From: Thalassolituus maritimus
GTDB taxonomy: Bacteria; Pseudomonadota; Gammaproteobacteria; Pseudomonadales; Oceanobacteraceae
NCBI RefSeq assembly: GCF_900156675.1
Contig: NZ_FTOH01000014.1
Coordinates: 1 to 52,572, forward strand
Length of the DNA: 52,572 bases
Direction of reading: 5' to 3'
Part shown: one piece after another, positions 1 through 52,572 of the stretch
Numbering within the stretch: position 1 is the first letter of the stretch
Layout: each line of letters begins with the position of its first letter
The notes under the pieces: model-generated
Database searches by the model: none
What the model was told of the DNA's origin: nothing
Seen by the model: only the letters and a program-made list of their open reading frames with translations
Translations under genes and position numbers: made by a program

Positions 1-155
1 AACGTATAGCGATCATAGTTTCTCTTTTTTGTTTGTCCCACACTGCACCTCTTTAATGAACAGAAAAAACTGTCCATGAAAGTGGTTACAGATCAGCGCG
101 CGCTTTTGCGCGTCCCGCCACGCTTTTAAGTGGCCTCAACGGCCGCTTGTTATGA
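1..155 (-). other. partial integron attC-like site at the window edge
   Basis: Read on the minus strand, the stretch downstream of the first cassette gene begins with CATAAC (149-154), a typical R'' half-site, followed by GC-rich self-complementary arms: GCCAC/GTGGC around 120-136 and CGCGC/GCGCG around 99-112. It runs to CGCTATACGTT at the window edge. AGCG after R'' can pair with CGCT near the end, and AAC with GTT. At about 155 nt it would be a long attC, and the edge may cut the R' site, so the call is weaker than for the site at 421-478. Confidence 0.45.
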
Positions 156-159
156 CTTA

Positions 160-402
160 TCACTGTAATTGACGCTGCCAAGAGTACTCATACTCATTTT
201 GTATACTATTCAATGAGTAGTACTCAGGATCGTCTGGGTCATCACCATTTATGTGTACAACGTGAAGATTCTTGGGCCTAGCTGGGTTATTGTCGATAAC
301 GAAATTCTCTATCTGAACTAGCTCAACATTGCCATCCGGCGTTTTCATTTTATAGATGCCTTCCTCTCTCGGAAGTTGATCATCCCAATGCTCATCTGTC
401 AT
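160..402 (-). CDS. integron cassette hypothetical protein (80 aa)
   Basis: I do not recognise this small acidic protein. It has no signal peptide or membrane segment and is rich in Asp, Glu, Asn and Tyr (for example DPDDPEYYSLN). The ATG lies about 20 nt inside the cassette boundary (GTTATGA, minus strand 427-421), with a GGA-containing ribosome site before it. An attC-like structure lies directly after the stop. One short ORF in one orientation between two recombination sites is the standard layout of a mobile gene cassette, and most such cassettes encode proteins of unknown function. Coding status is inferred from that layout. Confidence 0.65.
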   Translation of the reverse strand: MTDEHWDDQLPREEGIYKMKTPDGNVELVQIENFVIDNNPARPKNLHVVHINGDDPDDPEYYSLNSIQNEYEYSWQRQLQ

Positions 403-420
403 ATCAAAGATCCATAATAA

Positions 421-478
421 TCATAACGTTCAAAGCAGGGGCGGCGAAGCCGTCCCAGCCTGCCTTTGCTTGTTATAG
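421..478 (-). other. integron attC recombination site
   Basis: On the minus strand the site opens with CTATAAC (R'') and closes with GTTATGA (R'). The inner arms CAAAGGCAGG and CCTGCTTTG pair perfectly except for one extra G, matching the extrahelical base that IntI uses to recognise the folded bottom strand. The centre closes as GGGACGGC-TTC-GCCGCCC. At 58 nt with imperfect arms it matches short attC sites such as that of aadA1. It separates the two minus-strand cassette genes. Confidence 0.85.
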
Positions 479-485
479 CGATACA

Positions 486-737
486 TTATTCGCCAGTGAT
501 CTCTGAATTTCTAAAATACTTACTACCCACGAGAACATACACAGCCTTCTTGCCACAGCCTGATACGCCATAGGTACCGCTACCTAACCGTGTAACCTTT
601 AGATTTTCAGTTTCACAATCTAAATCGAACGCTGCCCGGTTCAATGCACTGTGATTAAAGTGATTTAAAGACCCTGCCACAGTACATCCTCCAAGGGAGA
701 ATATTACAAGAACATGTACTAGTAATTTCAATCTCAA
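486..737 (-). CDS. integron cassette lipoprotein (83 aa)
   Basis: This is a small predicted lipoprotein. The hydrophobic N terminus ends in the lipobox LGGC (Cys18), so it should be lipid-anchored in the envelope. The mature part has the spaced motif DLDCETENL...YGVSGCGKKAVYV, with paired cysteines that could form a disulfide; this resembles a family of short envelope proteins in other proteobacteria. The start is TTG (735-737) with GAGGT about 9 nt upstream; a second TTG two codons on is an alternative. The gene is followed 8 nt later by attC and preceded by GTTATAG (769-775), a cassette-junction match. Function unknown. Confidence 0.7.
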   Translation of the reverse strand: MRLKLLVHVLVIFSLGGCTVAGSLNHFNHSALNRAAFDLDCETENLKVTRLGSGTYGVSGCGKKAVYVLVGSKYFRNSEITGE

Positions 738-1125
738 ACTTACTACCTCGTTAGCTTAGATGTTAGCTATAACAGTTTATTCGTAAGCGTGCTCCTTTAC
801 ACACCCCTGTCCCTTTCAATATTTCGAGCATAACCCCCGGACACCACTATGAAAAGTGCCTGAGGCGACGCCTTTTGCCAGTGTGAAAGCGTGCGTGCAC
901 GTTTGCACACCTCCGCTGTCTTTACATTTGGCACACTATCACACCACTAAACACTACAACCTACTGATTTATATGGCTTATTTACTATTGATAGATTGCA
1001 AGGTGTGAATTTCCGACTAACCATGCAAACGCGCAAGTTTTTACGCGACACTCCAAATATACTGTTTATCCATCCATACAATTTTCGTGAGCATAGCTGT
1101 GTCCTGTGTGACTAATTCTGGATAC
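738..1125. other. non-coding stretch flanking the cassette array
   Basis: No credible gene is seen here. There is a cassette-junction-like GTTATAG on the minus strand at 769-775 and GTTATGC at 828-834, but no folded attC partner for the second. An imperfect inverted repeat lies at 881-910 (14-nt arms, 12 matches, 2-nt loop). Given the cassette orientation, attI and a divergent intI would be expected here, and neither is present. Confidence 0.6.
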
Positions 1126-1156
1126 AAAAACGCCGGGCATTGCCCGGCGTTTTATT
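1126..1156 (-). terminator. rho-independent terminator after cysS
   Basis: A perfect CGCCGGGC/GCCCGGCG stem (1131-1138 with 1142-1149) has a 3-nt loop, flanked by A-tract on one side and T-tract on the other. It sits 27 nt beyond the cysS stop and could work in both directions, insulating cysS from the cassette region. Confidence 0.9.
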
Positions 1157-1182
1157 TGTTAATCTAGTACTTTTTTATTAGA

Positions 1183-2553
1183 TTACGATTTCGACCAGGT
1201 CGTCCCTTCTGGTCCGTCTTTCAGCACAATACCTTTAGCAACCAGCTCGTCACGTACAGCGTCTGCTGTCGCAAAGTCTTTGGCTTTTTTGGCTTCTGCA
1301 CGCTTCTGGATCATTTCTTCGATCCATTCCGCTTCATCACCAGCACCCGACTGAAGGAAGCTTTGCGGGTCAGACTGCAAGCAGCCCAGCACGCCGCCCA
1401 GATGACGAAGCTGGCCCGCCAGTGCGGCCTGCTCTTCGCCTGATGCTTTGTTCAGGTCGCGCACCAGATCAAACAGCACAGCGATAGCAACCGGCGTATT
1501 GAAGTCGTCGTCCATCGCTGCGTGGAAACGTGCGCTGTAGTCGTTATCAATATCGCTGACAGAACCCACTTCAACACTCAGCAGTGCATTATAGAAACGT
1601 TCGAGCTTAGTCTGCGCTTCTTTCAGGCTGTCTTCTGAGTAATTAATTGGGCTGCGGTACTGGCTCGACAGCAGCAGGAAGCGAACGACTTCTGCCGGGT
1701 ACTTATCGAGAATTTCACGAATAGTGAAGAAGTTGCCCAGTGATTTAGACATCTTCTCGCCATCGACACGTACTGCCCCAGCATGCATCCAGGTATTGAC
1801 GTATTTTTTGCCGGTTGCTGCTTCTGACTGAGCGATCTCATTCTCGTGGTGCGGGAATTTAAGATCCGGGCCACCGCCGTGAATGTCGAAGGTATCGCCT
1901 AAGCAGCAGGTCGACATCGCAGAACATTCGATGTGCCAGCCTGGGCGACCAATACCCCAAGGAGAATCCCAGTGTGGCTCTTCTGGCTTAGCGGATTTCC
2001 AAAGTACGAAGTCGAGCGGGTCTTCTTTGACGTCGCCCACCTCTACACGGGCGCCAGCTTCGAGTTCATCAAGAACCTTGCCCGACAGCTTGCCGTAACC
2101 TTCAAACTTACGAACACGGTAATACACGTCACCATTATCAGCCGCGTAAGCAAAACCCTTTTCGATCAAAGTTTCAACCAACTTGATGATGTCACCGATG
2201 TGGGCGGTGGCTTTTGGCTCTGCGTCTGGCTTTTCGATACCGAGCAACTCTGAGTCTTTGTGCATTTCTGCGATAAAGCGCTCAGTGAGTGCATCAAAGG
2301 CTTCGCCATTTTCGTTAGCACGCTGAATGATTTTGTCGTCGATGTCGGTGATATTACGGATGTAATTCACATCGTAACCGCGATGGCGCAGATAACGCGC
2401 AATAACATCGAACGCGACCATGACACGGGCATGCCCCAGGTGACAGAAATCGTAGACCGTCATGCCACACACGTACATGCCAACCTTACCGGGTACGAGG
2501 GGTTTGAATTCTTCTTTCTGTCGGGTCAGGGTGTTAAAAATCTTCAGTGTCAT
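1183..2553 (-). CDS. cysS: cysteinyl-tRNA synthetase
   Basis: Class I aminoacyl-tRNA synthetase that charges tRNA-Cys in the cytoplasm. The catalytic HIGH motif appears as HLGH (residues 38-41) after the zinc-ligand Cys of YVCGMTVYD (Cys29). The remaining zinc-site region is [10 protein letters not shown] and PHHENE, and the KMSKS loop is [10 protein letters not shown] near residue 265. At 456 aa it is close to E. coli CysS (461). An in-frame start 27 nt upstream (2580) is possible, but the ATG at 2553 follows a GGAAAA box and gives the canonical N terminus MTLKIFNTL. It lies downstream of glnS on the same strand, separated by a 135-bp spacer holding a long stem-loop. Confidence 0.97.
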
Positions 2554-2607
2554 GTTTTTTCCAAGTATATCTTTTATCAAGCTCGAACGACGCAGGAAGT
2601 GCGAGGC

Positions 2608-2667
2608 GGAAGTAGATTCAGAAAGCGGAGTTTACTGGTGTAAATGAGCATTTCTGAATCTGCTTCC
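2608..2667 (-). repeat. long nested stem-loop between glnS and cysS
   Basis: Two 17-nt arms (2608-2624 and 2651-2667) are complementary at 16 positions, the other being a G-U pair in RNA. The 26-nt loop contains a second small hairpin, TTTAC-TGGT-GTAAA (2631-2644). It lies right after the glnS stop with no T-run beside it, so an mRNA-processing or leader structure for cysS is as likely as a terminator. Confidence 0.7.
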
Positions 2668-2688
2668 AACAAAGCAATTGCGAGGCAG

Positions 2689-4359
2689 TTAGCTTGACAG
2701 GGATTTGTCTTCGCGAAGCCCAATCGTTAAATTGAAAATCGGTTTTTCTGCCGTGTGCTCAAAACGATCAGCAACGTAGTAGCCTTCGCGCTCAAACTGG
2801 AAGTTTGCTTCAGCATCCACTTCTGCAAGTGCCGGTTCGATCAGTGCGGTAACAACACTCAATGAATCTTTATTCACGTGATCCATAAAGTCGCCCTCGC
2901 CTTTGTCTGGCGTCGCGCTGGTGAAGAGTCGCTCGTACAGACGCAGTTCGGCTTCTTTGTGATCGGTGGCCGACACCCAATGAACAACACCCTTCGGATT
3001 TACGCCGTCTTCCGGATTTTCACCTAGGGTATTTTCAATCAGCTTCGCCTTCACGAGCGTGACATTGCCATCGGCGTCTTTCTCGTAATCGGTTGCTTCA
3101 ATGACATAAGAGAAACGTAGACGGATGCGTTTGCCCGGACAGAACTTCTTCTTGAACTTTTTGCTGTACTCTTCTTTGAAGTCGTCCTGATCAATAAAGA
3201 TTTCACGCGTAAATGGCATCTCACGCTCGCCCAGGTCCAGCTCTGGGTGGAACGGCGCTTTGAGCATTTCTTTGTGATCTTCAGGCAGATTTTCAATCAC
3301 CACTTTCAATGGTTTGAGTACGGCCATGGCGCGAGGTGCATTCTGGTTCAGGTCGCTACGCAACGCGTGCTCCAGCATGGCTACATCTACCATGCCATCA
3401 CTGCGGGTTACGCCAATCATGTCGCAGAAGGTACGAATTGAGTTTGGGGTAAAACCACGACGGCGCATACCGGAAATAGTCGGCATACGCGGGTCATCCC
3501 AGCCAGCGACCACGCCTTCATCAACCAGGAACTTGAGCTTACGTTTAGACGTTACTGTGTAGTCGAGGTTCAGGCGACCGAACTCGTACTGCTTTGGCTG
3601 CGCAGGCACCGGCAGGTTTTCGATGAACCACTCGTACAATGGGCGGTGATCTTCGAATTCAAGCGTACACACAGAGTGAGTGATGCCCTCAATCGCATCC
3701 GACTGCCCATGAGTGAAGTCATAGGTCGGGTAGATGCACCACTTATCACCGGTCTGGTGATGGGTGATCTTACGAATGCGGTAGATGATCGGATCACGCA
3801 TATTCATGTTCGGCGAGGCCATGTCGATCTTAGCGCGCAGAACTTTCGCACCCGTATCGAACTCTCCCTCTTTCATACGAGCAAACAGGTCGAGATTCTC
3901 TTCGACAGTGCGCTCGCGATATGGGCTGTTCTTACCCGGCTCGGTCAGGGTGCCGCGATATTCGCGCGCCTCTTCGGCGTTCAGGTCACAGACATAGGCT
4001 TTGTCGGCCTTGATCAGTTCAACCGCCCAGTCGTGCAGCTGATCAAAATAATCAGACGCGTAGTGAATGTCGCCCTTCCACTGATAACCAAGCCAGGTGA
4101 TGTCGTCTTTAATCGCATCAATGAATTCCTGGCTTTCTTTCTCTGGGTTGGTGTCATCGAAACGCAGGTTACATGCGCCATCAAACTGTTCGGCAACACC
4201 GAAGTTAAGACAGATGGATTTCGCATGGCCGACATGGAGGTAACCATTTGGCTCTGGCGGGAATCGGGTCTGCACCGATTGCACGCGCCCGGCATCAAGG
4301 TCTTCCTGAATGATTTTGGCGATGAAATTATTACTGGTGTTCGATGTCGTATCAGTCAT
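2689..4359 (-). CDS. glnS: glutaminyl-tRNA synthetase
   Basis: Class I synthetase that charges tRNA-Gln directly, as in most gammaproteobacteria, with no amidotransferase needed. The N-terminal signature FPPEPNGYLHVGHAKS carries the HIGH-type motif at residues 42-45. The KMSKS equivalent is VTSKRKL, and the two C-terminal beta-barrel anticodon domains follow. Length is 556 aa against 554 in E. coli. The reading frame is open a further 34 codons upstream (to 4461), but that extension has no family similarity; the ATG at 4357-4359 gives MTDTTSNTS and the expected length. A TATAAT box on the minus strand at 4421-4426 is a candidate promoter element. Divergent from ppiB. Confidence 0.97.
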   Translation of the reverse strand: MTDTTSNTSNNFIAKIIQEDLDAGRVQSVQTRFPPEPNGYLHVGHAKSICLNFGVAEQFDGACNLRFDDTNPEKESQEFIDAIKDDITWLGYQWKGDIHYASDYFDQLHDWAVELIKADKAYVCDLNAEEAREYRGTLTEPGKNSPYRERTVEENLDLFARMKEGEFDTGAKVLRAKIDMASPNMNMRDPIIYRIRKITHHQTGDKWCIYPTYDFTHGQSDAIEGITHSVCTLEFEDHRPLYEWFIENLPVPAQPKQYEFGRLNLDYTVTSKRKLKFLVDEGVVAGWDDPRMPTISGMRRRGFTPNSIRTFCDMIGVTRSDGMVDVAMLEHALRSDLNQNAPRAMAVLKPLKVVIENLPEDHKEMLKAPFHPELDLGEREMPFTREIFIDQDDFKEEYSKKFKKKFCPGKRIRLRFSYVIEATDYEKDADGNVTLVKAKLIENTLGENPEDGVNPKGVVHWVSATDHKEAELRLYERLFTSATPDKGEGDFMDHVNKDSLSVVTALIEPALAEVDAEANFQFEREGYYVADRFEHTAEKPIFNLTIGLREDKSLSS

Positions 4360-4481
4360 ATTGGTCCGTATCTGTACAGAAACGATAGCCGCCCCATGTC
4401 GGGCCGTGGAAAAAGGCGGTATTATACGCGCCGAAAGCCCGCAAGGGATACCCGAACACACTATTTGAGCTGAGAGAAATC

Positions 4482-4979
4482 ATGATCCTGCTGAAAACCA
4501 ACCTTGGTGACATCAAAGTCGAACTGAACCACGAGAAAGCTCCTAAAACTGCCGCGAACTTCGAGCAGTACGTTAAAGATGGCTTCTACGACGGCGTTAT
4601 CTTCCACCGCGTCATCGACGGTTTCATGATTCAGGGCGGCGGCATGGAGCCAGGCATGAAAGAGAAGGCGACTCGCGAGCCTATCGAAAACGAAGCTGAC
4701 AACGGCCTCAAGAACGAAGTTGGCACCCTGGCGATGGCCCGCACCATGGACCCACACTCTGCCAGCGCGCAGTTCTTTATCAACGTTGCTGATAACGCCT
4801 TCCTTAACCACACCAGCAAAGACATGCAGGGTTGGGGCTACGCAGTATTCGGCAAAGTAACTGAAGGCATGGATGTGGTAAACCGCATCAAAGGCGTGCG
4901 TACCACGATGGCCATGGGCCACCAGGACGTACCTGCGGAAGACGTAATCATCGAGAAAGCTGAAGTCATCGCTGACTGA
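4482..4979 (+). CDS. ppiB: peptidyl-prolyl cis-trans isomerase B (cyclophilin)
   Basis: Cytoplasmic cyclophilin that speeds proline isomerisation during protein folding. The catalytic cyclophilin segment [16 protein letters not shown] holds the active-site Arg, and the later motifs are SASAQFFIN and WGYAVFGKV. There is no signal peptide, which fits PpiB rather than periplasmic PpiA. Length is 165 aa (E. coli PpiB 164). The start follows a GAGAGAA ribosome site. The next gene, lpxH, begins 10 nt after the stop, so they form an operon; ppiB-lpxH is a frequent gammaproteobacterial pair. Confidence 0.96.
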
Positions 4980-4989
4980 TCCGGTTTCT

Positions 4990-5715
4990 ATGACGCATTA
5001 CTTTATTTCTGACCTGCACCTGCAGGGCAACCGACCAGCCATGTCCGAAGGCTTCTTCGGACTGCTGGACCGGCTCAAAGGCGCAGAGACACTGTATATT
5101 CTCGGCGACTTCTTCGAAGTCTGGATCGGTGACGATTACACCGACGCTCTGGTTGAACGCATTCAAACCTCACTGAAAGCTCTCGCGGATCAAGGCGTAA
5201 AGATTTTCTTTATGCACGGTAATCGCGACTTTCTGATGGGCGATGTGTTTGCCAATGCCTGCGGCGCGGACATGCTCGCTGAAGGTACGGTTATTACCGT
5301 TGGCGATCAGCAAGCGCTGCTGATGCACGGTGATAGCTTGTGTACCCGTGACGTTGCTTACATGAACATGCGACAGCTGTTCCGCAACCCTGAGTGGCAG
5401 GCCGATCTGTTGAACAAGTCGATCGAAGAACGACTGGCCATTGGTCAACAGGTCAGGTCAGAGAGCAAAGCTGGCCAGCAGATGAAAGCGGACGACATCA
5501 TGGACGTCACCCCCGAAGAGGTCGACAAGGTGATGGATGATGCGAAAGTAAGCCTGCTGATTCACGGTCACACTCACCGCCCTGCAACTCATGACTGGGA
5601 ATGTAACGGCCAGAAGCGTCAGCGCATCGTACTCGGTGACTGGGGCGACGCTCACGGCTGGCTTATCCGCTGGGATGAGGGCTCAAGCCCTGTCTTAGAA
5701 AAGTTCGGGTTTTAA
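4990..5715 (+). CDS. lpxH: UDP-2,3-diacylglucosamine diphosphatase
   Basis: Calcineurin-like metallophosphoesterase that hydrolyses UDP-2,3-diacylglucosamine to lipid X and UMP in lipid A synthesis, at the inner face of the membrane. The metal ligands are visible in order: SDLHL (Asp8, His10), LGDFFEVW (Asp40), MHGNRDFL (Asn78, Arg79) and the late histidines in LLIHGHTHRPA. Length is 241 aa (E. coli 240). It is the second gene after ppiB. Its stop codon lies in the loop of a terminator-like hairpin. The partner lipid A genes lpxK and msbA are further right in the window. Confidence 0.96.
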   Translation: MTHYFISDLHLQGNRPAMSEGFFGLLDRLKGAETLYILGDFFEVWIGDDYTDALVERIQTSLKALADQGVKIFFMHGNRDFLMGDVFANACGADMLAEGTVITVGDQQALLMHGDSLCTRDVAYMNMRQLFRNPEWQADLLNKSIEERLAIGQQVRSESKAGQQMKADDIMDVTPEEVDKVMDDAKVSLLIHGHTHRPATHDWECNGQKRQRIVLGDWGDAHGWLIRWDEGSSPVLEKFGF

Positions 5716-5726
5716 CCCGGACTTTT
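5701..5726 (+). terminator. terminator-like hairpin over the lpxH stop codon
   Basis: Arms AAGTTCGGG (5701-5709) and CCCGGACTT (5716-5724) pair with one G-U, with the lpxH TAA in the loop and a TTTT run at 5723-5726 that abuts the next start codon. It could end ppiB-lpxH transcripts or attenuate entry into the transporter gene. Confidence 0.6.
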
Positions 5727-6635
5727 ATGAGTTCCAACATTAGCCCCAGCGATCAAGATCACTCCCGCCCGCCTCACTGGCTTCGCACACTAGGGCTCAC
5801 CGCCTTTGCAATGCTTGCCTTTGCCGGTAATTCTGTCCTCTGCCGACTGGCACTCAAAGACGAAACTATCGACCCGGCCGGATACACCCTGATGCGGCTT
5901 ATTGCTGGCGCCGTTTTTCTAGCCCTACTCTCGTTAATCCTGTTGAAGCCCAGTCGACCGAACCAAATCCTGAATTACGGCAACTGGCCCGCCGCAACGG
6001 CTCTGTTTATTTACGCAGCGACCCTGTCATTCGGTTACATCAGCATTGATACCGGCGCAGGCGCACTTATTCTGTTTGGTTTTGTGCAGCTATCCATGAT
6101 TCTGATTGGCGCTTTTCGTGGGCATCGACCTGCGCTCACAGAATGGGCCGGCATTCTTCTGGCCTTTGGCGGCTTAAGTTATATGCTGCTGCCAGGATCA
6201 GAAGCACCTGAGCTTGCTGGCTTCGTTCTTATGGCCATATCGGGGGCAGCCTGGGGCGTATATACCCTGATCGGGCGAGGCTCAGCGACGCCTCTGGCAG
6301 ACACCAGTGGAAACTTTTTACGCTCGTGCATACCTGCGCTGATTCTGCTTTTTTACTTTTTGGGCGACGTTTACCTAACGGAAAGAGGCCTCCTGCTCGC
6401 CATCGCATCAGGCGCACTTGCATCGGGTGCAGGCTATGCAGTGTGGTATGCCGTCATCAACCACCTTCGGGTATCTCAAGCGGCGGTCGTCCAGCTCTCA
6501 GTGCCGGTCATTGCCGCCGTTGGTGGATTGCTATTCGCGGCAGAGCCCATCACCAGTCGATTCGTTATTGCCTCTCTGCTGGTGCTCGGCGGTATTGCCA
6601 TCGTCACGCTTTCCAAGAAGCCTGCCCGCCAATAA
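5727..6635 (+). CDS. DMT (EamA) family inner-membrane transporter
   Basis: Drug/metabolite transporter with about ten hydrophobic segments arranged as two EamA repeats: residues about 20-150 and 160-298. The second repeat ends in the family-typical run VQLSVPVIAAVGGLLFAAEP. Substrates in this family range from amino acids and nucleotides to drugs, and none can be read from the sequence. The ATG at 5727 directly follows the lpxH terminator-like hairpin and has no good ribosome site; an internal start just before the first membrane segment (Met29) is possible. It may be read through from lpxH or translated weakly. Confidence 0.85.
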   Translation: MSSNISPSDQDHSRPPHWLRTLGLTAFAMLAFAGNSVLCRLALKDETIDPAGYTLMRLIAGAVFLALLSLILLKPSRPNQILNYGNWPAATALFIYAATLSFGYISIDTGAGALILFGFVQLSMILIGAFRGHRPALTEWAGILLAFGGLSYMLLPGSEAPELAGFVLMAISGAAWGVYTLIGRGSATPLADTSGNFLRSCIPALILLFYFLGDVYLTERGLLLAIASGALASGAGYAVWYAVINHLRVSQAAVVQLSVPVIAAVGGLLFAAEPITSRFVIASLLVLGGIAIVTLSKKPARQ

Positions 6636-6659
6636 GCTGAGTTTGAAGCTCGCGGCGGT

Positions 6660-7466
6660 TTAGAAATTTTCCTTTCCTTCTGATGCGCCCTGTTTCCAGT
6701 AACCAGAGGCTTTGATGTAGTTCTTTGACCACTTCAGATCGTCCATCAGGTAACGGCGTACGGACTTTACCATGCTGCTCTCGCCCGCTATCCAGGAGAA
6801 GGTACCAGCTTCGACGTTCGACTCTTTCAGGTACGAAAGAATCCCGGTGGCATCGTCAGCCTGCGACAGCGGCCTCTGAATACAATGAATGCTCAGGTCA
6901 ATGCTCTGTGCAGCACCGCTAACACTCTCAGCCCATGAGTAGATTGCCTCCGCATCCGCTGGCGACTGCACGAGCAAGACAGCTGTAACGGCTTCACCAG
7001 CCGCGCTTTCCTCGATCCGGCGAGCGATTGCGGGAATGGCTGATTCATCTCCAATCAGCAGCCAACGCCCTTCTGGATTGTGGATTTTCTGGGAACCTCT
7101 CGGGCCACCGAATTCAAGCGTGTCTCCGATGTCCGCTGCCATGGCCCATTCCGCTGCGGGACCACCAGGGTGTGCGACAAACTCAAGCAACAATTCATTG
7201 CGCTCAGCATCATAACGACGAGGTGTGTAGTCACGCTTAACCGACAGATCTCCCGATGCGTCTGGAAGGAAAATTTTAATATGATCATCTGGTGACTCAG
7301 ACCTGAAACCTCTTAACTCTGGCCCCTGTAAATACAGCCTTACCAGACTGTCGCCAATACATTCTTTGCGTGCGACCGTTACCTTCCGCTTGATCAGATC
7401 AAACTTCACACGCTCAAGGTAAGGTTCGTATCTGTTGTCTTCGTATTTGTGCTCTTCTACTGACAT
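6660..7466 (-). CDS. siderophore-interacting FAD reductase (ViuB/YqjH type)
   Basis: Flavoprotein that reduces ferric-siderophore complexes in the cytoplasm to release iron. The N-terminal FAD-binding barrel contains KRDYTPRRYD, the flavin motif, and HPGGPAAEWA. The C-terminal NAD(P)H half ends in the family signature SWIAGESSMVKSVRRYL followed by YIKASGYWKQG. Length is 268 aa (E. coli YqjH 254). It is transcribed away from the MarR gene at 7575 and the 108-bp gap carries two palindromes, so regulation by that protein is likely. Its 3' end faces the transporter gene at 6635 with a 24-bp gap. Confidence 0.9.
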   Translation of the reverse strand: MSVEEHKYEDNRYEPYLERVKFDLIKRKVTVARKECIGDSLVRLYLQGPELRGFRSESPDDHIKIFLPDASGDLSVKRDYTPRRYDAERNELLLEFVAHPGGPAAEWAMAADIGDTLEFGGPRGSQKIHNPEGRWLLIGDESAIPAIARRIEESAAGEAVTAVLLVQSPADAEAIYSWAESVSGAAQSIDLSIHCIQRPLSQADDATGILSYLKESNVEAGTFSWIAGESSMVKSVRRYLMDDLKWSKNYIKASGYWKQGASEGKENF

Positions 7467-7502
7467 TCAGGATTCCCGGCGCTTGGCCTTATTTTCAATA
7501 TA

Positions 7503-7517
7503 GTTGATAATATCAAC
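7503..7517. promoter_or_regulatory. palindromic operator 1, marR / siderophore reductase
   Basis: A perfect 15-bp palindrome GTTGATA-A-TATCAAC in the divergent intergenic region, about 37 bp from the reductase start codon. It shares the GTTGA/TCAAC half-sites with the second palindrome, whose centre is 30 bp away (about three helical turns). This is the expected form of a MarR-dimer site. Confidence 0.8.
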
Positions 7518-7530
7518 ATAATTCCAAATA

Positions 7531-7549
7531 TAGTTGACACCATCAACTA
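7531..7549. promoter_or_regulatory. palindromic operator 2, marR / siderophore reductase
   Basis: Perfect half-sites TAGTTGA (7531-7537) and TCAACTA (7543-7549) with a 5-bp spacer, 25 bp upstream of the MarR start. Together with operator 1 it probably allows autoregulation and joint control of the divergent reductase. Confidence 0.8.
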
Positions 7550-7574
7550 AAGAACAGACAGGTTCAGAAAAGTT

Positions 7575-8000
7575 ATGTCAGATATCCAAGTGGTCAGCGC
7601 AGCTTCAGACCTTCTGCATGCATTCAAGAGCGCATTGCAGGATGAGTTAAGCAATGCAGGTGTGTCACTGACACCGACTGAGGTGAAGGTTCTCAGAGTG
7701 ATTGAACGTCAGGACTCCTGCACTCCCCTGCGCCTTACGCGGGTGTTGAATCGCGACAAAGCACAGATAACGAGGATGCTGGCGACACTGGAGAAGAAAC
7801 AACTTATAGAGCGAAAGCAGAACCCAGAGGACAAGCGAAGTCAGCTTATAGAAGTGACGGATTATGGGAGCCAGCTAATTAAAGAAAGCAAACGACCTGA
7901 GGCAAACATAACTGAACGAATGGCCACTGGCGTAAACGCTGCCGACCTGACTCAGTGCCTTGATACTCTGAATAAACTGAGCAGAAACCTCAGTCAGTAA
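7575..8000 (+). CDS. MarR family transcriptional regulator
   Basis: Winged-helix dimeric regulator of 141 aa. The recognition region is TPLRLTRVLNRDKAQITRML (residues about 54-73), followed by the MarR wing segment ERKQNPEDKRSQLIEVT with the conserved Asp-Lys-Arg. It is divergent from a siderophore-interacting reductase and has two matched palindromes in its promoter, so it most likely represses itself and that gene. The ligand is unknown; iron, a siderophore or oxidative stress would fit the target. The arrangement resembles E. coli yqjH-yqjI, but YqjI is a PadR-type protein. Its last 11 bp overlap murB tail to tail. Confidence 0.9.
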   Translation: MSDIQVVSAASDLLHAFKSALQDELSNAGVSLTPTEVKVLRVIERQDSCTPLRLTRVLNRDKAQITRMLATLEKKQLIERKQNPEDKRSQLIEVTDYGSQLIKESKRPEANITERMATGVNAADLTQCLDTLNKLSRNLSQ

Positions 8001-9015
8001 AGAGTTGTGGCTCAGGGTCGAGGCGGACACCAAAGCGTGATTCGACTTCTGTCTGCACCAGGCTTTGCAAGCGGGCGACATCCTGTAGGTCAGCCTCTCC
8101 CGGAGCGGTCAGCACGAGCGCTTGTTTTTCATACATGGCGACGGGCCCGTACGCTTTGCCTTTAAAGCCACACTGCTCAATTAACCAGCCTGCCGCCAAC
8201 TTAGCACTCTGGGGAGAACTATGAACCGGATAAACAGGCAGTGTTGGGTGCAGGTTTTTGAGGTCTTCGGCGGTCTCAGTACTGACAATCGGGTTTTTAA
8301 AAAAGGAGCCAGCATTAGGAATCAGTCTAGGATCTGGCAGTTTTGCCGACCGGACACCGACCACAAAATCGATCAAATCCTGAGCAGAGAACGTATTTGG
8401 TTCGAGCGAATTAAGCGGCGCATATTCAAGATTTGGCGAAAAGAGCTTATTCAATCGAAACCTGACACTACAAATAACAAAATTATTTTTCAGGCGATTT
8501 TTAAAAACAGAATCACGATAGGAAAAATCGCAATCTGCTTTTTCAATTGTCAGCATGCGCTGTTCTGCAATACTGAACCCAGTCACAGAGACAAGAAGGT
8601 CTGACACCTCAACACCATAGGCACCGATATTCTGTACAGGCGAGGCGCCGACAGAACCTGGAATCAGTGCAAGATTCTCAAGACCGTGGCCATACTGAAT
8701 ACTTTCAACCACCCAGTCGTGCCAGCACTTCCCGGCCGCCACATCTATAACGACTGAGTTTTCATCTTCAGAAACGACTGATACCGTTTCATCTTTTGAC
8801 TGAATAACGAGCCCCTGAACGAACTCAGGCATAAGAACATTGCTTCCCCCTCCGAGGACGCGAATCGCAAGACTCTTCTGCTCTGCCCAGCGAACAAGCT
8901 CCGCAAGTTCATCACTTGAGGTAAATGTTGCGAAGTACTCCGCACACGAAGCCAGTCTGAGCGTATTTTTATCGTGGAGCGAATAGTGTTCAGAAATGAC
9001 CGGCATCTGGGGCAT
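7990..9015 (-). CDS. murB: UDP-N-acetylenolpyruvoylglucosamine reductase
   Basis: FAD enzyme that reduces the enolpyruvyl group to form UDP-MurNAc, the second committed step of peptidoglycan synthesis, in the cytoplasm. Visible signatures are LGGGSNVLMPE (FAD binding), LIPGSVGASPVQNIGAYGVE (active-site region) and the late NAGSFFKNP with the catalytic Ser. Length is 341 aa, E. coli type (342). The start codon overlaps the stop of the phosphatase gene at 9015, so translation is coupled; Met4 (9006) is an alternative. It is the last gene of the long minus-strand envelope operon and its 3' end overlaps the MarR gene by 11 bp. Confidence 0.96.
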   Translation of the reverse strand: MPQMPVISEHYSLHDKNTLRLASCAEYFATFTSSDELAELVRWAEQKSLAIRVLGGGSNVLMPEFVQGLVIQSKDETVSVVSEDENSVVIDVAAGKCWHDWVVESIQYGHGLENLALIPGSVGASPVQNIGAYGVEVSDLLVSVTGFSIAEQRMLTIEKADCDFSYRDSVFKNRLKNNFVICSVRFRLNKLFSPNLEYAPLNSLEPNTFSAQDLIDFVVGVRSAKLPDPRLIPNAGSFFKNPIVSTETAEDLKNLHPTLPVYPVHSSPQSAKLAAGWLIEQCGFKGKAYGPVAMYEKQALVLTAPGEADLQDVARLQSLVQTEVESRFGVRLDPEPQLFTD

Positions 9016-9500
9016 CAGGCATCCATCTTCTGCCGGATGTCGGCCAGCAAGCCGTCACAGGCGTCTTCAACCAGATCAAGAACATGACGAAATCCTGCCT
9101 CACCACCGTAATAGGGATCAGGCACTTCATGTTCGTCAAAGCTGCGTCCAAATGCACGCAAAAACAACTTGGGCTCAGTGCCCTGACTTCCATTACTGGC
9201 ATAGAGCGCTTTCAGATCGTCGAGGTTTGATCGATCCATTGCCAGAACATAATCGAAAGTTTCAAAATCTTCTGCAGAAACCTGGCGTGCGCGCTGATCA
9301 GAAATATCAACGCCCCGCGCGAGGGCCGCCTGCTGAGAGCGCGGGTCCGGCGTTTTACCGATATGCCACCCTGCTGTTCCCGCAGAGTCGACAAAGACCT
9401 GATCATTCAGACCCTCACTCTCCAGCAGCCCCAGCATGACGCCGTGCGCCGTTGGAGAGCGACAGATATTGCCGAGGCAAACAAACAGTACCCGGATCAT
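9015..9500 (-). CDS. low-molecular-weight protein-tyrosine phosphatase
   Basis: Cytoplasmic LMW-PTP of 161 aa. The P-loop [16 protein letters not shown] gives the CX5R catalytic motif (Cys, Arg, Ser), and the general-acid loop DPYYGG is near residue 132. Relatives dephosphorylate tyrosine kinases of capsule assembly or small arginine/tyrosine-phosphorylated proteins; here the gene sits in an envelope operon with no tyrosine kinase in view, so the substrate is open. Stop and start codons overlap its neighbours on both sides. The same gene is found beside murB in Pseudomonas, where kdsB lies next to it; here kdsB is missing from that position. Confidence 0.93.
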
Positions 9501-9706
9501 TCCGCTGATTTCACCGCTTTGGCTTTCTCAAGCTTTTCTTCTTCGCTCATCTTACGAGCTTCGCCTTCCAGCATTACCGGCACGCCATCCTGAATCGGAT
9601 ACGCTAAACCATCGAACGTACACAGAAGCTCCTGAGCTTCACGGTCGTACTTCAATTTGCCTTTACACTCAGGGCATACCAGCATGCTCAGTAATTTTTT
9701 ATCCAT
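9497..9706 (-). CDS. Trm112 family protein (YcaR-like)
   Basis: A 69-aa small zinc-ribbon-like protein: [20 protein letters not shown], then [19 protein letters not shown], matching YcaR/Trm112 proteins. In eukaryotes Trm112 activates methyltransferases; the role of the bacterial proteins is not settled. It overlaps the phosphatase by 4 bp and lpxK by 8 bp, so it is tightly co-translated with lipid A genes, the same order as in Pseudomonas and E. coli (lpxK-ycaR-kdsB). Confidence 0.93.
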
Positions 9707-10664
9707 GACGGATTGCTCCCAATCTTTTCAATAACTGCGAAATGTTTTCTTCGGCGGCTTCCGACGGTACGGCGCTTACCCGAAGAAATCCAGAATTTGG
9801 TAGTTCAAAGTTACGACATTTTACCCAGTCTTTCTCTGTCATGACGACGGGTAAATCATCATTAAACACAAGATCTTCTTTTACAAACGCGTGATGATCC
9901 GAAAATGCATGCTCTACAACATCAGCGCCTAACTGCCGGAGCGTGGTAAAAAAGCGCGCTGGATTTCCGATGCCAGCAACAGCGTGAACACGCCTGCCCT
10001 TCAGACTCTCAGGCGACAGCTCAACCGAATCAACGAAATAACCTGTCGGCTGCACCGTGAAATCAACGCCATTTACCAGGTGCAGATCACACGCATCGAT
10101 ACGGGATATGGGCTCACGCAGAGGCCCAACCGGCAACTGCCAGCCATTACCAAATCCGCGCGTCGCATCACTGACAACAATTTCGGCGTCTCTGGCCATC
10201 GCATAATGCTGCAGGCCATCGTCTGACAGAATCAGATCTACTTTATCTTTTAACGCGTTTACCGCACGGGCTCGCTGTGGGTCGACAACCACCGGGAGAC
10301 CCAGCCCTGCGAGCAGAGCAGGCTCATCACCCGACTGCGCGACAGGTGTATCTGTATCAACAATCAAAGGGTATTGCTCTGCGCGACCGCCGTACCCGCG
10401 AGACACGACACCGACGCGAATACCCTCCTTTGCGGCGAGCTCGGCAAGCAAGGTGATCAGGGGCGTTTTTCCGGTTCCGCCGATGGCAATATTGCCAATA
10501 ACGAGTACCGGCGTGTCTGCCGCCGTTGCAGGAAAAATCTGATATTTAGCACGCCGGAGCGCACTGACCAGAACAAACAGACACCAGAGCGGCAGCAACC
10601 AAAGATTTCCCAGCGCGCGGCCGTACCAGTTTTTCTCTATACGGGCCGCCAACCCCACGATCAC
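9699..10664 (-). CDS. lpxK: tetraacyldisaccharide 4'-kinase
   Basis: Adds the 4'-phosphate to the lipid A precursor to give lipid IVA, at the cytoplasmic face of the inner membrane. The N-terminal hydrophobic anchor is followed by the P-loop [13 protein letters not shown], then the conserved RGYGG and SDDGLQHY segments. The 321-aa length matches the family (E. coli 328). It overlaps msbA by 4 bp, the classical msbA-lpxK pair, so the lipid A kinase and the lipid A flippase are made together. Confidence 0.96.
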
Positions 10665-12406
10665 TCTTCCTCTGCAAATTGCAGCTGATGAAGCTGAGCG
10701 TATGCGCCCTGCTGATTAAGAAGTTTCTGATGCGGGCCAGATTCAACAACCTGTCCATCATCAATCACAACGATCGTGTCGACGTTTTCAATGGTGCTCA
10801 GACGATGAGCGATAACCAATGTGGTACGGCCCTTCATAACTTCTTCCATCGCCGCTTGGATGTGTCGCTCAGACTCTGTATCCAGGGCCGAGGTGGCTTC
10901 ATCCAGAATAAGAATTGGGGCATTTTTAAGAATGGCCCGTGCGATTGCCAAACGCTGACGCTGACCGCCCGAGAGCATGACGCCATTTTCGCCCACCTGA
11001 GTGTCATACCCTTCAGGGAGTTTCTCAATAAATTCGTGCGCATGTGCGGCTTTCGCTGCTTCAATAACGGCTTCGTCGCTCGCATCGGCAAGACTGCCGT
11101 AAGCAATATTTTCGCGAATGCTGCAATTAAACAGTGTCACACTCTGTGACACGATAGCGATCTGTTCCCTCAATGAGTTAAGCGTCAGCTCATTGATTGG
11201 GTGGCCATCAATGCTGATGCTGCCCGACGTTAATTCGTAAAAGCGAGGTAGCAGATTCACCAGGGTGGTTTTACCACTGCCAGAGCGACCAACAAACGCG
11301 ACCGAAGTACCGGCTTTGATATTCAGATTGATGCCTTTAATAGCATCCGTTTCTGCTTGAGCATAACGGAAACGAGCCTCTTTAAACTCGACCGTGCCGG
11401 TGCTTTTTCCTAACTCTTTTGTGCCGGTATCCTTCTCAGTCTCAGTATCCAGCACGCTAAATACAGACTCAGCAGCGGTAACGCCTTTCTGAATAACTGA
11501 ATTGACATCGGTTAGCGCACGAAGAGGTTTAGCGATCAGAGACGCAGCAGTAATAAACTGGAGAAATTCACCTGCGTCCATGGTGCCACTGGCCACACGC
11601 TGAAACATCAGGTAAATCATCACCCCCAGACCGGTAGCAATAACCTGCTGAGACAAAGGGACGTTGATCGCATTCGTTAACGCGAATTTCATCACCTGCT
11701 TACGGTTTTCATTGCTAGCTTTCAGAAACCGCTGTTCCTCAACCGAGGTGGCATTATAGGTGCGAACCTCACGGTAACCGCTGATCGATTCGTTGGTAAC
11801 CTGAGTTACCTGGCCCATGGATTTCTGGATGCGACGACTATAACGACGGAAAAATTTACTCGCTAAAGAAACGAGACCACCAATCACTGGAATAACGACA
11901 AGAAAGATCGCCGTCAGAGTGTAGTCCAGCCAGATCAGATACCCCATCAGAAGAGTCACGGTAAGACCTTCCTGAACCACCGTCGTCAACGCTTTGGTGC
12001 TGGCGCCGTTGACCTGTTCAACATCAAAAATAACCCGTGATATTACGCGCCCACTGGATTCATTATCATAATATTGGCTGGGCAGACGCAGCATACGATT
12101 GAACAGCTGGGTACGCAGTGCATGCACAATTTCACGCCCAACCAAGGCCGTAAAATACTTACCAAGAAAGGTACCGATACCACGAAAGAGGTAAACAGCA
12201 AAGAGCGCAGATACCAGAAGGAAAATATTCTCCTGCGTTGGTTCATTCAGGGTTTCTTCAACAACACCCATTAAATGAGCAAGCGCCGGAGCAGAAGCCG
12301 CAAACATCGCAAAACCGATGATACTCAGCAAAAAGTACCATTTCTGCGGCCCCAGGTAGGTCAGCAGGCGCTTATAAATAGCGCCTGCAGTTGCTTCAGT
12401 AGCCAT
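10661..12406 (-). CDS. msbA: lipid A export ATP-binding/permease protein
   Basis: ABC exporter half-transporter (homodimer) that flips core-lipid A across the inner membrane. Six transmembrane helices occupy about residues 20-300. The ATPase domain has Walker A GRSGSGKTT, signature LSGGQRQRLAIARA and Walker B ILILDEATSALD. From the ATG at 12406 the protein is 581 aa (E. coli 582); an in-frame GTG at 12421 would overlap the exbD stop and is less likely. Adjacent lpxK and exbBD match the Pseudomonas order. Confidence 0.95.
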   Translation of the reverse strand: MATEATAGAIYKRLLTYLGPQKWYFLLSIIGFAMFAASAPALAHLMGVVEETLNEPTQENIFLLVSALFAVYLFRGIGTFLGKYFTALVGREIVHALRTQLFNRMLRLPSQYYDNESSGRVISRVIFDVEQVNGASTKALTTVVQEGLTVTLLMGYLIWLDYTLTAIFLVVIPVIGGLVSLASKFFRRYSRRIQKSMGQVTQVTNESISGYREVRTYNATSVEEQRFLKASNENRKQVMKFALTNAINVPLSQQVIATGLGVMIYLMFQRVASGTMDAGEFLQFITAASLIAKPLRALTDVNSVIQKGVTAAESVFSVLDTETEKDTGTKELGKSTGTVEFKEARFRYAQAETDAIKGINLNIKAGTSVAFVGRSGSGKTTLVNLLPRFYELTSGSISIDGHPINELTLNSLREQIAIVSQSVTLFNCSIRENIAYGSLADASDEAVIEAAKAAHAHEFIEKLPEGYDTQVGENGVMLSGGQRQRLAIARAILKNAPILILDEATSALDTESERHIQAAMEEVMKGRTTLVIAHRLSTIENVDTIVVIDDGQVVESGPHQKLLNQQGAYAQLHQLQFAEEE

Positions 12407-12410
12407 AGTT

Positions 12411-12833
12411 TCAGTCACCACCGGCAGATTTGCGTGTCGTAATGCTGAGGTTAATTAACCCCAGCTGACCTGCCGCATCCATGGCGCGCACAACAGATTC
12501 ATGGGACGTTCTGGCATCCGCTGAAATAACCACGGGAGCGATTTCACGTCCGTCTAAGATTTTTTCAATGGCACGCTTAAGAGTTTCTACCTTGGTATTC
12601 ACCAGAGGTTGGCCATCAATACTGTACTCTCCGCTCTCTGAAATCAGGATCTCAATCGCTTTCGGCGGTTGGCCTGTCTCTTCCGAGCTGGACTCCGGCA
12701 AGCTGATGCTGAGATGATTTTCTTTCGTGAATGTCGTCGACACCATAAAGAAAATCAGCAACAGGAATACGATATCAATCAGAGGCGTCAGATTAACTGT
12801 TACCTCTTCTTTCGACTGACGACGAAAATTCAC
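12411..12833 (-). CDS. exbD: biopolymer transport protein ExbD/TolR
   Basis: Single-span inner-membrane protein with a short basic cytoplasmic tail, a transmembrane helix containing the essential Asp (LTPLIDIVFLLLIFFMV) and a periplasmic domain. It works with ExbB as a proton-driven motor that energises TonB or a related protein. Length is 140 aa. The start is GTG, overlapping the end of exbB by 4 bp. No tonB is visible here, and the exbB-exbD pair beside comEC and msbA is a conserved neighbourhood in pseudomonads. Confidence 0.93.
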   Translation of the reverse strand: MNFRRQSKEEVTVNLTPLIDIVFLLLIFFMVSTTFTKENHLSISLPESSSEETGQPPKAIEILISESGEYSIDGQPLVNTKVETLKRAIEKILDGREIAPVVISADARTSHESVVRAMDAAGQLGLINLSITTRKSAGGD

Positions 12834-13465
12834 CCAGCGTTCTCCGGAGCGTCTGCTACTTCACGCTCACCGTGAAGTACATCAACGAGTTTCAGCGCTT
12901 CCTGCTCCATGTAAACGACAATTTCGTCGACACGGCGTTGCAGTATGCGATGACAAATAAGCGCCGGAATCGCAACAACCAGACCTGCTGCCGTGGTGAT
13001 CAGAGCTTCCGAAATACCACCTGCCAGCAAATTAGCCTGACCAGTACCCTGAGCCATAATTTCAGCGAAGACCTTAATCATACCGATCACTGTACCGAGC
13101 AGGCCCATCAGCGGTGCAACGGCTGCGACAGTACCAAGAGCGTTAAGATAGCGCTCCATTTCATGGATCTCGTGCGAAGCCACCTCTTCAATGCTCTCTT
13201 TCATGATCTGGCGACCATGTCGGGAGTTGATCAAACCGGCTGCTAAGACGTTACCTAACGGACTGGAATCTTTGAGAGACCGGATTTTCGCCGAGTCTAA
13301 CTGTTTGTTTTTCATCCAACCCCAAACCTGCGACAGCAGATCAGGCGGCGCAATTTTACCCGGACGCAGCGTCCAGAAACGTTCTACGGTAATCGCAAGT
13401 GCCAATACAGAGGCGATGATAATTGGCACCATCATCCAACCACCACTCTGGATGATCTCAAGCAT
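12830..13465 (-). CDS. exbB: biopolymer transport protein ExbB (MotA/TolQ/ExbB family)
   Basis: Proton-channel subunit with three membrane helices: one near residues 12-30, and a pair near 110-130 and 150-175 in the MotA/ExbB core, including GTVAAVAPLMGLLGTVIGMI. It forms the motor with ExbD, encoded next. At 211 aa it is the short ExbB form without an N-terminal periplasmic extension. It lies 33 bp after comEC and overlaps exbD by 4 bp. It could energise TonB-dependent uptake, for example of siderophores reduced by the product of 6660-7466, but that link is inferred only. Confidence 0.93.
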   Translation of the reverse strand: MLEIIQSGGWMMVPIIIASVLALAITVERFWTLRPGKIAPPDLLSQVWGWMKNKQLDSAKIRSLKDSSPLGNVLAAGLINSRHGRQIMKESIEEVASHEIHEMERYLNALGTVAAVAPLMGLLGTVIGMIKVFAEIMAQGTGQANLLAGGISEALITTAAGLVVAIPALICHRILQRRVDEIVVYMEQEALKLVDVLHGEREVADAPENAG

Positions 13466-13498
13466 GTCCAGCGTCTCCTGCCAGTTTTTGTTTGCGCG

Positions 13499-15847
13499 CT
13501 ACTCTAGCACATGGCCGTGAAGTGAAAAATCCCTTTCCGCGTCGGGTGATACGTGCCAACGAGGCATCCACTGGGCGCGCATGAGTTTTATCTGTCCTTC
13601 TGGTGTTATTTCGATCAACCCAGACGTTGCGGTATTCACGTAAGGCAGCCCTTCCGAGTCTATTCGACCCGTCACATCAGGATGAGGATGGTTGAAGCGA
13701 TTGCGATAACCTGCACTAAAAACAACCACCTGAGGCTCAACGGCTTTCAGCCACATCGAGCTGGTGCTGCTGTTACTTCCGTGATGACCCGCGATAAGGA
13801 TATCGGACTTAAGCCGCTCAGCATCGTCCGCAATTAAAGCCCGCTCAACCTTCGAGTCAGCATCGCCAGGGATCAGGATGCGATACCCTGACCAGTGCAA
13901 ACGGACCACGCAACTCTGATTATTATCGCCATCCCTCACGCGCTCAGGAACCGGAACAAACTCGATGCGCATTTTTGCGTCAAGGGCGACTTGTGCTTCG
14001 TTATTCATTGAGCTCAACGCATGGCAGTTGAGCTGATGCTTTAAACCTTGAAGCTGCTGCCCGACATAGAATCGCCCAACTGAAACAGCTTCCAGAATAT
14101 CCCGAGTGCCACCGGAGTGGTCATTATCCGAATGAGAAACAATAAGTACGTCCAGGTGATCGATTCCTTTCTGACGCATCAAAGGAAGAACAGCGGCGCT
14201 CGCTACCGAAAAGGAATCAGAATACGCAGGGCCTGTATCGATCAGTACCGACGTTTTACCATCGCTGGCGAGTATAGCCTGCCCCTGCCCGCTATCTACA
14301 AGCCATACGCCAGAAGCCTGAGAACCGATGCCACCGGAGGTAAGGAACATCAGTCCGTATATTGCAGATACACAGGCAGGAAGCGCCCACGATCGACCCG
14401 CCCAGATCCACGCTAAGACAGCGACTGCAAGTACCCCCAGTGTTGAATTGCCATGCAAGTTCACTGACGGCAATTCAGGCAGACCATCGAGCAAGCCCCA
14501 GAAGAAGCTAACAAAAAAAGACAGAGCCGGATCAGCCCATGAACTCAATTGCGAGGCACTCAATAGTGATAGCGGGAGGATTATCAAAGTCACCAGCGGT
14601 ATAGCGAAAAAGTTCGCAATTAGGTGGCCCAGCGTCACCTCCTGACCGAAATAGAGCATAACCGGCAACATAGCGAACAGAATCAGAAGCTGAGGAGTTA
14701 GCAGTGCAGAAACACGCGTCGAACGTCGCCCTTCAAAGAAGAATACCAACGCTGCAACCGCACAAAATGAATACCAGAATCCCGCCTGGGTCCAGCTGAG
14801 GGGGTTAATGATCATGATAACCAGCGCCGCCATAAGCAACAAAGACGCGCGTCGTACTCGCATTGGTAGCTTCCAGATGGCCAGGGCAACGGCAAACATA
14901 AACCACGCTCTGATTAAGGAAATCCCCGAGCCCGCCAGCAGCACGTACGCGGCTGTCACCACAAGTGCGCAGGCGACAGGCAAAGCACGAAGCCCTACAA
15001 CCGATCGATTCACCGGGAGTAGTTCAAAGAGTAGTGCCAACAACCGAGCGACTAAGGCCCCAAGAACCAACGCCATCACTCCGATCATGCTGACGTGCAG
15101 ACCACTGACGACCAGCAGATGCAGCGTGCCGCTGTCCCTCACCCTCCGCCATTGTTCAGCTGAAAAAGCAGCCTTATCTCCGAACACCAACCCCTTAACC
15201 CAGGCAGATGATTCTGGCGTCAAGCCAGCCAACGCAACCTGCTTTATCTTATCCGCCAGACCAGAGCCGAGCAGGACGCCGGGCGCTACACTCTCTACCT
15301 GCTCGCCGCGAGTCAGGTAGCCAGTCGCATCGATCTCCTGGAACATCATACTGGCGACATAGTCGTAGCTGAGACCATTGGCATAGCTGCGTGGCGGCTT
15401 AAGTCGGGCGATGCCCTTCAGGCAGGCTCCTGTCATAAGCCAATCCGGCGCATCAAACCAACTTACCCGCACAGAACGGAGGCCATTTATTGAGAGCGAA
15501 TTGGCGTGTAGTTCGAGAAGAAACCTGGCCCGGGATCTTGAAGCTGAGAGGTTCTGTCGATCAACCTCGCCGACAATGCAGCCTGTGACAGAGACATCCT
15601 GACCGTATAAAACATCAGGCAAGCGGTGCCCAAGCTGGGCATCGGTAAATCCACTCCCCCATAGCAGTGACAAAGCGAGAGCGCCGGACGTAAAAATAAT
15701 TTCCAGGCCAGAATTGCGAGCCCTGGCAATGACAACCATTGCCAGAGAGCAACTCACAATGGCAGCAGATATCAAGGCTGCCGATGACATTGGTATGAGT
15801 GTCCCTGCAAGCAAAGCCGCAAGGCATCCCAGAAGGGTCAGATTCAT
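13499..15847 (-). CDS. comEC: DNA internalization protein ComEC/Rec2
   Basis: Polytopic inner-membrane channel for single-stranded DNA in natural transformation. Order: an N-terminal DUF4131/OB-like domain (about 30-190), the multi-helix competence domain containing HLLVVSGLHVSMIG (about 200-480), and a C-terminal metallo-beta-lactamase domain with VSHSDNDHSGG and the later AGHHGSNSS (about 500-770). The ATG at 15847 gives 782 aa with a hydrophobic N terminus; an upstream in-frame start at 15889 adds 14 residues without support. First gene of the comEC-exbB-exbD-msbA-lpxK run. No other competence gene is in the window. Confidence 0.94.
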   Translation of the reverse strand: MNLTLLGCLAALLAGTLIPMSSAALISAAIVSCSLAMVVIARARNSGLEIIFTSGALALSLLWGSGFTDAQLGHRLPDVLYGQDVSVTGCIVGEVDRQNLSASRSRARFLLELHANSLSINGLRSVRVSWFDAPDWLMTGACLKGIARLKPPRSYANGLSYDYVASMMFQEIDATGYLTRGEQVESVAPGVLLGSGLADKIKQVALAGLTPESSAWVKGLVFGDKAAFSAEQWRRVRDSGTLHLLVVSGLHVSMIGVMALVLGALVARLLALLFELLPVNRSVVGLRALPVACALVVTAAYVLLAGSGISLIRAWFMFAVALAIWKLPMRVRRASLLLMAALVIMIINPLSWTQAGFWYSFCAVAALVFFFEGRRSTRVSALLTPQLLILFAMLPVMLYFGQEVTLGHLIANFFAIPLVTLIILPLSLLSASQLSSWADPALSFFVSFFWGLLDGLPELPSVNLHGNSTLGVLAVAVLAWIWAGRSWALPACVSAIYGLMFLTSGGIGSQASGVWLVDSGQGQAILASDGKTSVLIDTGPAYSDSFSVASAAVLPLMRQKGIDHLDVLIVSHSDNDHSGGTRDILEAVSVGRFYVGQQLQGLKHQLNCHALSSMNNEAQVALDAKMRIEFVPVPERVRDGDNNQSCVVRLHWSGYRILIPGDADSKVERALIADDAERLKSDILIAGHHGSNSSTSSMWLKAVEPQVVVFSAGYRNRFNHPHPDVTGRIDSEGLPYVNTATSGLIEITPEGQIKLMRAQWMPRWHVSPDAERDFSLHGHVLE

Positions 15848-15904
15848 TGCCACTCCATGGCGTAATGTGCATAATTCAGCCGCGATCAATGAACGGCGAC
15901 CAGC

Positions 15905-16441
15905 ATGCCCAAAAAGCTTTTAAAACGATTTTTCCCGTCGCCGGAACAGGTCCAGCGAAAACGCTCCCTGCGTTTCCTGTCACCACTCTTCAGCAAGCCC
16001 AATCTATGGCACGTTAACCGCCGAGCTGTGGCCCGCGCTTTCCTGATCGGTGTGTTCACAGCGTTTCTGCCATTACCCTTTCAGATGGGGATCGCGGCGT
16101 TCCTTGCTTTCTACATCAATGCGAATGTGCCGATCTCTATCGGCCTTGTCTGGATCAGCAATCCGGTCACTATTCCACCGATCTTTTACGCCACTTACTT
16201 GCTTGGCGCTCAGATTCTGAACGCAGACCCGCTGGACTTTAACATCGAATTATCAATCGACTGGGTTCTGAATAATCTGGCCGATTTCTGGGCGCCGCTC
16301 TTTGTCGGCTCACTGGTCGCAGGCATTTTTCTGAGCGTTATCGCCTACTTTGCGATCCATCTGGTATGGAGACGCCATGTCAGTAAGGCATGGGAAAAAC
16401 GCAAACGCCTGCGTCAGCAAAGAGCACTTCAGTCAGACTGA
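15905..16441 (+). CDS. DUF2062 membrane protein
   Basis: A 178-aa protein with a basic N terminus, an amphipathic/hydrophobic part with ARAFLIGVFTAFLPLPFQMG and SNPVTIPPIFYATYLLG, and a C-terminal membrane helix (about 140-160) followed by a basic tail. These segments match the DUF2062 family, conserved beside comEC and lolCDE in gammaproteobacteria. Its function is not known to me. It is the only plus-strand gene in the cluster, divergent from comEC (57-bp gap) and overlapping the end of lolD by 13 bp. Confidence 0.88.
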   Translation: MPKKLLKRFFPSPEQVQRKRSLRFLSPLFSKPNLWHVNRRAVARAFLIGVFTAFLPLPFQMGIAAFLAFYINANVPISIGLVWISNPVTIPPIFYATYLLGAQILNADPLDFNIELSIDWVLNNLADFWAPLFVGSLVAGIFLSVIAYFAIHLVWRRHVSKAWEKRKRLRQQRALQSD

Positions 16442-17109
16442 AGGCGCCCCTCTATCAGGTGGTACACCCGATTCATTCTGCGAGCCAGAGCCTGATCATG
16501 CGTCACCGTGATAAACGCGGTTTCGGCATCCGTCCGTAGCTCTGCCATCAATTGCTCAACCTCTGACGCCGTTCCCTGATCCAGGTTTCCTGTTGGCTCG
16601 TCCATCAGGACGAGTTTCGGACGCGTCACAAGCGCTCGGGCAATGGCTGTCCGCTGTCGTTCACCACCAGACAATTCCGAAGGTTTGTGAACAACACGAC
16701 TTCCAAGGCGCAGTCTCTCAAGGCTCTCCGTTGCCCGGCGCTTAGCTTCAGAGCGCGATACCCCACCAAGCAGTAGTGGCATCATCACATTCTCGAGCGC
16801 TGAAAACTCAGGCAACAGATGATGAAACTGATATACAAAACCTACATCCTGATTACGCAGTGTCGTCTTTTCCTGTTCGGTGAGCTGACTTAATTTACGC
16901 CCGCAGATCTGAACGTCACCCGCATCCATATCATCCAGACCACCAAGAACGTTCAGAAGAGACGTCTTGCCTGAGCCCGACGCCCCCACGATAGCAACCG
17001 AATCTCCGGCATCCACCGTCAGGTCGACATCCTCCCAGACAGTGACCGCCTGTGGGCCACTGGTGTAGGTCTTTTTCAGGCCTTCAGCGACAAGGATTGG
17101 ATTACTCAT
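16429..17109 (-). CDS. lolD: lipoprotein-releasing system ATP-binding protein
   Basis: ABC ATPase of the LolCDE complex, which extracts outer-membrane lipoproteins from the inner membrane and passes them to LolA. Walker A GASGSGKTS, the Q-loop FVYQFHHLLPEF, signature LSGGERQRTAIARA and Walker B LVLMDEPTGNLD are all present. Length is 226 aa. The start overlaps the lolC stop by 8 bp. The many lipoproteins in this window (including the two giant ones at 26-35 kb) would be substrates. Confidence 0.95.
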   Translation of the reverse strand: MSNPILVAEGLKKTYTSGPQAVTVWEDVDLTVDAGDSVAIVGASGSGKTSLLNVLGGLDDMDAGDVQICGRKLSQLTEQEKTTLRNQDVGFVYQFHHLLPEFSALENVMMPLLLGGVSRSEAKRRATESLERLRLGSRVVHKPSELSGGERQRTAIARALVTRPKLVLMDEPTGNLDQGTASEVEQLMAELRTDAETAFITVTHDQALARRMNRVYHLIEGRLQSD

Positions 17110-18343
17110 AACGCAGGGCCTCCGCTGGCTGGACGCGCGACGCCCGGTAAGATGGGTACAGGGTAGCGAGGAAGCTGATGGTCAGCGATGCAGACACAAC
17201 GATCAGAACATCAGACAGTTTCAACTGGCTCGGCAAGTATGAAATAAAGTAAACATCCGCATTAAGAATCTGGAACTGAAACAGCCTTTCAAGTGCCGCA
17301 ATCAGATCTGAGATGGTCAATGCACCAATAATCCCGAGCGTTGTGCCAAGAAGAACCCCGACCACGCCAATAGACAGGCCCTGCACCATAAAAATACCCA
17401 TTATGGTACGAGGGGTGGCGCCCATCGTGCGCAGGATCGCGATATCCGCCTGTTTGTCGGTAACCACCATGATCAGTGTGGAGATGATATTGAAGGCTGC
17501 AACCGCAACAATCATCAGCAGTAGCAGTCCAATCATGGTCTTCTCCATGCGAATAGCCTGAAAGAGATTGCCGTGTGTACGGGTCCAGTCGGTACCACTG
17601 TAGCGGCCATCCAGCTGCCCGACGATTTCCCAGATACCTGCAGGTGCATCAAACAGATCATCAAAGCGTATGCGCAGAGACTGAACTTCTGCGTCAATTC
17701 GGCCCAGTTTGCGGGCATCATCAATATTGATAACAGCAAGGTTCGAATCCAGCTCGGCTCCGACTGAAAATATCCCTGTGACAGTAACGCGTTTAATGCG
17801 CGGGAGAACACCCGCTGGAGACAAGGTCGCCTCGGGCAGCATCATGGTGATTTTATCGCCCATGCCTACTTTCAGGTGCCTCGCGAGAAGCTCACCGATC
17901 ACTACGCCGAACTCGCCTGGCTGCAGCGACTCAAGCTCACCTTCTGTCATATGCTGAGGAAGGATAGATACACGCTCTTCGACGCCGGGCTCAATACCAG
18001 TGATCATCACCCCCTGCACCCGACCACCGTAACCAAGCATCCCCTGTAGCCGGGTTAATGGTGCTGCCGCCGCTACGCCTGGCAGGCCCTCAACACGCGT
18101 AGCCAGAACCTCCCAGTCGTCAATGCCTCCATATTTGTAGAGCACAGCATGAGGAACCATGCCGAGGATGCGTTCCCTCAGCTCACGGTCGAAGCCATTC
18201 ATCACGGAGAGAACGAGGATCAGAACCGCCACACCGAGCGTCATGCCGATCATTGATGACATTGATATAAAAGAAATAAAGTGATTTCTGCGTTTCGCGG
18301 CCAGATAACGCAGGCCAATCCAGAGGGGGATATTGGCTCTCAT
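17102..18343 (-). CDS. lolC: lipoprotein-releasing system permease LolC/LolE
   Basis: FtsX-type permease of 413 aa with a first membrane helix at about 25-50 (FISFISMSSMIGMTLGVAV), a large periplasmic domain (about 50-270) and three C-terminal helices ending in LYPSYRASRVQPAEALRYE. Only one permease gene lies with lolD here; as in some pseudomonad relatives, a single subunit could serve as both LolC and LolE, or a second lies elsewhere. First gene of the lolC-lolD pair. Confidence 0.93.
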   Translation of the reverse strand: MRANIPLWIGLRYLAAKRRNHFISFISMSSMIGMTLGVAVLILVLSVMNGFDRELRERILGMVPHAVLYKYGGIDDWEVLATRVEGLPGVAAAAPLTRLQGMLGYGGRVQGVMITGIEPGVEERVSILPQHMTEGELESLQPGEFGVVIGELLARHLKVGMGDKITMMLPEATLSPAGVLPRIKRVTVTGIFSVGAELDSNLAVINIDDARKLGRIDAEVQSLRIRFDDLFDAPAGIWEIVGQLDGRYSGTDWTRTHGNLFQAIRMEKTMIGLLLLMIVAVAAFNIISTLIMVVTDKQADIAILRTMGATPRTIMGIFMVQGLSIGVVGVLLGTTLGIIGALTISDLIAALERLFQFQILNADVYFISYLPSQLKLSDVLIVVSASLTISFLATLYPSYRASRVQPAEALRYE

Positions 18344-18542
18344 AGGGACTACAACCAGTGATAATAAAGCGTGCGCGCAAGTGTGCCCTAAGTTGTACCC
18401 GTGTTCCAGCTTACAGAGAGCTTACTGTTCAGATTCAATTGTTAACTGAAAGGCCTGAAATGCGGCACTGGTGACGCTAATGTTCTCTTGTAACTCTGCG
18501 GCGTTCCTCTAGGATTAGTAAAACATCATTGGGAGTCTCATC

Positions 18543-19172
18543 ATGAAAGATATCAATAACTTCTCAGTCCTCGCCGGCGCCGTGCTGAGCCTCTCTATCG
18601 CTGCCTCTCCTCTCTCTTTCGCTGAGATCACCGAAATTCCGGCTGAAGAGATGACCGAGTCATACATCCGCGATACCACCGTAATTGTTCGTAAGAAGGC
18701 TCCTACTCAACAGAATGAGCGTCGCAGCATTATTCGTGTATCGCCACTTGAAGACGACTTTTCTGAGGGCGAATCAACGTCACAGTCTACGATTGATATG
18801 CGTGAGCAGTATGAAGCGATGCCCTATGACATGACGGCTCAGACAGAATATGAGTTCGCGCGCATCTCACAGACCATTCCTGAAACTCCGACATACGATC
18901 ACGATAAGTTCGTCAATGAAGCAACTCTCCGCGCCGCTCTTGGGCTCGAAGAAGGCACTCCGATCGACTATGAAAACCTGAGTCTTTCAAACGCGGTCTA
19001 CCCAGACGGCGTAGTCCCGTCCTCTGAGCTTGCTATCAGCCCGTACTCATTCGAAATCGTTATTCCAAACGCAGGGAACCTGTCGCCAGAATCACACTCT
19101 ACTCCTAACGGTGACTTTGACATCAACGTGACGCCTGACGAGATCCGGTTTCAACTTAATTCGCCTCGTTAA
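18543..19172 (+). CDS. secreted hypothetical protein (209 aa)
   Basis: I do not recognise a family. The N terminus is a clear Sec signal peptide with predicted cleavage after SFA (about residue 27), giving a periplasmic or exported mature protein. The mature chain is acidic, Ser/Thr/Pro-rich and probably poorly structured (EIPAEEMTESYIRD, SPLEDDFSEGESTSQS), with no Cys after the signal and no membrane helix. The start has a GGGAG box 8-10 nt upstream. It lies 189 bp before the RhlA-like gene on the same strand, but inverted repeats between them suggest separate control. Confidence 0.75.
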   Translation: MKDINNFSVLAGAVLSLSIAASPLSFAEITEIPAEEMTESYIRDTTVIVRKKAPTQQNERRSIIRVSPLEDDFSEGESTSQSTIDMREQYEAMPYDMTAQTEYEFARISQTIPETPTYDHDKFVNEATLRAALGLEEGTPIDYENLSLSNAVYPDGVVPSSELAISPYSFEIVIPNAGNLSPESHSTPNGDFDINVTPDEIRFQLNSPR

Positions 19173-19220
19173 GAAATGTGACGAGAGCAACAATTTTTTT
19201 TCATCAGTCTTCTCGACTCG

Positions 19221-19279
19221 CGTTACATTTTTAAAAATATCTTTGTAAATCAATGAGTTACAAAGAGTTCAATGTAACG
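19221..19279 (+). repeat. nested inverted repeat upstream of the RhlA-like gene (1)
   Basis: Perfect outer arms CGTTACATT (19221-19229) and AATGTAACG (19271-19279) enclose perfect inner arms CTTTGTAA (19241-19248) and TTACAAAG (19258-19265). The arms share the core TTAC/GTAA, so this could be a pair of protein sites or one folded RNA. It may also hold the terminator of the preceding gene, although no T-run follows it. Confidence 0.7.
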
Positions 19280-19294
19280 TAAAGAAAACATACA

Positions 19295-19336
19295 AGTGTG
19301 GCATTCTGTCTATAAGTGCGATAGAGTGATCACACT
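19295..19336 (+). repeat. nested inverted repeat upstream of the RhlA-like gene (2)
   Basis: Outer arms AGTGTG (19295-19300) and CACACT (19331-19336) enclose TCTAT (19309-19313) and ATAGA (19321-19325). It ends 25 nt before the start codon, in the position of the promoter or 5' leader. The short AT-rich arms make this less certain than the first. Confidence 0.5.
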
Positions 19337-19361
19337 ATAAGAATAAAGAGTCGACACCATC

Positions 19362-20633
19362 ATGCAGTTTGCCAACTACTCCCCAGCAGCGTTAAAGCAA
19401 GCACCAAACATCCAGATGATTGGTGACTATAAGGTTGAGTTTGTTGCCTACGAAAGTGAGGGCAACATGGATAAGTCGCCAGTCATGTTTCTTGGTGGTG
19501 CTTTCCAGAGCTTTTCTTCGTTCCGCAACGAAGTAGAGCAAATGCTTGAGCACTGCCCTGTCATCCTCGCAGACTTCCCTTCTCAGGGTGGCAACGACCA
19601 GCTTGCACCTGAACTAGATATGGAAGACTTCGCAGACCTGATCGCGGGTTTCCTGACGTCACAGGGCGTAAGCAAAGTACAGCTGATGGGTGTGAGCTAC
19701 GGCTCTGCAATGGCGACTCTTTTCGCATCTGCTTACCCGCAGATGATCGACCGTCTTCTTATTTCCGGTATCACCTGCTTCCGTCGCGAAAGCCTGATCA
19801 CACTGCTCGAAGATTCTCTCAAGCTACTCGACAACGGCGACATGGATGCCTTTGCAACCACAGCCGTCTGCAACCTGATCAATCACAACCGTATGGAAGA
19901 CACTCAGATCGGCGCAACCTATCGTCGCCTTCTGTTCCGTCAGATTGCTCGTCTGAATGATAATGAGCGTCAGCGTTACGCTCAGAACACACGCCGACTG
20001 CTGCGTTTCCAGGGCTTTAAGTCGTTCCCGACCTGCGAAACCCTGATTGCGACTGGCGAGTTCGATAATTTCACCCTGCCGCAGGAAAACGCTGCGGTAG
20101 CACGTCAGTGCGTTAACGGTAAGTTTGCCGTTATCCGTAACGCTGATCACCTGGCACAGTTCGAACAGAAATCTGCTTCAATGGAAGTCGTATGTCGCTT
20201 CATGAGCGGCCAGTCACTCGAAGGTATCCAGGGCGTCGACCTGTATGACCCACAAGCGTACGACTTCGCCAACCAGCGCCTGCAAGCTCGCCTGCGCCCA
20301 ATGGAGCAGCCGTATAGCCTTCACGACAAGGCCACTGGCAAAGAACACACCGTACGCATCAGCAACATTAACTTCAGCGGTTGCGAAATTGAGCAGATCA
20401 ACATGGATATGACGCTGAACGAGTCGTCTGATCAGCTCTGGCTGGAAATTCCAGAAACGGGTCACACTTACCATGTTCGTGTTCTGGATAAAGACAAAAA
20501 ATCCTTGCGTTGCTTGTTAATGCAACGCGAAATGAAAGGTGCAGAAGCCCTTTTGAACTACCTCCAGGACCACCTGCTTATGGTCCGTGAAGATCAACCA
20601 ACAGTTGAGGAAGTAGCAGGCCAGCTGGCCTGA
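19362..20633 (+). CDS. RhlA-like alpha/beta hydrolase with degenerate PilZ-like C-terminal domain
   Basis: Residues about 20-285 form an alpha/beta hydrolase: GVSYG nucleophile elbow (Ser112), Asp235 in TGEFDNFTLP and His263 in NADHLAQFE, a full triad. The stretches CPVILADFPSQGGNDQ and GEFDNFTLPQENAAV resemble the matching parts of RhlA, which joins 3-hydroxyacyl chains into HAA lipids, so an acyltransferase or esterase acting on hydroxyacyl substrates is possible. Residues about 300-400 are a beta-rich tail with RLQAR (306-310) and NINFSGCEIE, recalling the RxxxR and (D/N)xSxxG motifs of c-di-GMP-binding PilZ domains, but the final Gly is Glu. No signal peptide. Structured DNA lies upstream and a terminator downstream, so it is probably a single-gene unit. 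Confidence 0.8.
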   Translation: MQFANYSPAALKQAPNIQMIGDYKVEFVAYESEGNMDKSPVMFLGGAFQSFSSFRNEVEQMLEHCPVILADFPSQGGNDQLAPELDMEDFADLIAGFLTSQGVSKVQLMGVSYGSAMATLFASAYPQMIDRLLISGITCFRRESLITLLEDSLKLLDNGDMDAFATTAVCNLINHNRMEDTQIGATYRRLLFRQIARLNDNERQRYAQNTRRLLRFQGFKSFPTCETLIATGEFDNFTLPQENAAVARQCVNGKFAVIRNADHLAQFEQKSASMEVVCRFMSGQSLEGIQGVDLYDPQAYDFANQRLQARLRPMEQPYSLHDKATGKEHTVRISNINFSGCEIEQINMDMTLNESSDQLWLEIPETGHTYHVRVLDKDKKSLRCLLMQREMKGAEALLNYLQDHLLMVREDQPTVEEVAGQLA

Positions 20634-20666
20634 GACTGAGTGCACGGCAGGACTGCCAGATACACA

Positions 20667-20688
20667 GCCCGCTTCGGCGGGTTTTTTA
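20667..20688 (+). terminator. rho-independent terminator after the RhlA-like gene
   Basis: Stem CCCGC (20668-20672), TTCG tetraloop and GCGGG (20677-20681), followed by six T residues, 34 bp after the stop codon. Confidence 0.9.
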
Positions 20689-20725
20689 TTGCCTGAAATC
20701 CGAACTGCAGGAACTGAAGCGTGAG

Positions 20726-22816
20726 TCACACTCGCCGGAACGGAGGCAGAGAATCAAGTAATAACTGCCCGTATCGGGAAGACACCAATCTCTTATCGAG
20801 AATACTGACTTTGCCGTGATCGGATTCCTTACGGATCAGTCGGCCGCATGCCTGGATAAGCCGTATAGACGCCGCTGGTAGCGTTAACTCCATAAAAGGA
20901 TTGCGCCCCCGGCTCTCCATCCACTCCGATATGGCAGACTGGATAGGATCATCTGGAACAGCAAATGGAATCTTAACGATCACAACATGAGTTACGTACT
21001 CACCGGGTAAGTCGATCCCCTCGGCAAAGGATGCCAGTCCGAAGATCACATTTCCTTTCCCGTTATCAATGCGTTCCTTGTGACGACGTACGATTTCACT
21101 TTTGGGCAGGTAACCCTGACACAGGAGGTGTTCGTACCAGTCGCGAATAAAATAGTCTCTCGTCGCTTCTAGCTGTGCACGCGAACTAAAGAGCACAAGA
21201 GTGGCCTCATCTGGGTTCACGGCCTCTTTGAGCCAATTCTGAACGTCACTCTCGAACGCTTCGCTCTTTGGATCTGATGCCAGTTGAACCACTTCGAGCT
21301 GCCCGAGTTCCGGGTAGTTAAATGGGCTGGCTACACGTTCGTAGACCGCCCAGTCTGGCAGACCGGCTTCCCATTTCAGCGAGTTGAAACTATTCAGTGC
21401 CGTGAGTGTTGCCGAGGTAACAACAGCACCATAGCAACGACTCCATAGGTTCCTGCGCAGCTGCGCTGCCACTGAAATTGGCGACGCCGACAGGGAAATA
21501 TCCCAATCATCACCGTACGGACGCTTACTAAGCCACCGGGCCACAGGTAATTCGCCTTCCGCCTCTTCCGCCGCTATCCATGACAGAGCCTCTGACAGCT
21601 CTTCAGCCCGCGCCAACATAATCCCAACGGGTGCCTGCCAGGCCTCAGCGACCTCTCGCTGAAAGTCTCCAGTCTCATTCGGATCGAGAGACTTCTGCAG
21701 CATATCCGACATTTTATCGAGGCAATGGACAACAGGCTGCAAGGGGGCCTTCATTGTCTGTAGAAGCTCGCGGAGCGATTCGGGTAACACACCAAATTCA
21801 AAACGCTGACGATCTCTGTCCTGCATCAGGTCCATCACGAGTGGCCAGACAAGGCTCGCACTCTGGGACAACGCCTGAAGATTCGCTGGCATCTCTTGCA
21901 GCGAATGCATTAACCCTACGGGCATTCCGGCATCAGCAATAAATTGTTCGATGACTTTTTCCAGCTGTTTCAGCCATTGGCGTGTTGAGCGCACACCAAA
22001 TTCCAGCCGGAAGTGGTTCAGTGCTTTATCGGCGAGGTGATGCCCTTCATCAAACACATAAATGGTTTTCTCAGGCGCAGGCAAAATAGCACCACCACCG
22101 AGCGAGAGATCCGCAAGCACCAGGTCGTGGTTAGCGACGATGACATCAGCGTCTTCCATGGCGCTCCGCGCTTTGTAAAAAGCACAGTTCTGAAAATGGG
22201 GGCAACGACGGTTCGAGCATTCCCGGTGAGTCGCCGTCAGGTGGGACCATTGTTTATGCTCAATTTCATCATCCCAGCGATCCCGATCTCCATCCCAATC
22301 GCCGCTGCCGTATTTCATCAACATCTTTTCGTAGAGCTCGCGGTCCTGTTCTTCAGGCGTCTGCTCAAACAGGTCTACCGTAGACAGAATGCCGGAAAGT
22401 TGCTGCAAGGCTTTATCCAGCTTCGCCAGACACAAATATCGACCACGCCCTTTGGCTAGCGCGAAATTAAACGGTAGAGAGAGGTGTTTCTTCAGCGCTG
22501 GCAAATCCTTATCAAGGATCTGCTCCTGCAAAGCTACCGTAGCCGTCGAGACCAGTAACTTACGTTCTCGCTCAATGGCCACTGGTAATGAAGCAATCAG
22601 GTAAGCCAGAGTCTTACCAGTGCCGGTCCCCGCCTCTACGACTGCGATTCCCGCGTCGTTGTCGCGCTCGTCTTTTTCGCCTTCGCGAATGGAGCCCAAG
22701 GCTTTCGCGATTTCTGCAATCATCACACGCTGGCCATAGCGTGGACGTAATTCCAGTGCTTTGATCGCTTCGCGATACAGCGACTGAATACGCTCTTTTG
22801 TTTCTTTTTGCAGCAT
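20726..22816 (-). CDS. dinG: ATP-dependent DNA helicase DinG
   Basis: Superfamily 2 iron-sulfur DNA helicase (XPD/DinG group) that unwinds forked DNA, R-loops and D-loops. Walker A is VVEAGTGTGKTLAY, the DEAH-type box is VFDEGHHLAD, and four cysteines for the 4Fe-4S cluster are in RYLCLAK and CSNRRCPHFQNC. The C-terminal helicase motif is LIQACGRLIRKESDHG. The ATG at 22814-22816 gives 696 aa and shares one base with the gspB stop (TGATG), so translation is coupled; the longer in-frame extension to 22864 lies inside gspB. Pairing of a DNA-repair helicase with gspAB is unusual and probably only transcriptional. Confidence 0.93.
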   Translation of the reverse strand: MLQKETKERIQSLYREAIKALELRPRYGQRVMIAEIAKALGSIREGEKDERDNDAGIAVVEAGTGTGKTLAYLIASLPVAIERERKLLVSTATVALQEQILDKDLPALKKHLSLPFNFALAKGRGRYLCLAKLDKALQQLSGILSTVDLFEQTPEEQDRELYEKMLMKYGSGDWDGDRDRWDDEIEHKQWSHLTATHRECSNRRCPHFQNCAFYKARSAMEDADVIVANHDLVLADLSLGGGAILPAPEKTIYVFDEGHHLADKALNHFRLEFGVRSTRQWLKQLEKVIEQFIADAGMPVGLMHSLQEMPANLQALSQSASLVWPLVMDLMQDRDRQRFEFGVLPESLRELLQTMKAPLQPVVHCLDKMSDMLQKSLDPNETGDFQREVAEAWQAPVGIMLARAEELSEALSWIAAEEAEGELPVARWLSKRPYGDDWDISLSASPISVAAQLRRNLWSRCYGAVVTSATLTALNSFNSLKWEAGLPDWAVYERVASPFNYPELGQLEVVQLASDPKSEAFESDVQNWLKEAVNPDEATLVLFSSRAQLEATRDYFIRDWYEHLLCQGYLPKSEIVRRHKERIDNGKGNVIFGLASFAEGIDLPGEYVTHVVIVKIPFAVPDDPIQSAISEWMESRGRNPFMELTLPAASIRLIQACGRLIRKESDHGKVSILDKRLVSSRYGQLLLDSLPPFRRV

Positions 22817-23478
22817 CAGCGAATAGCCTTCCATCCACGCGTACGACCAATTACTACGGGCCACCCAGAAACGTCGAGCAAGATGCCGTCGCGCGTGATT
22901 TCCTTCAGGACTACACCATCCACCACTTGCTCACCTTCTCGCCAGACACGGTCATTCATAGTCACTGTTCGCTTAGCTGGTACAGAGCTGAATGTATGCC
23001 CTGTGATATTCAGATCCGGAATTCTCTCCAATGCTTCGAACGGTGCTCGCGCTTCTTTAAGAGGCGCTTTTGGCTCAACGTCGCTTTGTTCCGCTTCAAT
23101 ATCCTTACCTGCATTGTCTGCTGCAACGATTTGAGTATCAGGAAGCTCTGCCGTCGTCATAACCGCTGCAGGTTCTGAGTCCGTTTCAGAAAGCGAAGTC
23201 TCTTCTCCAGCCGATGGTGTAGCGCCCTGCTTGTCAGCGGGCGAAGAATAAAAGGCTGTAGCGATAGCACCTAAGATAAGCACAACGGCCAGAGCGGCAG
23301 AAATTCCCATGCGAGCAGAAGTATTACTGTCCGTATTACGTTGCTGCTCGTGCTCTGAAGCCACTTTTCCAGTCTCAGCAGATTCTGAGATCAGGCCCTT
23401 TTTAGGCGGCATTTGGGCCGGGTTGCGCTCATCCCGCTCTTGTTCGGATTTTTTCAATGCATCGAGGATGTATGACAT
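22816..23478 (-). CDS. gspB: type II secretion assembly protein GspB/ExeB
   Basis: Inner-membrane protein that works with GspA to insert the GspD secretin through peptidoglycan. The N-terminal cytoplasmic signature MSYILDALKKSEQER is typical, then comes a membrane helix (about residues 50-72) and a Pro/Glu/Ala-rich linker. The C-terminal T2SSB domain is in RIPDLNITGHTFSSVP and WREGEQVVDGVVLKEI. Length is 220 aa. The ATG starts one base after the gspA stop and the TGA overlaps the dinG ATG. Confidence 0.93.
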   Translation of the reverse strand: MSYILDALKKSEQERDERNPAQMPPKKGLISESAETGKVASEHEQQRNTDSNTSARMGISAALAVVLILGAIATAFYSSPADKQGATPSAGEETSLSETDSEPAAVMTTAELPDTQIVAADNAGKDIEAEQSDVEPKAPLKEARAPFEALERIPDLNITGHTFSSVPAKRTVTMNDRVWREGEQVVDGVVLKEITRDGILLDVSGWPVVIGRTRGWKAIR

Positions 23479-23479
23479 G

Positions 23480-24940
23480 CTACTGCCTCGCCTGCAGGTA
23501 CATCAGGGTTTTTGGCCCAATAATACGGTCAGCTTTTAAACCTTCAGCGATCTGAAATTCAGCGACCGCACGCTCCAGCAAAGGATCATAAAACTCTGGA
23601 TTAACCTCGACCTGCACACCACCTGGCCCAATGCTGGTCCATTCCTGATCCCAGCCTGCACCCAGACGCGACCGCACCCAACGAATGACCGATGCGGTTT
23701 CTCCCGGTTTGACAGCGCTGGTGTAGTCAGCAGGCGCCTGCCATAAAATCACGGCCTCACCGGCATAGCCTCTCTCGTATTCTTCAAGGTCATACCATTC
23801 TGCTTCTGCACCCCTGCTCCCCACTCTGACGACCGTGATCAGATTCAGCTCGCGCAATTCAGAGATATCCCAGTCGACCGGAATACAACGCCAACCTGAA
23901 GAGTCACAATTCGCAGCACCCTCAGTGCGGGAGGCCTCAAGTACTGCATACGGATCACTACGGTCTAATGAGACCGTCTTAAGTGCAGGAATATTCTGGT
24001 ACGCAATTACACCCGCAAAGACAACCACAGCAGCCGCGCAGAAAGCGAGTGCGCTTTTTAATATGGTTTTGCCTGAGGTCACTGCAATGCCAGCCGCCCC
24101 TTTTCCTACATGAACTGGAGGAACTGCATCATAATCTGCCCCAAGCACTTCAATAATCGCCTGACTTGCGATATCCGAACTGACCAGGTGACTGCCCGTG
24201 GCATAAGCACCCAATAGCGCTCTATCGCAAATACTGTTAATCAGCCGTGGAGTTCCCTCACTGGCCCGCCAGATAGTCTCGATCGCGGCAGGATCAAATA
24301 ACATCTGATTCCCGCCAGCGCAGACCAGGCGGTGCTCAACGTATTCGGAGGTTTCGGTCAGACTCAGCAAATCCAGGTGGTAACGAGCAGTAATGCGCTG
24401 ATTCAGCTGGCGTAGATCATGACGCTTAAGCAGATCGCGAAGCTCTGGCTGCCCTACCAGAACGAGGGTTAGTAGCTTTTCTCGGTCTGTTTCCAGATTA
24501 GTCAGCAGGCGAACCTGCTCCAATAGCGCGACAGGCATGGACTGGGCTTCATCAATCACGCAAATAACACGCTGATGTTTCCCGTAGAAGTTCACCAGTG
24601 CTTCATTGATGGATGCGTAGACTTCCTTGAGCGATGCGCTTCTTTCATAGGCGATGCCAAGGTCATCACAGATGCTTTGCATTAACTCTATAGGCGAGAG
24701 CTGCGGATTAAATATATATGCAACATGATCACCTTCTGGGATAGACGCCATAAGCGCCCGGCACAGTGTCGTTTTACCCGTACCCACTTCGCCAGTAAGG
24801 CAGATAAGCCCGCCCTGATCCGTCAGGGCATAGCTCAGGTGTGCCAACGCTTCCTGATGCCCAGGTGACGGGTACAGAAAATCCGGATCCGGAGAGATGG
24901 TAAATGGCAGTTTGTCTAAGCCAAAGTACTCAAGGTACAT
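23480..24940 (-). CDS. gspA: AAA ATPase GspA/ExeA
   Basis: Membrane-anchored ATPase partner of GspB in type II secretion assembly. The N-terminal signature MYLEYFGLDKLPFTISPDP is followed by an AAA domain with Walker A TGEVGTGKTTLCRAL and the Walker B-like VICVIDEAQSMP. A membrane helix lies at about residues 290-310, and a C-terminal peptidoglycan-binding repeat (DPLLERAVAEFQ, GPKTLMYLQ) is at about 440-485. The ATG at 24940 follows AGGA and gives 486 aa; an upstream frame to 24985 is unsupported. The peptidoglycan-binding domain fits localisation at the cell wall. No other gsp gene is in this window. Confidence 0.93.
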   Translation of the reverse strand: MYLEYFGLDKLPFTISPDPDFLYPSPGHQEALAHLSYALTDQGGLICLTGEVGTGKTTLCRALMASIPEGDHVAYIFNPQLSPIELMQSICDDLGIAYERSASLKEVYASINEALVNFYGKHQRVICVIDEAQSMPVALLEQVRLLTNLETDREKLLTLVLVGQPELRDLLKRHDLRQLNQRITARYHLDLLSLTETSEYVEHRLVCAGGNQMLFDPAAIETIWRASEGTPRLINSICDRALLGAYATGSHLVSSDIASQAIIEVLGADYDAVPPVHVGKGAAGIAVTSGKTILKSALAFCAAAVVVFAGVIAYQNIPALKTVSLDRSDPYAVLEASRTEGAANCDSSGWRCIPVDWDISELRELNLITVVRVGSRGAEAEWYDLEEYERGYAGEAVILWQAPADYTSAVKPGETASVIRWVRSRLGAGWDQEWTSIGPGGVQVEVNPEFYDPLLERAVAEFQIAEGLKADRIIGPKTLMYLQARQ

Positions 24941-25056
24941 GCTGCATCCTGTCTGATTGATGCCGGCATGATACCGGAATTGCACGTCTGACGCAGTGGT
25001 GACTTAGCCTGAAATCACGGGGGATCTCTCACCAGCGACTGATCAACGAAGACCAG

Positions 25057-26145
25057 TCACCACCGATATTGATACGACAACCCAATACGGGCATCGCGGA
25101 CTTGTTTTATATTGAGATCATCTACGATGTAGCTGGCAGAGAGCCCCTGCCAGTAGAAAGCAGCACCGAGCTGGCGCTTCGACGTTCCAACAACACCCAC
25201 TTTGCCGCTACCGAATGGGTAACGTTTCTCGATGGACAGATTCCGGTAAACGTCATACCAGTAATACTGAACGTATACATCCAGCGGCTTATAAACCGCA
25301 TTCGCGACAACTGTCGACTTAATTGATGTTTCCAGCGCCTTCGGATTGTCATCGCCACTGGCAGCGCCGCCACTCGAACAGACAGGATTAGTAACCTCAC
25401 CGACTTCTGCGCATATTGAGCGGTGTGCAGAGTTACCCATATCGAGAAGATTCCAGAGATCTCTCACTTGCAGGGCAAGTTCCAGTTCATCCGTCGGGGC
25501 CCAAGCTCCTGAAAGGGACGCGCTGTATCCAAACCACTCCTGAGATGCACTGCCTTGCGGGTCTTCATATTCAGGAAGCGTATCGAAGGAAGGAAAGCGA
25601 TACTCGTCAAAGTAGTACGACAGGCTTGCCGAAAAGTTAGAACCCTCGTCAGCGAAGCTTCGTCCAACAAATGAACCAAACTGATAATGGATCAGCTTGT
25701 ACAGCATAAAGGCGGGTGACACCGACCAATTCTCACCCTCAAAGCGATAAGAACCACCAATCCCACGAGCCTGGAATACCTTGGCAACCAGGTTAAGGTC
25801 TCTGTCCTGCTGAGTTTCTATACCAAACTCAGCGTCCAGGTAGACGGCTGTTGTGTCAGGAGAAAACTTGAGTGAATAGAACCAGCGACGTTCCGCATTT
25901 AACGTGAAGTTCCGGTAAGACGCGGATGCAGCGAGACTCATATCCGCGTACGCGTACTCGCCAGTATCGGCATCCTGCTCCCACCCTTCAATCATCTGAT
26001 CGATCGGAACAGGCTCAGAGCTTGCCTCAGCAGACAAGGAAAATCTGACATCGCCAGAGTAATCAGAAGGCTGCCCTGCTGTCGCATCAGCAATATTCGC
26101 TATTGCGATAGCAGAAGACAGCAGTATGACCTTCTTAATCACCAA
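25057..26145 (-). CDS. outer-membrane beta-barrel protein, unknown family (about 362 aa)
   Basis: I do not recognise the family. A signal peptide (MVIKKVILLSSAIAIANI, cleavage near ATA-G) is followed by alternating aromatic and polar strands such as SLAASASYRNFTLNAER and ARIGLSYQYRW. The last residue is Trp, the typical C-terminal signal of BAM-assembled barrels. A Cys pair (ICAEVGEVTNPVC) in a loop could form a disulfide. The start codon is TTG (26145) or the GTG just after it; both lie inside the end of the giant lipoprotein gene (11-bp overlap), so the two are translationally coupled. A role as a membrane partner of that lipoprotein is inferred from this coupling. Confidence 0.75.
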   Translation of the reverse strand: MVIKKVILLSSAIAIANIADATAGQPSDYSGDVRFSLSAEASSEPVPIDQMIEGWEQDADTGEYAYADMSLAASASYRNFTLNAERRWFYSLKFSPDTTAVYLDAEFGIETQQDRDLNLVAKVFQARGIGGSYRFEGENWSVSPAFMLYKLIHYQFGSFVGRSFADEGSNFSASLSYYFDEYRFPSFDTLPEYEDPQGSASQEWFGYSASLSGAWAPTDELELALQVRDLWNLLDMGNSAHRSICAEVGEVTNPVCSSGGAASGDDNPKALETSIKSTVVANAVYKPLDVYVQYYWYDVYRNLSIEKRYPFGSGKVGVVGTSKRQLGAAFYWQGLSASYIVDDLNIKQVRDARIGLSYQYRW

Positions 26146-29100
26146 TAATCATCCAGGTGCCATCAACGAAACGGGCGACAAATACGTTCTCGCGCTCTTC
26201 GCGAATTGTGCCTACGAGTGCACCACGTACCGTCAGATAGGCGACTGCTTCACAGCCATCATTTGAATCTGCATCTGTTGGCGCTGCTGCTGACAATTTA
26301 TCGCGGTCGTTAAAGCCGCAGGCCGTTTCATCGTTGCCTTGCGTGTATTCCGTACGAGTAGCTATTTGAGCAAGAACCGATTGATCAGTACCACCCATAG
26401 ATACGTTTGAGCGGGAAATCAACCAGTAACCACGTTCGACTTCGATGGTTTTCAGTCCGCCTTCCCCATCACTGATCTGCTCTTCCGAGACGGCCAATTC
26501 GAGATAAAAGCCCTGTGCATCTCCGCCAGCAACAACACCTAACTGGTTGCTGATATTTTCATAAGTTTCCTCGGAGCCGAAGCCGTACGAGGCACTCAAT
26601 GCGAACTCGTCCTCAACCTGTCGTTCAAGCGCTAGCTCGAAGATAACAGGAATCAGCGCTTCGTCTTCTGGGTCTTTGAGGTAACTTTCTGCAACGGCAG
26701 TAAGACGATCTATCCCCAGCTCTATATCATCATAGAAGGTACCGCTGAACGGCCCATACTCTACGCCTTCTGTCAGACCCTGATACTCAGTACCAGATAC
26801 AATTGCAGACGTAGACAAATCGATTTCATATATCCCGTTGCCAGGCACGCTGTATCTGGATAAAACATTATTTTCGAAATTTCTCTCGAGAAGCTCATCA
26901 AGGGTTACTTCTCCGGCCAGCTCAATAACTGTATCGCAACTCTGCTCAACTCTTTCATCATCCCCGTCCATATCGACATCCACCCAGGATACGTTACAGG
27001 ATTCGGAACGGGTCGTATTGGTACTAGAGTCGTAGGGGTACAACTTGATCCGACTAATGAAGTCCCTCCCACGAAGCTCTTCATCAAAATATTCTATAAC
27101 CCGACCATCCGATAAGACGGTCTGGTCGCGATACAGGCTTTCAACGAGATCTGTAATTTCCGTCGGAGCATCTGGACGCCCAAGGAAAAACTCATGGGTA
27201 GCAGGCCATTTACTGGTTGGGTAATACGATGAAGAATTCGTCGTTCTGAGCTGAACGTTCAGATCAGTCCTGTTTTCTGCATCCGGTTCCAGCGTGGACC
27301 TTGCACGGACGACAAATGTAACTGGGTTATACCTGGTCTGGGAGGCATCATCGAGCGGGTCTTTGACCCCTACCAGGTTGGCCTCAATGAGCGCGTTGAA
27401 TTCATGTTCACCATTATCGCCCGCCTGGGCGCCATCGATATTGCCTTCAAACCTGACCAACGGCCAGACAATCGCAATCTGCGTTGGCGCAACGTGTGAA
27501 GGATCTGAGTCATCCAGAAATGATCCAGCAGGAGGCGACGCGTAGCTATCCTCATAAAACACCCGAACATAAGGACGAGTAGTGATGCTTCCGTCAGAGA
27601 TGGCCTCCGTGTACCAGTAAAGCTTTTTACCATTACCTAGTGCCAAAGCATTCTTAATTTCGGCTGGAATAGCATCAACCCCCTCATCAGGGTTATCAGC
27701 CGACTCTATTTCGAAATCAAACACATTATAGAGCCCAGCATCGGCGTCAGTGGTCTCAATCGGACGCATGATAAGACGAAGTGAACCGTCAATAAGTACA
27801 CGGTCACTAGGAAGCCCTGCCGAATCGCTCTCATCAGTTTCGATGGCGAACCCCACTGGCGGGGTGCAATCACCCTCTCCGAACTCACAACGAGCAAGGA
27901 TCTCAGCACCTTCCAATATTTCATTGAGAACACCAGTAGGCCCAAATGCCAGGTCTGCCACTGTGTTCAGCGCTGTTTCATGCGCCAGATAATATGAATC
28001 AACGCGACGTCCATGAACAGGATCGATGAAGCTGGGCTGATTTTCATCATAGCCCCAGAAATTCTTCACTGCCGCAGTAAGGTCCATCAGAAAGTATTTG
28101 CTGTTTTCTATTGCAGTACGCCAACCCGCTAACCTGGCTGGCACATCGACATCTACCGATGTTTCAACGTCCTCTCTCATAGAGGCTGCGACGCCGTCGA
28201 GCCGTTCGAGAGCTGTGACTGCACCAGCAGGGACTCTGGCACCAAGCCCGTTAAAGTAATTGATGTTATCCCGGAGTATTGTGCTGGCCGTAGAGAAAAT
28301 CTCGAACTTAGTTACAGCATCTGGGGACTCACTTTTCTCCAACAACTGCCCGCGCCGATCAATTACATCACCGGTAATTTCACCCAGTTTCGTTACGAAG
28401 TCGGTGTTAGCCGAATCAGCGAGATACGGCAAAGCAGCAATTAACGCACCGTAATAGACCCCTTCGACCAGAGCATCACCTGAAACTGTCTCAATTTGCG
28501 TAATCTGACTGGGGGCAACTACAGGCGACGAAATAATATCCGTCAGACCGAAGAGCTCAGAGACGTGAAGATTGGCCAACTCCATCGTGTATTGGTTATA
28601 CACACCTGTTTTCGCTTTCTCGATGTCATCCAACACAGCCTGATTGATGTCCGCCCGGTCGTCTGCAGAAAGGCCGTTCGTGACTGCGTCGATATAAACC
28701 GTTCTGGCCATACTGCTTGCAATATCAGTAATCCAGTTGACGTTGACCGTCATGCCGTCGAGCAATTCACCGACGCCAGCCCTGACATCGAGATCATCTG
28801 GAAGAGGAACGTATTTTCCGTAAGCGAGCGAGTCGCACCCCTGTACTCGCTCACAGCGATAGAACACATCCCCGTTGTCCGTATTCGCGATAAAGATAAA
28901 CGATCCTGATACGTCTTCGGCCTCTGCCGTCAGCTCGTAAGTACCCGTTTGAGAAGACTGCGAAGCTGCACCATCGTATACAAGATTACCGCTATCGTTT
29001 TCTATGAGCGTCGGGCCACCCTCATAGTTGATCGGTGTTGCACTGATTCGGCTACCCCAGGTCGCCGTCCCTATTCGACCGCTAATACCATAAGTCTCCT

Positions 29101-29194
29101 CTTCACCGCTGACGGTGCGGGTAGAACTGGAGTTCCCTGAACAGGCCTGAAGGAGCACGCCGATAAGGATTACTGAGGTAAGCTTATGAACCAT
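26135..29194 (-). CDS. giant lipoprotein, paralogue 1 (1019 aa)
   Basis: Lipoprotein signal MVHKLTSVILIGVLLQAC (lipid-modified Cys18) with Ser-Gly after it, not Asp, so outer-membrane sorting is expected. The mature chain is acidic and strand-rich with no membrane helix. It shares ordered features with the 978-aa protein at 32110-35046: a Cys motif (YRCERVQGCDSLAYG), an LFGLTDI...YYGALIA segment in the first third, and a C-terminal domain ending FVARFVDGTWMIIGD. The C-terminal Val-Asp-Gly-Thr-Trp appears to be a repeat-domain signature. The downstream barrel gene overlaps it. Function unknown; surface adhesion, polymer handling or sensing are all possible. Confidence 0.85.
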   Translation of the reverse strand: MVHKLTSVILIGVLLQACSGNSSSTRTVSGEEETYGISGRIGTATWGSRISATPINYEGGPTLIENDSGNLVYDGAASQSSQTGTYELTAEAEDVSGSFIFIANTDNGDVFYRCERVQGCDSLAYGKYVPLPDDLDVRAGVGELLDGMTVNVNWITDIASSMARTVYIDAVTNGLSADDRADINQAVLDDIEKAKTGVYNQYTMELANLHVSELFGLTDIISSPVVAPSQITQIETVSGDALVEGVYYGALIAALPYLADSANTDFVTKLGEITGDVIDRRGQLLEKSESPDAVTKFEIFSTASTILRDNINYFNGLGARVPAGAVTALERLDGVAASMREDVETSVDVDVPARLAGWRTAIENSKYFLMDLTAAVKNFWGYDENQPSFIDPVHGRRVDSYYLAHETALNTVADLAFGPTGVLNEILEGAEILARCEFGEGDCTPPVGFAIETDESDSAGLPSDRVLIDGSLRLIMRPIETTDADAGLYNVFDFEIESADNPDEGVDAIPAEIKNALALGNGKKLYWYTEAISDGSITTRPYVRVFYEDSYASPPAGSFLDDSDPSHVAPTQIAIVWPLVRFEGNIDGAQAGDNGEHEFNALIEANLVGVKDPLDDASQTRYNPVTFVVRARSTLEPDAENRTDLNVQLRTTNSSSYYPTSKWPATHEFFLGRPDAPTEITDLVESLYRDQTVLSDGRVIEYFDEELRGRDFISRIKLYPYDSSTNTTRSESCNVSWVDVDMDGDDERVEQSCDTVIELAGEVTLDELLERNFENNVLSRYSVPGNGIYEIDLSTSAIVSGTEYQGLTEGVEYGPFSGTFYDDIELGIDRLTAVAESYLKDPEDEALIPVIFELALERQVEDEFALSASYGFGSEETYENISNQLGVVAGGDAQGFYLELAVSEEQISDGEGGLKTIEVERGYWLISRSNVSMGGTDQSVLAQIATRTEYTQGNDETACGFNDRDKLSAAAPTDADSNDGCEAVAYLTVRGALVGTIREERENVFVARFVDGTWMIIGD

Positions 29195-29286
29195 CTTCTT
29201 ATTACTCTTATTCTGTTCTATGTCATTCTACGTTTGGAGTAGGCACAGGATAGCTCTCAGACAGGTGTTTTACTGCCCCTTTACAC

Positions 29287-29315
29287 AAAAAAACCCGGCA
29301 TTTGCCGGGTTTTTT
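29287..29315 (-). terminator. rho-independent terminator after glcB
   Basis: Perfect CCCGGCA/TGCCGGG stem (29294-29300 with 29303-29309), flanked by A-tract and T-tract on opposite sides, 18 bp beyond the glcB stop. It separates glcB from the giant lipoprotein gene, which is on the same strand. Confidence 0.92.
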
Positions 29316-29332
29316 ACAGTGCTTGACGCTAC

Positions 29333-31507
29333 TTACTGAGCTTTGAACTTCAGACGGTATGCGTGCAGCAGCGGCTCGGTATAACCACTTGGCTGCTCTT
29401 TACCTTTGAAGATCAGGTCAGACGCCGCTTTAAACGCGATAGTGTCGAAGCCTGGCGCCATATTGATATAAGAAGCGTCACCCTCATTCTGACCATCAAC
29501 AACCGCAGCCATGCGCTTCAGGCTGTCTTCAACCTGTTCGCGGGTACAGATACCGTGTTCCAGCCAGTTAGCAACGTGCTGAGAAGAGATACGCAGCGTT
29601 GCGCGGTCTTCCATCAGGCCAACGTTGTTGATGTCTGGCACTTTAGAACAACCAACACCTGCATCAACCCAGCGAACAACGTAACCCAGGATACCCTGAC
29701 AGTTGTTGTCGATTTCCTTCTGAATCTGTTCTTCAGTCAGAGCTGAAGCTTCTTCAGCGGTCATCAGAGGGATGCTCAGGATGTCATCAACAGACGCGTG
29801 CTCACGGCTTTTCAGTTCGTTCTGAACAGCGAATACGTCTACCTGGTGATAGTGCATAGCGTGCAGAGCAGCGGCAGTCGGAGATGGAACCCATGCGGTG
29901 TTCGCACCTGACTTAGGATGGCCGATCTTCTGCTCCATCATCATGCCCATCTCATCAGGGATAGGCCACATGCCTTTACCGATCTGAGAACGACCCTGGA
30001 GGCCAGTTTCCAGACCAGTATCAACGTTCCAGTTTTCGTAGGCGTTGATCCAGGTCTGCTGCTTCATGACAGTCTTAGGTACAAACGGACCTGCCAGCAT
30101 AGAGGTGTGGATTTCGTCACCAGTACGGTCCAGGAAGCCAGTGTTGATGAAGACAACACGGTCTTTCGCAGAACGGATACATTCTTTCAGGTTAACCGTG
30201 GTACGACGCTCTTCGTCCATGATGCCCATCTTCATAGTGAAGCGTGGCAGACCCAGTGCGTCTTCGATACGACCGAACAGTTCGTTGGCGAATGCCACTT
30301 CTTCTGGACCGTGCATCTTAGGCTTAACGATGTTTACAGAACCGGTAGTCGAGTTCTGGAACGGAGAGTTACCCTTCAGGTCGTGCATAGCGATCAGAGT
30401 AGTCATCATGCCGTCCATGATGCCTTCTGGGATCTCACTGCCGTCAGCCAGCAGGATCGCAGGGTTAGTCATCAGGTGACCCACGTTACGAACGAACAGC
30501 ATTGAGCGACCTTTCAGCTTAACGGTTTCACCGTTCAGGCCAGTGTACTCACGATCTGGGTTCATAGTACGGGTGAAAGTCTTGCCGCCCTTGGTTACTT
30601 CTTCCGCCAGGTCGCCTTTCATCAGGCCCAGCCAGTTACCGTAGGTCACGACTTTGTCTTCGGCGTCAACAGCAGCAACAGAGTCTTCACAGTCCATAAT
30701 GGTGGTTAGTGCTGCTTCCATCAGAACGTCTTTTACTCCAGCAGCGTCGGTTGAACCGATTGGGCTGGTTGCGTCGATCTGAATTTCGAAGTGCAGGCCG
30801 TTGTTAACCAGCAGAATCGCTTCTGGTGCAGCCATTTCGCCTTTAAAGCCAACCAGCTGAGAAGCATCTTTCAGGCTGGTAGTGCTGCCGTCTTTCAGCG
30901 TAACGACCAGTTTACCTGCGTCGATAGCGTACTTAGTGCTGTCAGCGTGATCGCCAGCAGCCAGTGGGGCTGATTCGTTCAGGAAGTTACGCGCATAAGC
31001 GATAACTTTGTCACCACGTACTTTGTTGTAGCCCTGACCTTTCTCAGCACCGTCTTCTTCAGAAATGACGTTAGTGCCGTAAAGAGCATCGTACAGGGAG
31101 CCCCAACGCGCGTTCGCAGCGTTCAGAGCGAAACGAGCATTCATAACCGGTACTACCAGCTGAGGACCCGCCATCTGGCCAATTTCTGGCTCTACGTTTG
31201 AGGTAGTTGCTTCGAAGTCTTCGCCTTCTGGCAGCAGATAACCGATTTCCTGCAGGAACGCTTTGTATTCTGCAGCGTTGTGAGCCTGACCTTTACGCTC
31301 AGTGTGGTAAGCATCGATTTTGGCCTGCAGATCATCACGCTTAGCCAGCAGCGCCTTGTTCTTTGGAGCCAGTTCATTGGCAATAGCATCAAAGCTCGCC
31401 CAGAACGCATCCTGTTCAATACCAGTGCCTGGCATTGCTTTGTCATTGATGAAATCGTACAGCTCCTGGGCGATCTGGAGTCCACCCTTCTGAACGTATT
31501 CTGTCAT
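29333..31507 (-). CDS. glcB: malate synthase G
   Basis: Condenses glyoxylate with acetyl-CoA to malate in the glyoxylate shunt, needed for growth on acetate and fatty acids. At 724 aa it is the G isoform (E. coli 723), not the shorter A form. Conserved segments include [19 protein letters not shown] and [12 protein letters not shown] (catalytic Arg/Glu region), HKVNTSML-equivalent [12 protein letters not shown] and the C-terminal [20 protein letters not shown]. No aceA (isocitrate lyase) is nearby. It sits alone between the two giant lipoprotein genes. Its presence fits a lipid- or alkane-using lifestyle, as does the lipase near 48 kb. Confidence 0.97.
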
Positions 31508-31842
31508 TGTTTAGCCTCAACTCTTTTGGGGACACAGCCAAATGTACGGCTGCATCTTAGACCGGTGAAATTTCAGGGCCGGGAGTATAACGCAACTGTT
31601 TTCGTATCGCGACCACGTATCGCAGACACCCCCTCTCCGACTCCGTGCCAGATATTCCCGGGCAGCCCCTCAAAAACCTCCATACCGTTGCCCGCCAAAA
31701 GCAATACAAATCCTATACAACAAATATACAAGGTGTTTATAATGACTCAGGAGCTTGGCCGCACCCGAAGTAACTGACATTGACTCTGCCGTTAGAAGTC
31801 TGACTTACAACCAGATCTGACGCGGCGCACAGGAGAACCGAT
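31508..31842. promoter_or_regulatory. divergent intergenic region, glcB / 72-aa gene
   Basis: No sizeable gene. It must hold the glcB promoter (minus) and that of the 72-aa gene (plus), but I could not settle either. At 31741-31776 there is an 11-codon ORF (MTQELGRTRSN) preceded by AAGGTG, which may be a leader peptide or a decayed start; the rest shows nothing clear. Confidence 0.4.
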
Positions 31843-32061
31843 ATGGCTTCGAAGAAAGGTGCAGATAGACGTAAAGCAAGTCCCGAAGAGCTTCGTCAAC
31901 AACTGGAAGCTGACGTACAGGCTTACCTCACGAGCGGCGGAAAGATTCACCGCATTAAAGAAGGAATTAGTGGGGAGACCGGCTGGAAGCGCCCGCGCAA
32001 CGGATACAATCCCAATACACGGGTGAATATACAGCTTCCTATCTCCTACGGAACACTCTGA
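31843..32061 (+). CDS. small basic hypothetical protein, possible SutA-like
   Basis: A 72-aa protein: Lys/Arg-rich N terminus (MASKKGADRRKASPEELR), a helix, then DVQAYLTSGGKIHRIKEGIS and a Pro/Asn tail. The YLxxGGKIxxI element recalls the middle of the RNA-polymerase-binding protein SutA of Pseudomonas (EFLSRGGKVQEI), but SutA has a long acidic N terminus that is absent here. It is plausibly a small nucleic-acid- or polymerase-associated protein. It is conserved enough in form (GGAGAA-type ribosome site, ATG at 31843) to be a real gene. Divergent from glcB. Confidence 0.65.
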   Translation: MASKKGADRRKASPEELRQQLEADVQAYLTSGGKIHRIKEGISGETGWKRPRNGYNPNTRVNIQLPISYGTL

Positions 32062-32082
32062 TTCAACACGGGAACCCCAATA

Positions 32083-32101
32083 GCACCGGCACTGCCGGTG
32101 C
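32083..32101. terminator. hairpin between convergent genes (weak terminator)
   Basis: Perfect GCACCGGC/GCCGGTGC stem with a 3-nt loop, midway between the 72-aa gene (plus) and the 978-aa lipoprotein gene (minus). No strong T-run follows on either strand, so it may be rho-dependent or a shared weak terminator. Confidence 0.5.
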
Positions 32102-32109
32102 TTGCAGAA

Positions 32110-35046
32110 TCAGTTCAGTGACTCCCAGGTGCCATCGATATAACGGATGATCCAGACACCGCTTTCATAGACAATTTTTCCGTAAACTTTATCGCGATAA
32201 TTCAGCACGTAGACGGCTTCCTGAGGATCGCGACTGAACGAAGGCTCGGCCGTGTTCGACACAACACAGCGACGGTACTCACCGTCATCACCCACGATAT
32301 AACGGTAAACCGGCGCACCGTCGACCAAATCAAGGTTGCTGCCCAGGATAATTTCGCTGTCGACCGTGTCGGTTGTGCCATCTGCGAGAGACAGTTCAAC
32401 ACCGTCTTTAAATACCGAAAGGCTCGTCGCTTCAACCGTACCGCTCTCAGTGCTGAAATCGAAAATCAGACGATCAAGGTCAGCGCCCACGCCCTGATAG
32501 AGACCCGTAGTATTGACGCTCGTATAGTCATGTGACACTGAAAGCGACACATCAACCTGTTCACTGTATGGGGCTGTTACCTGGATATCGACAAGCGTTT
32601 TCGGTTCAGTCGCCGTTGAGTAATCGAGCACGACTTCACTGGTAAAGCGCGCACTCGACAGGCCGAGTTGAGCGCTTCTGAACAAAGTACCATCCAGAGA
32701 TGTCAGTGATGCTGGAAGCGATGAAAGTGTCAGACACCCCTGCGAATCCGCTGCCTCAACCGGAAATTCAACGAAGTACACACCCTGCCCCGGTACTTCC
32801 GGGCGGGAGAAAACGCCAATCTGCCACAACTCATTCACCGCATTCTGAAGGTCCTGTTCAGCATTTAACCGCTGTTTCGGCTGGCAACGCTCAATCACTG
32901 GCGACTCAGCAGTACCGCTCAGTAAGCATGCCTCGTAGTCATGTGTAGCGATCAGCTCTTCTGTATCGCCATCACCATCAACGTCGCTCACATCTTCACG
33001 TCGCACCGTAGGATAGAAGCGATAGCGATAGTCATCGCCACCCTCAACGAAGTAGTCAAGGTATTGAGTTTCGCGCCCGTTAACGATTTGCGTACCAGTA
33101 CGGTACTGAACCAGCCCACTAGCAACTGTCCCTTCAGGGTAAAGGGGGGCCCGCTCAAAGAATGCATTGAACGAAGCAAACTCAGACTCTGGGTAATAAT
33201 CTGCTGCCTGATTGGCATTGGCCGTGAGAAATACCGTCGTAATGTTTGAATCCGTGCCGTTATCGTCTTCATAAACATCAGAGATACGACTATTCAGAAC
33301 CACTTCTGAGATATTAAAACGACGCCCGGAGACACCGTCAGGGTCATCGACGCCCTGGTACAGGATACTGAATGCACCCGTAAGCTCAGTTTCGTTAGCG
33401 CTACCAACATCACCTGCATCGTAAAGGGTGAAATCGGTCCAACGAATCTGGTAGGCCAATGCCGGGGCAGACACCTCATCCTGAAGAACCGTCACGGTAT
33501 TTTCATAGAAAATTCGCAAACCACTTGGGCTGCTGATTTCGTCATCACTGTAGGTGTGATCCAGCTCGAGACGCAGACCATTGGCAACTAAAGTCCCGGC
33601 CATCAGAATATCTATTGCGCGGGAACTGGTCGGAGCATCATCTTCATCAAGCAAATTAATGTCCGCAACGGCCTGTGATACTTCAAAATCACCGCCGTTA
33701 AGCGTCAGTACAGGCGCAGAGTAGGTATGACTCTGATACCACTCCCACTCAGGGCTGACTGATGGGCAGCCACTGTTGAGATAGCAATCCCGGTAGAAAC
33801 CAGCGATTTCCGACACTGCGGTTGTGATTTCATCGAGATTTTCAGCATTGTCTTCACCAACACCCCTCAACAGATCGGCGTAGCTATCCAGTTGCTCCCG
33901 GTAACCGTCTTCGAAAAAGCTGTTGCCGTAGTCGCGAAGTTCCTGCACAAAGGCTTTCGTGCGCTGAAGGCCTAACTGATAATCCTCCAGCTCGTCACCC
34001 AGCAGCGAGCTCAAAGAAGCCGGTGTAATCGACGTCAGGTCCCCATCTACAAACGCATCGCGCTCCGTCTGTAGTTGAGCAACAACACTGGCAACATAAC
34101 CAGACACGGTTGAATTCGTGACATTTAAATCATTCAGGTTACTGATGGCTGCGTCATAAAGATCGTAAAGAGCGAGAGTCTGTGCTCCACCGCGCTGCAT
34201 CAACTGGCCGTCATTTGCCACCAGGTCCGCAGCAACCGCTGAAGCGAAAGACGGCAGATCTGTCGTTGATGTATAGGACAATTCATAGGACTGCCACGCT
34301 GCTAAGAGAGCACCATAGCGAATTGAATATTGTGCTTCTGTCTGGTTAGCGCCCCGCCACTCCTCTATTTGAGTCAGGTCTGCGGGTTCCCGACTCTGGA
34401 TAGAATCGATACCAAACAAGCGTGAAACCTGTGATTCGGCTTGAAGTGTCGAATACACAGAATAGAAACCAGTATCTAACCAACCTGCATCCTGCTGGGT
34501 ACCAGAATCTTCACTGTATACACGATCGAAAGCGAGCTGAGCTGCCAGATCAGTGAGTGGCGTGATTCGAATGCGCTGGCCATCCTCGATGCCAGCAGCA
34601 ACCGATCGCCAGCCCGGTGCCGCGACAATACTGTATTCAGAACCAAAAGAAACAGAGCCACAGCCACTGACGACCTGGCAGCGGCGTGTCGTCGATGTGC
34701 CGTCATTGCTTTCGCGCCCGTAGACATCGAGATAGACGATTTCCGTACCATCTGCAGTTACAACCGCTTGCCCTTCGTCATCCGTGGTGAAGCGGGCAAA
34801 GTTCAGGACGCCCGGCTGCACCTCAGAAGGCATTCCGGTCTCGTCGACAGTCACCCGCCTGAGCATGGCTTCATTGAAATCTTCCTGACCAACCTGCACA
34901 TCCAGATTGATGGTTGTTACAGACGAGCTGCTGTCATTATCACTGCAGGCTGCCAGCGCAGCGACCATCGGGATAACAACCCAGCGGGAGAAGGAAATAT
35001 TGTCGGGAAACGCTAAACGACTGACAGAAAAAAGCGGTCTGGTCAC
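32110..35046 (-). CDS. giant lipoprotein, paralogue 2 (978 aa)
   Basis: The start is GTG at 35044-35046, with a long n-region before the lipobox LAAC (lipid Cys34, followed by Ser-Asp-Asn). The mature chain is acidic and mostly beta, like the 1019-aa protein at 26135-29194. Shared landmarks are RRCQVVSGCGSVSFG, SRLFGIDSI...RYGALLAA, an EWEWYQSHTYSAPVLTLNG segment, and the terminal IIRYIDGTWESLN. Asp right after +2 Ser is not the +2 Asp that retains lipoproteins in the inner membrane. Overall identity looks low, so the duplication is old. Unlike paralogue 1 it has no barrel gene beside it. Function unknown. Confidence 0.85.
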   Translation of the reverse strand: MTRPLFSVSRLAFPDNISFSRWVVIPMVAALAACSDNDSSSSVTTINLDVQVGQEDFNEAMLRRVTVDETGMPSEVQPGVLNFARFTTDDEGQAVVTADGTEIVYLDVYGRESNDGTSTTRRCQVVSGCGSVSFGSEYSIVAAPGWRSVAAGIEDGQRIRITPLTDLAAQLAFDRVYSEDSGTQQDAGWLDTGFYSVYSTLQAESQVSRLFGIDSIQSREPADLTQIEEWRGANQTEAQYSIRYGALLAAWQSYELSYTSTTDLPSFASAVAADLVANDGQLMQRGGAQTLALYDLYDAAISNLNDLNVTNSTVSGYVASVVAQLQTERDAFVDGDLTSITPASLSSLLGDELEDYQLGLQRTKAFVQELRDYGNSFFEDGYREQLDSYADLLRGVGEDNAENLDEITTAVSEIAGFYRDCYLNSGCPSVSPEWEWYQSHTYSAPVLTLNGGDFEVSQAVADINLLDEDDAPTSSRAIDILMAGTLVANGLRLELDHTYSDDEISSPSGLRIFYENTVTVLQDEVSAPALAYQIRWTDFTLYDAGDVGSANETELTGAFSILYQGVDDPDGVSGRRFNISEVVLNSRISDVYEDDNGTDSNITTVFLTANANQAADYYPESEFASFNAFFERAPLYPEGTVASGLVQYRTGTQIVNGRETQYLDYFVEGGDDYRYRFYPTVRREDVSDVDGDGDTEELIATHDYEACLLSGTAESPVIERCQPKQRLNAEQDLQNAVNELWQIGVFSRPEVPGQGVYFVEFPVEAADSQGCLTLSSLPASLTSLDGTLFRSAQLGLSSARFTSEVVLDYSTATEPKTLVDIQVTAPYSEQVDVSLSVSHDYTSVNTTGLYQGVGADLDRLIFDFSTESGTVEATSLSVFKDGVELSLADGTTDTVDSEIILGSNLDLVDGAPVYRYIVGDDGEYRRCVVSNTAEPSFSRDPQEAVYVLNYRDKVYGKIVYESGVWIIRYIDGTWESLN

Positions 35047-35221
35047 ACGAGCCTCAAATAAAAAGGGATGTAGATGTGCGCCATCATATCAGCCACGCGT
35101 TCTGATGCCACCAGAGACAGCGCCCTTTTGACAAAACCCGGCACTTCGCCATGCCGAATCTGCCTGGCTGCGTCGTCGCCATCTTTGCTCTATAATCGCG
35201 CCCATCTGCACCGGAGTATTT

Positions 35222-36055
35222 ATGCACTTATTTGTCGAACAACTCACCAATGTCGATTTCAGCTACCTAGACGCGAACAGAGGGATCGTCGGAGAGACCT
35301 GGTGGGCGTCAGCCATCCTTGAAGGAGCACTGGATGACCAGGGCATGGTCTGTGACTTCGGCATTGTTAAGAAAACACTTCGTCAGTGGCTGGATACCGA
35401 ACTCGACCACAGACTTCTTGTGCCTGCCGAGGCACCTGGCCTCGAAGTTAAGAAGACCGGTGAGCGCGTGAATATTTCTATGCAAACCGGGCGCGGCATC
35501 GTCGAAATGAGTGCTCCAGCACAAGCAGTGACCCTGATCGACACGGCTGAAATTACAGCGGCGAGCGTCGCTGCCTGGTCTATCAAACAGCTCCAGATGT
35601 ATTTCCCGGATACCATTGACCAACTAACCCTGGACTTCACCACTGAAACGATTGACGGTGCCTTCTACCACTACTCTCACGGCCTTAAGAAGCACGCAGG
35701 GAATTGCCAACGAATTGCCCACGGACACCGTTCCCGCATCCAGATCTGGCTTGATGGTCAGCGTGATGAGCAGGAAGAGTCCTACTGGGCTGACCTCTGG
35801 CGGGATATTTACATCGGCAGCACTGAGGATCTCGCCTCAGACGACAACGACACACTATCTTTCGCTTACACTGCACAACAAGGTGATTTCTCACTGACCC
35901 TGAACCGCGCACATTGCTACATGATGAGCACCGATTCGACAGTTGAACTGATCGCTGATCATCTCGCTAAAGAAATCAGCAAGCGCCACCCGGGCAAAGA
36001 TATTCGTGTTCGCGCCTTTGAGGGGGTAAACAAAGGCGCCATGGTACAAGTCTGA
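35222..36055 (+). CDS. 6-carboxytetrahydropterin synthase-like protein, tandem T-fold
   Basis: QueD/6-pyruvoyl-tetrahydropterin synthase family, about 277 aa (double length). The first half (1-70) has the GMVCDFGIVKKTL and LDTELDHRLL elements (Asp45, Asp62-His63); the second half carries the zinc site FYHYSH...NCQRIAHGHRS (His153 and His167/169, with Cys162). So substrate elements are split over two T-folds on one chain. QueD makes the queuosine precursor 6-carboxytetrahydropterin; this two-domain form may be a diverged relative with a different pterin substrate. ATG follows GGAG; a TATAAT box lies at 35191-35196. Confidence 0.8.
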   Translation: MHLFVEQLTNVDFSYLDANRGIVGETWWASAILEGALDDQGMVCDFGIVKKTLRQWLDTELDHRLLVPAEAPGLEVKKTGERVNISMQTGRGIVEMSAPAQAVTLIDTAEITAASVAAWSIKQLQMYFPDTIDQLTLDFTTETIDGAFYHYSHGLKKHAGNCQRIAHGHRSRIQIWLDGQRDEQEESYWADLWRDIYIGSTEDLASDDNDTLSFAYTAQQGDFSLTLNRAHCYMMSTDSTVELIADHLAKEISKRHPGKDIRVRAFEGVNKGAMVQV

Positions 36056-36088
36056 TCAATACGGCGGCTTGCGCAGCAGCCTGATCAA

Positions 36089-36652
36089 TCAGGCCGCCTC
36101 CTCCATCGACTGGCGAGCGCGCCGTTGTGTATAAATGAACGCGATGATGGCGAACGGCAAGAGAAACCACATCCATTCGTGAAGCTGCTCTCCGAACTGA
36201 CGACCGAGTACGTAAGTTGTAACAAACAGAGCCGCCGCCCAGGCAACAATCGACGCCAGATTAGCAAAACAGAAAGGCGTCGCAGGAACCCTTGCCAAAC
36301 CACAGGCAATATACCCAAACGTACGGAGCCCCGGCATACAGCGAATCAGCATCAGCTGTTTCCACGGTGAGTCCCTTAATGGTTGCACCTGCTTCTGTAT
36401 GATGGGGTGACGTATTTTACGTCGCAGTTTTGGCCATACAAGGGCCACCCGTCCTAACAGATATAGCGCTGTATCTCCGATAAACATTCCGAGGCAAACA
36501 GCAAAGAAGGCTATGCCCGGCGCCATCTTTTCACTCGCGGCCAGCAATGCTGCACCGATAATCGCTAAATCTTCGAGCATAAAAGTAGAAACAACCACGA
36601 CCAGAACAGGCCAGGCTGGATGATCGATGTAACCAAATAAACTGTCGAGCAT
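36089..36652 (-). CDS. DedA-like inner-membrane protein
   Basis: DedA/SNARE-associated family, membrane protein of about 187 aa with hydrophobic segments around VVVVSTFMLEDLAIIGAALL, FFAVCLGMFIGDTALYLLG, and the conserved IRCMPGLRTFGYIACGL. Relatives are involved in membrane lipid homeostasis, proton balance and undecaprenyl-phosphate recycling. I chose the ATG at 36652, which follows AGGA; an in-frame upstream ATG (36712) would start within a TACAAT-like promoter box. Convergent with the T-fold gene (33-bp gap) and divergent from purB. Confidence 0.85.
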   Translation of the reverse strand: MLDSLFGYIDHPAWPVLVVVVSTFMLEDLAIIGAALLAASEKMAPGIAFFAVCLGMFIGDTALYLLGRVALVWPKLRRKIRHPIIQKQVQPLRDSPWKQLMLIRCMPGLRTFGYIACGLARVPATPFCFANLASIVAWAAALFVTTYVLGRQFGEQLHEWMWFLLPFAIIAFIYTQRRARQSMEEAA

Positions 36653-36805
36653 TCGTGGTCCTGCTAAAGCCACCCGTAAAAATTGACCGGCGATTGTACC
36701 AGAAGTGCCCACATTGCCTACGTAACTGGCTTTAAATACCCGAATATTCGACTTACCGGTAATAATTCACGACTGATTCACTTCATATTGGCTCTCAGGT
36801 ACTGA

Positions 36806-38251
<1,446 letters not shown>

Positions 38252-38298
38252 TAGAAAAATCTCTTCGCATAGAGGGATATGTTTCGTATGAAGACCCT

Positions 38299-38350
38299 GC
38301 ATGCCATGGATGGCATGCGGGAGCCCCCATGGATGGGTTAACGGCGCGTC
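38299..38350 (+). repeat. REP-like double palindrome after purB
   Basis: A perfect 9-bp-armed palindrome GCATGCCAT-GG-ATGGCATGC (38299-38318) is followed by a second, CCCAT-GG-ATGGG (38326-38337), and a conserved-looking tail GTTAACGGCGCGTC (38337-38350). Both cores share CCATGGATGG. This layout resembles intergenic palindromic elements scattered in other marine gammaproteobacterial genomes. It could end purB transcripts or be a mobile REP-type repeat. Confidence 0.65.
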
Positions 38351-38430
38351 TGAATGCGACTCATATCCCTCAGCGCTCTCCTCTGACCCTCACCTGACAG
38401 CACCCCGCCTGTACTTTCGGAGCCCCCCTA

Positions 38431-39585
38431 ATGCACGTCCTCGGCCATCTCAATATTGAAGAGTTCCTGCGCAACTACTGGCAAAAGAAGCCGGTACTTA
38501 TCCGTCAGGCGATTCCAGGTTTTGAACCTTTACTGGCGGCCGACGAGCTTGCAGGCCTCAGCCTTGAAGAAGACATCGAGTCACGCCTGATCATCGAAGA
38601 AGGTAAGGCAGGCCCATGGGAAGTGAAAAAAGGCCCCTTCACCGAGACCGACTATCGCGCTCTGCCGGAAAACAAATGGACCTTATTAGTCCAGGCGGTC
38701 GATCAGTGGGTACCAGAAGCTGCTGAACTACTGGAACACTTCCGCTTTATTCCCTCGTGGCGTATCGACGACCTGATGATTAGTTACGCCACCGATGGCG
38801 GCAGCGTAGGCCCGCACTGGGATCAGTACGACGTATTCCTGCTGCAAGCCGAAGGGCAGAGAGAATGGCGAGTCGGCCAGATGTGCTCAGAGAAAAGCAG
38901 CATCCTTGAGGGCCCTAGCGTAAAGATACTCGCGGACTTTGCAGAGACAGATCGTTGGGTGCTGGAGCCCGGCGATATGCTCTACCTTCCGCCCGGCCTC
39001 GCCCACTGGGGTATTTCGCAGGGCGAATGCATGACCTACTCGGTCGGCTTCCGGGCACCCTCGACGGCTGAGCTTTTTGAAAGAACGATTGATTCCGTAT
39101 TACCCACACTGACCCAGGATGATCGCTACTCAGATGCTGGTATCACAGCTCAAAGCTCGCCCGGAGAAATTGACGATCAAGCTGCTGAGCGCCTGAAGTC
39201 TCTTCTGATCAAAGCAATTGACGACCCTGCACTGCTCAAGGCCACGCTGGGACAGCTTATGACAGAAGCCAAATATGATGAGCAGGCACCGGTTTACGAG
39301 GTCTCTGATCATGACTGGGCAGATACCGTGAACACACTGCAGGAAGCTAATCAGTGGGGTCGCCATCCTCAAGCTCGTTTCGCATATAGCATCGATGACT
39401 CGTCTGTCGCTTTCTACTGTCAGGGTGAAGTGATTCGGTTGCCGCTATCTTCCCGTCAAATTGTTAAGCAGCTCTGCGACTCCCCTTACTTTGACAGCGA
39501 ATGGTTGATCGGCTCTTTCGTAGAGTCAGAAACAAAAAAACTGCTCAACAACCTCATTTTTTGTGACCTGATTGTTGCCATTTAA
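38431..39585 (+). CDS. roxA: ribosomal protein uL16 arginine hydroxylase (YcfD/RoxA)
   Basis: JmjC-type Fe(II)/2-oxoglutarate oxygenase that hydroxylates a conserved arginine of ribosomal protein L16. The 2-His-1-Asp iron site is visible as His129 and Asp131 (VGPHWDQYDVFLL) and His192 (GLAHWGIS), closely spaced as in E. coli YcfD (125/127/187). Length is 384 aa (E. coli 373). The C-terminal winged-helix part holds the Arg/Leu-rich tail. Downstream of purB with a structured spacer; starts at ATG 38431. Confidence 0.93.
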   Translation: MHVLGHLNIEEFLRNYWQKKPVLIRQAIPGFEPLLAADELAGLSLEEDIESRLIIEEGKAGPWEVKKGPFTETDYRALPENKWTLLVQAVDQWVPEAAELLEHFRFIPSWRIDDLMISYATDGGSVGPHWDQYDVFLLQAEGQREWRVGQMCSEKSSILEGPSVKILADFAETDRWVLEPGDMLYLPPGLAHWGISQGECMTYSVGFRAPSTAELFERTIDSVLPTLTQDDRYSDAGITAQSSPGEIDDQAAERLKSLLIKAIDDPALLKATLGQLMTEAKYDEQAPVYEVSDHDWADTVNTLQEANQWGRHPQARFAYSIDDSSVAFYCQGEVIRLPLSSRQIVKQLCDSPYFDSEWLIGSFVESETKKLLNNLIFCDLIVAI

Positions 39586-39657
39586 ACTCCCGACTCCTTG
39601 ATGATTTACGATTAAGCAGCCATTCTTTTCATTACATAAAAACAGGGACGAAGATAC

Positions 39658-40569
39658 TTGGAAATTCGCATCACAGACTGGCGGGCATCGCGCGACATTA
39701 TTAGAAAAATCCGCGAAGAAGTGTTCATTAAGGAACAGAACGTTCCACCTGAACTTGAGTGGGACGAATACGATACTGAGGCCATCCATTTCCTGGCTCT
39801 TGAGGGGCGGAATCCAGTGGGATGTGCACGTCTTTTACATAATGGTAAATTCGGAAGAATGGCTGTCTTGAGAGAATTCAGAGGGCAGCACTGGGGCTCA
39901 AGACTGATCAATGCTATTGAAGACTATGCCCGCAATGAGTTAAAGATTCGCGACATACGTGCCGCTGCCCAGGCTCATGCCATCCCCTTTTATCAGAAGA
40001 GTGGCTTCAACATTGAAGCAGGTTTTTTCGACGACGCAGGGATTGCCCACCTTAATGTATATAAGGCGCCCGGGGCACCCGAAACAAATTACGTATTTCG
40101 CCCGGGTCGCGATAAAAATGTCTATCCACAGAACGACTTAATTTCGCTTGTAGGCTGGGTCGAAATGATTCTTGCCATGCGTCCACGCAACGCTATTATC
40201 ACCTGCTCCGATTTAACTCATCCATTATGGTGGGATCAGCATGCACTGAACGCAGTCAGGGAATTTGCTCTGGATTCACACCGCCGCCGGGTAAAAATTC
40301 TGATTTCTTCTGAGCGGGGCGGCATGAACCGCCACCCGCTGTTGCGATTACAACAGAGACTCAGCAGTCGTATCAGCTTGCGAATTTCCCCTGAAGTCCA
40401 GGACGATCTGCTTATTACTGCACCGTGGGGCCTGTTGCAGCTTACCGACGAAACGCAAGGGATCGCGACTATGGGAGACGCCAGCCGGGTGAAACGCATG
40501 GAGGCTTACTATAAGCCCCTCACAGAGACAGGCCAGCGTCCACGAGAAGCGCGACGGTTATCTCTGTAA
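39658..40569 (+). CDS. GNAT acetyltransferase with extra C-terminal domain
   Basis: The first 150 residues are a GNAT domain: FIKEQNVPPELEWDEYD, VGCARLLHNGKFGRMAVLRE and RGQHWGSRLINAIEDYA (acetyl-CoA loop region). Residues about 170-303 are a second domain (AIITCSDLTHPLWWDQHALN, LLITAPWGLLQLTD) that I cannot name; the same fusion occurs in related gammaproteobacteria. The start is TTG with a GGGACGAAG box 7 nt upstream and no nearby ATG. Substrate unknown. Confidence 0.85.
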   Translation: MEIRITDWRASRDIIRKIREEVFIKEQNVPPELEWDEYDTEAIHFLALEGRNPVGCARLLHNGKFGRMAVLREFRGQHWGSRLINAIEDYARNELKIRDIRAAAQAHAIPFYQKSGFNIEAGFFDDAGIAHLNVYKAPGAPETNYVFRPGRDKNVYPQNDLISLVGWVEMILAMRPRNAIITCSDLTHPLWWDQHALNAVREFALDSHRRRVKILISSERGGMNRHPLLRLQQRLSSRISLRISPEVQDDLLITAPWGLLQLTDETQGIATMGDASRVKRMEAYYKPLTETGQRPREARRLSL

Positions 40570-40578
40570 TAGACGAGG

Positions 40579-40995
40579 TCAGGTCAGCAGCCCCCAGAAA
40601 GCGACCGCATGACAGGCACTGACCACAAGCGTGAGCGTCCACCTCATGGTCCGATAATCCCGCTTATAGCTCTGACGAAAGACAGGCTGGCGCTCCAGCC
40701 AGACCAGAACCCAGTAGCCGAGTAACAGGCCTGGCAGTCCGGCAATATGAGGAACGAAGTACATCAGCCAACCCCACAGGAACACGCCAATCGACAATCC
40801 TAGCTCTGCCGAAGACACATGATCACGGTGTGCCTGCATAACACCCCAGCAAGCACCCGCCATGAAGCTGAGAATCAATGCGGAATAAAGGGTGAAAAAA
40901 TCGAGGGCCCAGGTACTGCCAGCAAGGACAGATAAAGCAAAAAAGACGAACGGGATCAGCCCCGCGTAACCCAACTTCTGGCTAATTCCGTTCAT
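40579..40995 (-). CDS. DUF3429 membrane protein
   Basis: A 138-aa protein with about four hydrophobic segments (PFVFFALSVLAG, LFTLYSALILSFMAGACWGV, SIGVFLWGWLMYFV, LGYWVLVWLER) and a DUF3429-like arrangement with WGVMQAHR. Function unknown. Stop at 40579 faces the GNAT gene (9-bp gap) and the start at 40995 precedes kdsB by 14 bp on the same strand, so it ends that operon. Confidence 0.82.
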   Translation of the reverse strand: MNGISQKLGYAGLIPFVFFALSVLAGSTWALDFFTLYSALILSFMAGACWGVMQAHRDHVSSAELGLSIGVFLWGWLMYFVPHIAGLPGLLLGYWVLVWLERQPVFRQSYKRDYRTMRWTLTLVVSACHAVAFWGLLT

Positions 40996-41009
40996 AGTGA
41001 CTCCAGACC

Positions 41010-41783
41010 TTAGTTGTGATGACCTGCTTTCAGAATAGCAGCTACACGCTCAACGTCATGCGGTGTATCAATACCATGCCCCGGAGCCTGATCAATAACC
41101 GACATATGAATATTTACGCCGTACCAGAGTGCCCGCAGCTGCTCCAGCGATTCGGTCAGTTCAATCGGACATGGCGCCATCTCACGGTAATCGTTGAGGA
41201 AAGAAACCCGGTACCCGTACATACCAATGTGACGGTATACAGGCATGCGCGCTGTCACCTCCTCCTGGCTCTCTTTGTAGAGGTCGCGATCCCATGGAAT
41301 AGGTGCGCGGCTGAAATACATCGCAAAGTGGCGTTCATTCAGTACAACCTTAACCACATTGGGGTCGAAGGCGTCGTGCGCGGTGGTAATCGGCGTACAG
41401 ACAGAGCTCATGCCAGCATCTGAGTTCTGCAGCAGTCCTGCCGCGGTCAATTCGATCAGAGACTTAGGGATAAGTGGTTCATCACCCTGGAGGTTCACGA
41501 CGACAGTATCCGCAGGCCAGCCTTTTACCGAGACCACCTCTGCAATGCGTTCAGTGCCGTTCTCGTGATCCGGAGAGGTCATTACAACATCCGCACCAAA
41601 ACCTCGTGCAACATCAGCGATCCGGTCGTCGTCGGTAGCAACGACAACGTCTTCGGCGCCTGCTTCAAGCGCACGCTCGTATACATGCTGGATCATAGGC
41701 TTACCGGCCAGATCAATCAGCGGCTTGCCGGGTAATCGGCTTGATGCATAACGAGCGGGAATGACGATTTTATATCCAGACAT
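41010..41783 (-). CDS. kdsB: 3-deoxy-manno-octulosonate cytidylyltransferase
   Basis: Activates Kdo as CMP-Kdo for transfer to lipid IVA. Conserved nucleotidyltransferase start IPARYASSRLPGKPL, then VVNLQGDEPLIP and YRHIGMYGYR. Length is 257 aa (E. coli 248). It is the last enzyme of Kdo supply; the epimerase gene ends at its start (overlap of 1 bp) and kdsC is two genes upstream. In Pseudomonas kdsB lies between the Trm112 and phosphatase genes; here it has moved. Confidence 0.96.
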   Translation of the reverse strand: MSGYKIVIPARYASSRLPGKPLIDLAGKPMIQHVYERALEAGAEDVVVATDDDRIADVARGFGADVVMTSPDHENGTERIAEVVSVKGWPADTVVVNLQGDEPLIPKSLIELTAAGLLQNSDAGMSSVCTPITTAHDAFDPNVVKVVLNERHFAMYFSRAPIPWDRDLYKESQEEVTARMPVYRHIGMYGYRVSFLNDYREMAPCPIELTESLEQLRALWYGVNIHMSVIDQAPGHGIDTPHDVERVAAILKAGHHN

Positions 41784-42793
41784 TATTTGACCTTATAGAA
41801 GTCTTTATACCAGTCGACGAAGGTGCTGATACCGTCTGCCAGTGGTGTATTCGGGGCAAAATCAACATCAGCCGCCAGATCATCCACGTTCGCATAAGTG
41901 GCAAGCACATCACCGGGCTGCATTTCCATATAGTTCTTGTCAGCCTCAACACCCAGTGCGCCTTCGATCGTTTCGATGAAGGTACCGAGCTCAACCGAAT
42001 TATGATTACCGATATTGTAGATTTTGTACGGCGCTGAGCTGCGTGAGCAATCACCAGATTCCGGCGTCCAGTTCTCGACCGGCTCTGGCACTTTCATCGC
42101 AATGCGCACCACGCCTTCAACGATATCATCGATGTAGGTGAAATCACGCTGCATCTTGCCATGATTGAAGACATTAATGGTTTTGCCTTCAAGAATCGCC
42201 TTAGTGAAGCTGAAGTACGCCATATCCGGACGCCCCCACGGGCCATACACAGTAAAAAAGCGCAGACCGGTCGTCGGCAAACGGTACAGATGAGCGTAGG
42301 TGTGTGCCATCAGCTCATTGGATTTCTTCGTCGCTGCGTAAAGTGAAACCGGATGATCCACGCGATCGCCAGTGCTGTACGGCAAGTGGGTATTTAAGCC
42401 ATAAACGGAGCTGGAAGACGCATAAACAAAGTGCTCCACCTCATGATGACGGCAGCCCTCCATTACATTCACAAACCCAATCAGGTTGCTATCAACGTAG
42501 GCATGAGGGTTGGTAATCGAGTAACGGACACCGGCCTGTGCAGCCAGATGAATAACGCGATCAAACTTATGTTCATTGAATAACGCTGCAACGGCATCAC
42601 GGTCAGCCAGTTCAAGCTGTTTAAATTGAAAACCACTCAGCGGCTCCAGCCATCCCAGGCGGCCGTGCTTAAGTGCCACATCGTAGTAATCGTTCAGGTT
42701 ATCCACACCGATTACTTCGTGACCCATTTCAACCAGTTTTTTGCTGGTAAAAGCGCCGATAAAACCAGCAGCGCCAGTAACTAATATTTTCAC
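41783..42793 (-). CDS. UDP-glucuronate 4-epimerase-like protein
   Basis: NAD-dependent SDR epimerase of 336 aa: Rossmann motif TGAAGFIGAF, YDVALKHGRL, catalytic YAATKKSNE (Tyr-x3-Lys) and PWGRPDMAYF, the last typical of UDP-glucuronate epimerases that form UDP-galacturonate. It lies between kdsC and kdsB, so it may supply a hexuronate for lipopolysaccharide core or capsule. GDP-mannose 4,6-dehydratase-type or UDP-glucose epimerase activities are less likely. Confidence 0.88.
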   Translation of the reverse strand: MKILVTGAAGFIGAFTSKKLVEMGHEVIGVDNLNDYYDVALKHGRLGWLEPLSGFQFKQLELADRDAVAALFNEHKFDRVIHLAAQAGVRYSITNPHAYVDSNLIGFVNVMEGCRHHEVEHFVYASSSSVYGLNTHLPYSTGDRVDHPVSLYAATKKSNELMAHTYAHLYRLPTTGLRFFTVYGPWGRPDMAYFSFTKAILEGKTINVFNHGKMQRDFTYIDDIVEGVVRIAMKVPEPVENWTPESGDCSRSSAPYKIYNIGNHNSVELGTFIETIEGALGVEADKNYMEMQPGDVLATYANVDDLAADVDFAPNTPLADGISTFVDWYKDFYKVK

Positions 42794-42796
42794 TAC

Positions 42797-43369
42797 TTAC
42801 TTATCCTTCGCGTCATTCAGACTTTCAAACTCGGGAAGCATGGCCTTAATATAGGCTTCTTCTAAGGGCATGCGACTGCCGAGAACAATATCGGCAACTT
42901 CGCGGGCAACGCCCTTCCCGCCCGATGCTTCAGTAATAAGGTCGGCACGATCACGCACCATCCAGAAACCGTCTGCGGGGGAAATAGCTAAACCAACGCG
43001 GGTCATTACCTTAAGATCAATAACATCATCACCGACATAACAGACTTCGGACGGGTCAACCATCAGCTCATCCATCAGATTCGCCAGCACTGGCCACTTT
43101 TCTTTGGTGCCAGGAAAAAAACGATTGATACCAAGATCTGCAGCTCGCTTGGCAAGCGGTGCCGAGTCCTTTGCGGAGATGATGGCAGTATCAATATCAA
43201 AAACATTGAGCAGTTTGATACCAACACCGTCTTTGACATTGAAGTGTTTCACCTCTTCACCAGAGGCGGAATAACTGAGCGTGCCATCGGTTAGTACACC
43301 GTCCACATCGAAAACGACAAGGCGTATTGCGCGGGCTTTTTCTTTAATTGCGTTAGGGAGATGAACCAT
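42797..43369 (-). CDS. kdsC: 3-deoxy-manno-octulosonate-8-phosphate phosphatase
   Basis: HAD-family phosphatase that releases Kdo from Kdo-8-phosphate. Motif I is VFDVDGVLTDGTL (nucleophile Asp), with the later GDDVIDLKVM (metal site) and ISPADGFWMVRDRA. Length is 190 aa from ATG 43369 (E. coli 188). A longer frame to 43423 has no family support. Only 3 bp separate it from the epimerase gene; the set kdsC-epimerase-kdsB is an evident Kdo operon. Confidence 0.93.
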   Translation of the reverse strand: MVHLPNAIKEKARAIRLVVFDVDGVLTDGTLSYSASGEEVKHFNVKDGVGIKLLNVFDIDTAIISAKDSAPLAKRAADLGINRFFPGTKEKWPVLANLMDELMVDPSEVCYVGDDVIDLKVMTRVGLAISPADGFWMVRDRADLITEASGGKGVAREVADIVLGSRMPLEEAYIKAMLPEFESLNDAKDK

Positions 43370-43499
43370 ATCCAACCACCAAAAATTTTTGGCATTGTAC
43401 CGTTTCACGACGAATGACACCAAAAAACAGGCATTAAAAAATGGACTAAAGGATAAGTTCTTAAAAACTGGAGGTGTAAATGCAGATATGAAAAATAAG

Positions 43500-43575
43500 T
43501 GGCATCCCCAAGGGGATTCGAACCCCTGTTACCGCCGTGAAAGGGCGGTGTCCTAGGCCTCTAGACGATGGGGAC
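43500..43575 (-). tRNA. tRNA-Glu (TTC)
   Basis: The 76-nt cloverleaf on the minus strand runs GTCCCCATCG...GATGCCA, with anticodon loop CTTTCAC (TTC) and the T-arm GGGTTCGAATCCC, and encodes its CCA end. It is the second tRNA of a two-gene unit with tRNA-Ala and lies next to gltX, the gene for its own synthetase. Confidence 0.97.
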
Positions 43576-43597
43576 ACAAGGACAAGCAAGAAGGTTT

Positions 43598-43673
43598 TGG
43601 TGGAGCCTAGCGGGATCGAACCGCTGACCTCAACACTGCCAGTGTTGCGCTCTCCCAGCTGAGCTAAGGCCCC
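43598..43673 (-). tRNA. tRNA-Ala (GGC)
   Basis: 76 nt on the minus strand, beginning GGGGCCTTAGCTCAGCTGGG and ending GCTCCACCA. The anticodon in CACTGGCAGTG is GGC, and the T-arm is CGGTTCGATCCCG. It is 22 bp upstream of tRNA-Glu and driven by the promoter at 43692-43720. Confidence 0.97.
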
Positions 43674-43691
43674 GTCTCAAAACGTGGGCGA

Positions 43692-43720
43692 ATATTAATG
43701 GCGCCCCTCTGGGCTGTCAA
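43692..43720 (-). promoter_or_regulatory. sigma-70 promoter of the tRNA-Ala/tRNA-Glu unit
   Basis: On the minus strand TTGACA (43715-43720) is followed by a 17-bp spacer and TAATAT (43692-43697), with a GC-rich discriminator TCGCCCACG after it, as in stringently controlled stable-RNA promoters. The -10 box ends 18 bp from the 5' end of tRNA-Ala. Confidence 0.9.
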
Positions 43721-43772
43721 CTCTTTTGCGAAAAAAATTCACATAAACAACAACTTACAACGCCAGCTCAAA

Positions 43773-43799
43773 CAAAAAGAGCGGCATAGAAGCCGCTCA
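43773..43799 (-). terminator. rho-independent terminator after gltX
   Basis: GAGCGGC (43779-43785), 6-nt loop, GCCGCTC (43792-43798), with an A-run (T-run in the minus-strand transcript) at 43774-43778. It lies 28 bp after the gltX stop and before the tRNA promoter. Confidence 0.9.
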
Positions 43800-43826
43800 T
43801 TTGGTTAATCAGTACTGCTGAACTGA

Positions 43827-45335
43827 TCAATCAGCTTGCTGAGCATTTTCCATCGCGATAAGCAGCGAGGTGTACTCTTTCTCAAGCTTTTTCAGCTTCT
43901 TCTTACCCGGAGCACCCAAGGTATCGACTGCATGACGAACACGCGCACGACTCATATCCGGGCCTAGCAAGGCCATGGTATCGAGCACCGAGATGGTCGA
44001 AGATGTCCCGGCAATCGCGATAAAGAATGGGTACAGGAAGTCGCGGATTTTGACATCCATCTGCTTCGCCAGCCCGAACAGCGCCTGCTCGATGTTCTCC
44101 TTTTCCCAGTGACGGATAGCTTCCAGCTGCCATAAGCCCATCTGCAGGATGTTGGTTGTTGCTTCAGCATCCAGCACTTTGTGCTCGAAGCTTTCGGGCG
44201 TCAGAGGCGTCATACCTGACAGGAAGTGCCCTGCCAATGGTGCAACATCGGAGAACACCTCAACGCGCGGCTGCACATGTGGAACAAGTGGCAACACGTT
44301 CTCTGGGCGGAAACCCCACTGTGCGAACTTTTCAACGAACTGCTCAGGAGACAGCTCACGCAGCCAGAGGCTGTTCAGCCATCGTAACTTCTCTACATCG
44401 AATACCGGGCCACCCAGGGACACACGATTAATGTCGAAGTTACCGAACATTTCATCACGGCTGAATTTCTCACTCTCGTCCGGCATAGACCAGCCCATAC
44501 GGCCGAGGTAGTTCAATACGGCTTCTGGCATAAAGCCCATTCGCTCATAGAACATGATCGACGTTGGGTTCTTACGCTTACTGAGCTTGCTCTTATCCGG
44601 GTTACGCAGCAGCGGCATATGACACAGCTCTGGCATATCCCAACCAAAGTACTCGTAAAGCAGCTTATGCTTAGGCGCTGAGCTGATCCATTCTTCACCA
44701 CGGATCACGTGAGTAATGGCCATCAGATGGTCATCAACGACGTTGGCCAGGTGGTAGGTTGGCATACCGTCGGATTTCATCAGAATCTGAGCGTCAACTT
44801 GAGCCCAGTCCAGTTCAATCTCACCGCGCAGCATGTCTTTAACGACACAAACGCCCTCTTCCGGGACATTCATGCGCACAACGTACGGCGCCCCTGCTGC
44901 TTCACGCTCGTTAACCTCGTCTTCAGGTAAAGCGAGGTCAGATACTTTCAGAGCAGTCTGGTTACCGCTTTCCTGTTTCAGCTGGCGCAGCGCATCCAGC
45001 TCTTCGGCGGTGCGATAGCACTTGAAGGCCTTGCCGCTATCAAGCAGCTTCTGTACGTGTTCTTCATAAATCGCACGGCGCTCACTCTGACGGTAAGGGC
45101 CGTAATCGCCACCAACATCAGGACCTTCATCCCAGTCCATGCCAAGCCAACGCAAACTGTCGAGAATCGCCTGCTCAGATTCAGGGGTGCTGCGTACCTG
45201 ATCGGTATCTTCAATCCGCAGGAGAAATTGACCGCCGTGCTGGCGGGCAAATGCGAGGTTAAACAGAGCAATATAAGCGGTACCTACATGGGGGTCGCCG
45301 GTAGGAGACGGCGCAACGCGTGTGCGGACAGTCAT
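43827..45335 (-). CDS. gltX: glutamyl-tRNA synthetase
   Basis: Class I synthetase that charges tRNA-Glu. HIGH motif is [16 protein letters not shown] (HVGT at 16-19) and the KMSKS loop is [10 protein letters not shown]. It has the helical anticodon-binding C terminus. Length is 502 aa (E. coli 471, Pseudomonas about 494). It stands just upstream of the tRNA-Ala/tRNA-Glu pair on the same strand, separated by its own terminator. Confidence 0.97.
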
Positions 45336-45647
45336 GGTGATTCTCGGTTAACTCAAAACTGCCGCGATTATAGAGAAATACCAGGTCGATTGCATGACGA
45401 ATGCATTGCCAGTCTACACTCGCTCCACTAGCGGTCAGCGAGCTACAGCTTTCTCAATTTCAGTCAGGTTTATGATCACCTCACCAACTACGTTTATGCG
45501 GGACGATACCGTGCCACCTCAATTGCTACAGTTTTCTTTACTACCATTGGCAACAATTTCTTCAGACGACGTCGCCCCATACCGCTAATAAAGAAAACGT
45601 ACAGTATCGGCCAGCCTGACACGTTCAATGAACTCAGTGGTTACCGG
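45336..45647. other. intergenic, no gene seen (gltX / AraC-1)
   Basis: No credible gene, RNA or strong repeat is visible in these 312 bp. It must hold the promoter of gltX near 45340-45400 and whatever terminates the AraC-1 gene. Confidence 0.5.
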
Positions 45648-46736
45648 TTACAACGTTTTTATGAAGGCCGAGGGGGTCTGCCCTGTCCAACGCTTAAAAG
45701 CCCGACTGAACGCCTGGGTTGTACTGAAACCGAGCAACTCAGACAACTCGCCCACAGACTGACCTCCACGCGCAAAGTAACCTCGTGCAAAGCGCTCCCG
45801 GATTACATCCAGCTCTCTTTGATAGGTAGTACCATTTTCTGCCAGACGCCTTCTGAAGGTACGACTACTCATACCCAACTCACCCGCGGCGCGCTCAAGC
45901 GAAGGTAATGCTCCGTACGAGCGCACAAGAAAGTGCCTCAAGCGCAGGGGCAGAAACTGCATCGCTTTCGTTGGAATCCGCTGAAAGAGAGTTTTTTCTG
46001 CCGTCATCGCCAACAATCGATTGGCCAGAGGCAACTCAAAGTCGGCACTGCTCGCCTTACGGATGATTCTGGTCTGAGCGCAGGAAAAACGCACAGGGCA
46101 ACGAAAATAGCGACGATAAATATGCCCCCAGGCTGGCTCCGGGTAACTGAACTCAATAGCTACTGGCTCAAGTTCGGGATTGCGCCCGACAAGGTCACAG
46201 ACGATGTTGTAAAAGCTGATACTGTTCAGCTCCATAAAGTAATGGGTATAGGGAGCGAGGGAGACGTTCTCATCGATTGCCAGCCAGACCAATCCGTCAG
46301 CCTCGTGAACTGACATATCCAGGGCTGGGAACAGCTCCCGGCATAAGCGCGCTGTTGTCTGACTGCATTCTTTCAGAGTCGGCTGGGTAATGCTCATCAG
46401 GCCCGCGTATCCATGATGGGACACCGTCATGATATTTCCGATGAAAAGCCCCAGATACGGCATGCGCATATGTTCAATGGACTGCTCTACCAGACCAAGC
46501 ACCTGACGCGTCGATATATAACGACCGGCGATATTGCCCTCCCTGAGATCAACGCCAACATGTAAGAACATGTCGTTGTGATCCAGCCCCATCGACACCT
46601 GCATCAACTTATTCAGCTGAACAGCACGAGAGTCTTCATCACCTTCGATCGAGTCAAGTCCCAGATCAGGCTTCTGAGCGATATTGAAATACGTAAGAAT
46701 GTGCCCGAGTGGAATGCAGGGGGTATCCAGGTTCAT
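45648..46736 (-). CDS. AraC family transcriptional regulator, paralogue 1
   Basis: A 362-aa regulator with an N-terminal Arabinose_bd-type effector domain (about 15-210) and a C-terminal AraC double helix-turn-helix. Signature stretches are LERAAGELGMSSRTFRRRLA and VGELSELLGFSTTQAFSRAF. ATG at 46736 gives MNLDTPCIPLGHILTYF, matching the start of paralogue 2 (MDLDTKCIPLGHIQTYF). The two regulators are clearly similar along their length and bracket the lipase and its helper. Ligand unknown; a lipid-derived molecule would fit. Confidence 0.9.
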   Translation of the reverse strand: MNLDTPCIPLGHILTYFNIAQKPDLGLDSIEGDEDSRAVQLNKLMQVSMGLDHNDMFLHVGVDLREGNIAGRYISTRQVLGLVEQSIEHMRMPYLGLFIGNIMTVSHHGYAGLMSITQPTLKECSQTTARLCRELFPALDMSVHEADGLVWLAIDENVSLAPYTHYFMELNSISFYNIVCDLVGRNPELEPVAIEFSYPEPAWGHIYRRYFRCPVRFSCAQTRIIRKASSADFELPLANRLLAMTAEKTLFQRIPTKAMQFLPLRLRHFLVRSYGALPSLERAAGELGMSSRTFRRRLAENGTTYQRELDVIRERFARGYFARGGQSVGELSELLGFSTTQAFSRAFKRWTGQTPSAFIKTL

Positions 46737-46827
46737 AAATATTCCTGAAGAGGATTTTGAACCTGAAATTACCAATAGCCGGTAGGCAGATCAATCTTGC
46801 GTGGGGCAGATACGCACTTCGGGCCAA

Positions 46828-47430
46828 TCAGGAGGCCTTAATAGTGAACTCCGCACCTATACGTCTGGCTTCTTTTGCGGCTCGGGCGCGAACGTCGTCA
46901 TCGTCAGAATATATCTGAGAAATCAGTTTCAATTGGATTGACTGAGCCTTTTCTACCGACATTTCCTGATTTTCGATGCGCTTTGGCAACTGAGCAAGTA
47001 CCGCTTCTATGAGAACGTTTCGCTCATCAGAATCTGATGTTTTATCTAGCGCTTCGAGCTGTTTATTAAATCGCAATAAATTAACAAGACGCAAAAGCTC
47101 GGTTTGCGGGTTCGCCTTTTTGGCAGCTACGGCCTGAAGCATCATCCATTCTGCTGGAGATACGAAATCAGGGCGGCGTTCAATTCGTTCGAGCTCTTCA
47201 ACGTCCGACGCTGAAGCCTTGGCCGAGGCCAGAGCATCTTTCTGCATCTGAATGAGTTGATCTGGTGACATTGCTGCGAGTTCTTCTGTCGTGTACTCGG
47301 GGGCTGGCATTGTCTGCGTAGCGTGAGTAGGTTCAACGGAAGCTTTCAGACTCTGCATACCACCGAATCCTGTGTAGTAAACGAGCCCGCCAATAGTGAT
47401 AACGCCAGCAGCGATAGCTATTTTCAACAT
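46828..47430 (-). CDS. membrane-anchored helical protein beside the lipase
   Basis: I do not recognise a family. Residues 3-23 form an N-terminal membrane anchor (IAIAAGVITIGGLVYYTGF), and the rest (about 30-200) is charged and helix-rich (TTEELAAMSPDQLIQMQKD, AKEARRIGAEFTIKAS), so a periplasmic domain is likely. The topology resembles lipase foldases (Lif), but those are about 300-340 aa and have an RxxFDY motif that is absent here. It lies 90 bp after the lipase, behind a strong terminator, and may have its own promoter or be read through. Confidence 0.7.
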   Translation of the reverse strand: MLKIAIAAGVITIGGLVYYTGFGGMQSLKASVEPTHATQTMPAPEYTTEELAAMSPDQLIQMQKDALASAKASASDVEELERIERRPDFVSPAEWMMLQAVAAKKANPQTELLRLVNLLRFNKQLEALDKTSDSDERNVLIEAVLAQLPKRIENQEMSVEKAQSIQLKLISQIYSDDDDVRARAAKEARRIGAEFTIKAS

Positions 47431-47462
47431 ACTCTTTACCTCTTGTACTTCTGTTACTTCAG

Positions 47463-47500
47463 TGAAAAATGCCAGGAATCGAGTCCGTTCGATTCCTGGC
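47463..47500 (-). terminator. rho-independent terminator after the lipase gene
   Basis: Perfect 12-bp stem GCCAGGAATCGA (47471-47482) and TCGATTCCTGGC (47489-47500) with a 6-nt loop; on the minus strand it is followed by ATTTTTCAC. It lies 20 bp beyond the lipase stop and would separate it from the helper gene. Confidence 0.9.
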
Positions 47501-47519
47501 CAAGGAGACCATCAGAGTT

Positions 47520-49310
47520 TTACAGGCGCTCTGGTGCTGGTGGAACCAGGCGGAAGTTGTATTCCTGACCAGGGCCAGCCACGAGGCTGTTGAACAGCGC
47601 GGTCATCCAACCACACTCAAGCTCTGAAAATTCAGTTTCACCCTCAAACACGATACCGCCTGCACCGAAGTCAGCAATTGGACCTTCCCAGTTGAGATCG
47701 AAGTTCGCAGGCTCAATGGTTTTACAGTTAAACGGCAGCTTCAGCCAACCGAAACCGGCAGCATTAATCAGAACGTTGGCCTGAGTCGAACCATTGATTG
47801 CCAGTATGCCGTCGCGGCTCAGGCGGTTAGTCGCTTCGATCTGACCAACAGGCTCAACCGACAACGCGACATCAAGGTTCACCAGGATATTCAGCTCTGT
47901 ATCAAAGTCTGGAACGTACAGGTCGCCGACCAGGGTTTCATCGGTGATGTTTGCATCTGCAGTGATTGAGGTATCTTCAGGAAGCTCAACCGTCTGATTC
48001 AGTGTCGCCAGGTGCAGCTCTGCATCCAGGTTCCACTCATCAAGAGTCACGATGAAATCGCCACCGCCCGGATTAGCATTTGATACAGGATCAGCAGCAA
48101 AGCTGTAGCAGCTGTTACGCGGATTCTGGCCAGCAAAACGCTCGTCAAGCCAGGTCAGAACGGTTGGGGCCGCCTGGAAGAGCGTCACGATGTGCTCACT
48201 TGGATAGACGTCGTAAGTGACTTTATCGAAGCGTCGGCAGTAGTCTTTTTTCAGTTCAACGCTTTGCTCAATTGGAATGAACTCATCCGCAGTACCGTGA
48301 TAAAGCAGAACAGGAACATCCGCACCTGCACCACCCAGATTCTGCTCATTGATGCGCTGACCGATTGAAGGCACCATCAAAAGTTCATCCAGATCTTTGT
48401 TGCCAACGGTGTAAGAGCTGAGAGATTGGTTCATGTAGTCGAACAGGAACTCAAAAGTACACTTGTTTTTATAGTCAGCGATGGCCGCTTTACCGTTCGC
48501 ACTGGCAAGCTGATCGACAGGGATATCATCCGGATATTGCTCGGATAGACCAATGATGCCCCCCAGAAGGAAGGATGCACCTGTACTGCCATTCAGATAA
48601 TCAGCAACCACAGGGAAGTCAGCCGGAGTACCACCTGATGCCACACCTACCAGATCAAGGTCGGGTGCATAATCGTCTGCAATCTGACCGACCCACGCAG
48701 CAGTCTGACCACCCTGAGAGAAACCCCAGACAGCAGCAGGCGCTTCAGCATCTATCCCTGCACGAGGAATCTGAGAGGCGGCACGGAAAATATCCAGTGC
48801 GGCGTGCGCCTGCGACTCACCGGCCAGATAGGTAGGTGTAGCACCCGTGGTATAGCCCTGATAGTCAGTTACCAGTACCGCATAGCCCTTTTCAAGAGCG
48901 GCACGAATGTTACGGATCTCGTAATCGCTACCGGCCTGTAGTTGCATGGACGGAGCGCAAGACTGATCCAGACCATGTGTACCCACGGCATAACTCAGCG
49001 TTGGGCGCTCACCCGCACCAGTCCACTCATTGCTTGAAATTAAAACAGTACCAGTAACTGCGTTCTCGGCACCGAGAGAGTCTGTAGAGCGGTACATAAC
49101 GTTGTATGCTTTAGCCAGCGCGGCCCCAGCACCGAGATTTACGCTAGCGTCGCGATACCAGATCAGGTCACCGTTCTGGTTGGTATTGATTGATGGAATA
49201 TCGTAGAAGTCCATTCCGGACGGGCCTTCTACTGCCGCATGTGCGGCGACCGGAGTTAGCAGAGCTGCGCTCAGAGCAAGGGCGCCGGCCTTCAGTTTGA
49301 AGTCAGACAT
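47520..49310 (-). CDS. secreted lipase/esterase, LIP family
   Basis: Signal peptide MSDFKLKAGALALSAALL... with cleavage near AHA-A (about residue 25). The alpha/beta hydrolase part resembles the secretory lipase family (LIP): AVWGFSQGGQTAAW (Ser198), YHGTADEFIP (Asp342) and PSEHIVTLF (His373) form a complete triad. Residues about 405-596 are an extra C-terminal beta-rich domain (LDEWNLDAELHLATLNQ, GPIADFGAGGIVFEGE) I cannot name. Likely exported, so it may use the type II system partly assembled by GspA/B. Leader structure and AraC-type repeats sit upstream. Substrate unknown. Confidence 0.88.
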   Translation of the reverse strand: MSDFKLKAGALALSAALLTPVAAHAAVEGPSGMDFYDIPSINTNQNGDLIWYRDASVNLGAGAALAKAYNVMYRSTDSLGAENAVTGTVLISSNEWTGAGERPTLSYAVGTHGLDQSCAPSMQLQAGSDYEIRNIRAALEKGYAVLVTDYQGYTTGATPTYLAGESQAHAALDIFRAASQIPRAGIDAEAPAAVWGFSQGGQTAAWVGQIADDYAPDLDLVGVASGGTPADFPVVADYLNGSTGASFLLGGIIGLSEQYPDDIPVDQLASANGKAAIADYKNKCTFEFLFDYMNQSLSSYTVGNKDLDELLMVPSIGQRINEQNLGGAGADVPVLLYHGTADEFIPIEQSVELKKDYCRRFDKVTYDVYPSEHIVTLFQAAPTVLTWLDERFAGQNPRNSCYSFAADPVSNANPGGGDFIVTLDEWNLDAELHLATLNQTVELPEDTSITADANITDETLVGDLYVPDFDTELNILVNLDVALSVEPVGQIEATNRLSRDGILAINGSTQANVLINAAGFGWLKLPFNCKTIEPANFDLNWEGPIADFGAGGIVFEGETEFSELECGWMTALFNSLVAGPGQEYNFRLVPPAPERL

Positions 49311-49376
49311 GGTAGATCACCTTTATTGTTTCGTTATTTTTATAACGGACGGATGTTTCCGAACCTGTGATCTACC
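49311..49376 (-). promoter_or_regulatory. lipase 5' leader stem-loop covering the ribosome site
   Basis: Perfect 10-nt inverted repeats GGTAGATCAC (49311-49320) and GTGATCTACC (49367-49376) lie 46 bp apart. In the mRNA the 3' arm directly precedes the lipase AUG and takes in the end of the AAAGGTG ribosome site. The loop holds a second hairpin, CGTTAT-TTTT-ATAACG (49332-49347). Pairing would block initiation. Confidence 0.8.
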
Positions 49377-49433
49377 TTACGCCCCAACTATGTGACTGTG
49401 CTCGCAATTGTCGGACAGTGATCGGTCTGAAAT

Positions 49434-49500
49434 GGCCACTGCCAGACGGTGTTTTCGGCCACCTTGAACCGATGGCCACTTAACGTCAGGTCCTGGCCAT
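49434..49500. promoter_or_regulatory. GGCCA(C/T) repeats upstream of the lipase
   Basis: Four GGCCAC/T words at 49434, 49457, 49474 and 49495, spaced 23, 17 and 21 bp, so roughly two helical turns apart. Two share ATGGCCACT. This could be an AraC-type operator. The last repeat lies in the 3' end of AraC-2. Confidence 0.45.
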
Positions 49501-50586
49501 AATTGACGCCATGTACTCTTTGGGAGACATGTTTGTCCAACGGCGAAAGGCCTTTGCAAAAGCAGAAGAATCAGCAAAACCAAGCAAATGGGCGAGCTCG
49601 GTTACAGAGTCGCCACCACGAGCAAAATACTCACGGGCAAATTTCTGTCGTACAAAATCCAGCTCTTGCTGATAAGACGTACCGTCATCTTTTAACTTAC
49701 GTCGCATAGTACGGCCACTCATGCCCAATTCGCTGGCCGCATTTTCCAGGGATGGGAAAGCACCGTAATAACGAATAAGTAATCGCCTCAACCGTAACGG
49801 CAGGTACTTCATTGCCTTTGTCGGGATATTTTCGAATAGCGACTTCTCAGCCGTCATTGCCATCAGACGATTCGCAAGAGGCAACTCATGGTTTGCCAAC
49901 ATCGACTTACCGATGATACGAGACTGATGACAACCGAAAACAACCGGGCATTTAAAGTAACGTCGGTAAATGTGACCCCACCCCGGCTCCGGGTAACCGA
50001 TCTCCACGCGGACCGGCATCAGGTCCGGATCATTAGCCACAAGATCACGGAAGATGTTGTAAAAGCTCACCAGATTCAGCTCAACAAAGAAGTGCGAATA
50101 AGGATGCAGCGGAATGTTCTCGTCGATGGCAAACCACCCTTCCTCACCATCAATAGTGACACTCATTTCCAGAGGCGGAAATAATTCACGGCAAAACCGC
50201 ACCACCGCTTGCCCGCAATCCCACAGCGTAGGCTGAGTTACAGCAGCCAGGCCGGCCATACCATGGTGTGACACTGTCATCAGATTACCCATCGCCAGAC
50301 CGATATAGGGCATCTTCAAAGCGTCCATTATCTGCTCAACGAGATTCAGAACCTGCCGAGCAGACACGAACATACCGACACCGTCTTCTTCGCCAAGATC
50401 GATGCCCGCACGCGCGTACATCAAAGGCGGCTCCAGTCCAGTGATGGACTCCATGAGTTCATCAGGATTGTCTGGCGAAAGCATAGTGCGTTTCATCAGC
50501 CAGTCAGCATCAACCTCGATCGATTTCTTCAGATTGAAATAGGTCTGTATGTGACCCAAAGGTATACACTTAGTGTCTAGATCCAT
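49486..50586 (-). CDS. AraC family transcriptional regulator, paralogue 2
   Basis: A 366-aa regulator with the same two-domain plan as the gene at 45648-46736: N-terminal effector domain (CIPLGHIQTYFNLKK, SHHGMAGLAAVTQPTLWD) and C-terminal HTH (LENAASELGMSGRTMRRKL, VTELAHLLGFADSSAFAKA). ATG at 50586 aligns with the start of paralogue 1. It lies upstream of the lipase on the same strand, with candidate repeats in the gap, so it is the likely activator of the lipase. Confidence 0.92.
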   Translation of the reverse strand: MDLDTKCIPLGHIQTYFNLKKSIEVDADWLMKRTMLSPDNPDELMESITGLEPPLMYARAGIDLGEEDGVGMFVSARQVLNLVEQIMDALKMPYIGLAMGNLMTVSHHGMAGLAAVTQPTLWDCGQAVVRFCRELFPPLEMSVTIDGEEGWFAIDENIPLHPYSHFFVELNLVSFYNIFRDLVANDPDLMPVRVEIGYPEPGWGHIYRRYFKCPVVFGCHQSRIIGKSMLANHELPLANRLMAMTAEKSLFENIPTKAMKYLPLRLRRLLIRYYGAFPSLENAASELGMSGRTMRRKLKDDGTSYQQELDFVRQKFAREYFARGGDSVTELAHLLGFADSSAFAKAFRRWTNMSPKEYMASIMART

Positions 50587-50812
50587 AGCTCGCACCGCGC
50601 TGTTGTTATTTTATGTCGCGCAAATTGAGCAAACAGGATACACCTCGCGCTGAATTGGCAGCAATGCGCATAAGGCCTTTTTTGACCGTAGTGACCACAA
50701 TTAACCGAAAAACTTCCTACCAGAAACGCTGAAAATTCAGCAATGACGTCGTATAACTCGAATGTGATCTCAAATGACTGGCCGGATTGAGCCTGATCGA
50801 AGGGCAATTAAA

Positions 50813-50834
50813 AACCCGGCCAATTGACCGGGTT
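50813..50834 (-). terminator. hairpin, minus-strand terminator
   Basis: AACCCGG (50813-50819) pairs with CCGGGTT (50828-50834), and the minus-strand transcript continues with TTTTAATTGCC. It lies just downstream of the structured element at 50866-50980 on the same strand, like the hairpin next to the tRNA-Ser fragment. Confidence 0.65.
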
Positions 50835-50865
50835 CTTCGAATTAGTGGCCGGGCCGAGAAAGTGG

Positions 50866-50980
50866 AAGGAGGGATTACATGCGCCCTTCGGGCCGTCGTC
50901 GCAGGCTCCGACGTTGTCTCACTACGTTCGACTCGAACCTGCGAGGATTCTCACCCTCCTACCGCCGCCTCTAGCTATAA
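50866..50980 (-). other. structured RNA-like element
   Basis: GGAGGG (from about 50869) pairs with CCCTCC near 50954-50959, closing a multi-branched fold that includes GCCCTTCGGGC (50884-50894) and CGCAGG/CCTGCG (about 50900-50944). The closing sequence (minus strand AATCCCTCC) resembles the T-arm/acceptor end of a tRNA-Ser gene. Similar tRNA-like debris occurs near tRNA genes in other marine gammaproteobacteria. No anticodon or full cloverleaf is evident. Confidence 0.55.
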
Positions 50981-50992
50981 CGTTTGGGCATA

Positions 50993-51028
50993 AAAAAACC
51001 GCGAACTTCTGCAAGAACACGGTTTTTT
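50993..51028 (-). terminator. hairpin downstream of the tRNA-Ser fragment
   Basis: AAAAAACCG (50993-51001) pairs with CGGTTTTTT (51020-51028), with an inner GAACTTCTGCAAGAAC fold. Read on the minus strand it lies just after the tRNA-Ser 3' fragment, so it looks like that tRNA's former terminator. Confidence 0.7.
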
Positions 51029-51037
51029 CAGAATTAG

Positions 51038-51057
51038 TGGCGGTGAGGGAGGGACTC
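51038..51057 (-). other. tRNA-Ser 3'-end fragment (candidate att site)
   Basis: On the minus strand this is GAGTCCCTCCCTCACCGCCA, the acceptor and T-arm end of tRNA-Ser including CCA, with no anticodon or D-arm beside it. A 3' fragment of a tRNA is the usual trace left by an integrative element. The intact gene is not in this window. Confidence 0.7.
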
Positions 51058-51135
51058 ATCGCCATCCTACTCATCAAGCCATACATCAGCTTTCAGCCCC
51101 GGTTTAACCTAGTGCCTATGGGTTTTGTCTCACTA

Positions 51136-51157
51136 TTGTATGTACTTTTGTATGTAC
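51136..51157. repeat. tandem TTGTATGTAC repeat
   Basis: Two identical 10-mers (51136-51145, 51148-51157) 12 bp apart, about 80 bp from the tRNA-Ser fragment. The position would suit integrase arm-type sites, but that is not shown. Confidence 0.5.
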
Positions 51158-51570
51158 CAGACAACCAGATCAACAGTTTTGACCCATACCAGTTACCAAT
51201 GAGCGTTCAGCTGGCTTTTGGGCACCTCCCCTTATCAAGCCTCACCTAAGTGACTCTATAGCCCCCGATGCAACTATCAGAGTCCTATCATACAAACGCG
51301 CATTGAAGCTGAGAACGTGCAAAACACGCAAAAACAACGCCATATACAGAACAGACATTCAGCTTACATATTTCTAGTTTAGCTAACGAGTATATACAAA
51401 GGTTAGGTTCCAGCTTTCATGAGCTGCCCCTCCGTCATCTCAAACGACGACGCACCAATCAGGCAGCGCCTCATTATGGTGCAGACACTCCAAACAGCTA
51501 AGATGCGGAAAAATTACTTCAAGTTCCCTATGTACCAGTTAGCAACTCCTCTACGCTTGGACATAAAAAG

Positions 51571-51585
51571 TTCGCTAATAGCGAA
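51571..51585. promoter_or_regulatory. palindrome TTCGCTAATAGCGAA
   Basis: Perfect 15-bp palindrome (7-bp arms and a central A) next to a TTGACA-like box (around 51593) and TATCAT 18 bp further on. It is a candidate operator of the phage-like module. Confidence 0.5.
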
Positions 51586-51727
51586 TTTTGTTTGACAAAC
51601 CGCGAACCCGAGATTTATCATGGCGTTGTTGTTTGAGTGAGATGATATTCGCCTAAGTGCATTGGAGTATGAAATTACTCCGTGGGAGCTTGCTCCTAAC
51701 ATTTCCACGGGTGCAACTGTTATCCAT

Positions 51728-51742
51728 GTATCACTGTGATAC
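51728..51742. promoter_or_regulatory. palindrome GTATCACTGTGATAC
   Basis: Perfect 15-bp palindrome (7-bp arms around a central T), upstream of the 52-aa gene. It is a plausible operator for the XRE protein encoded at 52079. Confidence 0.5.
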
Positions 51743-51872
51743 CGATACTGTGTTTACCGATGTGGAAACCTTGCTGGCGAAAGCAAGGTTTAATTTGCGC
51801 AGGGTTTGCCGTCGATAACTCTCTTTTCCGTGTTTGGCGATATGGATTGCCATTGGGGTAGTCCTATACACG

Positions 51873-51884
51873 GAGAACGTTCTC
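51873..51884 (+). promoter_or_regulatory. palindrome GAGAACGTTCTC over a ribosome site
   Basis: Perfect 12-bp palindrome that directly abuts the ATG of the 52-aa gene and overlaps its GGAG ribosome site, so folding or protein binding there would block translation. Confidence 0.55.
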
Positions 51885-52043
51885 ATGAAATTTAAGACAA
51901 ACAACTATCGACGGACACTTAGACTGAAGCAGGACAAGCCGCGCAGTCCAAGGCACTTTTGGCTCATCAAACTGGCGTTACTGATTCTACGCTTAGTTTG
52001 TAAGCTGATTGACCTTTTTAGTGGTGAGTCTGATGAAGACTAA
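51885..52043 (+). CDS. small hydrophobic protein (52 aa), phage-like module
   Basis: ATG at 51885, GGAG 9 nt upstream. The basic N terminus (MKFKTNNYRRTLRLKQDKP) is followed by a hydrophobic segment (FWLIKLALLILRLV) and an acidic tail SGESDED. It may be a small membrane protein; I recognise no family. A longer frame starting at 51834 lacks a ribosome site. It is followed 35 bp later by the repressor gene. Confidence 0.55.
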   Translation: MKFKTNNYRRTLRLKQDKPRSPRHFWLIKLALLILRLVCKLIDLFSGESDED

Positions 52044-52078
52044 GTGGTCCCTAGTGTGAAAAACGATGGTATCTAGCA

Positions 52079-52378
52079 ATGTTGAATGAAGCCTTAAAAC
52101 AGATACGTGTTTTCCACCAGATCAAGCAGGTGGAGTTAGCCGATAAACTCGGTATCTCAAAATCATACCTGTCGGAAATTGAATCTAACAAAAAACCGGT
52201 TTCTATGGACTTATTAGAAAAGTACGCAGAATACTTTTCTGTACCTGCATCGTCCCTCATGATGTTTTCAGAGAATATGGATGCTGCCAAGAAGTCAGAC
52301 AGGTTGAGATTGAAGTGCGCTAGTAAAATCATTAAAGCCATGGAGTGGATTAGTGCGCGCCACGACGCCAAAGCCTAA
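52079..52378 (+). CDS. XRE family helix-turn-helix regulator (99 aa)
   Basis: DNA-binding HTH (residues about 16-40, QVELADKLGISKSYLSEIES) followed by a short C-terminal helix (KIIKAMEWISARH). Phage repressors and small element regulators have this form. The palindromes at 51571 and 51728 could be its sites. Its 3' end overlaps the next gene by 26 bp, so the two are probably co-translated. Confidence 0.85.
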   Translation: MLNEALKQIRVFHQIKQVELADKLGISKSYLSEIESNKKPVSMDLLEKYAEYFSVPASSLMMFSENMDAAKKSDRLRLKCASKIIKAMEWISARHDAKA

Positions 52379-52508
52379 AAGACCAAAGCCGCGAATCAAG
52401 TCTAAGAATAAATCCTACACCCTGAAGGATTCTGGGTTATATAACATTACAACAAAAAAACGTCTTGAAGAAAGGCTTAACAAGCGACTGTGGTTCAACC
52501 GTAGCTAA
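52353..52508 (+). CDS. small basic protein (51 aa) overlapping the XRE gene
   Basis: Starts at GTG 52353 inside the XRE gene and ends with TAA at 52506-52508, in another frame. It is very basic (RATTPKPKRPKPRIKSKNKS, then RLEERLNKRLWFNRS). It has the size and composition of small nucleic-acid-binding proteins in filamentous-phage or plasmid-like modules. The overlap and strong bias support a real gene, but I know no family. Confidence 0.55.
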   Translation: MRATTPKPKRPKPRIKSKNKSYTLKDSGLYNITTKKRLEERLNKRLWFNRS

Positions 52509-52531
52509 ATAATTATTCATAAGACCACTCC

Positions 52532-52565
52532 TGACCATTCCGGATCATCGCATTCAGGATGGTCA
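52532..52565 (+). terminator. hairpin at the window end
   Basis: TGACCAT (52532-52538) pairs with ATGGTCA (52559-52565), followed by AAAAAC. It is 24 bp past the 51-aa gene. It could be a terminator or part of a replication origin cut by the window end. Confidence 0.4.
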
Positions 52566-52572
52566 AAAACTT

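Follow-up and report, generated by a model that had tools for sequence, protein, structure and literature searches.

In Gammaproteobacteria, few systems (Slam/T11SS and T2SS) are known to bring large lipoproteins to the cell surface. Known translocating barrels of T11SS-like logic carry TPR or POTRA parts. PorV of the T9SS is a stand-alone barrel that binds the C-terminal domain of its cargo; the T9SS is a Bacteroidota system with many other parts. The T11SS (Slam/DUF560) pairs a lipoprotein cargo with an outer-membrane barrel encoded nearby, and cargo proteins differ in their N-terminal part but have a C-terminal beta domain in common (PMC12282271, PMC9100927). AupA/AupB, an alkane uptake pair of Marinobacter, is described as a two-gene operon in which the FadL-like AupA comes first and AupB is an inner-membrane protein (PMC5989066). 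Here we describe a lipoprotein–barrel pair; the pairing and its conservation are well supported.

The lipoprotein and barrel genes

The window is a stretch of 52,572 nucleotides from Thalassolituus maritimus, and all features discussed lie on its minus strand. The barrel gene (25057–26145) starts with TTG or, likelier, with GTG one codon on, and encodes 362 residues with a signal peptide and a C-terminal Trp. The lipoprotein gene, LpA (26135–29194), starts with ATG and encodes 1019 residues with the lipobox LLQAC-SGN, read by eye. The genes overlap by 11 bp from the TTG start and by 8 bp from the GTG start; both open reading frames and the 11-bp overlap are as given by the first-pass annotation. 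LpA has the features of an outer-membrane lipoprotein: a signal peptide with a lipobox Cys and no Asp at +2 (by eye and by pattern), residue +2 being Ser. The annotation had presented it as a giant lipoprotein; its size stands, but it is not single, as a paralogue was overlooked. The gene of this paralogue, LpB (32110–35046; 978 aa; lipobox LAAC-SDN), starts about 3 kb upstream of LpA, and the two proteins belong to the same family (BLASTP E 2e-25, 24% over 948 columns).

A malate synthase G gene (29333–31507; TIGR01345, 1145.5 bits) lies between LpA and LpB. It is followed, ahead of LpA, by a hairpin that resembles a terminator and carries a T run (29287–29315; read by eye), and the LpA–barrel pair is therefore probably its own transcription unit. 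This hairpin is absent from the list of the promoter and terminator scan, which gave no excess over shuffles.

On the other side, the barrel gene is followed by an ExeA/GspA-like ATPase gene (23480–24985; start probably ATG near 24940; TIGR03015, 259.4 bits, below the cut-off of 324.5) and then by the gene for GspB, a type II secretion assembly factor (22816–23478; T2SSB, 5.8e-16; NF037978, 63.6 bits, below the cut-off of 100). Because gspA and gspB follow the barrel, the pair could be part of type II secretion, with LpA as substrate and the barrel as accessory. In line with this, the order barrel-gspA-gspB-dinG, with the ATPase adjoining the barrel, is found in most fetched loci of the window's own family (f1), and the genome encodes a full-length GspD above the family cut-off. 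However, locus L083, within f1, lacks gspA and gspB, and none of the 35 fetched loci outside f1 (at most 20 kb each, three without lipoprotein) has a homologue of the window's gspA, gspB or dinG at E ≤ 1e-4. We consider this role very improbable.

The barrel protein ends in YQYRW and has the features of an outer-membrane beta-barrel, with a signal peptide, alternating strands and a C-terminal aromatic residue. Its beta-type alternation is 0.853, compared with 0.576 (sd 0.051) in 300 shuffles of the profile, with membrane-facing values for Trp and Tyr assigned by us. Relatives give weak, sub-threshold Pfam matches to outer-membrane barrel families, and both results agree with the original barrel call. 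The aromatic C-terminus is shared by most of f1 but not by every distant member, and a motif, SEPVPIxxMxxGWxxxxxxGxYAYA, is in part retained among relatives. The first alternating stretch (residues 32–40) comes shortly after the signal peptide; only about 10 residues, by eye, separate the two, leaving no room for a TPR domain. No TPR or POTRA family is among the Pfam matches of 31 barrels, a point against the two-partner reading preferred below. The barrel loops, drawn by hand from the alternation profile, are slightly more conserved than the remainder (0.422 vs 0.390, p 0.05), an observation on which we do not rely.

Conservation of the pair

Near full-length homologues of the barrel and LpA are adjacent in 9/9 genus genomes searched, the window's included. 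Barrel homologues occur in 48/390 order genomes and 16/369 class genomes (the window's genome is counted in both), and a barrel profile search of 299 phylum genomes, with an unspecified share outside the class, returned the window's own barrel only. The genus, order and class matches without repeats amount to 95 barrels, 40 of them from f1; two pieces of G256:C17 are counted as one, and a weak match, G042:C45, is excluded. A family lipoprotein is encoded upstream on the same strand for 79 of these 95 (28/40 in f1 and 51/55 outside it), and of the 26 genome families whose samples contained a barrel, 25 show the link; genomes G021, G037, G039 and G043 carry the pair. The two genes thus form a real unit, as first proposed, and the barrel is not found without the lipoprotein in most genomes, the outcome that had been named as counting against the pair.

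The 79 links comprise 66 assigned by rule (the lipoprotein profile matches no more than 3 kb upstream, in the same orientation) and 13 added on locus inspection (nine class-level loci, G361, G343:C92, G181:C177 and G054:C153). The G361 partner is a weak family match, counted on account of its lipobox and C-terminal match. Pairs reached through the lipoprotein alone (L186, L187, L194–L197) are outside the 95. The 16 barrels without a neighbouring lipoprotein come from three genera and one extra copy. In the three genomes of genus g218, lipoprotein matches are weak or lacking (1.3e-6, 4.0e-6 and none). The genome-wide lipoprotein search took in 76 of the 85 barrel-positive genomes, G004 and G005 being among the other nine.

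Translational coupling, proposed from the overlap, is consistent with the window locus but is not general, as gaps of 70–108 bp separate the pair in 9/20 loci of one fetched set. Tandem lipoproteins precede one barrel at L136, L141, L172, L173 and L184. A 1186-aa open frame in G481, suspected to be a gene fusion, proved to be two overlapping genes. Acinetobacter was considered as the identity of family f24 and rejected, because the G+C content of the family's five fetched loci is 48.8–55.3%.

The C-terminal part of the lipoproteins is closely linked to the barrel

Domain dissection, in which locus L201 gave no gene at threshold, divides the lipoproteins into two parts. The C-terminal 140–180 residues or so accompany the barrel, and the N-terminal part occurs also without it. 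In LpA, the C-terminal beta part, which goes with the barrel, corresponds to the last 180 residues (26135–26677) and ends VGTIREERENVFVARFVDGTWMIIGD. The N-terminal part matches CarboxypepD_reg/transthyretin-like families in three relatives. As one example of the N-terminal unit without a barrel, the same genome encodes a predicted lipoprotein of 4176 aa with 30 Big_9 (Ig-repeat) stretches, in which the unit lies past the repeats. So long a chain is difficult to accommodate in the periplasm, an argument for a surface location of the unit.

A C-terminal profile (A8) matched 13 of 369 class genomes at E ≤ 1e-5, and 13/13 are barrel-positive. Since A8 was built partly from the matched genomes, rows of which it includes, its informative part is the near absence of matches elsewhere. 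At this threshold, 16 of 19 matches lie directly ahead of a barrel or in tandem ahead of one. In a non-circular test, a profile built solely from order-level proteins detects the C-terminal part at 12 of the 13 paired loci sampled at class level. The minimal partner, of L138, has 463 aa and retains the C-terminal part alone. Conversely, none of six N-terminal homologues without a C-terminal match (L188, L189, L192, L193, L199 and L200) has a barrel next door, a count that excludes L198 and the first gene of L173, both cut by the edge of the stretch.

There are exceptions. The 487-aa partner in L170 matches the middle piece alone, and L192, with no adjacent barrel, matches A7 weakly in its C-terminal part (positions 739–816); by eye, the tails of L192 and of the 4176-aa protein resemble the C-terminal motif. 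Two barrel-less class genomes give marginal A8 matches (G689, 2.0e-4; G430, 8.7e-4), and G613 has two additional matches away from its barrel. Mirror-tree distance correlations are 0.64 for barrel–LpC and 0.66 for barrel–LpN (partial 0.31 and 0.38, respectively), and so do not single out the C-terminal part over the N-terminal part. With these exceptions, the T11SS-like arrangement of a C-terminal part that goes with the barrel and a variable N-terminal part is found here.

The close gene pairing and the short common C-terminal part are also compatible with a lipoprotein on the periplasmic side that assembles or plugs the barrel, as LptE does in LptD. However, the partners are mostly 700–1190 aa with variable N-terminal parts and occur in tandem copies, which is unusual for an assembly factor, and three genera retain the barrel without a neighbouring lipoprotein. 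We regard such a role as unlikely.

Our tentative preference, at somewhat below an even chance, is that LpA and the barrel form a dedicated two-partner outer-membrane module. LpA would be made as an outer-membrane lipoprotein, as its Ser at +2 suggests, and its C-terminal beta part would dock onto the barrel. The barrel would accept this part and then carry or hold the lipoprotein at the surface, where the long N-terminal part would carry the actual function. One barrel may serve several lipoproteins, LpA and LpB here and tandem copies elsewhere. We infer physical binding, the surface position and a barrel that acts on the lipoprotein rather than a pair that acts on a solute.

Family assignment and comparison with known systems

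The first-pass annotation recognised neither family, and among the scanned members of both, none scores above a curated Pfam or NCBIfam cut-off. The Pfam scans covered 31 barrels (10 families listed) and 30 lipoproteins (20 families listed at E ≤ 1); the window barrel matches no Pfam family. The nearest family, DUF5723 (PF18990), is matched below threshold by 5/31 barrels (best E 8.9e-5; best score 22.8 bits, gathering score 26.8). Three segments align at similar positions (offsets 10–35) and jointly span 72–376 of the 376 profile positions. We take DUF5723 to be a Bacteroidota family with a barrel fold and unknown function; a search of the open-access literature found no paper naming it.

Five queries of the PDB gave no significant match apart from one to AcfD through the signal peptide (E 8.3e-4); the best matches of the C-terminal profile are antibody-type chains (E 0.032 and up). 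The three window proteins have no match in PHROGs, the window's pair has none in a near search of E. coli, and the distant barrel of L132 has none in a plasmid protein search. No open-access paper was found whose title or abstract describes the lipoprotein–barrel pair. The main text of a T. oleivorans proteome paper, consulted for signs of expression, lacks the term 'malate synthase', and the portions consulted hold nothing tied to the locus (PMC6304351).

The pair may instead be an uptake complex, in which a surface lipoprotein binds a ligand and hands it to the barrel (SusCD/TbpAB-like in outline) or in which hydrophobic compounds are taken up as by AupA/AupB. The Oleibacter/Thalassolituus group comprises marine hydrocarbon degraders, and malate synthase G, of the glyoxylate shunt, lies between the lipoprotein genes in f1. 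However, this arrangement is seen only in f1 (the 35 loci fetched from other families hold no homologue of malate synthase G), the hairpin follows the gene in the window, and no third gene constant across families was noticed in the fetched loci. By hhalign, a profile of 33 barrels outside f1 (A10) has a probability of 75.6% against ten FadL-type proteins, compared with 0.4% for the non-barrel LpA control, but the alignment is out of register and the control is not an unrelated barrel. One barrel of 31 touches TraF_2 (E 0.0098), presumably FadL-like. The only PDB match of profile A6, 3dwo ('Probable outer membrane protein', which we take to be FadL-type), is not significant (E 0.34) and is lost with A10. 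Toluene_X/FadL (PF03349) is not among the Pfam matches of the 31 barrels, in a search whose HMMER filters drop most matches above 0.1, and nor is any TonB receptor family; as a positive check, PF03349 proteins occur elsewhere in 6/8 barrel-positive genomes. Uptake is thus a possible but doubtful reading.

For the preferred two-partner module, a conserved pair with no curated family name, in which the C-terminal part predicts the barrel, is a directly testable candidate for surface delivery, and the profiles would allow such gene pairs to be annotated jointly. The further reading, that this is an undescribed Gammaproteobacteria system displaying giant lipoproteins, in which a barrel without TPR or POTRA parts would recognise a short C-terminal domain and bring the lipoprotein through or hold it at the outer leaflet, is speculative and we advance it with reserve.

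Among known systems, SusCD/TbpAB use a TonB-dependent receptor barrel and plug, which has no counterpart among the Pfam matches of the 31 barrels, and 362 residues are too short for such a receptor. Like AupA/AupB, the pair is an operon of two genes, one for an outer-membrane barrel, and occurs in marine bacteria that degrade hydrocarbons, but its barrels lack a Toluene_X match, and AupA comes first and AupB lies in the inner membrane. The barrels resemble DUF5723 in size and in the five matches, with scores under the gathering cut-off. Compared by description only, a free-standing barrel and a C-terminal domain recall PorV and T9SS cargo. As in T11SS/Slam, the barrel gene lies close to that of a lipoprotein whose N-terminal part varies and whose C-terminal beta part is shared. 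Unlike T11SS/Slam, the barrels have no TPR domain and no DUF560/Slam among their 10 listed Pfam families, and no TbpBBD or lipoprotein C beta-barrel domain is among the 20 families listed for the lipoproteins; LpA-type lipoproteins are also larger than typical T11SS cargo. By this analogy, the pair would resemble a T11SS/Slam translocon and its cargo in logic, though it is not of that family: the lipoprotein–barrel family is new, and the underlying logic is already known.

The LpA–barrel gene pair and its neighbours

Both genes of the pair lie at the positions given in the first-pass annotation, on the minus strand. The barrel gene (26145 to 25057) encodes a 362-residue outer-membrane barrel protein with a signal peptide and a Trp as the last residue, and the preceding gene (29194 to 26135) encodes LpA, a 1019-residue lipoprotein with a signal peptide up to LLQAC-SGN (signal peptides were judged by eye or pattern, and gene calls in loci are mechanical). 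The 11-bp overlap described in that annotation is borne out with a TTG start, and becomes 8 bp with a GTG one codon later. LpB, a 978-residue lipoprotein of the same family (32110–35046, minus strand), is located across malate synthase G from LpA. A hairpin with a T run (29287–29315), recognized by eye and absent from the terminator scan list, is positioned 3' of the malate synthase gene. Therefore, LpA and the barrel gene are probably transcribed as a separate unit. The 602-bp gap between LpB and malate synthase G (31508–32109) contains a short frame (31843–32061, plus strand) that has a counterpart in two loci of one and the same genome (L074 and L080).

In the window's own family, the order LpB, malate synthase G, LpA, barrel, GspA-like ATPase, GspB, DinG is widely conserved. 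The exceptions are L083, without gspA and gspB; L087, without LpB; L085, with other intervening genes; and two genera, g2 and g6, with no adjoining LpA. Downstream of the barrel, most fetched loci from this family have the ExeA/GspA-like ATPase and GspB (22816–24985 in the window). GspD is encoded in the window's genome as well, and its best match is on a different contig (C7) from the GspB and ATPase genes beside the barrel. The window's gspA, gspB, dinG, and malate synthase G genes have no homologue at E ≤ 1e-4 in any of the 35 loci fetched beyond the family, and no third gene constant across families is seen in the fetched loci. Therefore, we take the module to comprise two genes and consider the link to type II secretion (T2SS) family-specific.

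Pairing and distribution among genomes

A same-strand upstream lipoprotein of the LpA kind accompanies 79 of the 95 barrel genes (66 counted by a lipoprotein-profile match within 3 kb; 13 added from locus inspection, nine class loci and four others). The pair is present for 28/40 barrel genes in the window's family and 51/55 beyond it, the samples being non-independent, with 40 of the 95 barrels from this one family. The 16 unpaired barrels comprise seven in g2, five in g6, three in genus g218, and an additional copy in G256; the g2 and g6 genomes carry family lipoproteins elsewhere. Linked second pairs are present in four genomes (G009, G013, G016, and G024). The lipoprotein profile matches in 75 of the 76 barrel-positive genomes tested, out of 85 in all. 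It also matches in 14 of the 45 genomes treated as lacking the barrel; four of these 14 proved to have the pair, and several others match in the N-terminal part only. On these pairing and genome counts, barrels lacking the lipoprotein are a minority, not the majority that by the first-pass annotation would have refuted an LpA–barrel complex.

In the g6 stretches L091 (3–15898) and L093 (2–14257), an unlinked LpA-like lipoprotein adjoins a large protein that has cytochrome c matches; the other flank of the lipoprotein gene encodes a release factor, a class II (D,K,N-type) tRNA synthetase, a uracil-DNA glycosylase, a lectin/laminin-G/Calx-beta protein, and three proteins of the DUF6160 type (identities by Pfam in L091, by clusters only in L093). 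In Oceanobacter-type g2 loci (L076, L077, L078, and L098), the unlinked barrel is near an opposite-strand gene of one cluster, whose member in L095 is a Na+/H+ exchanger by Pfam.

Barrel profiles identify 48/390 order, 16/369 class, and 1/299 phylum-sample genomes, the window's own included in each count, and these searches show no member beyond Gammaproteobacteria. Among named records, the nearest barrels are from Oleibacter marinus, an Oceanospirillaceae MAG, and Thalassolituus (genus g1); g2 barrels are from Parathalassolituus and Oceanobacter.

Co-occurrence of the lipoprotein C-terminus and the barrel

The lipoprotein profile was split in three (an N-terminal, a middle, and a C-terminal piece), and each piece was used to scan the genes in 87 stretches, window included, some of them overlapping or drawn from the same genome. 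Beyond the window's family, every gene with the C-terminal piece precedes a barrel, or a family lipoprotein leading to a barrel, a result biased because the loci were mostly fetched around barrels. Within the family, LpB and the unlinked g2 and g6 copies depart from this pattern. Of six genes that match the N-terminal piece and lack a C-terminal match, none is directly followed by a barrel, leaving out two more genes at stretch edges. A 463-residue partner (L138) retains the C-terminal piece only, and a 487-residue partner (L170) retains the middle piece only at the threshold used.

A less biased test is the search of 369 class genomes with the C-terminal profile. Thirteen genomes are matched at E ≤ 1e-5, all barrel-positive; two further genomes are marginal (2.0e-4 and 8.7e-4), and three barrel-positive g218 genomes are missed. 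Recovery of the barrel-positive genomes is expected because the profile holds rows from them, but the near absence of other matches is not expected from its make-up. Three observations speak against an exclusive link: the C-terminal match of L192 is weak and has no barrel beside it, G613 has two C-terminal matches away from its own barrel, and distance correlations with the barrel do not tell the N- and C-terminal parts apart. Taken together, the pair is a conserved two-gene unit in which the lipoprotein C-terminus and the barrel go together.

Proposed surface location and known systems

The 4176-residue predicted lipoprotein of the window's genome (contig C15; L182, 363–12893, plus strand) contains 30 Big_9 (Ig-like) stretches and other Ig/cadherin-like repeats, and carries an LpA-type N-terminal unit past the repeats (residues 3366–3572). 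Because a lipid-anchored chain of this length would be hard to fit in the periplasm, it lends indirect support to a surface place for the unit. Long open frames of 3605–4713 residues with such a unit are present in G001, G002, G006, and G008.

Neither the barrel, LpA, nor LpB matches Pfam at E ≤ 1, and their sole NCBIfam match, for the barrel (0.059), is of no weight. Ten distant relatives (seven lipoproteins and three barrels) have sub-threshold family matches at best. CarboxypepD_reg is touched by 3/30 lipoproteins (best E 1.3e-5), within the N-terminal part in the single case displayed at residue level. DUF5723 is touched by 5/31 barrels (best E 8.9e-5, below the family cut-off), and MipA, TraF_2, Porin_2, and OMP_b-brl by single members each. 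Beta-type alternation exceeds the 90th percentile of shuffles in 103/354 windows of the barrel profile, against 35.4 expected, and roughly 12–14 strands are discerned by eye.

We propose that the lipoprotein and the barrel may bind each other, that the lipoprotein would be located outside the cell, and that the barrel would bring it there or hold it there. The main rival is that the pair forms an uptake complex. Comparison of the barrels with FadL-type proteins gives a probability of 75.6%, and a non-barrel control gives 0.4%. This is suggestive only: the alignment is out of register, and the sole control is of the non-barrel type rather than an unrelated barrel. Export or retention of a surface lipoprotein by the barrel, our preferred reading, would resemble the T11SS/Slam translocon and its cargo in logic. 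Membership in that family fails on two points: the 31 barrels compared with Pfam gave no DUF560 match, and the window's barrel protein has no room for a TPR domain.
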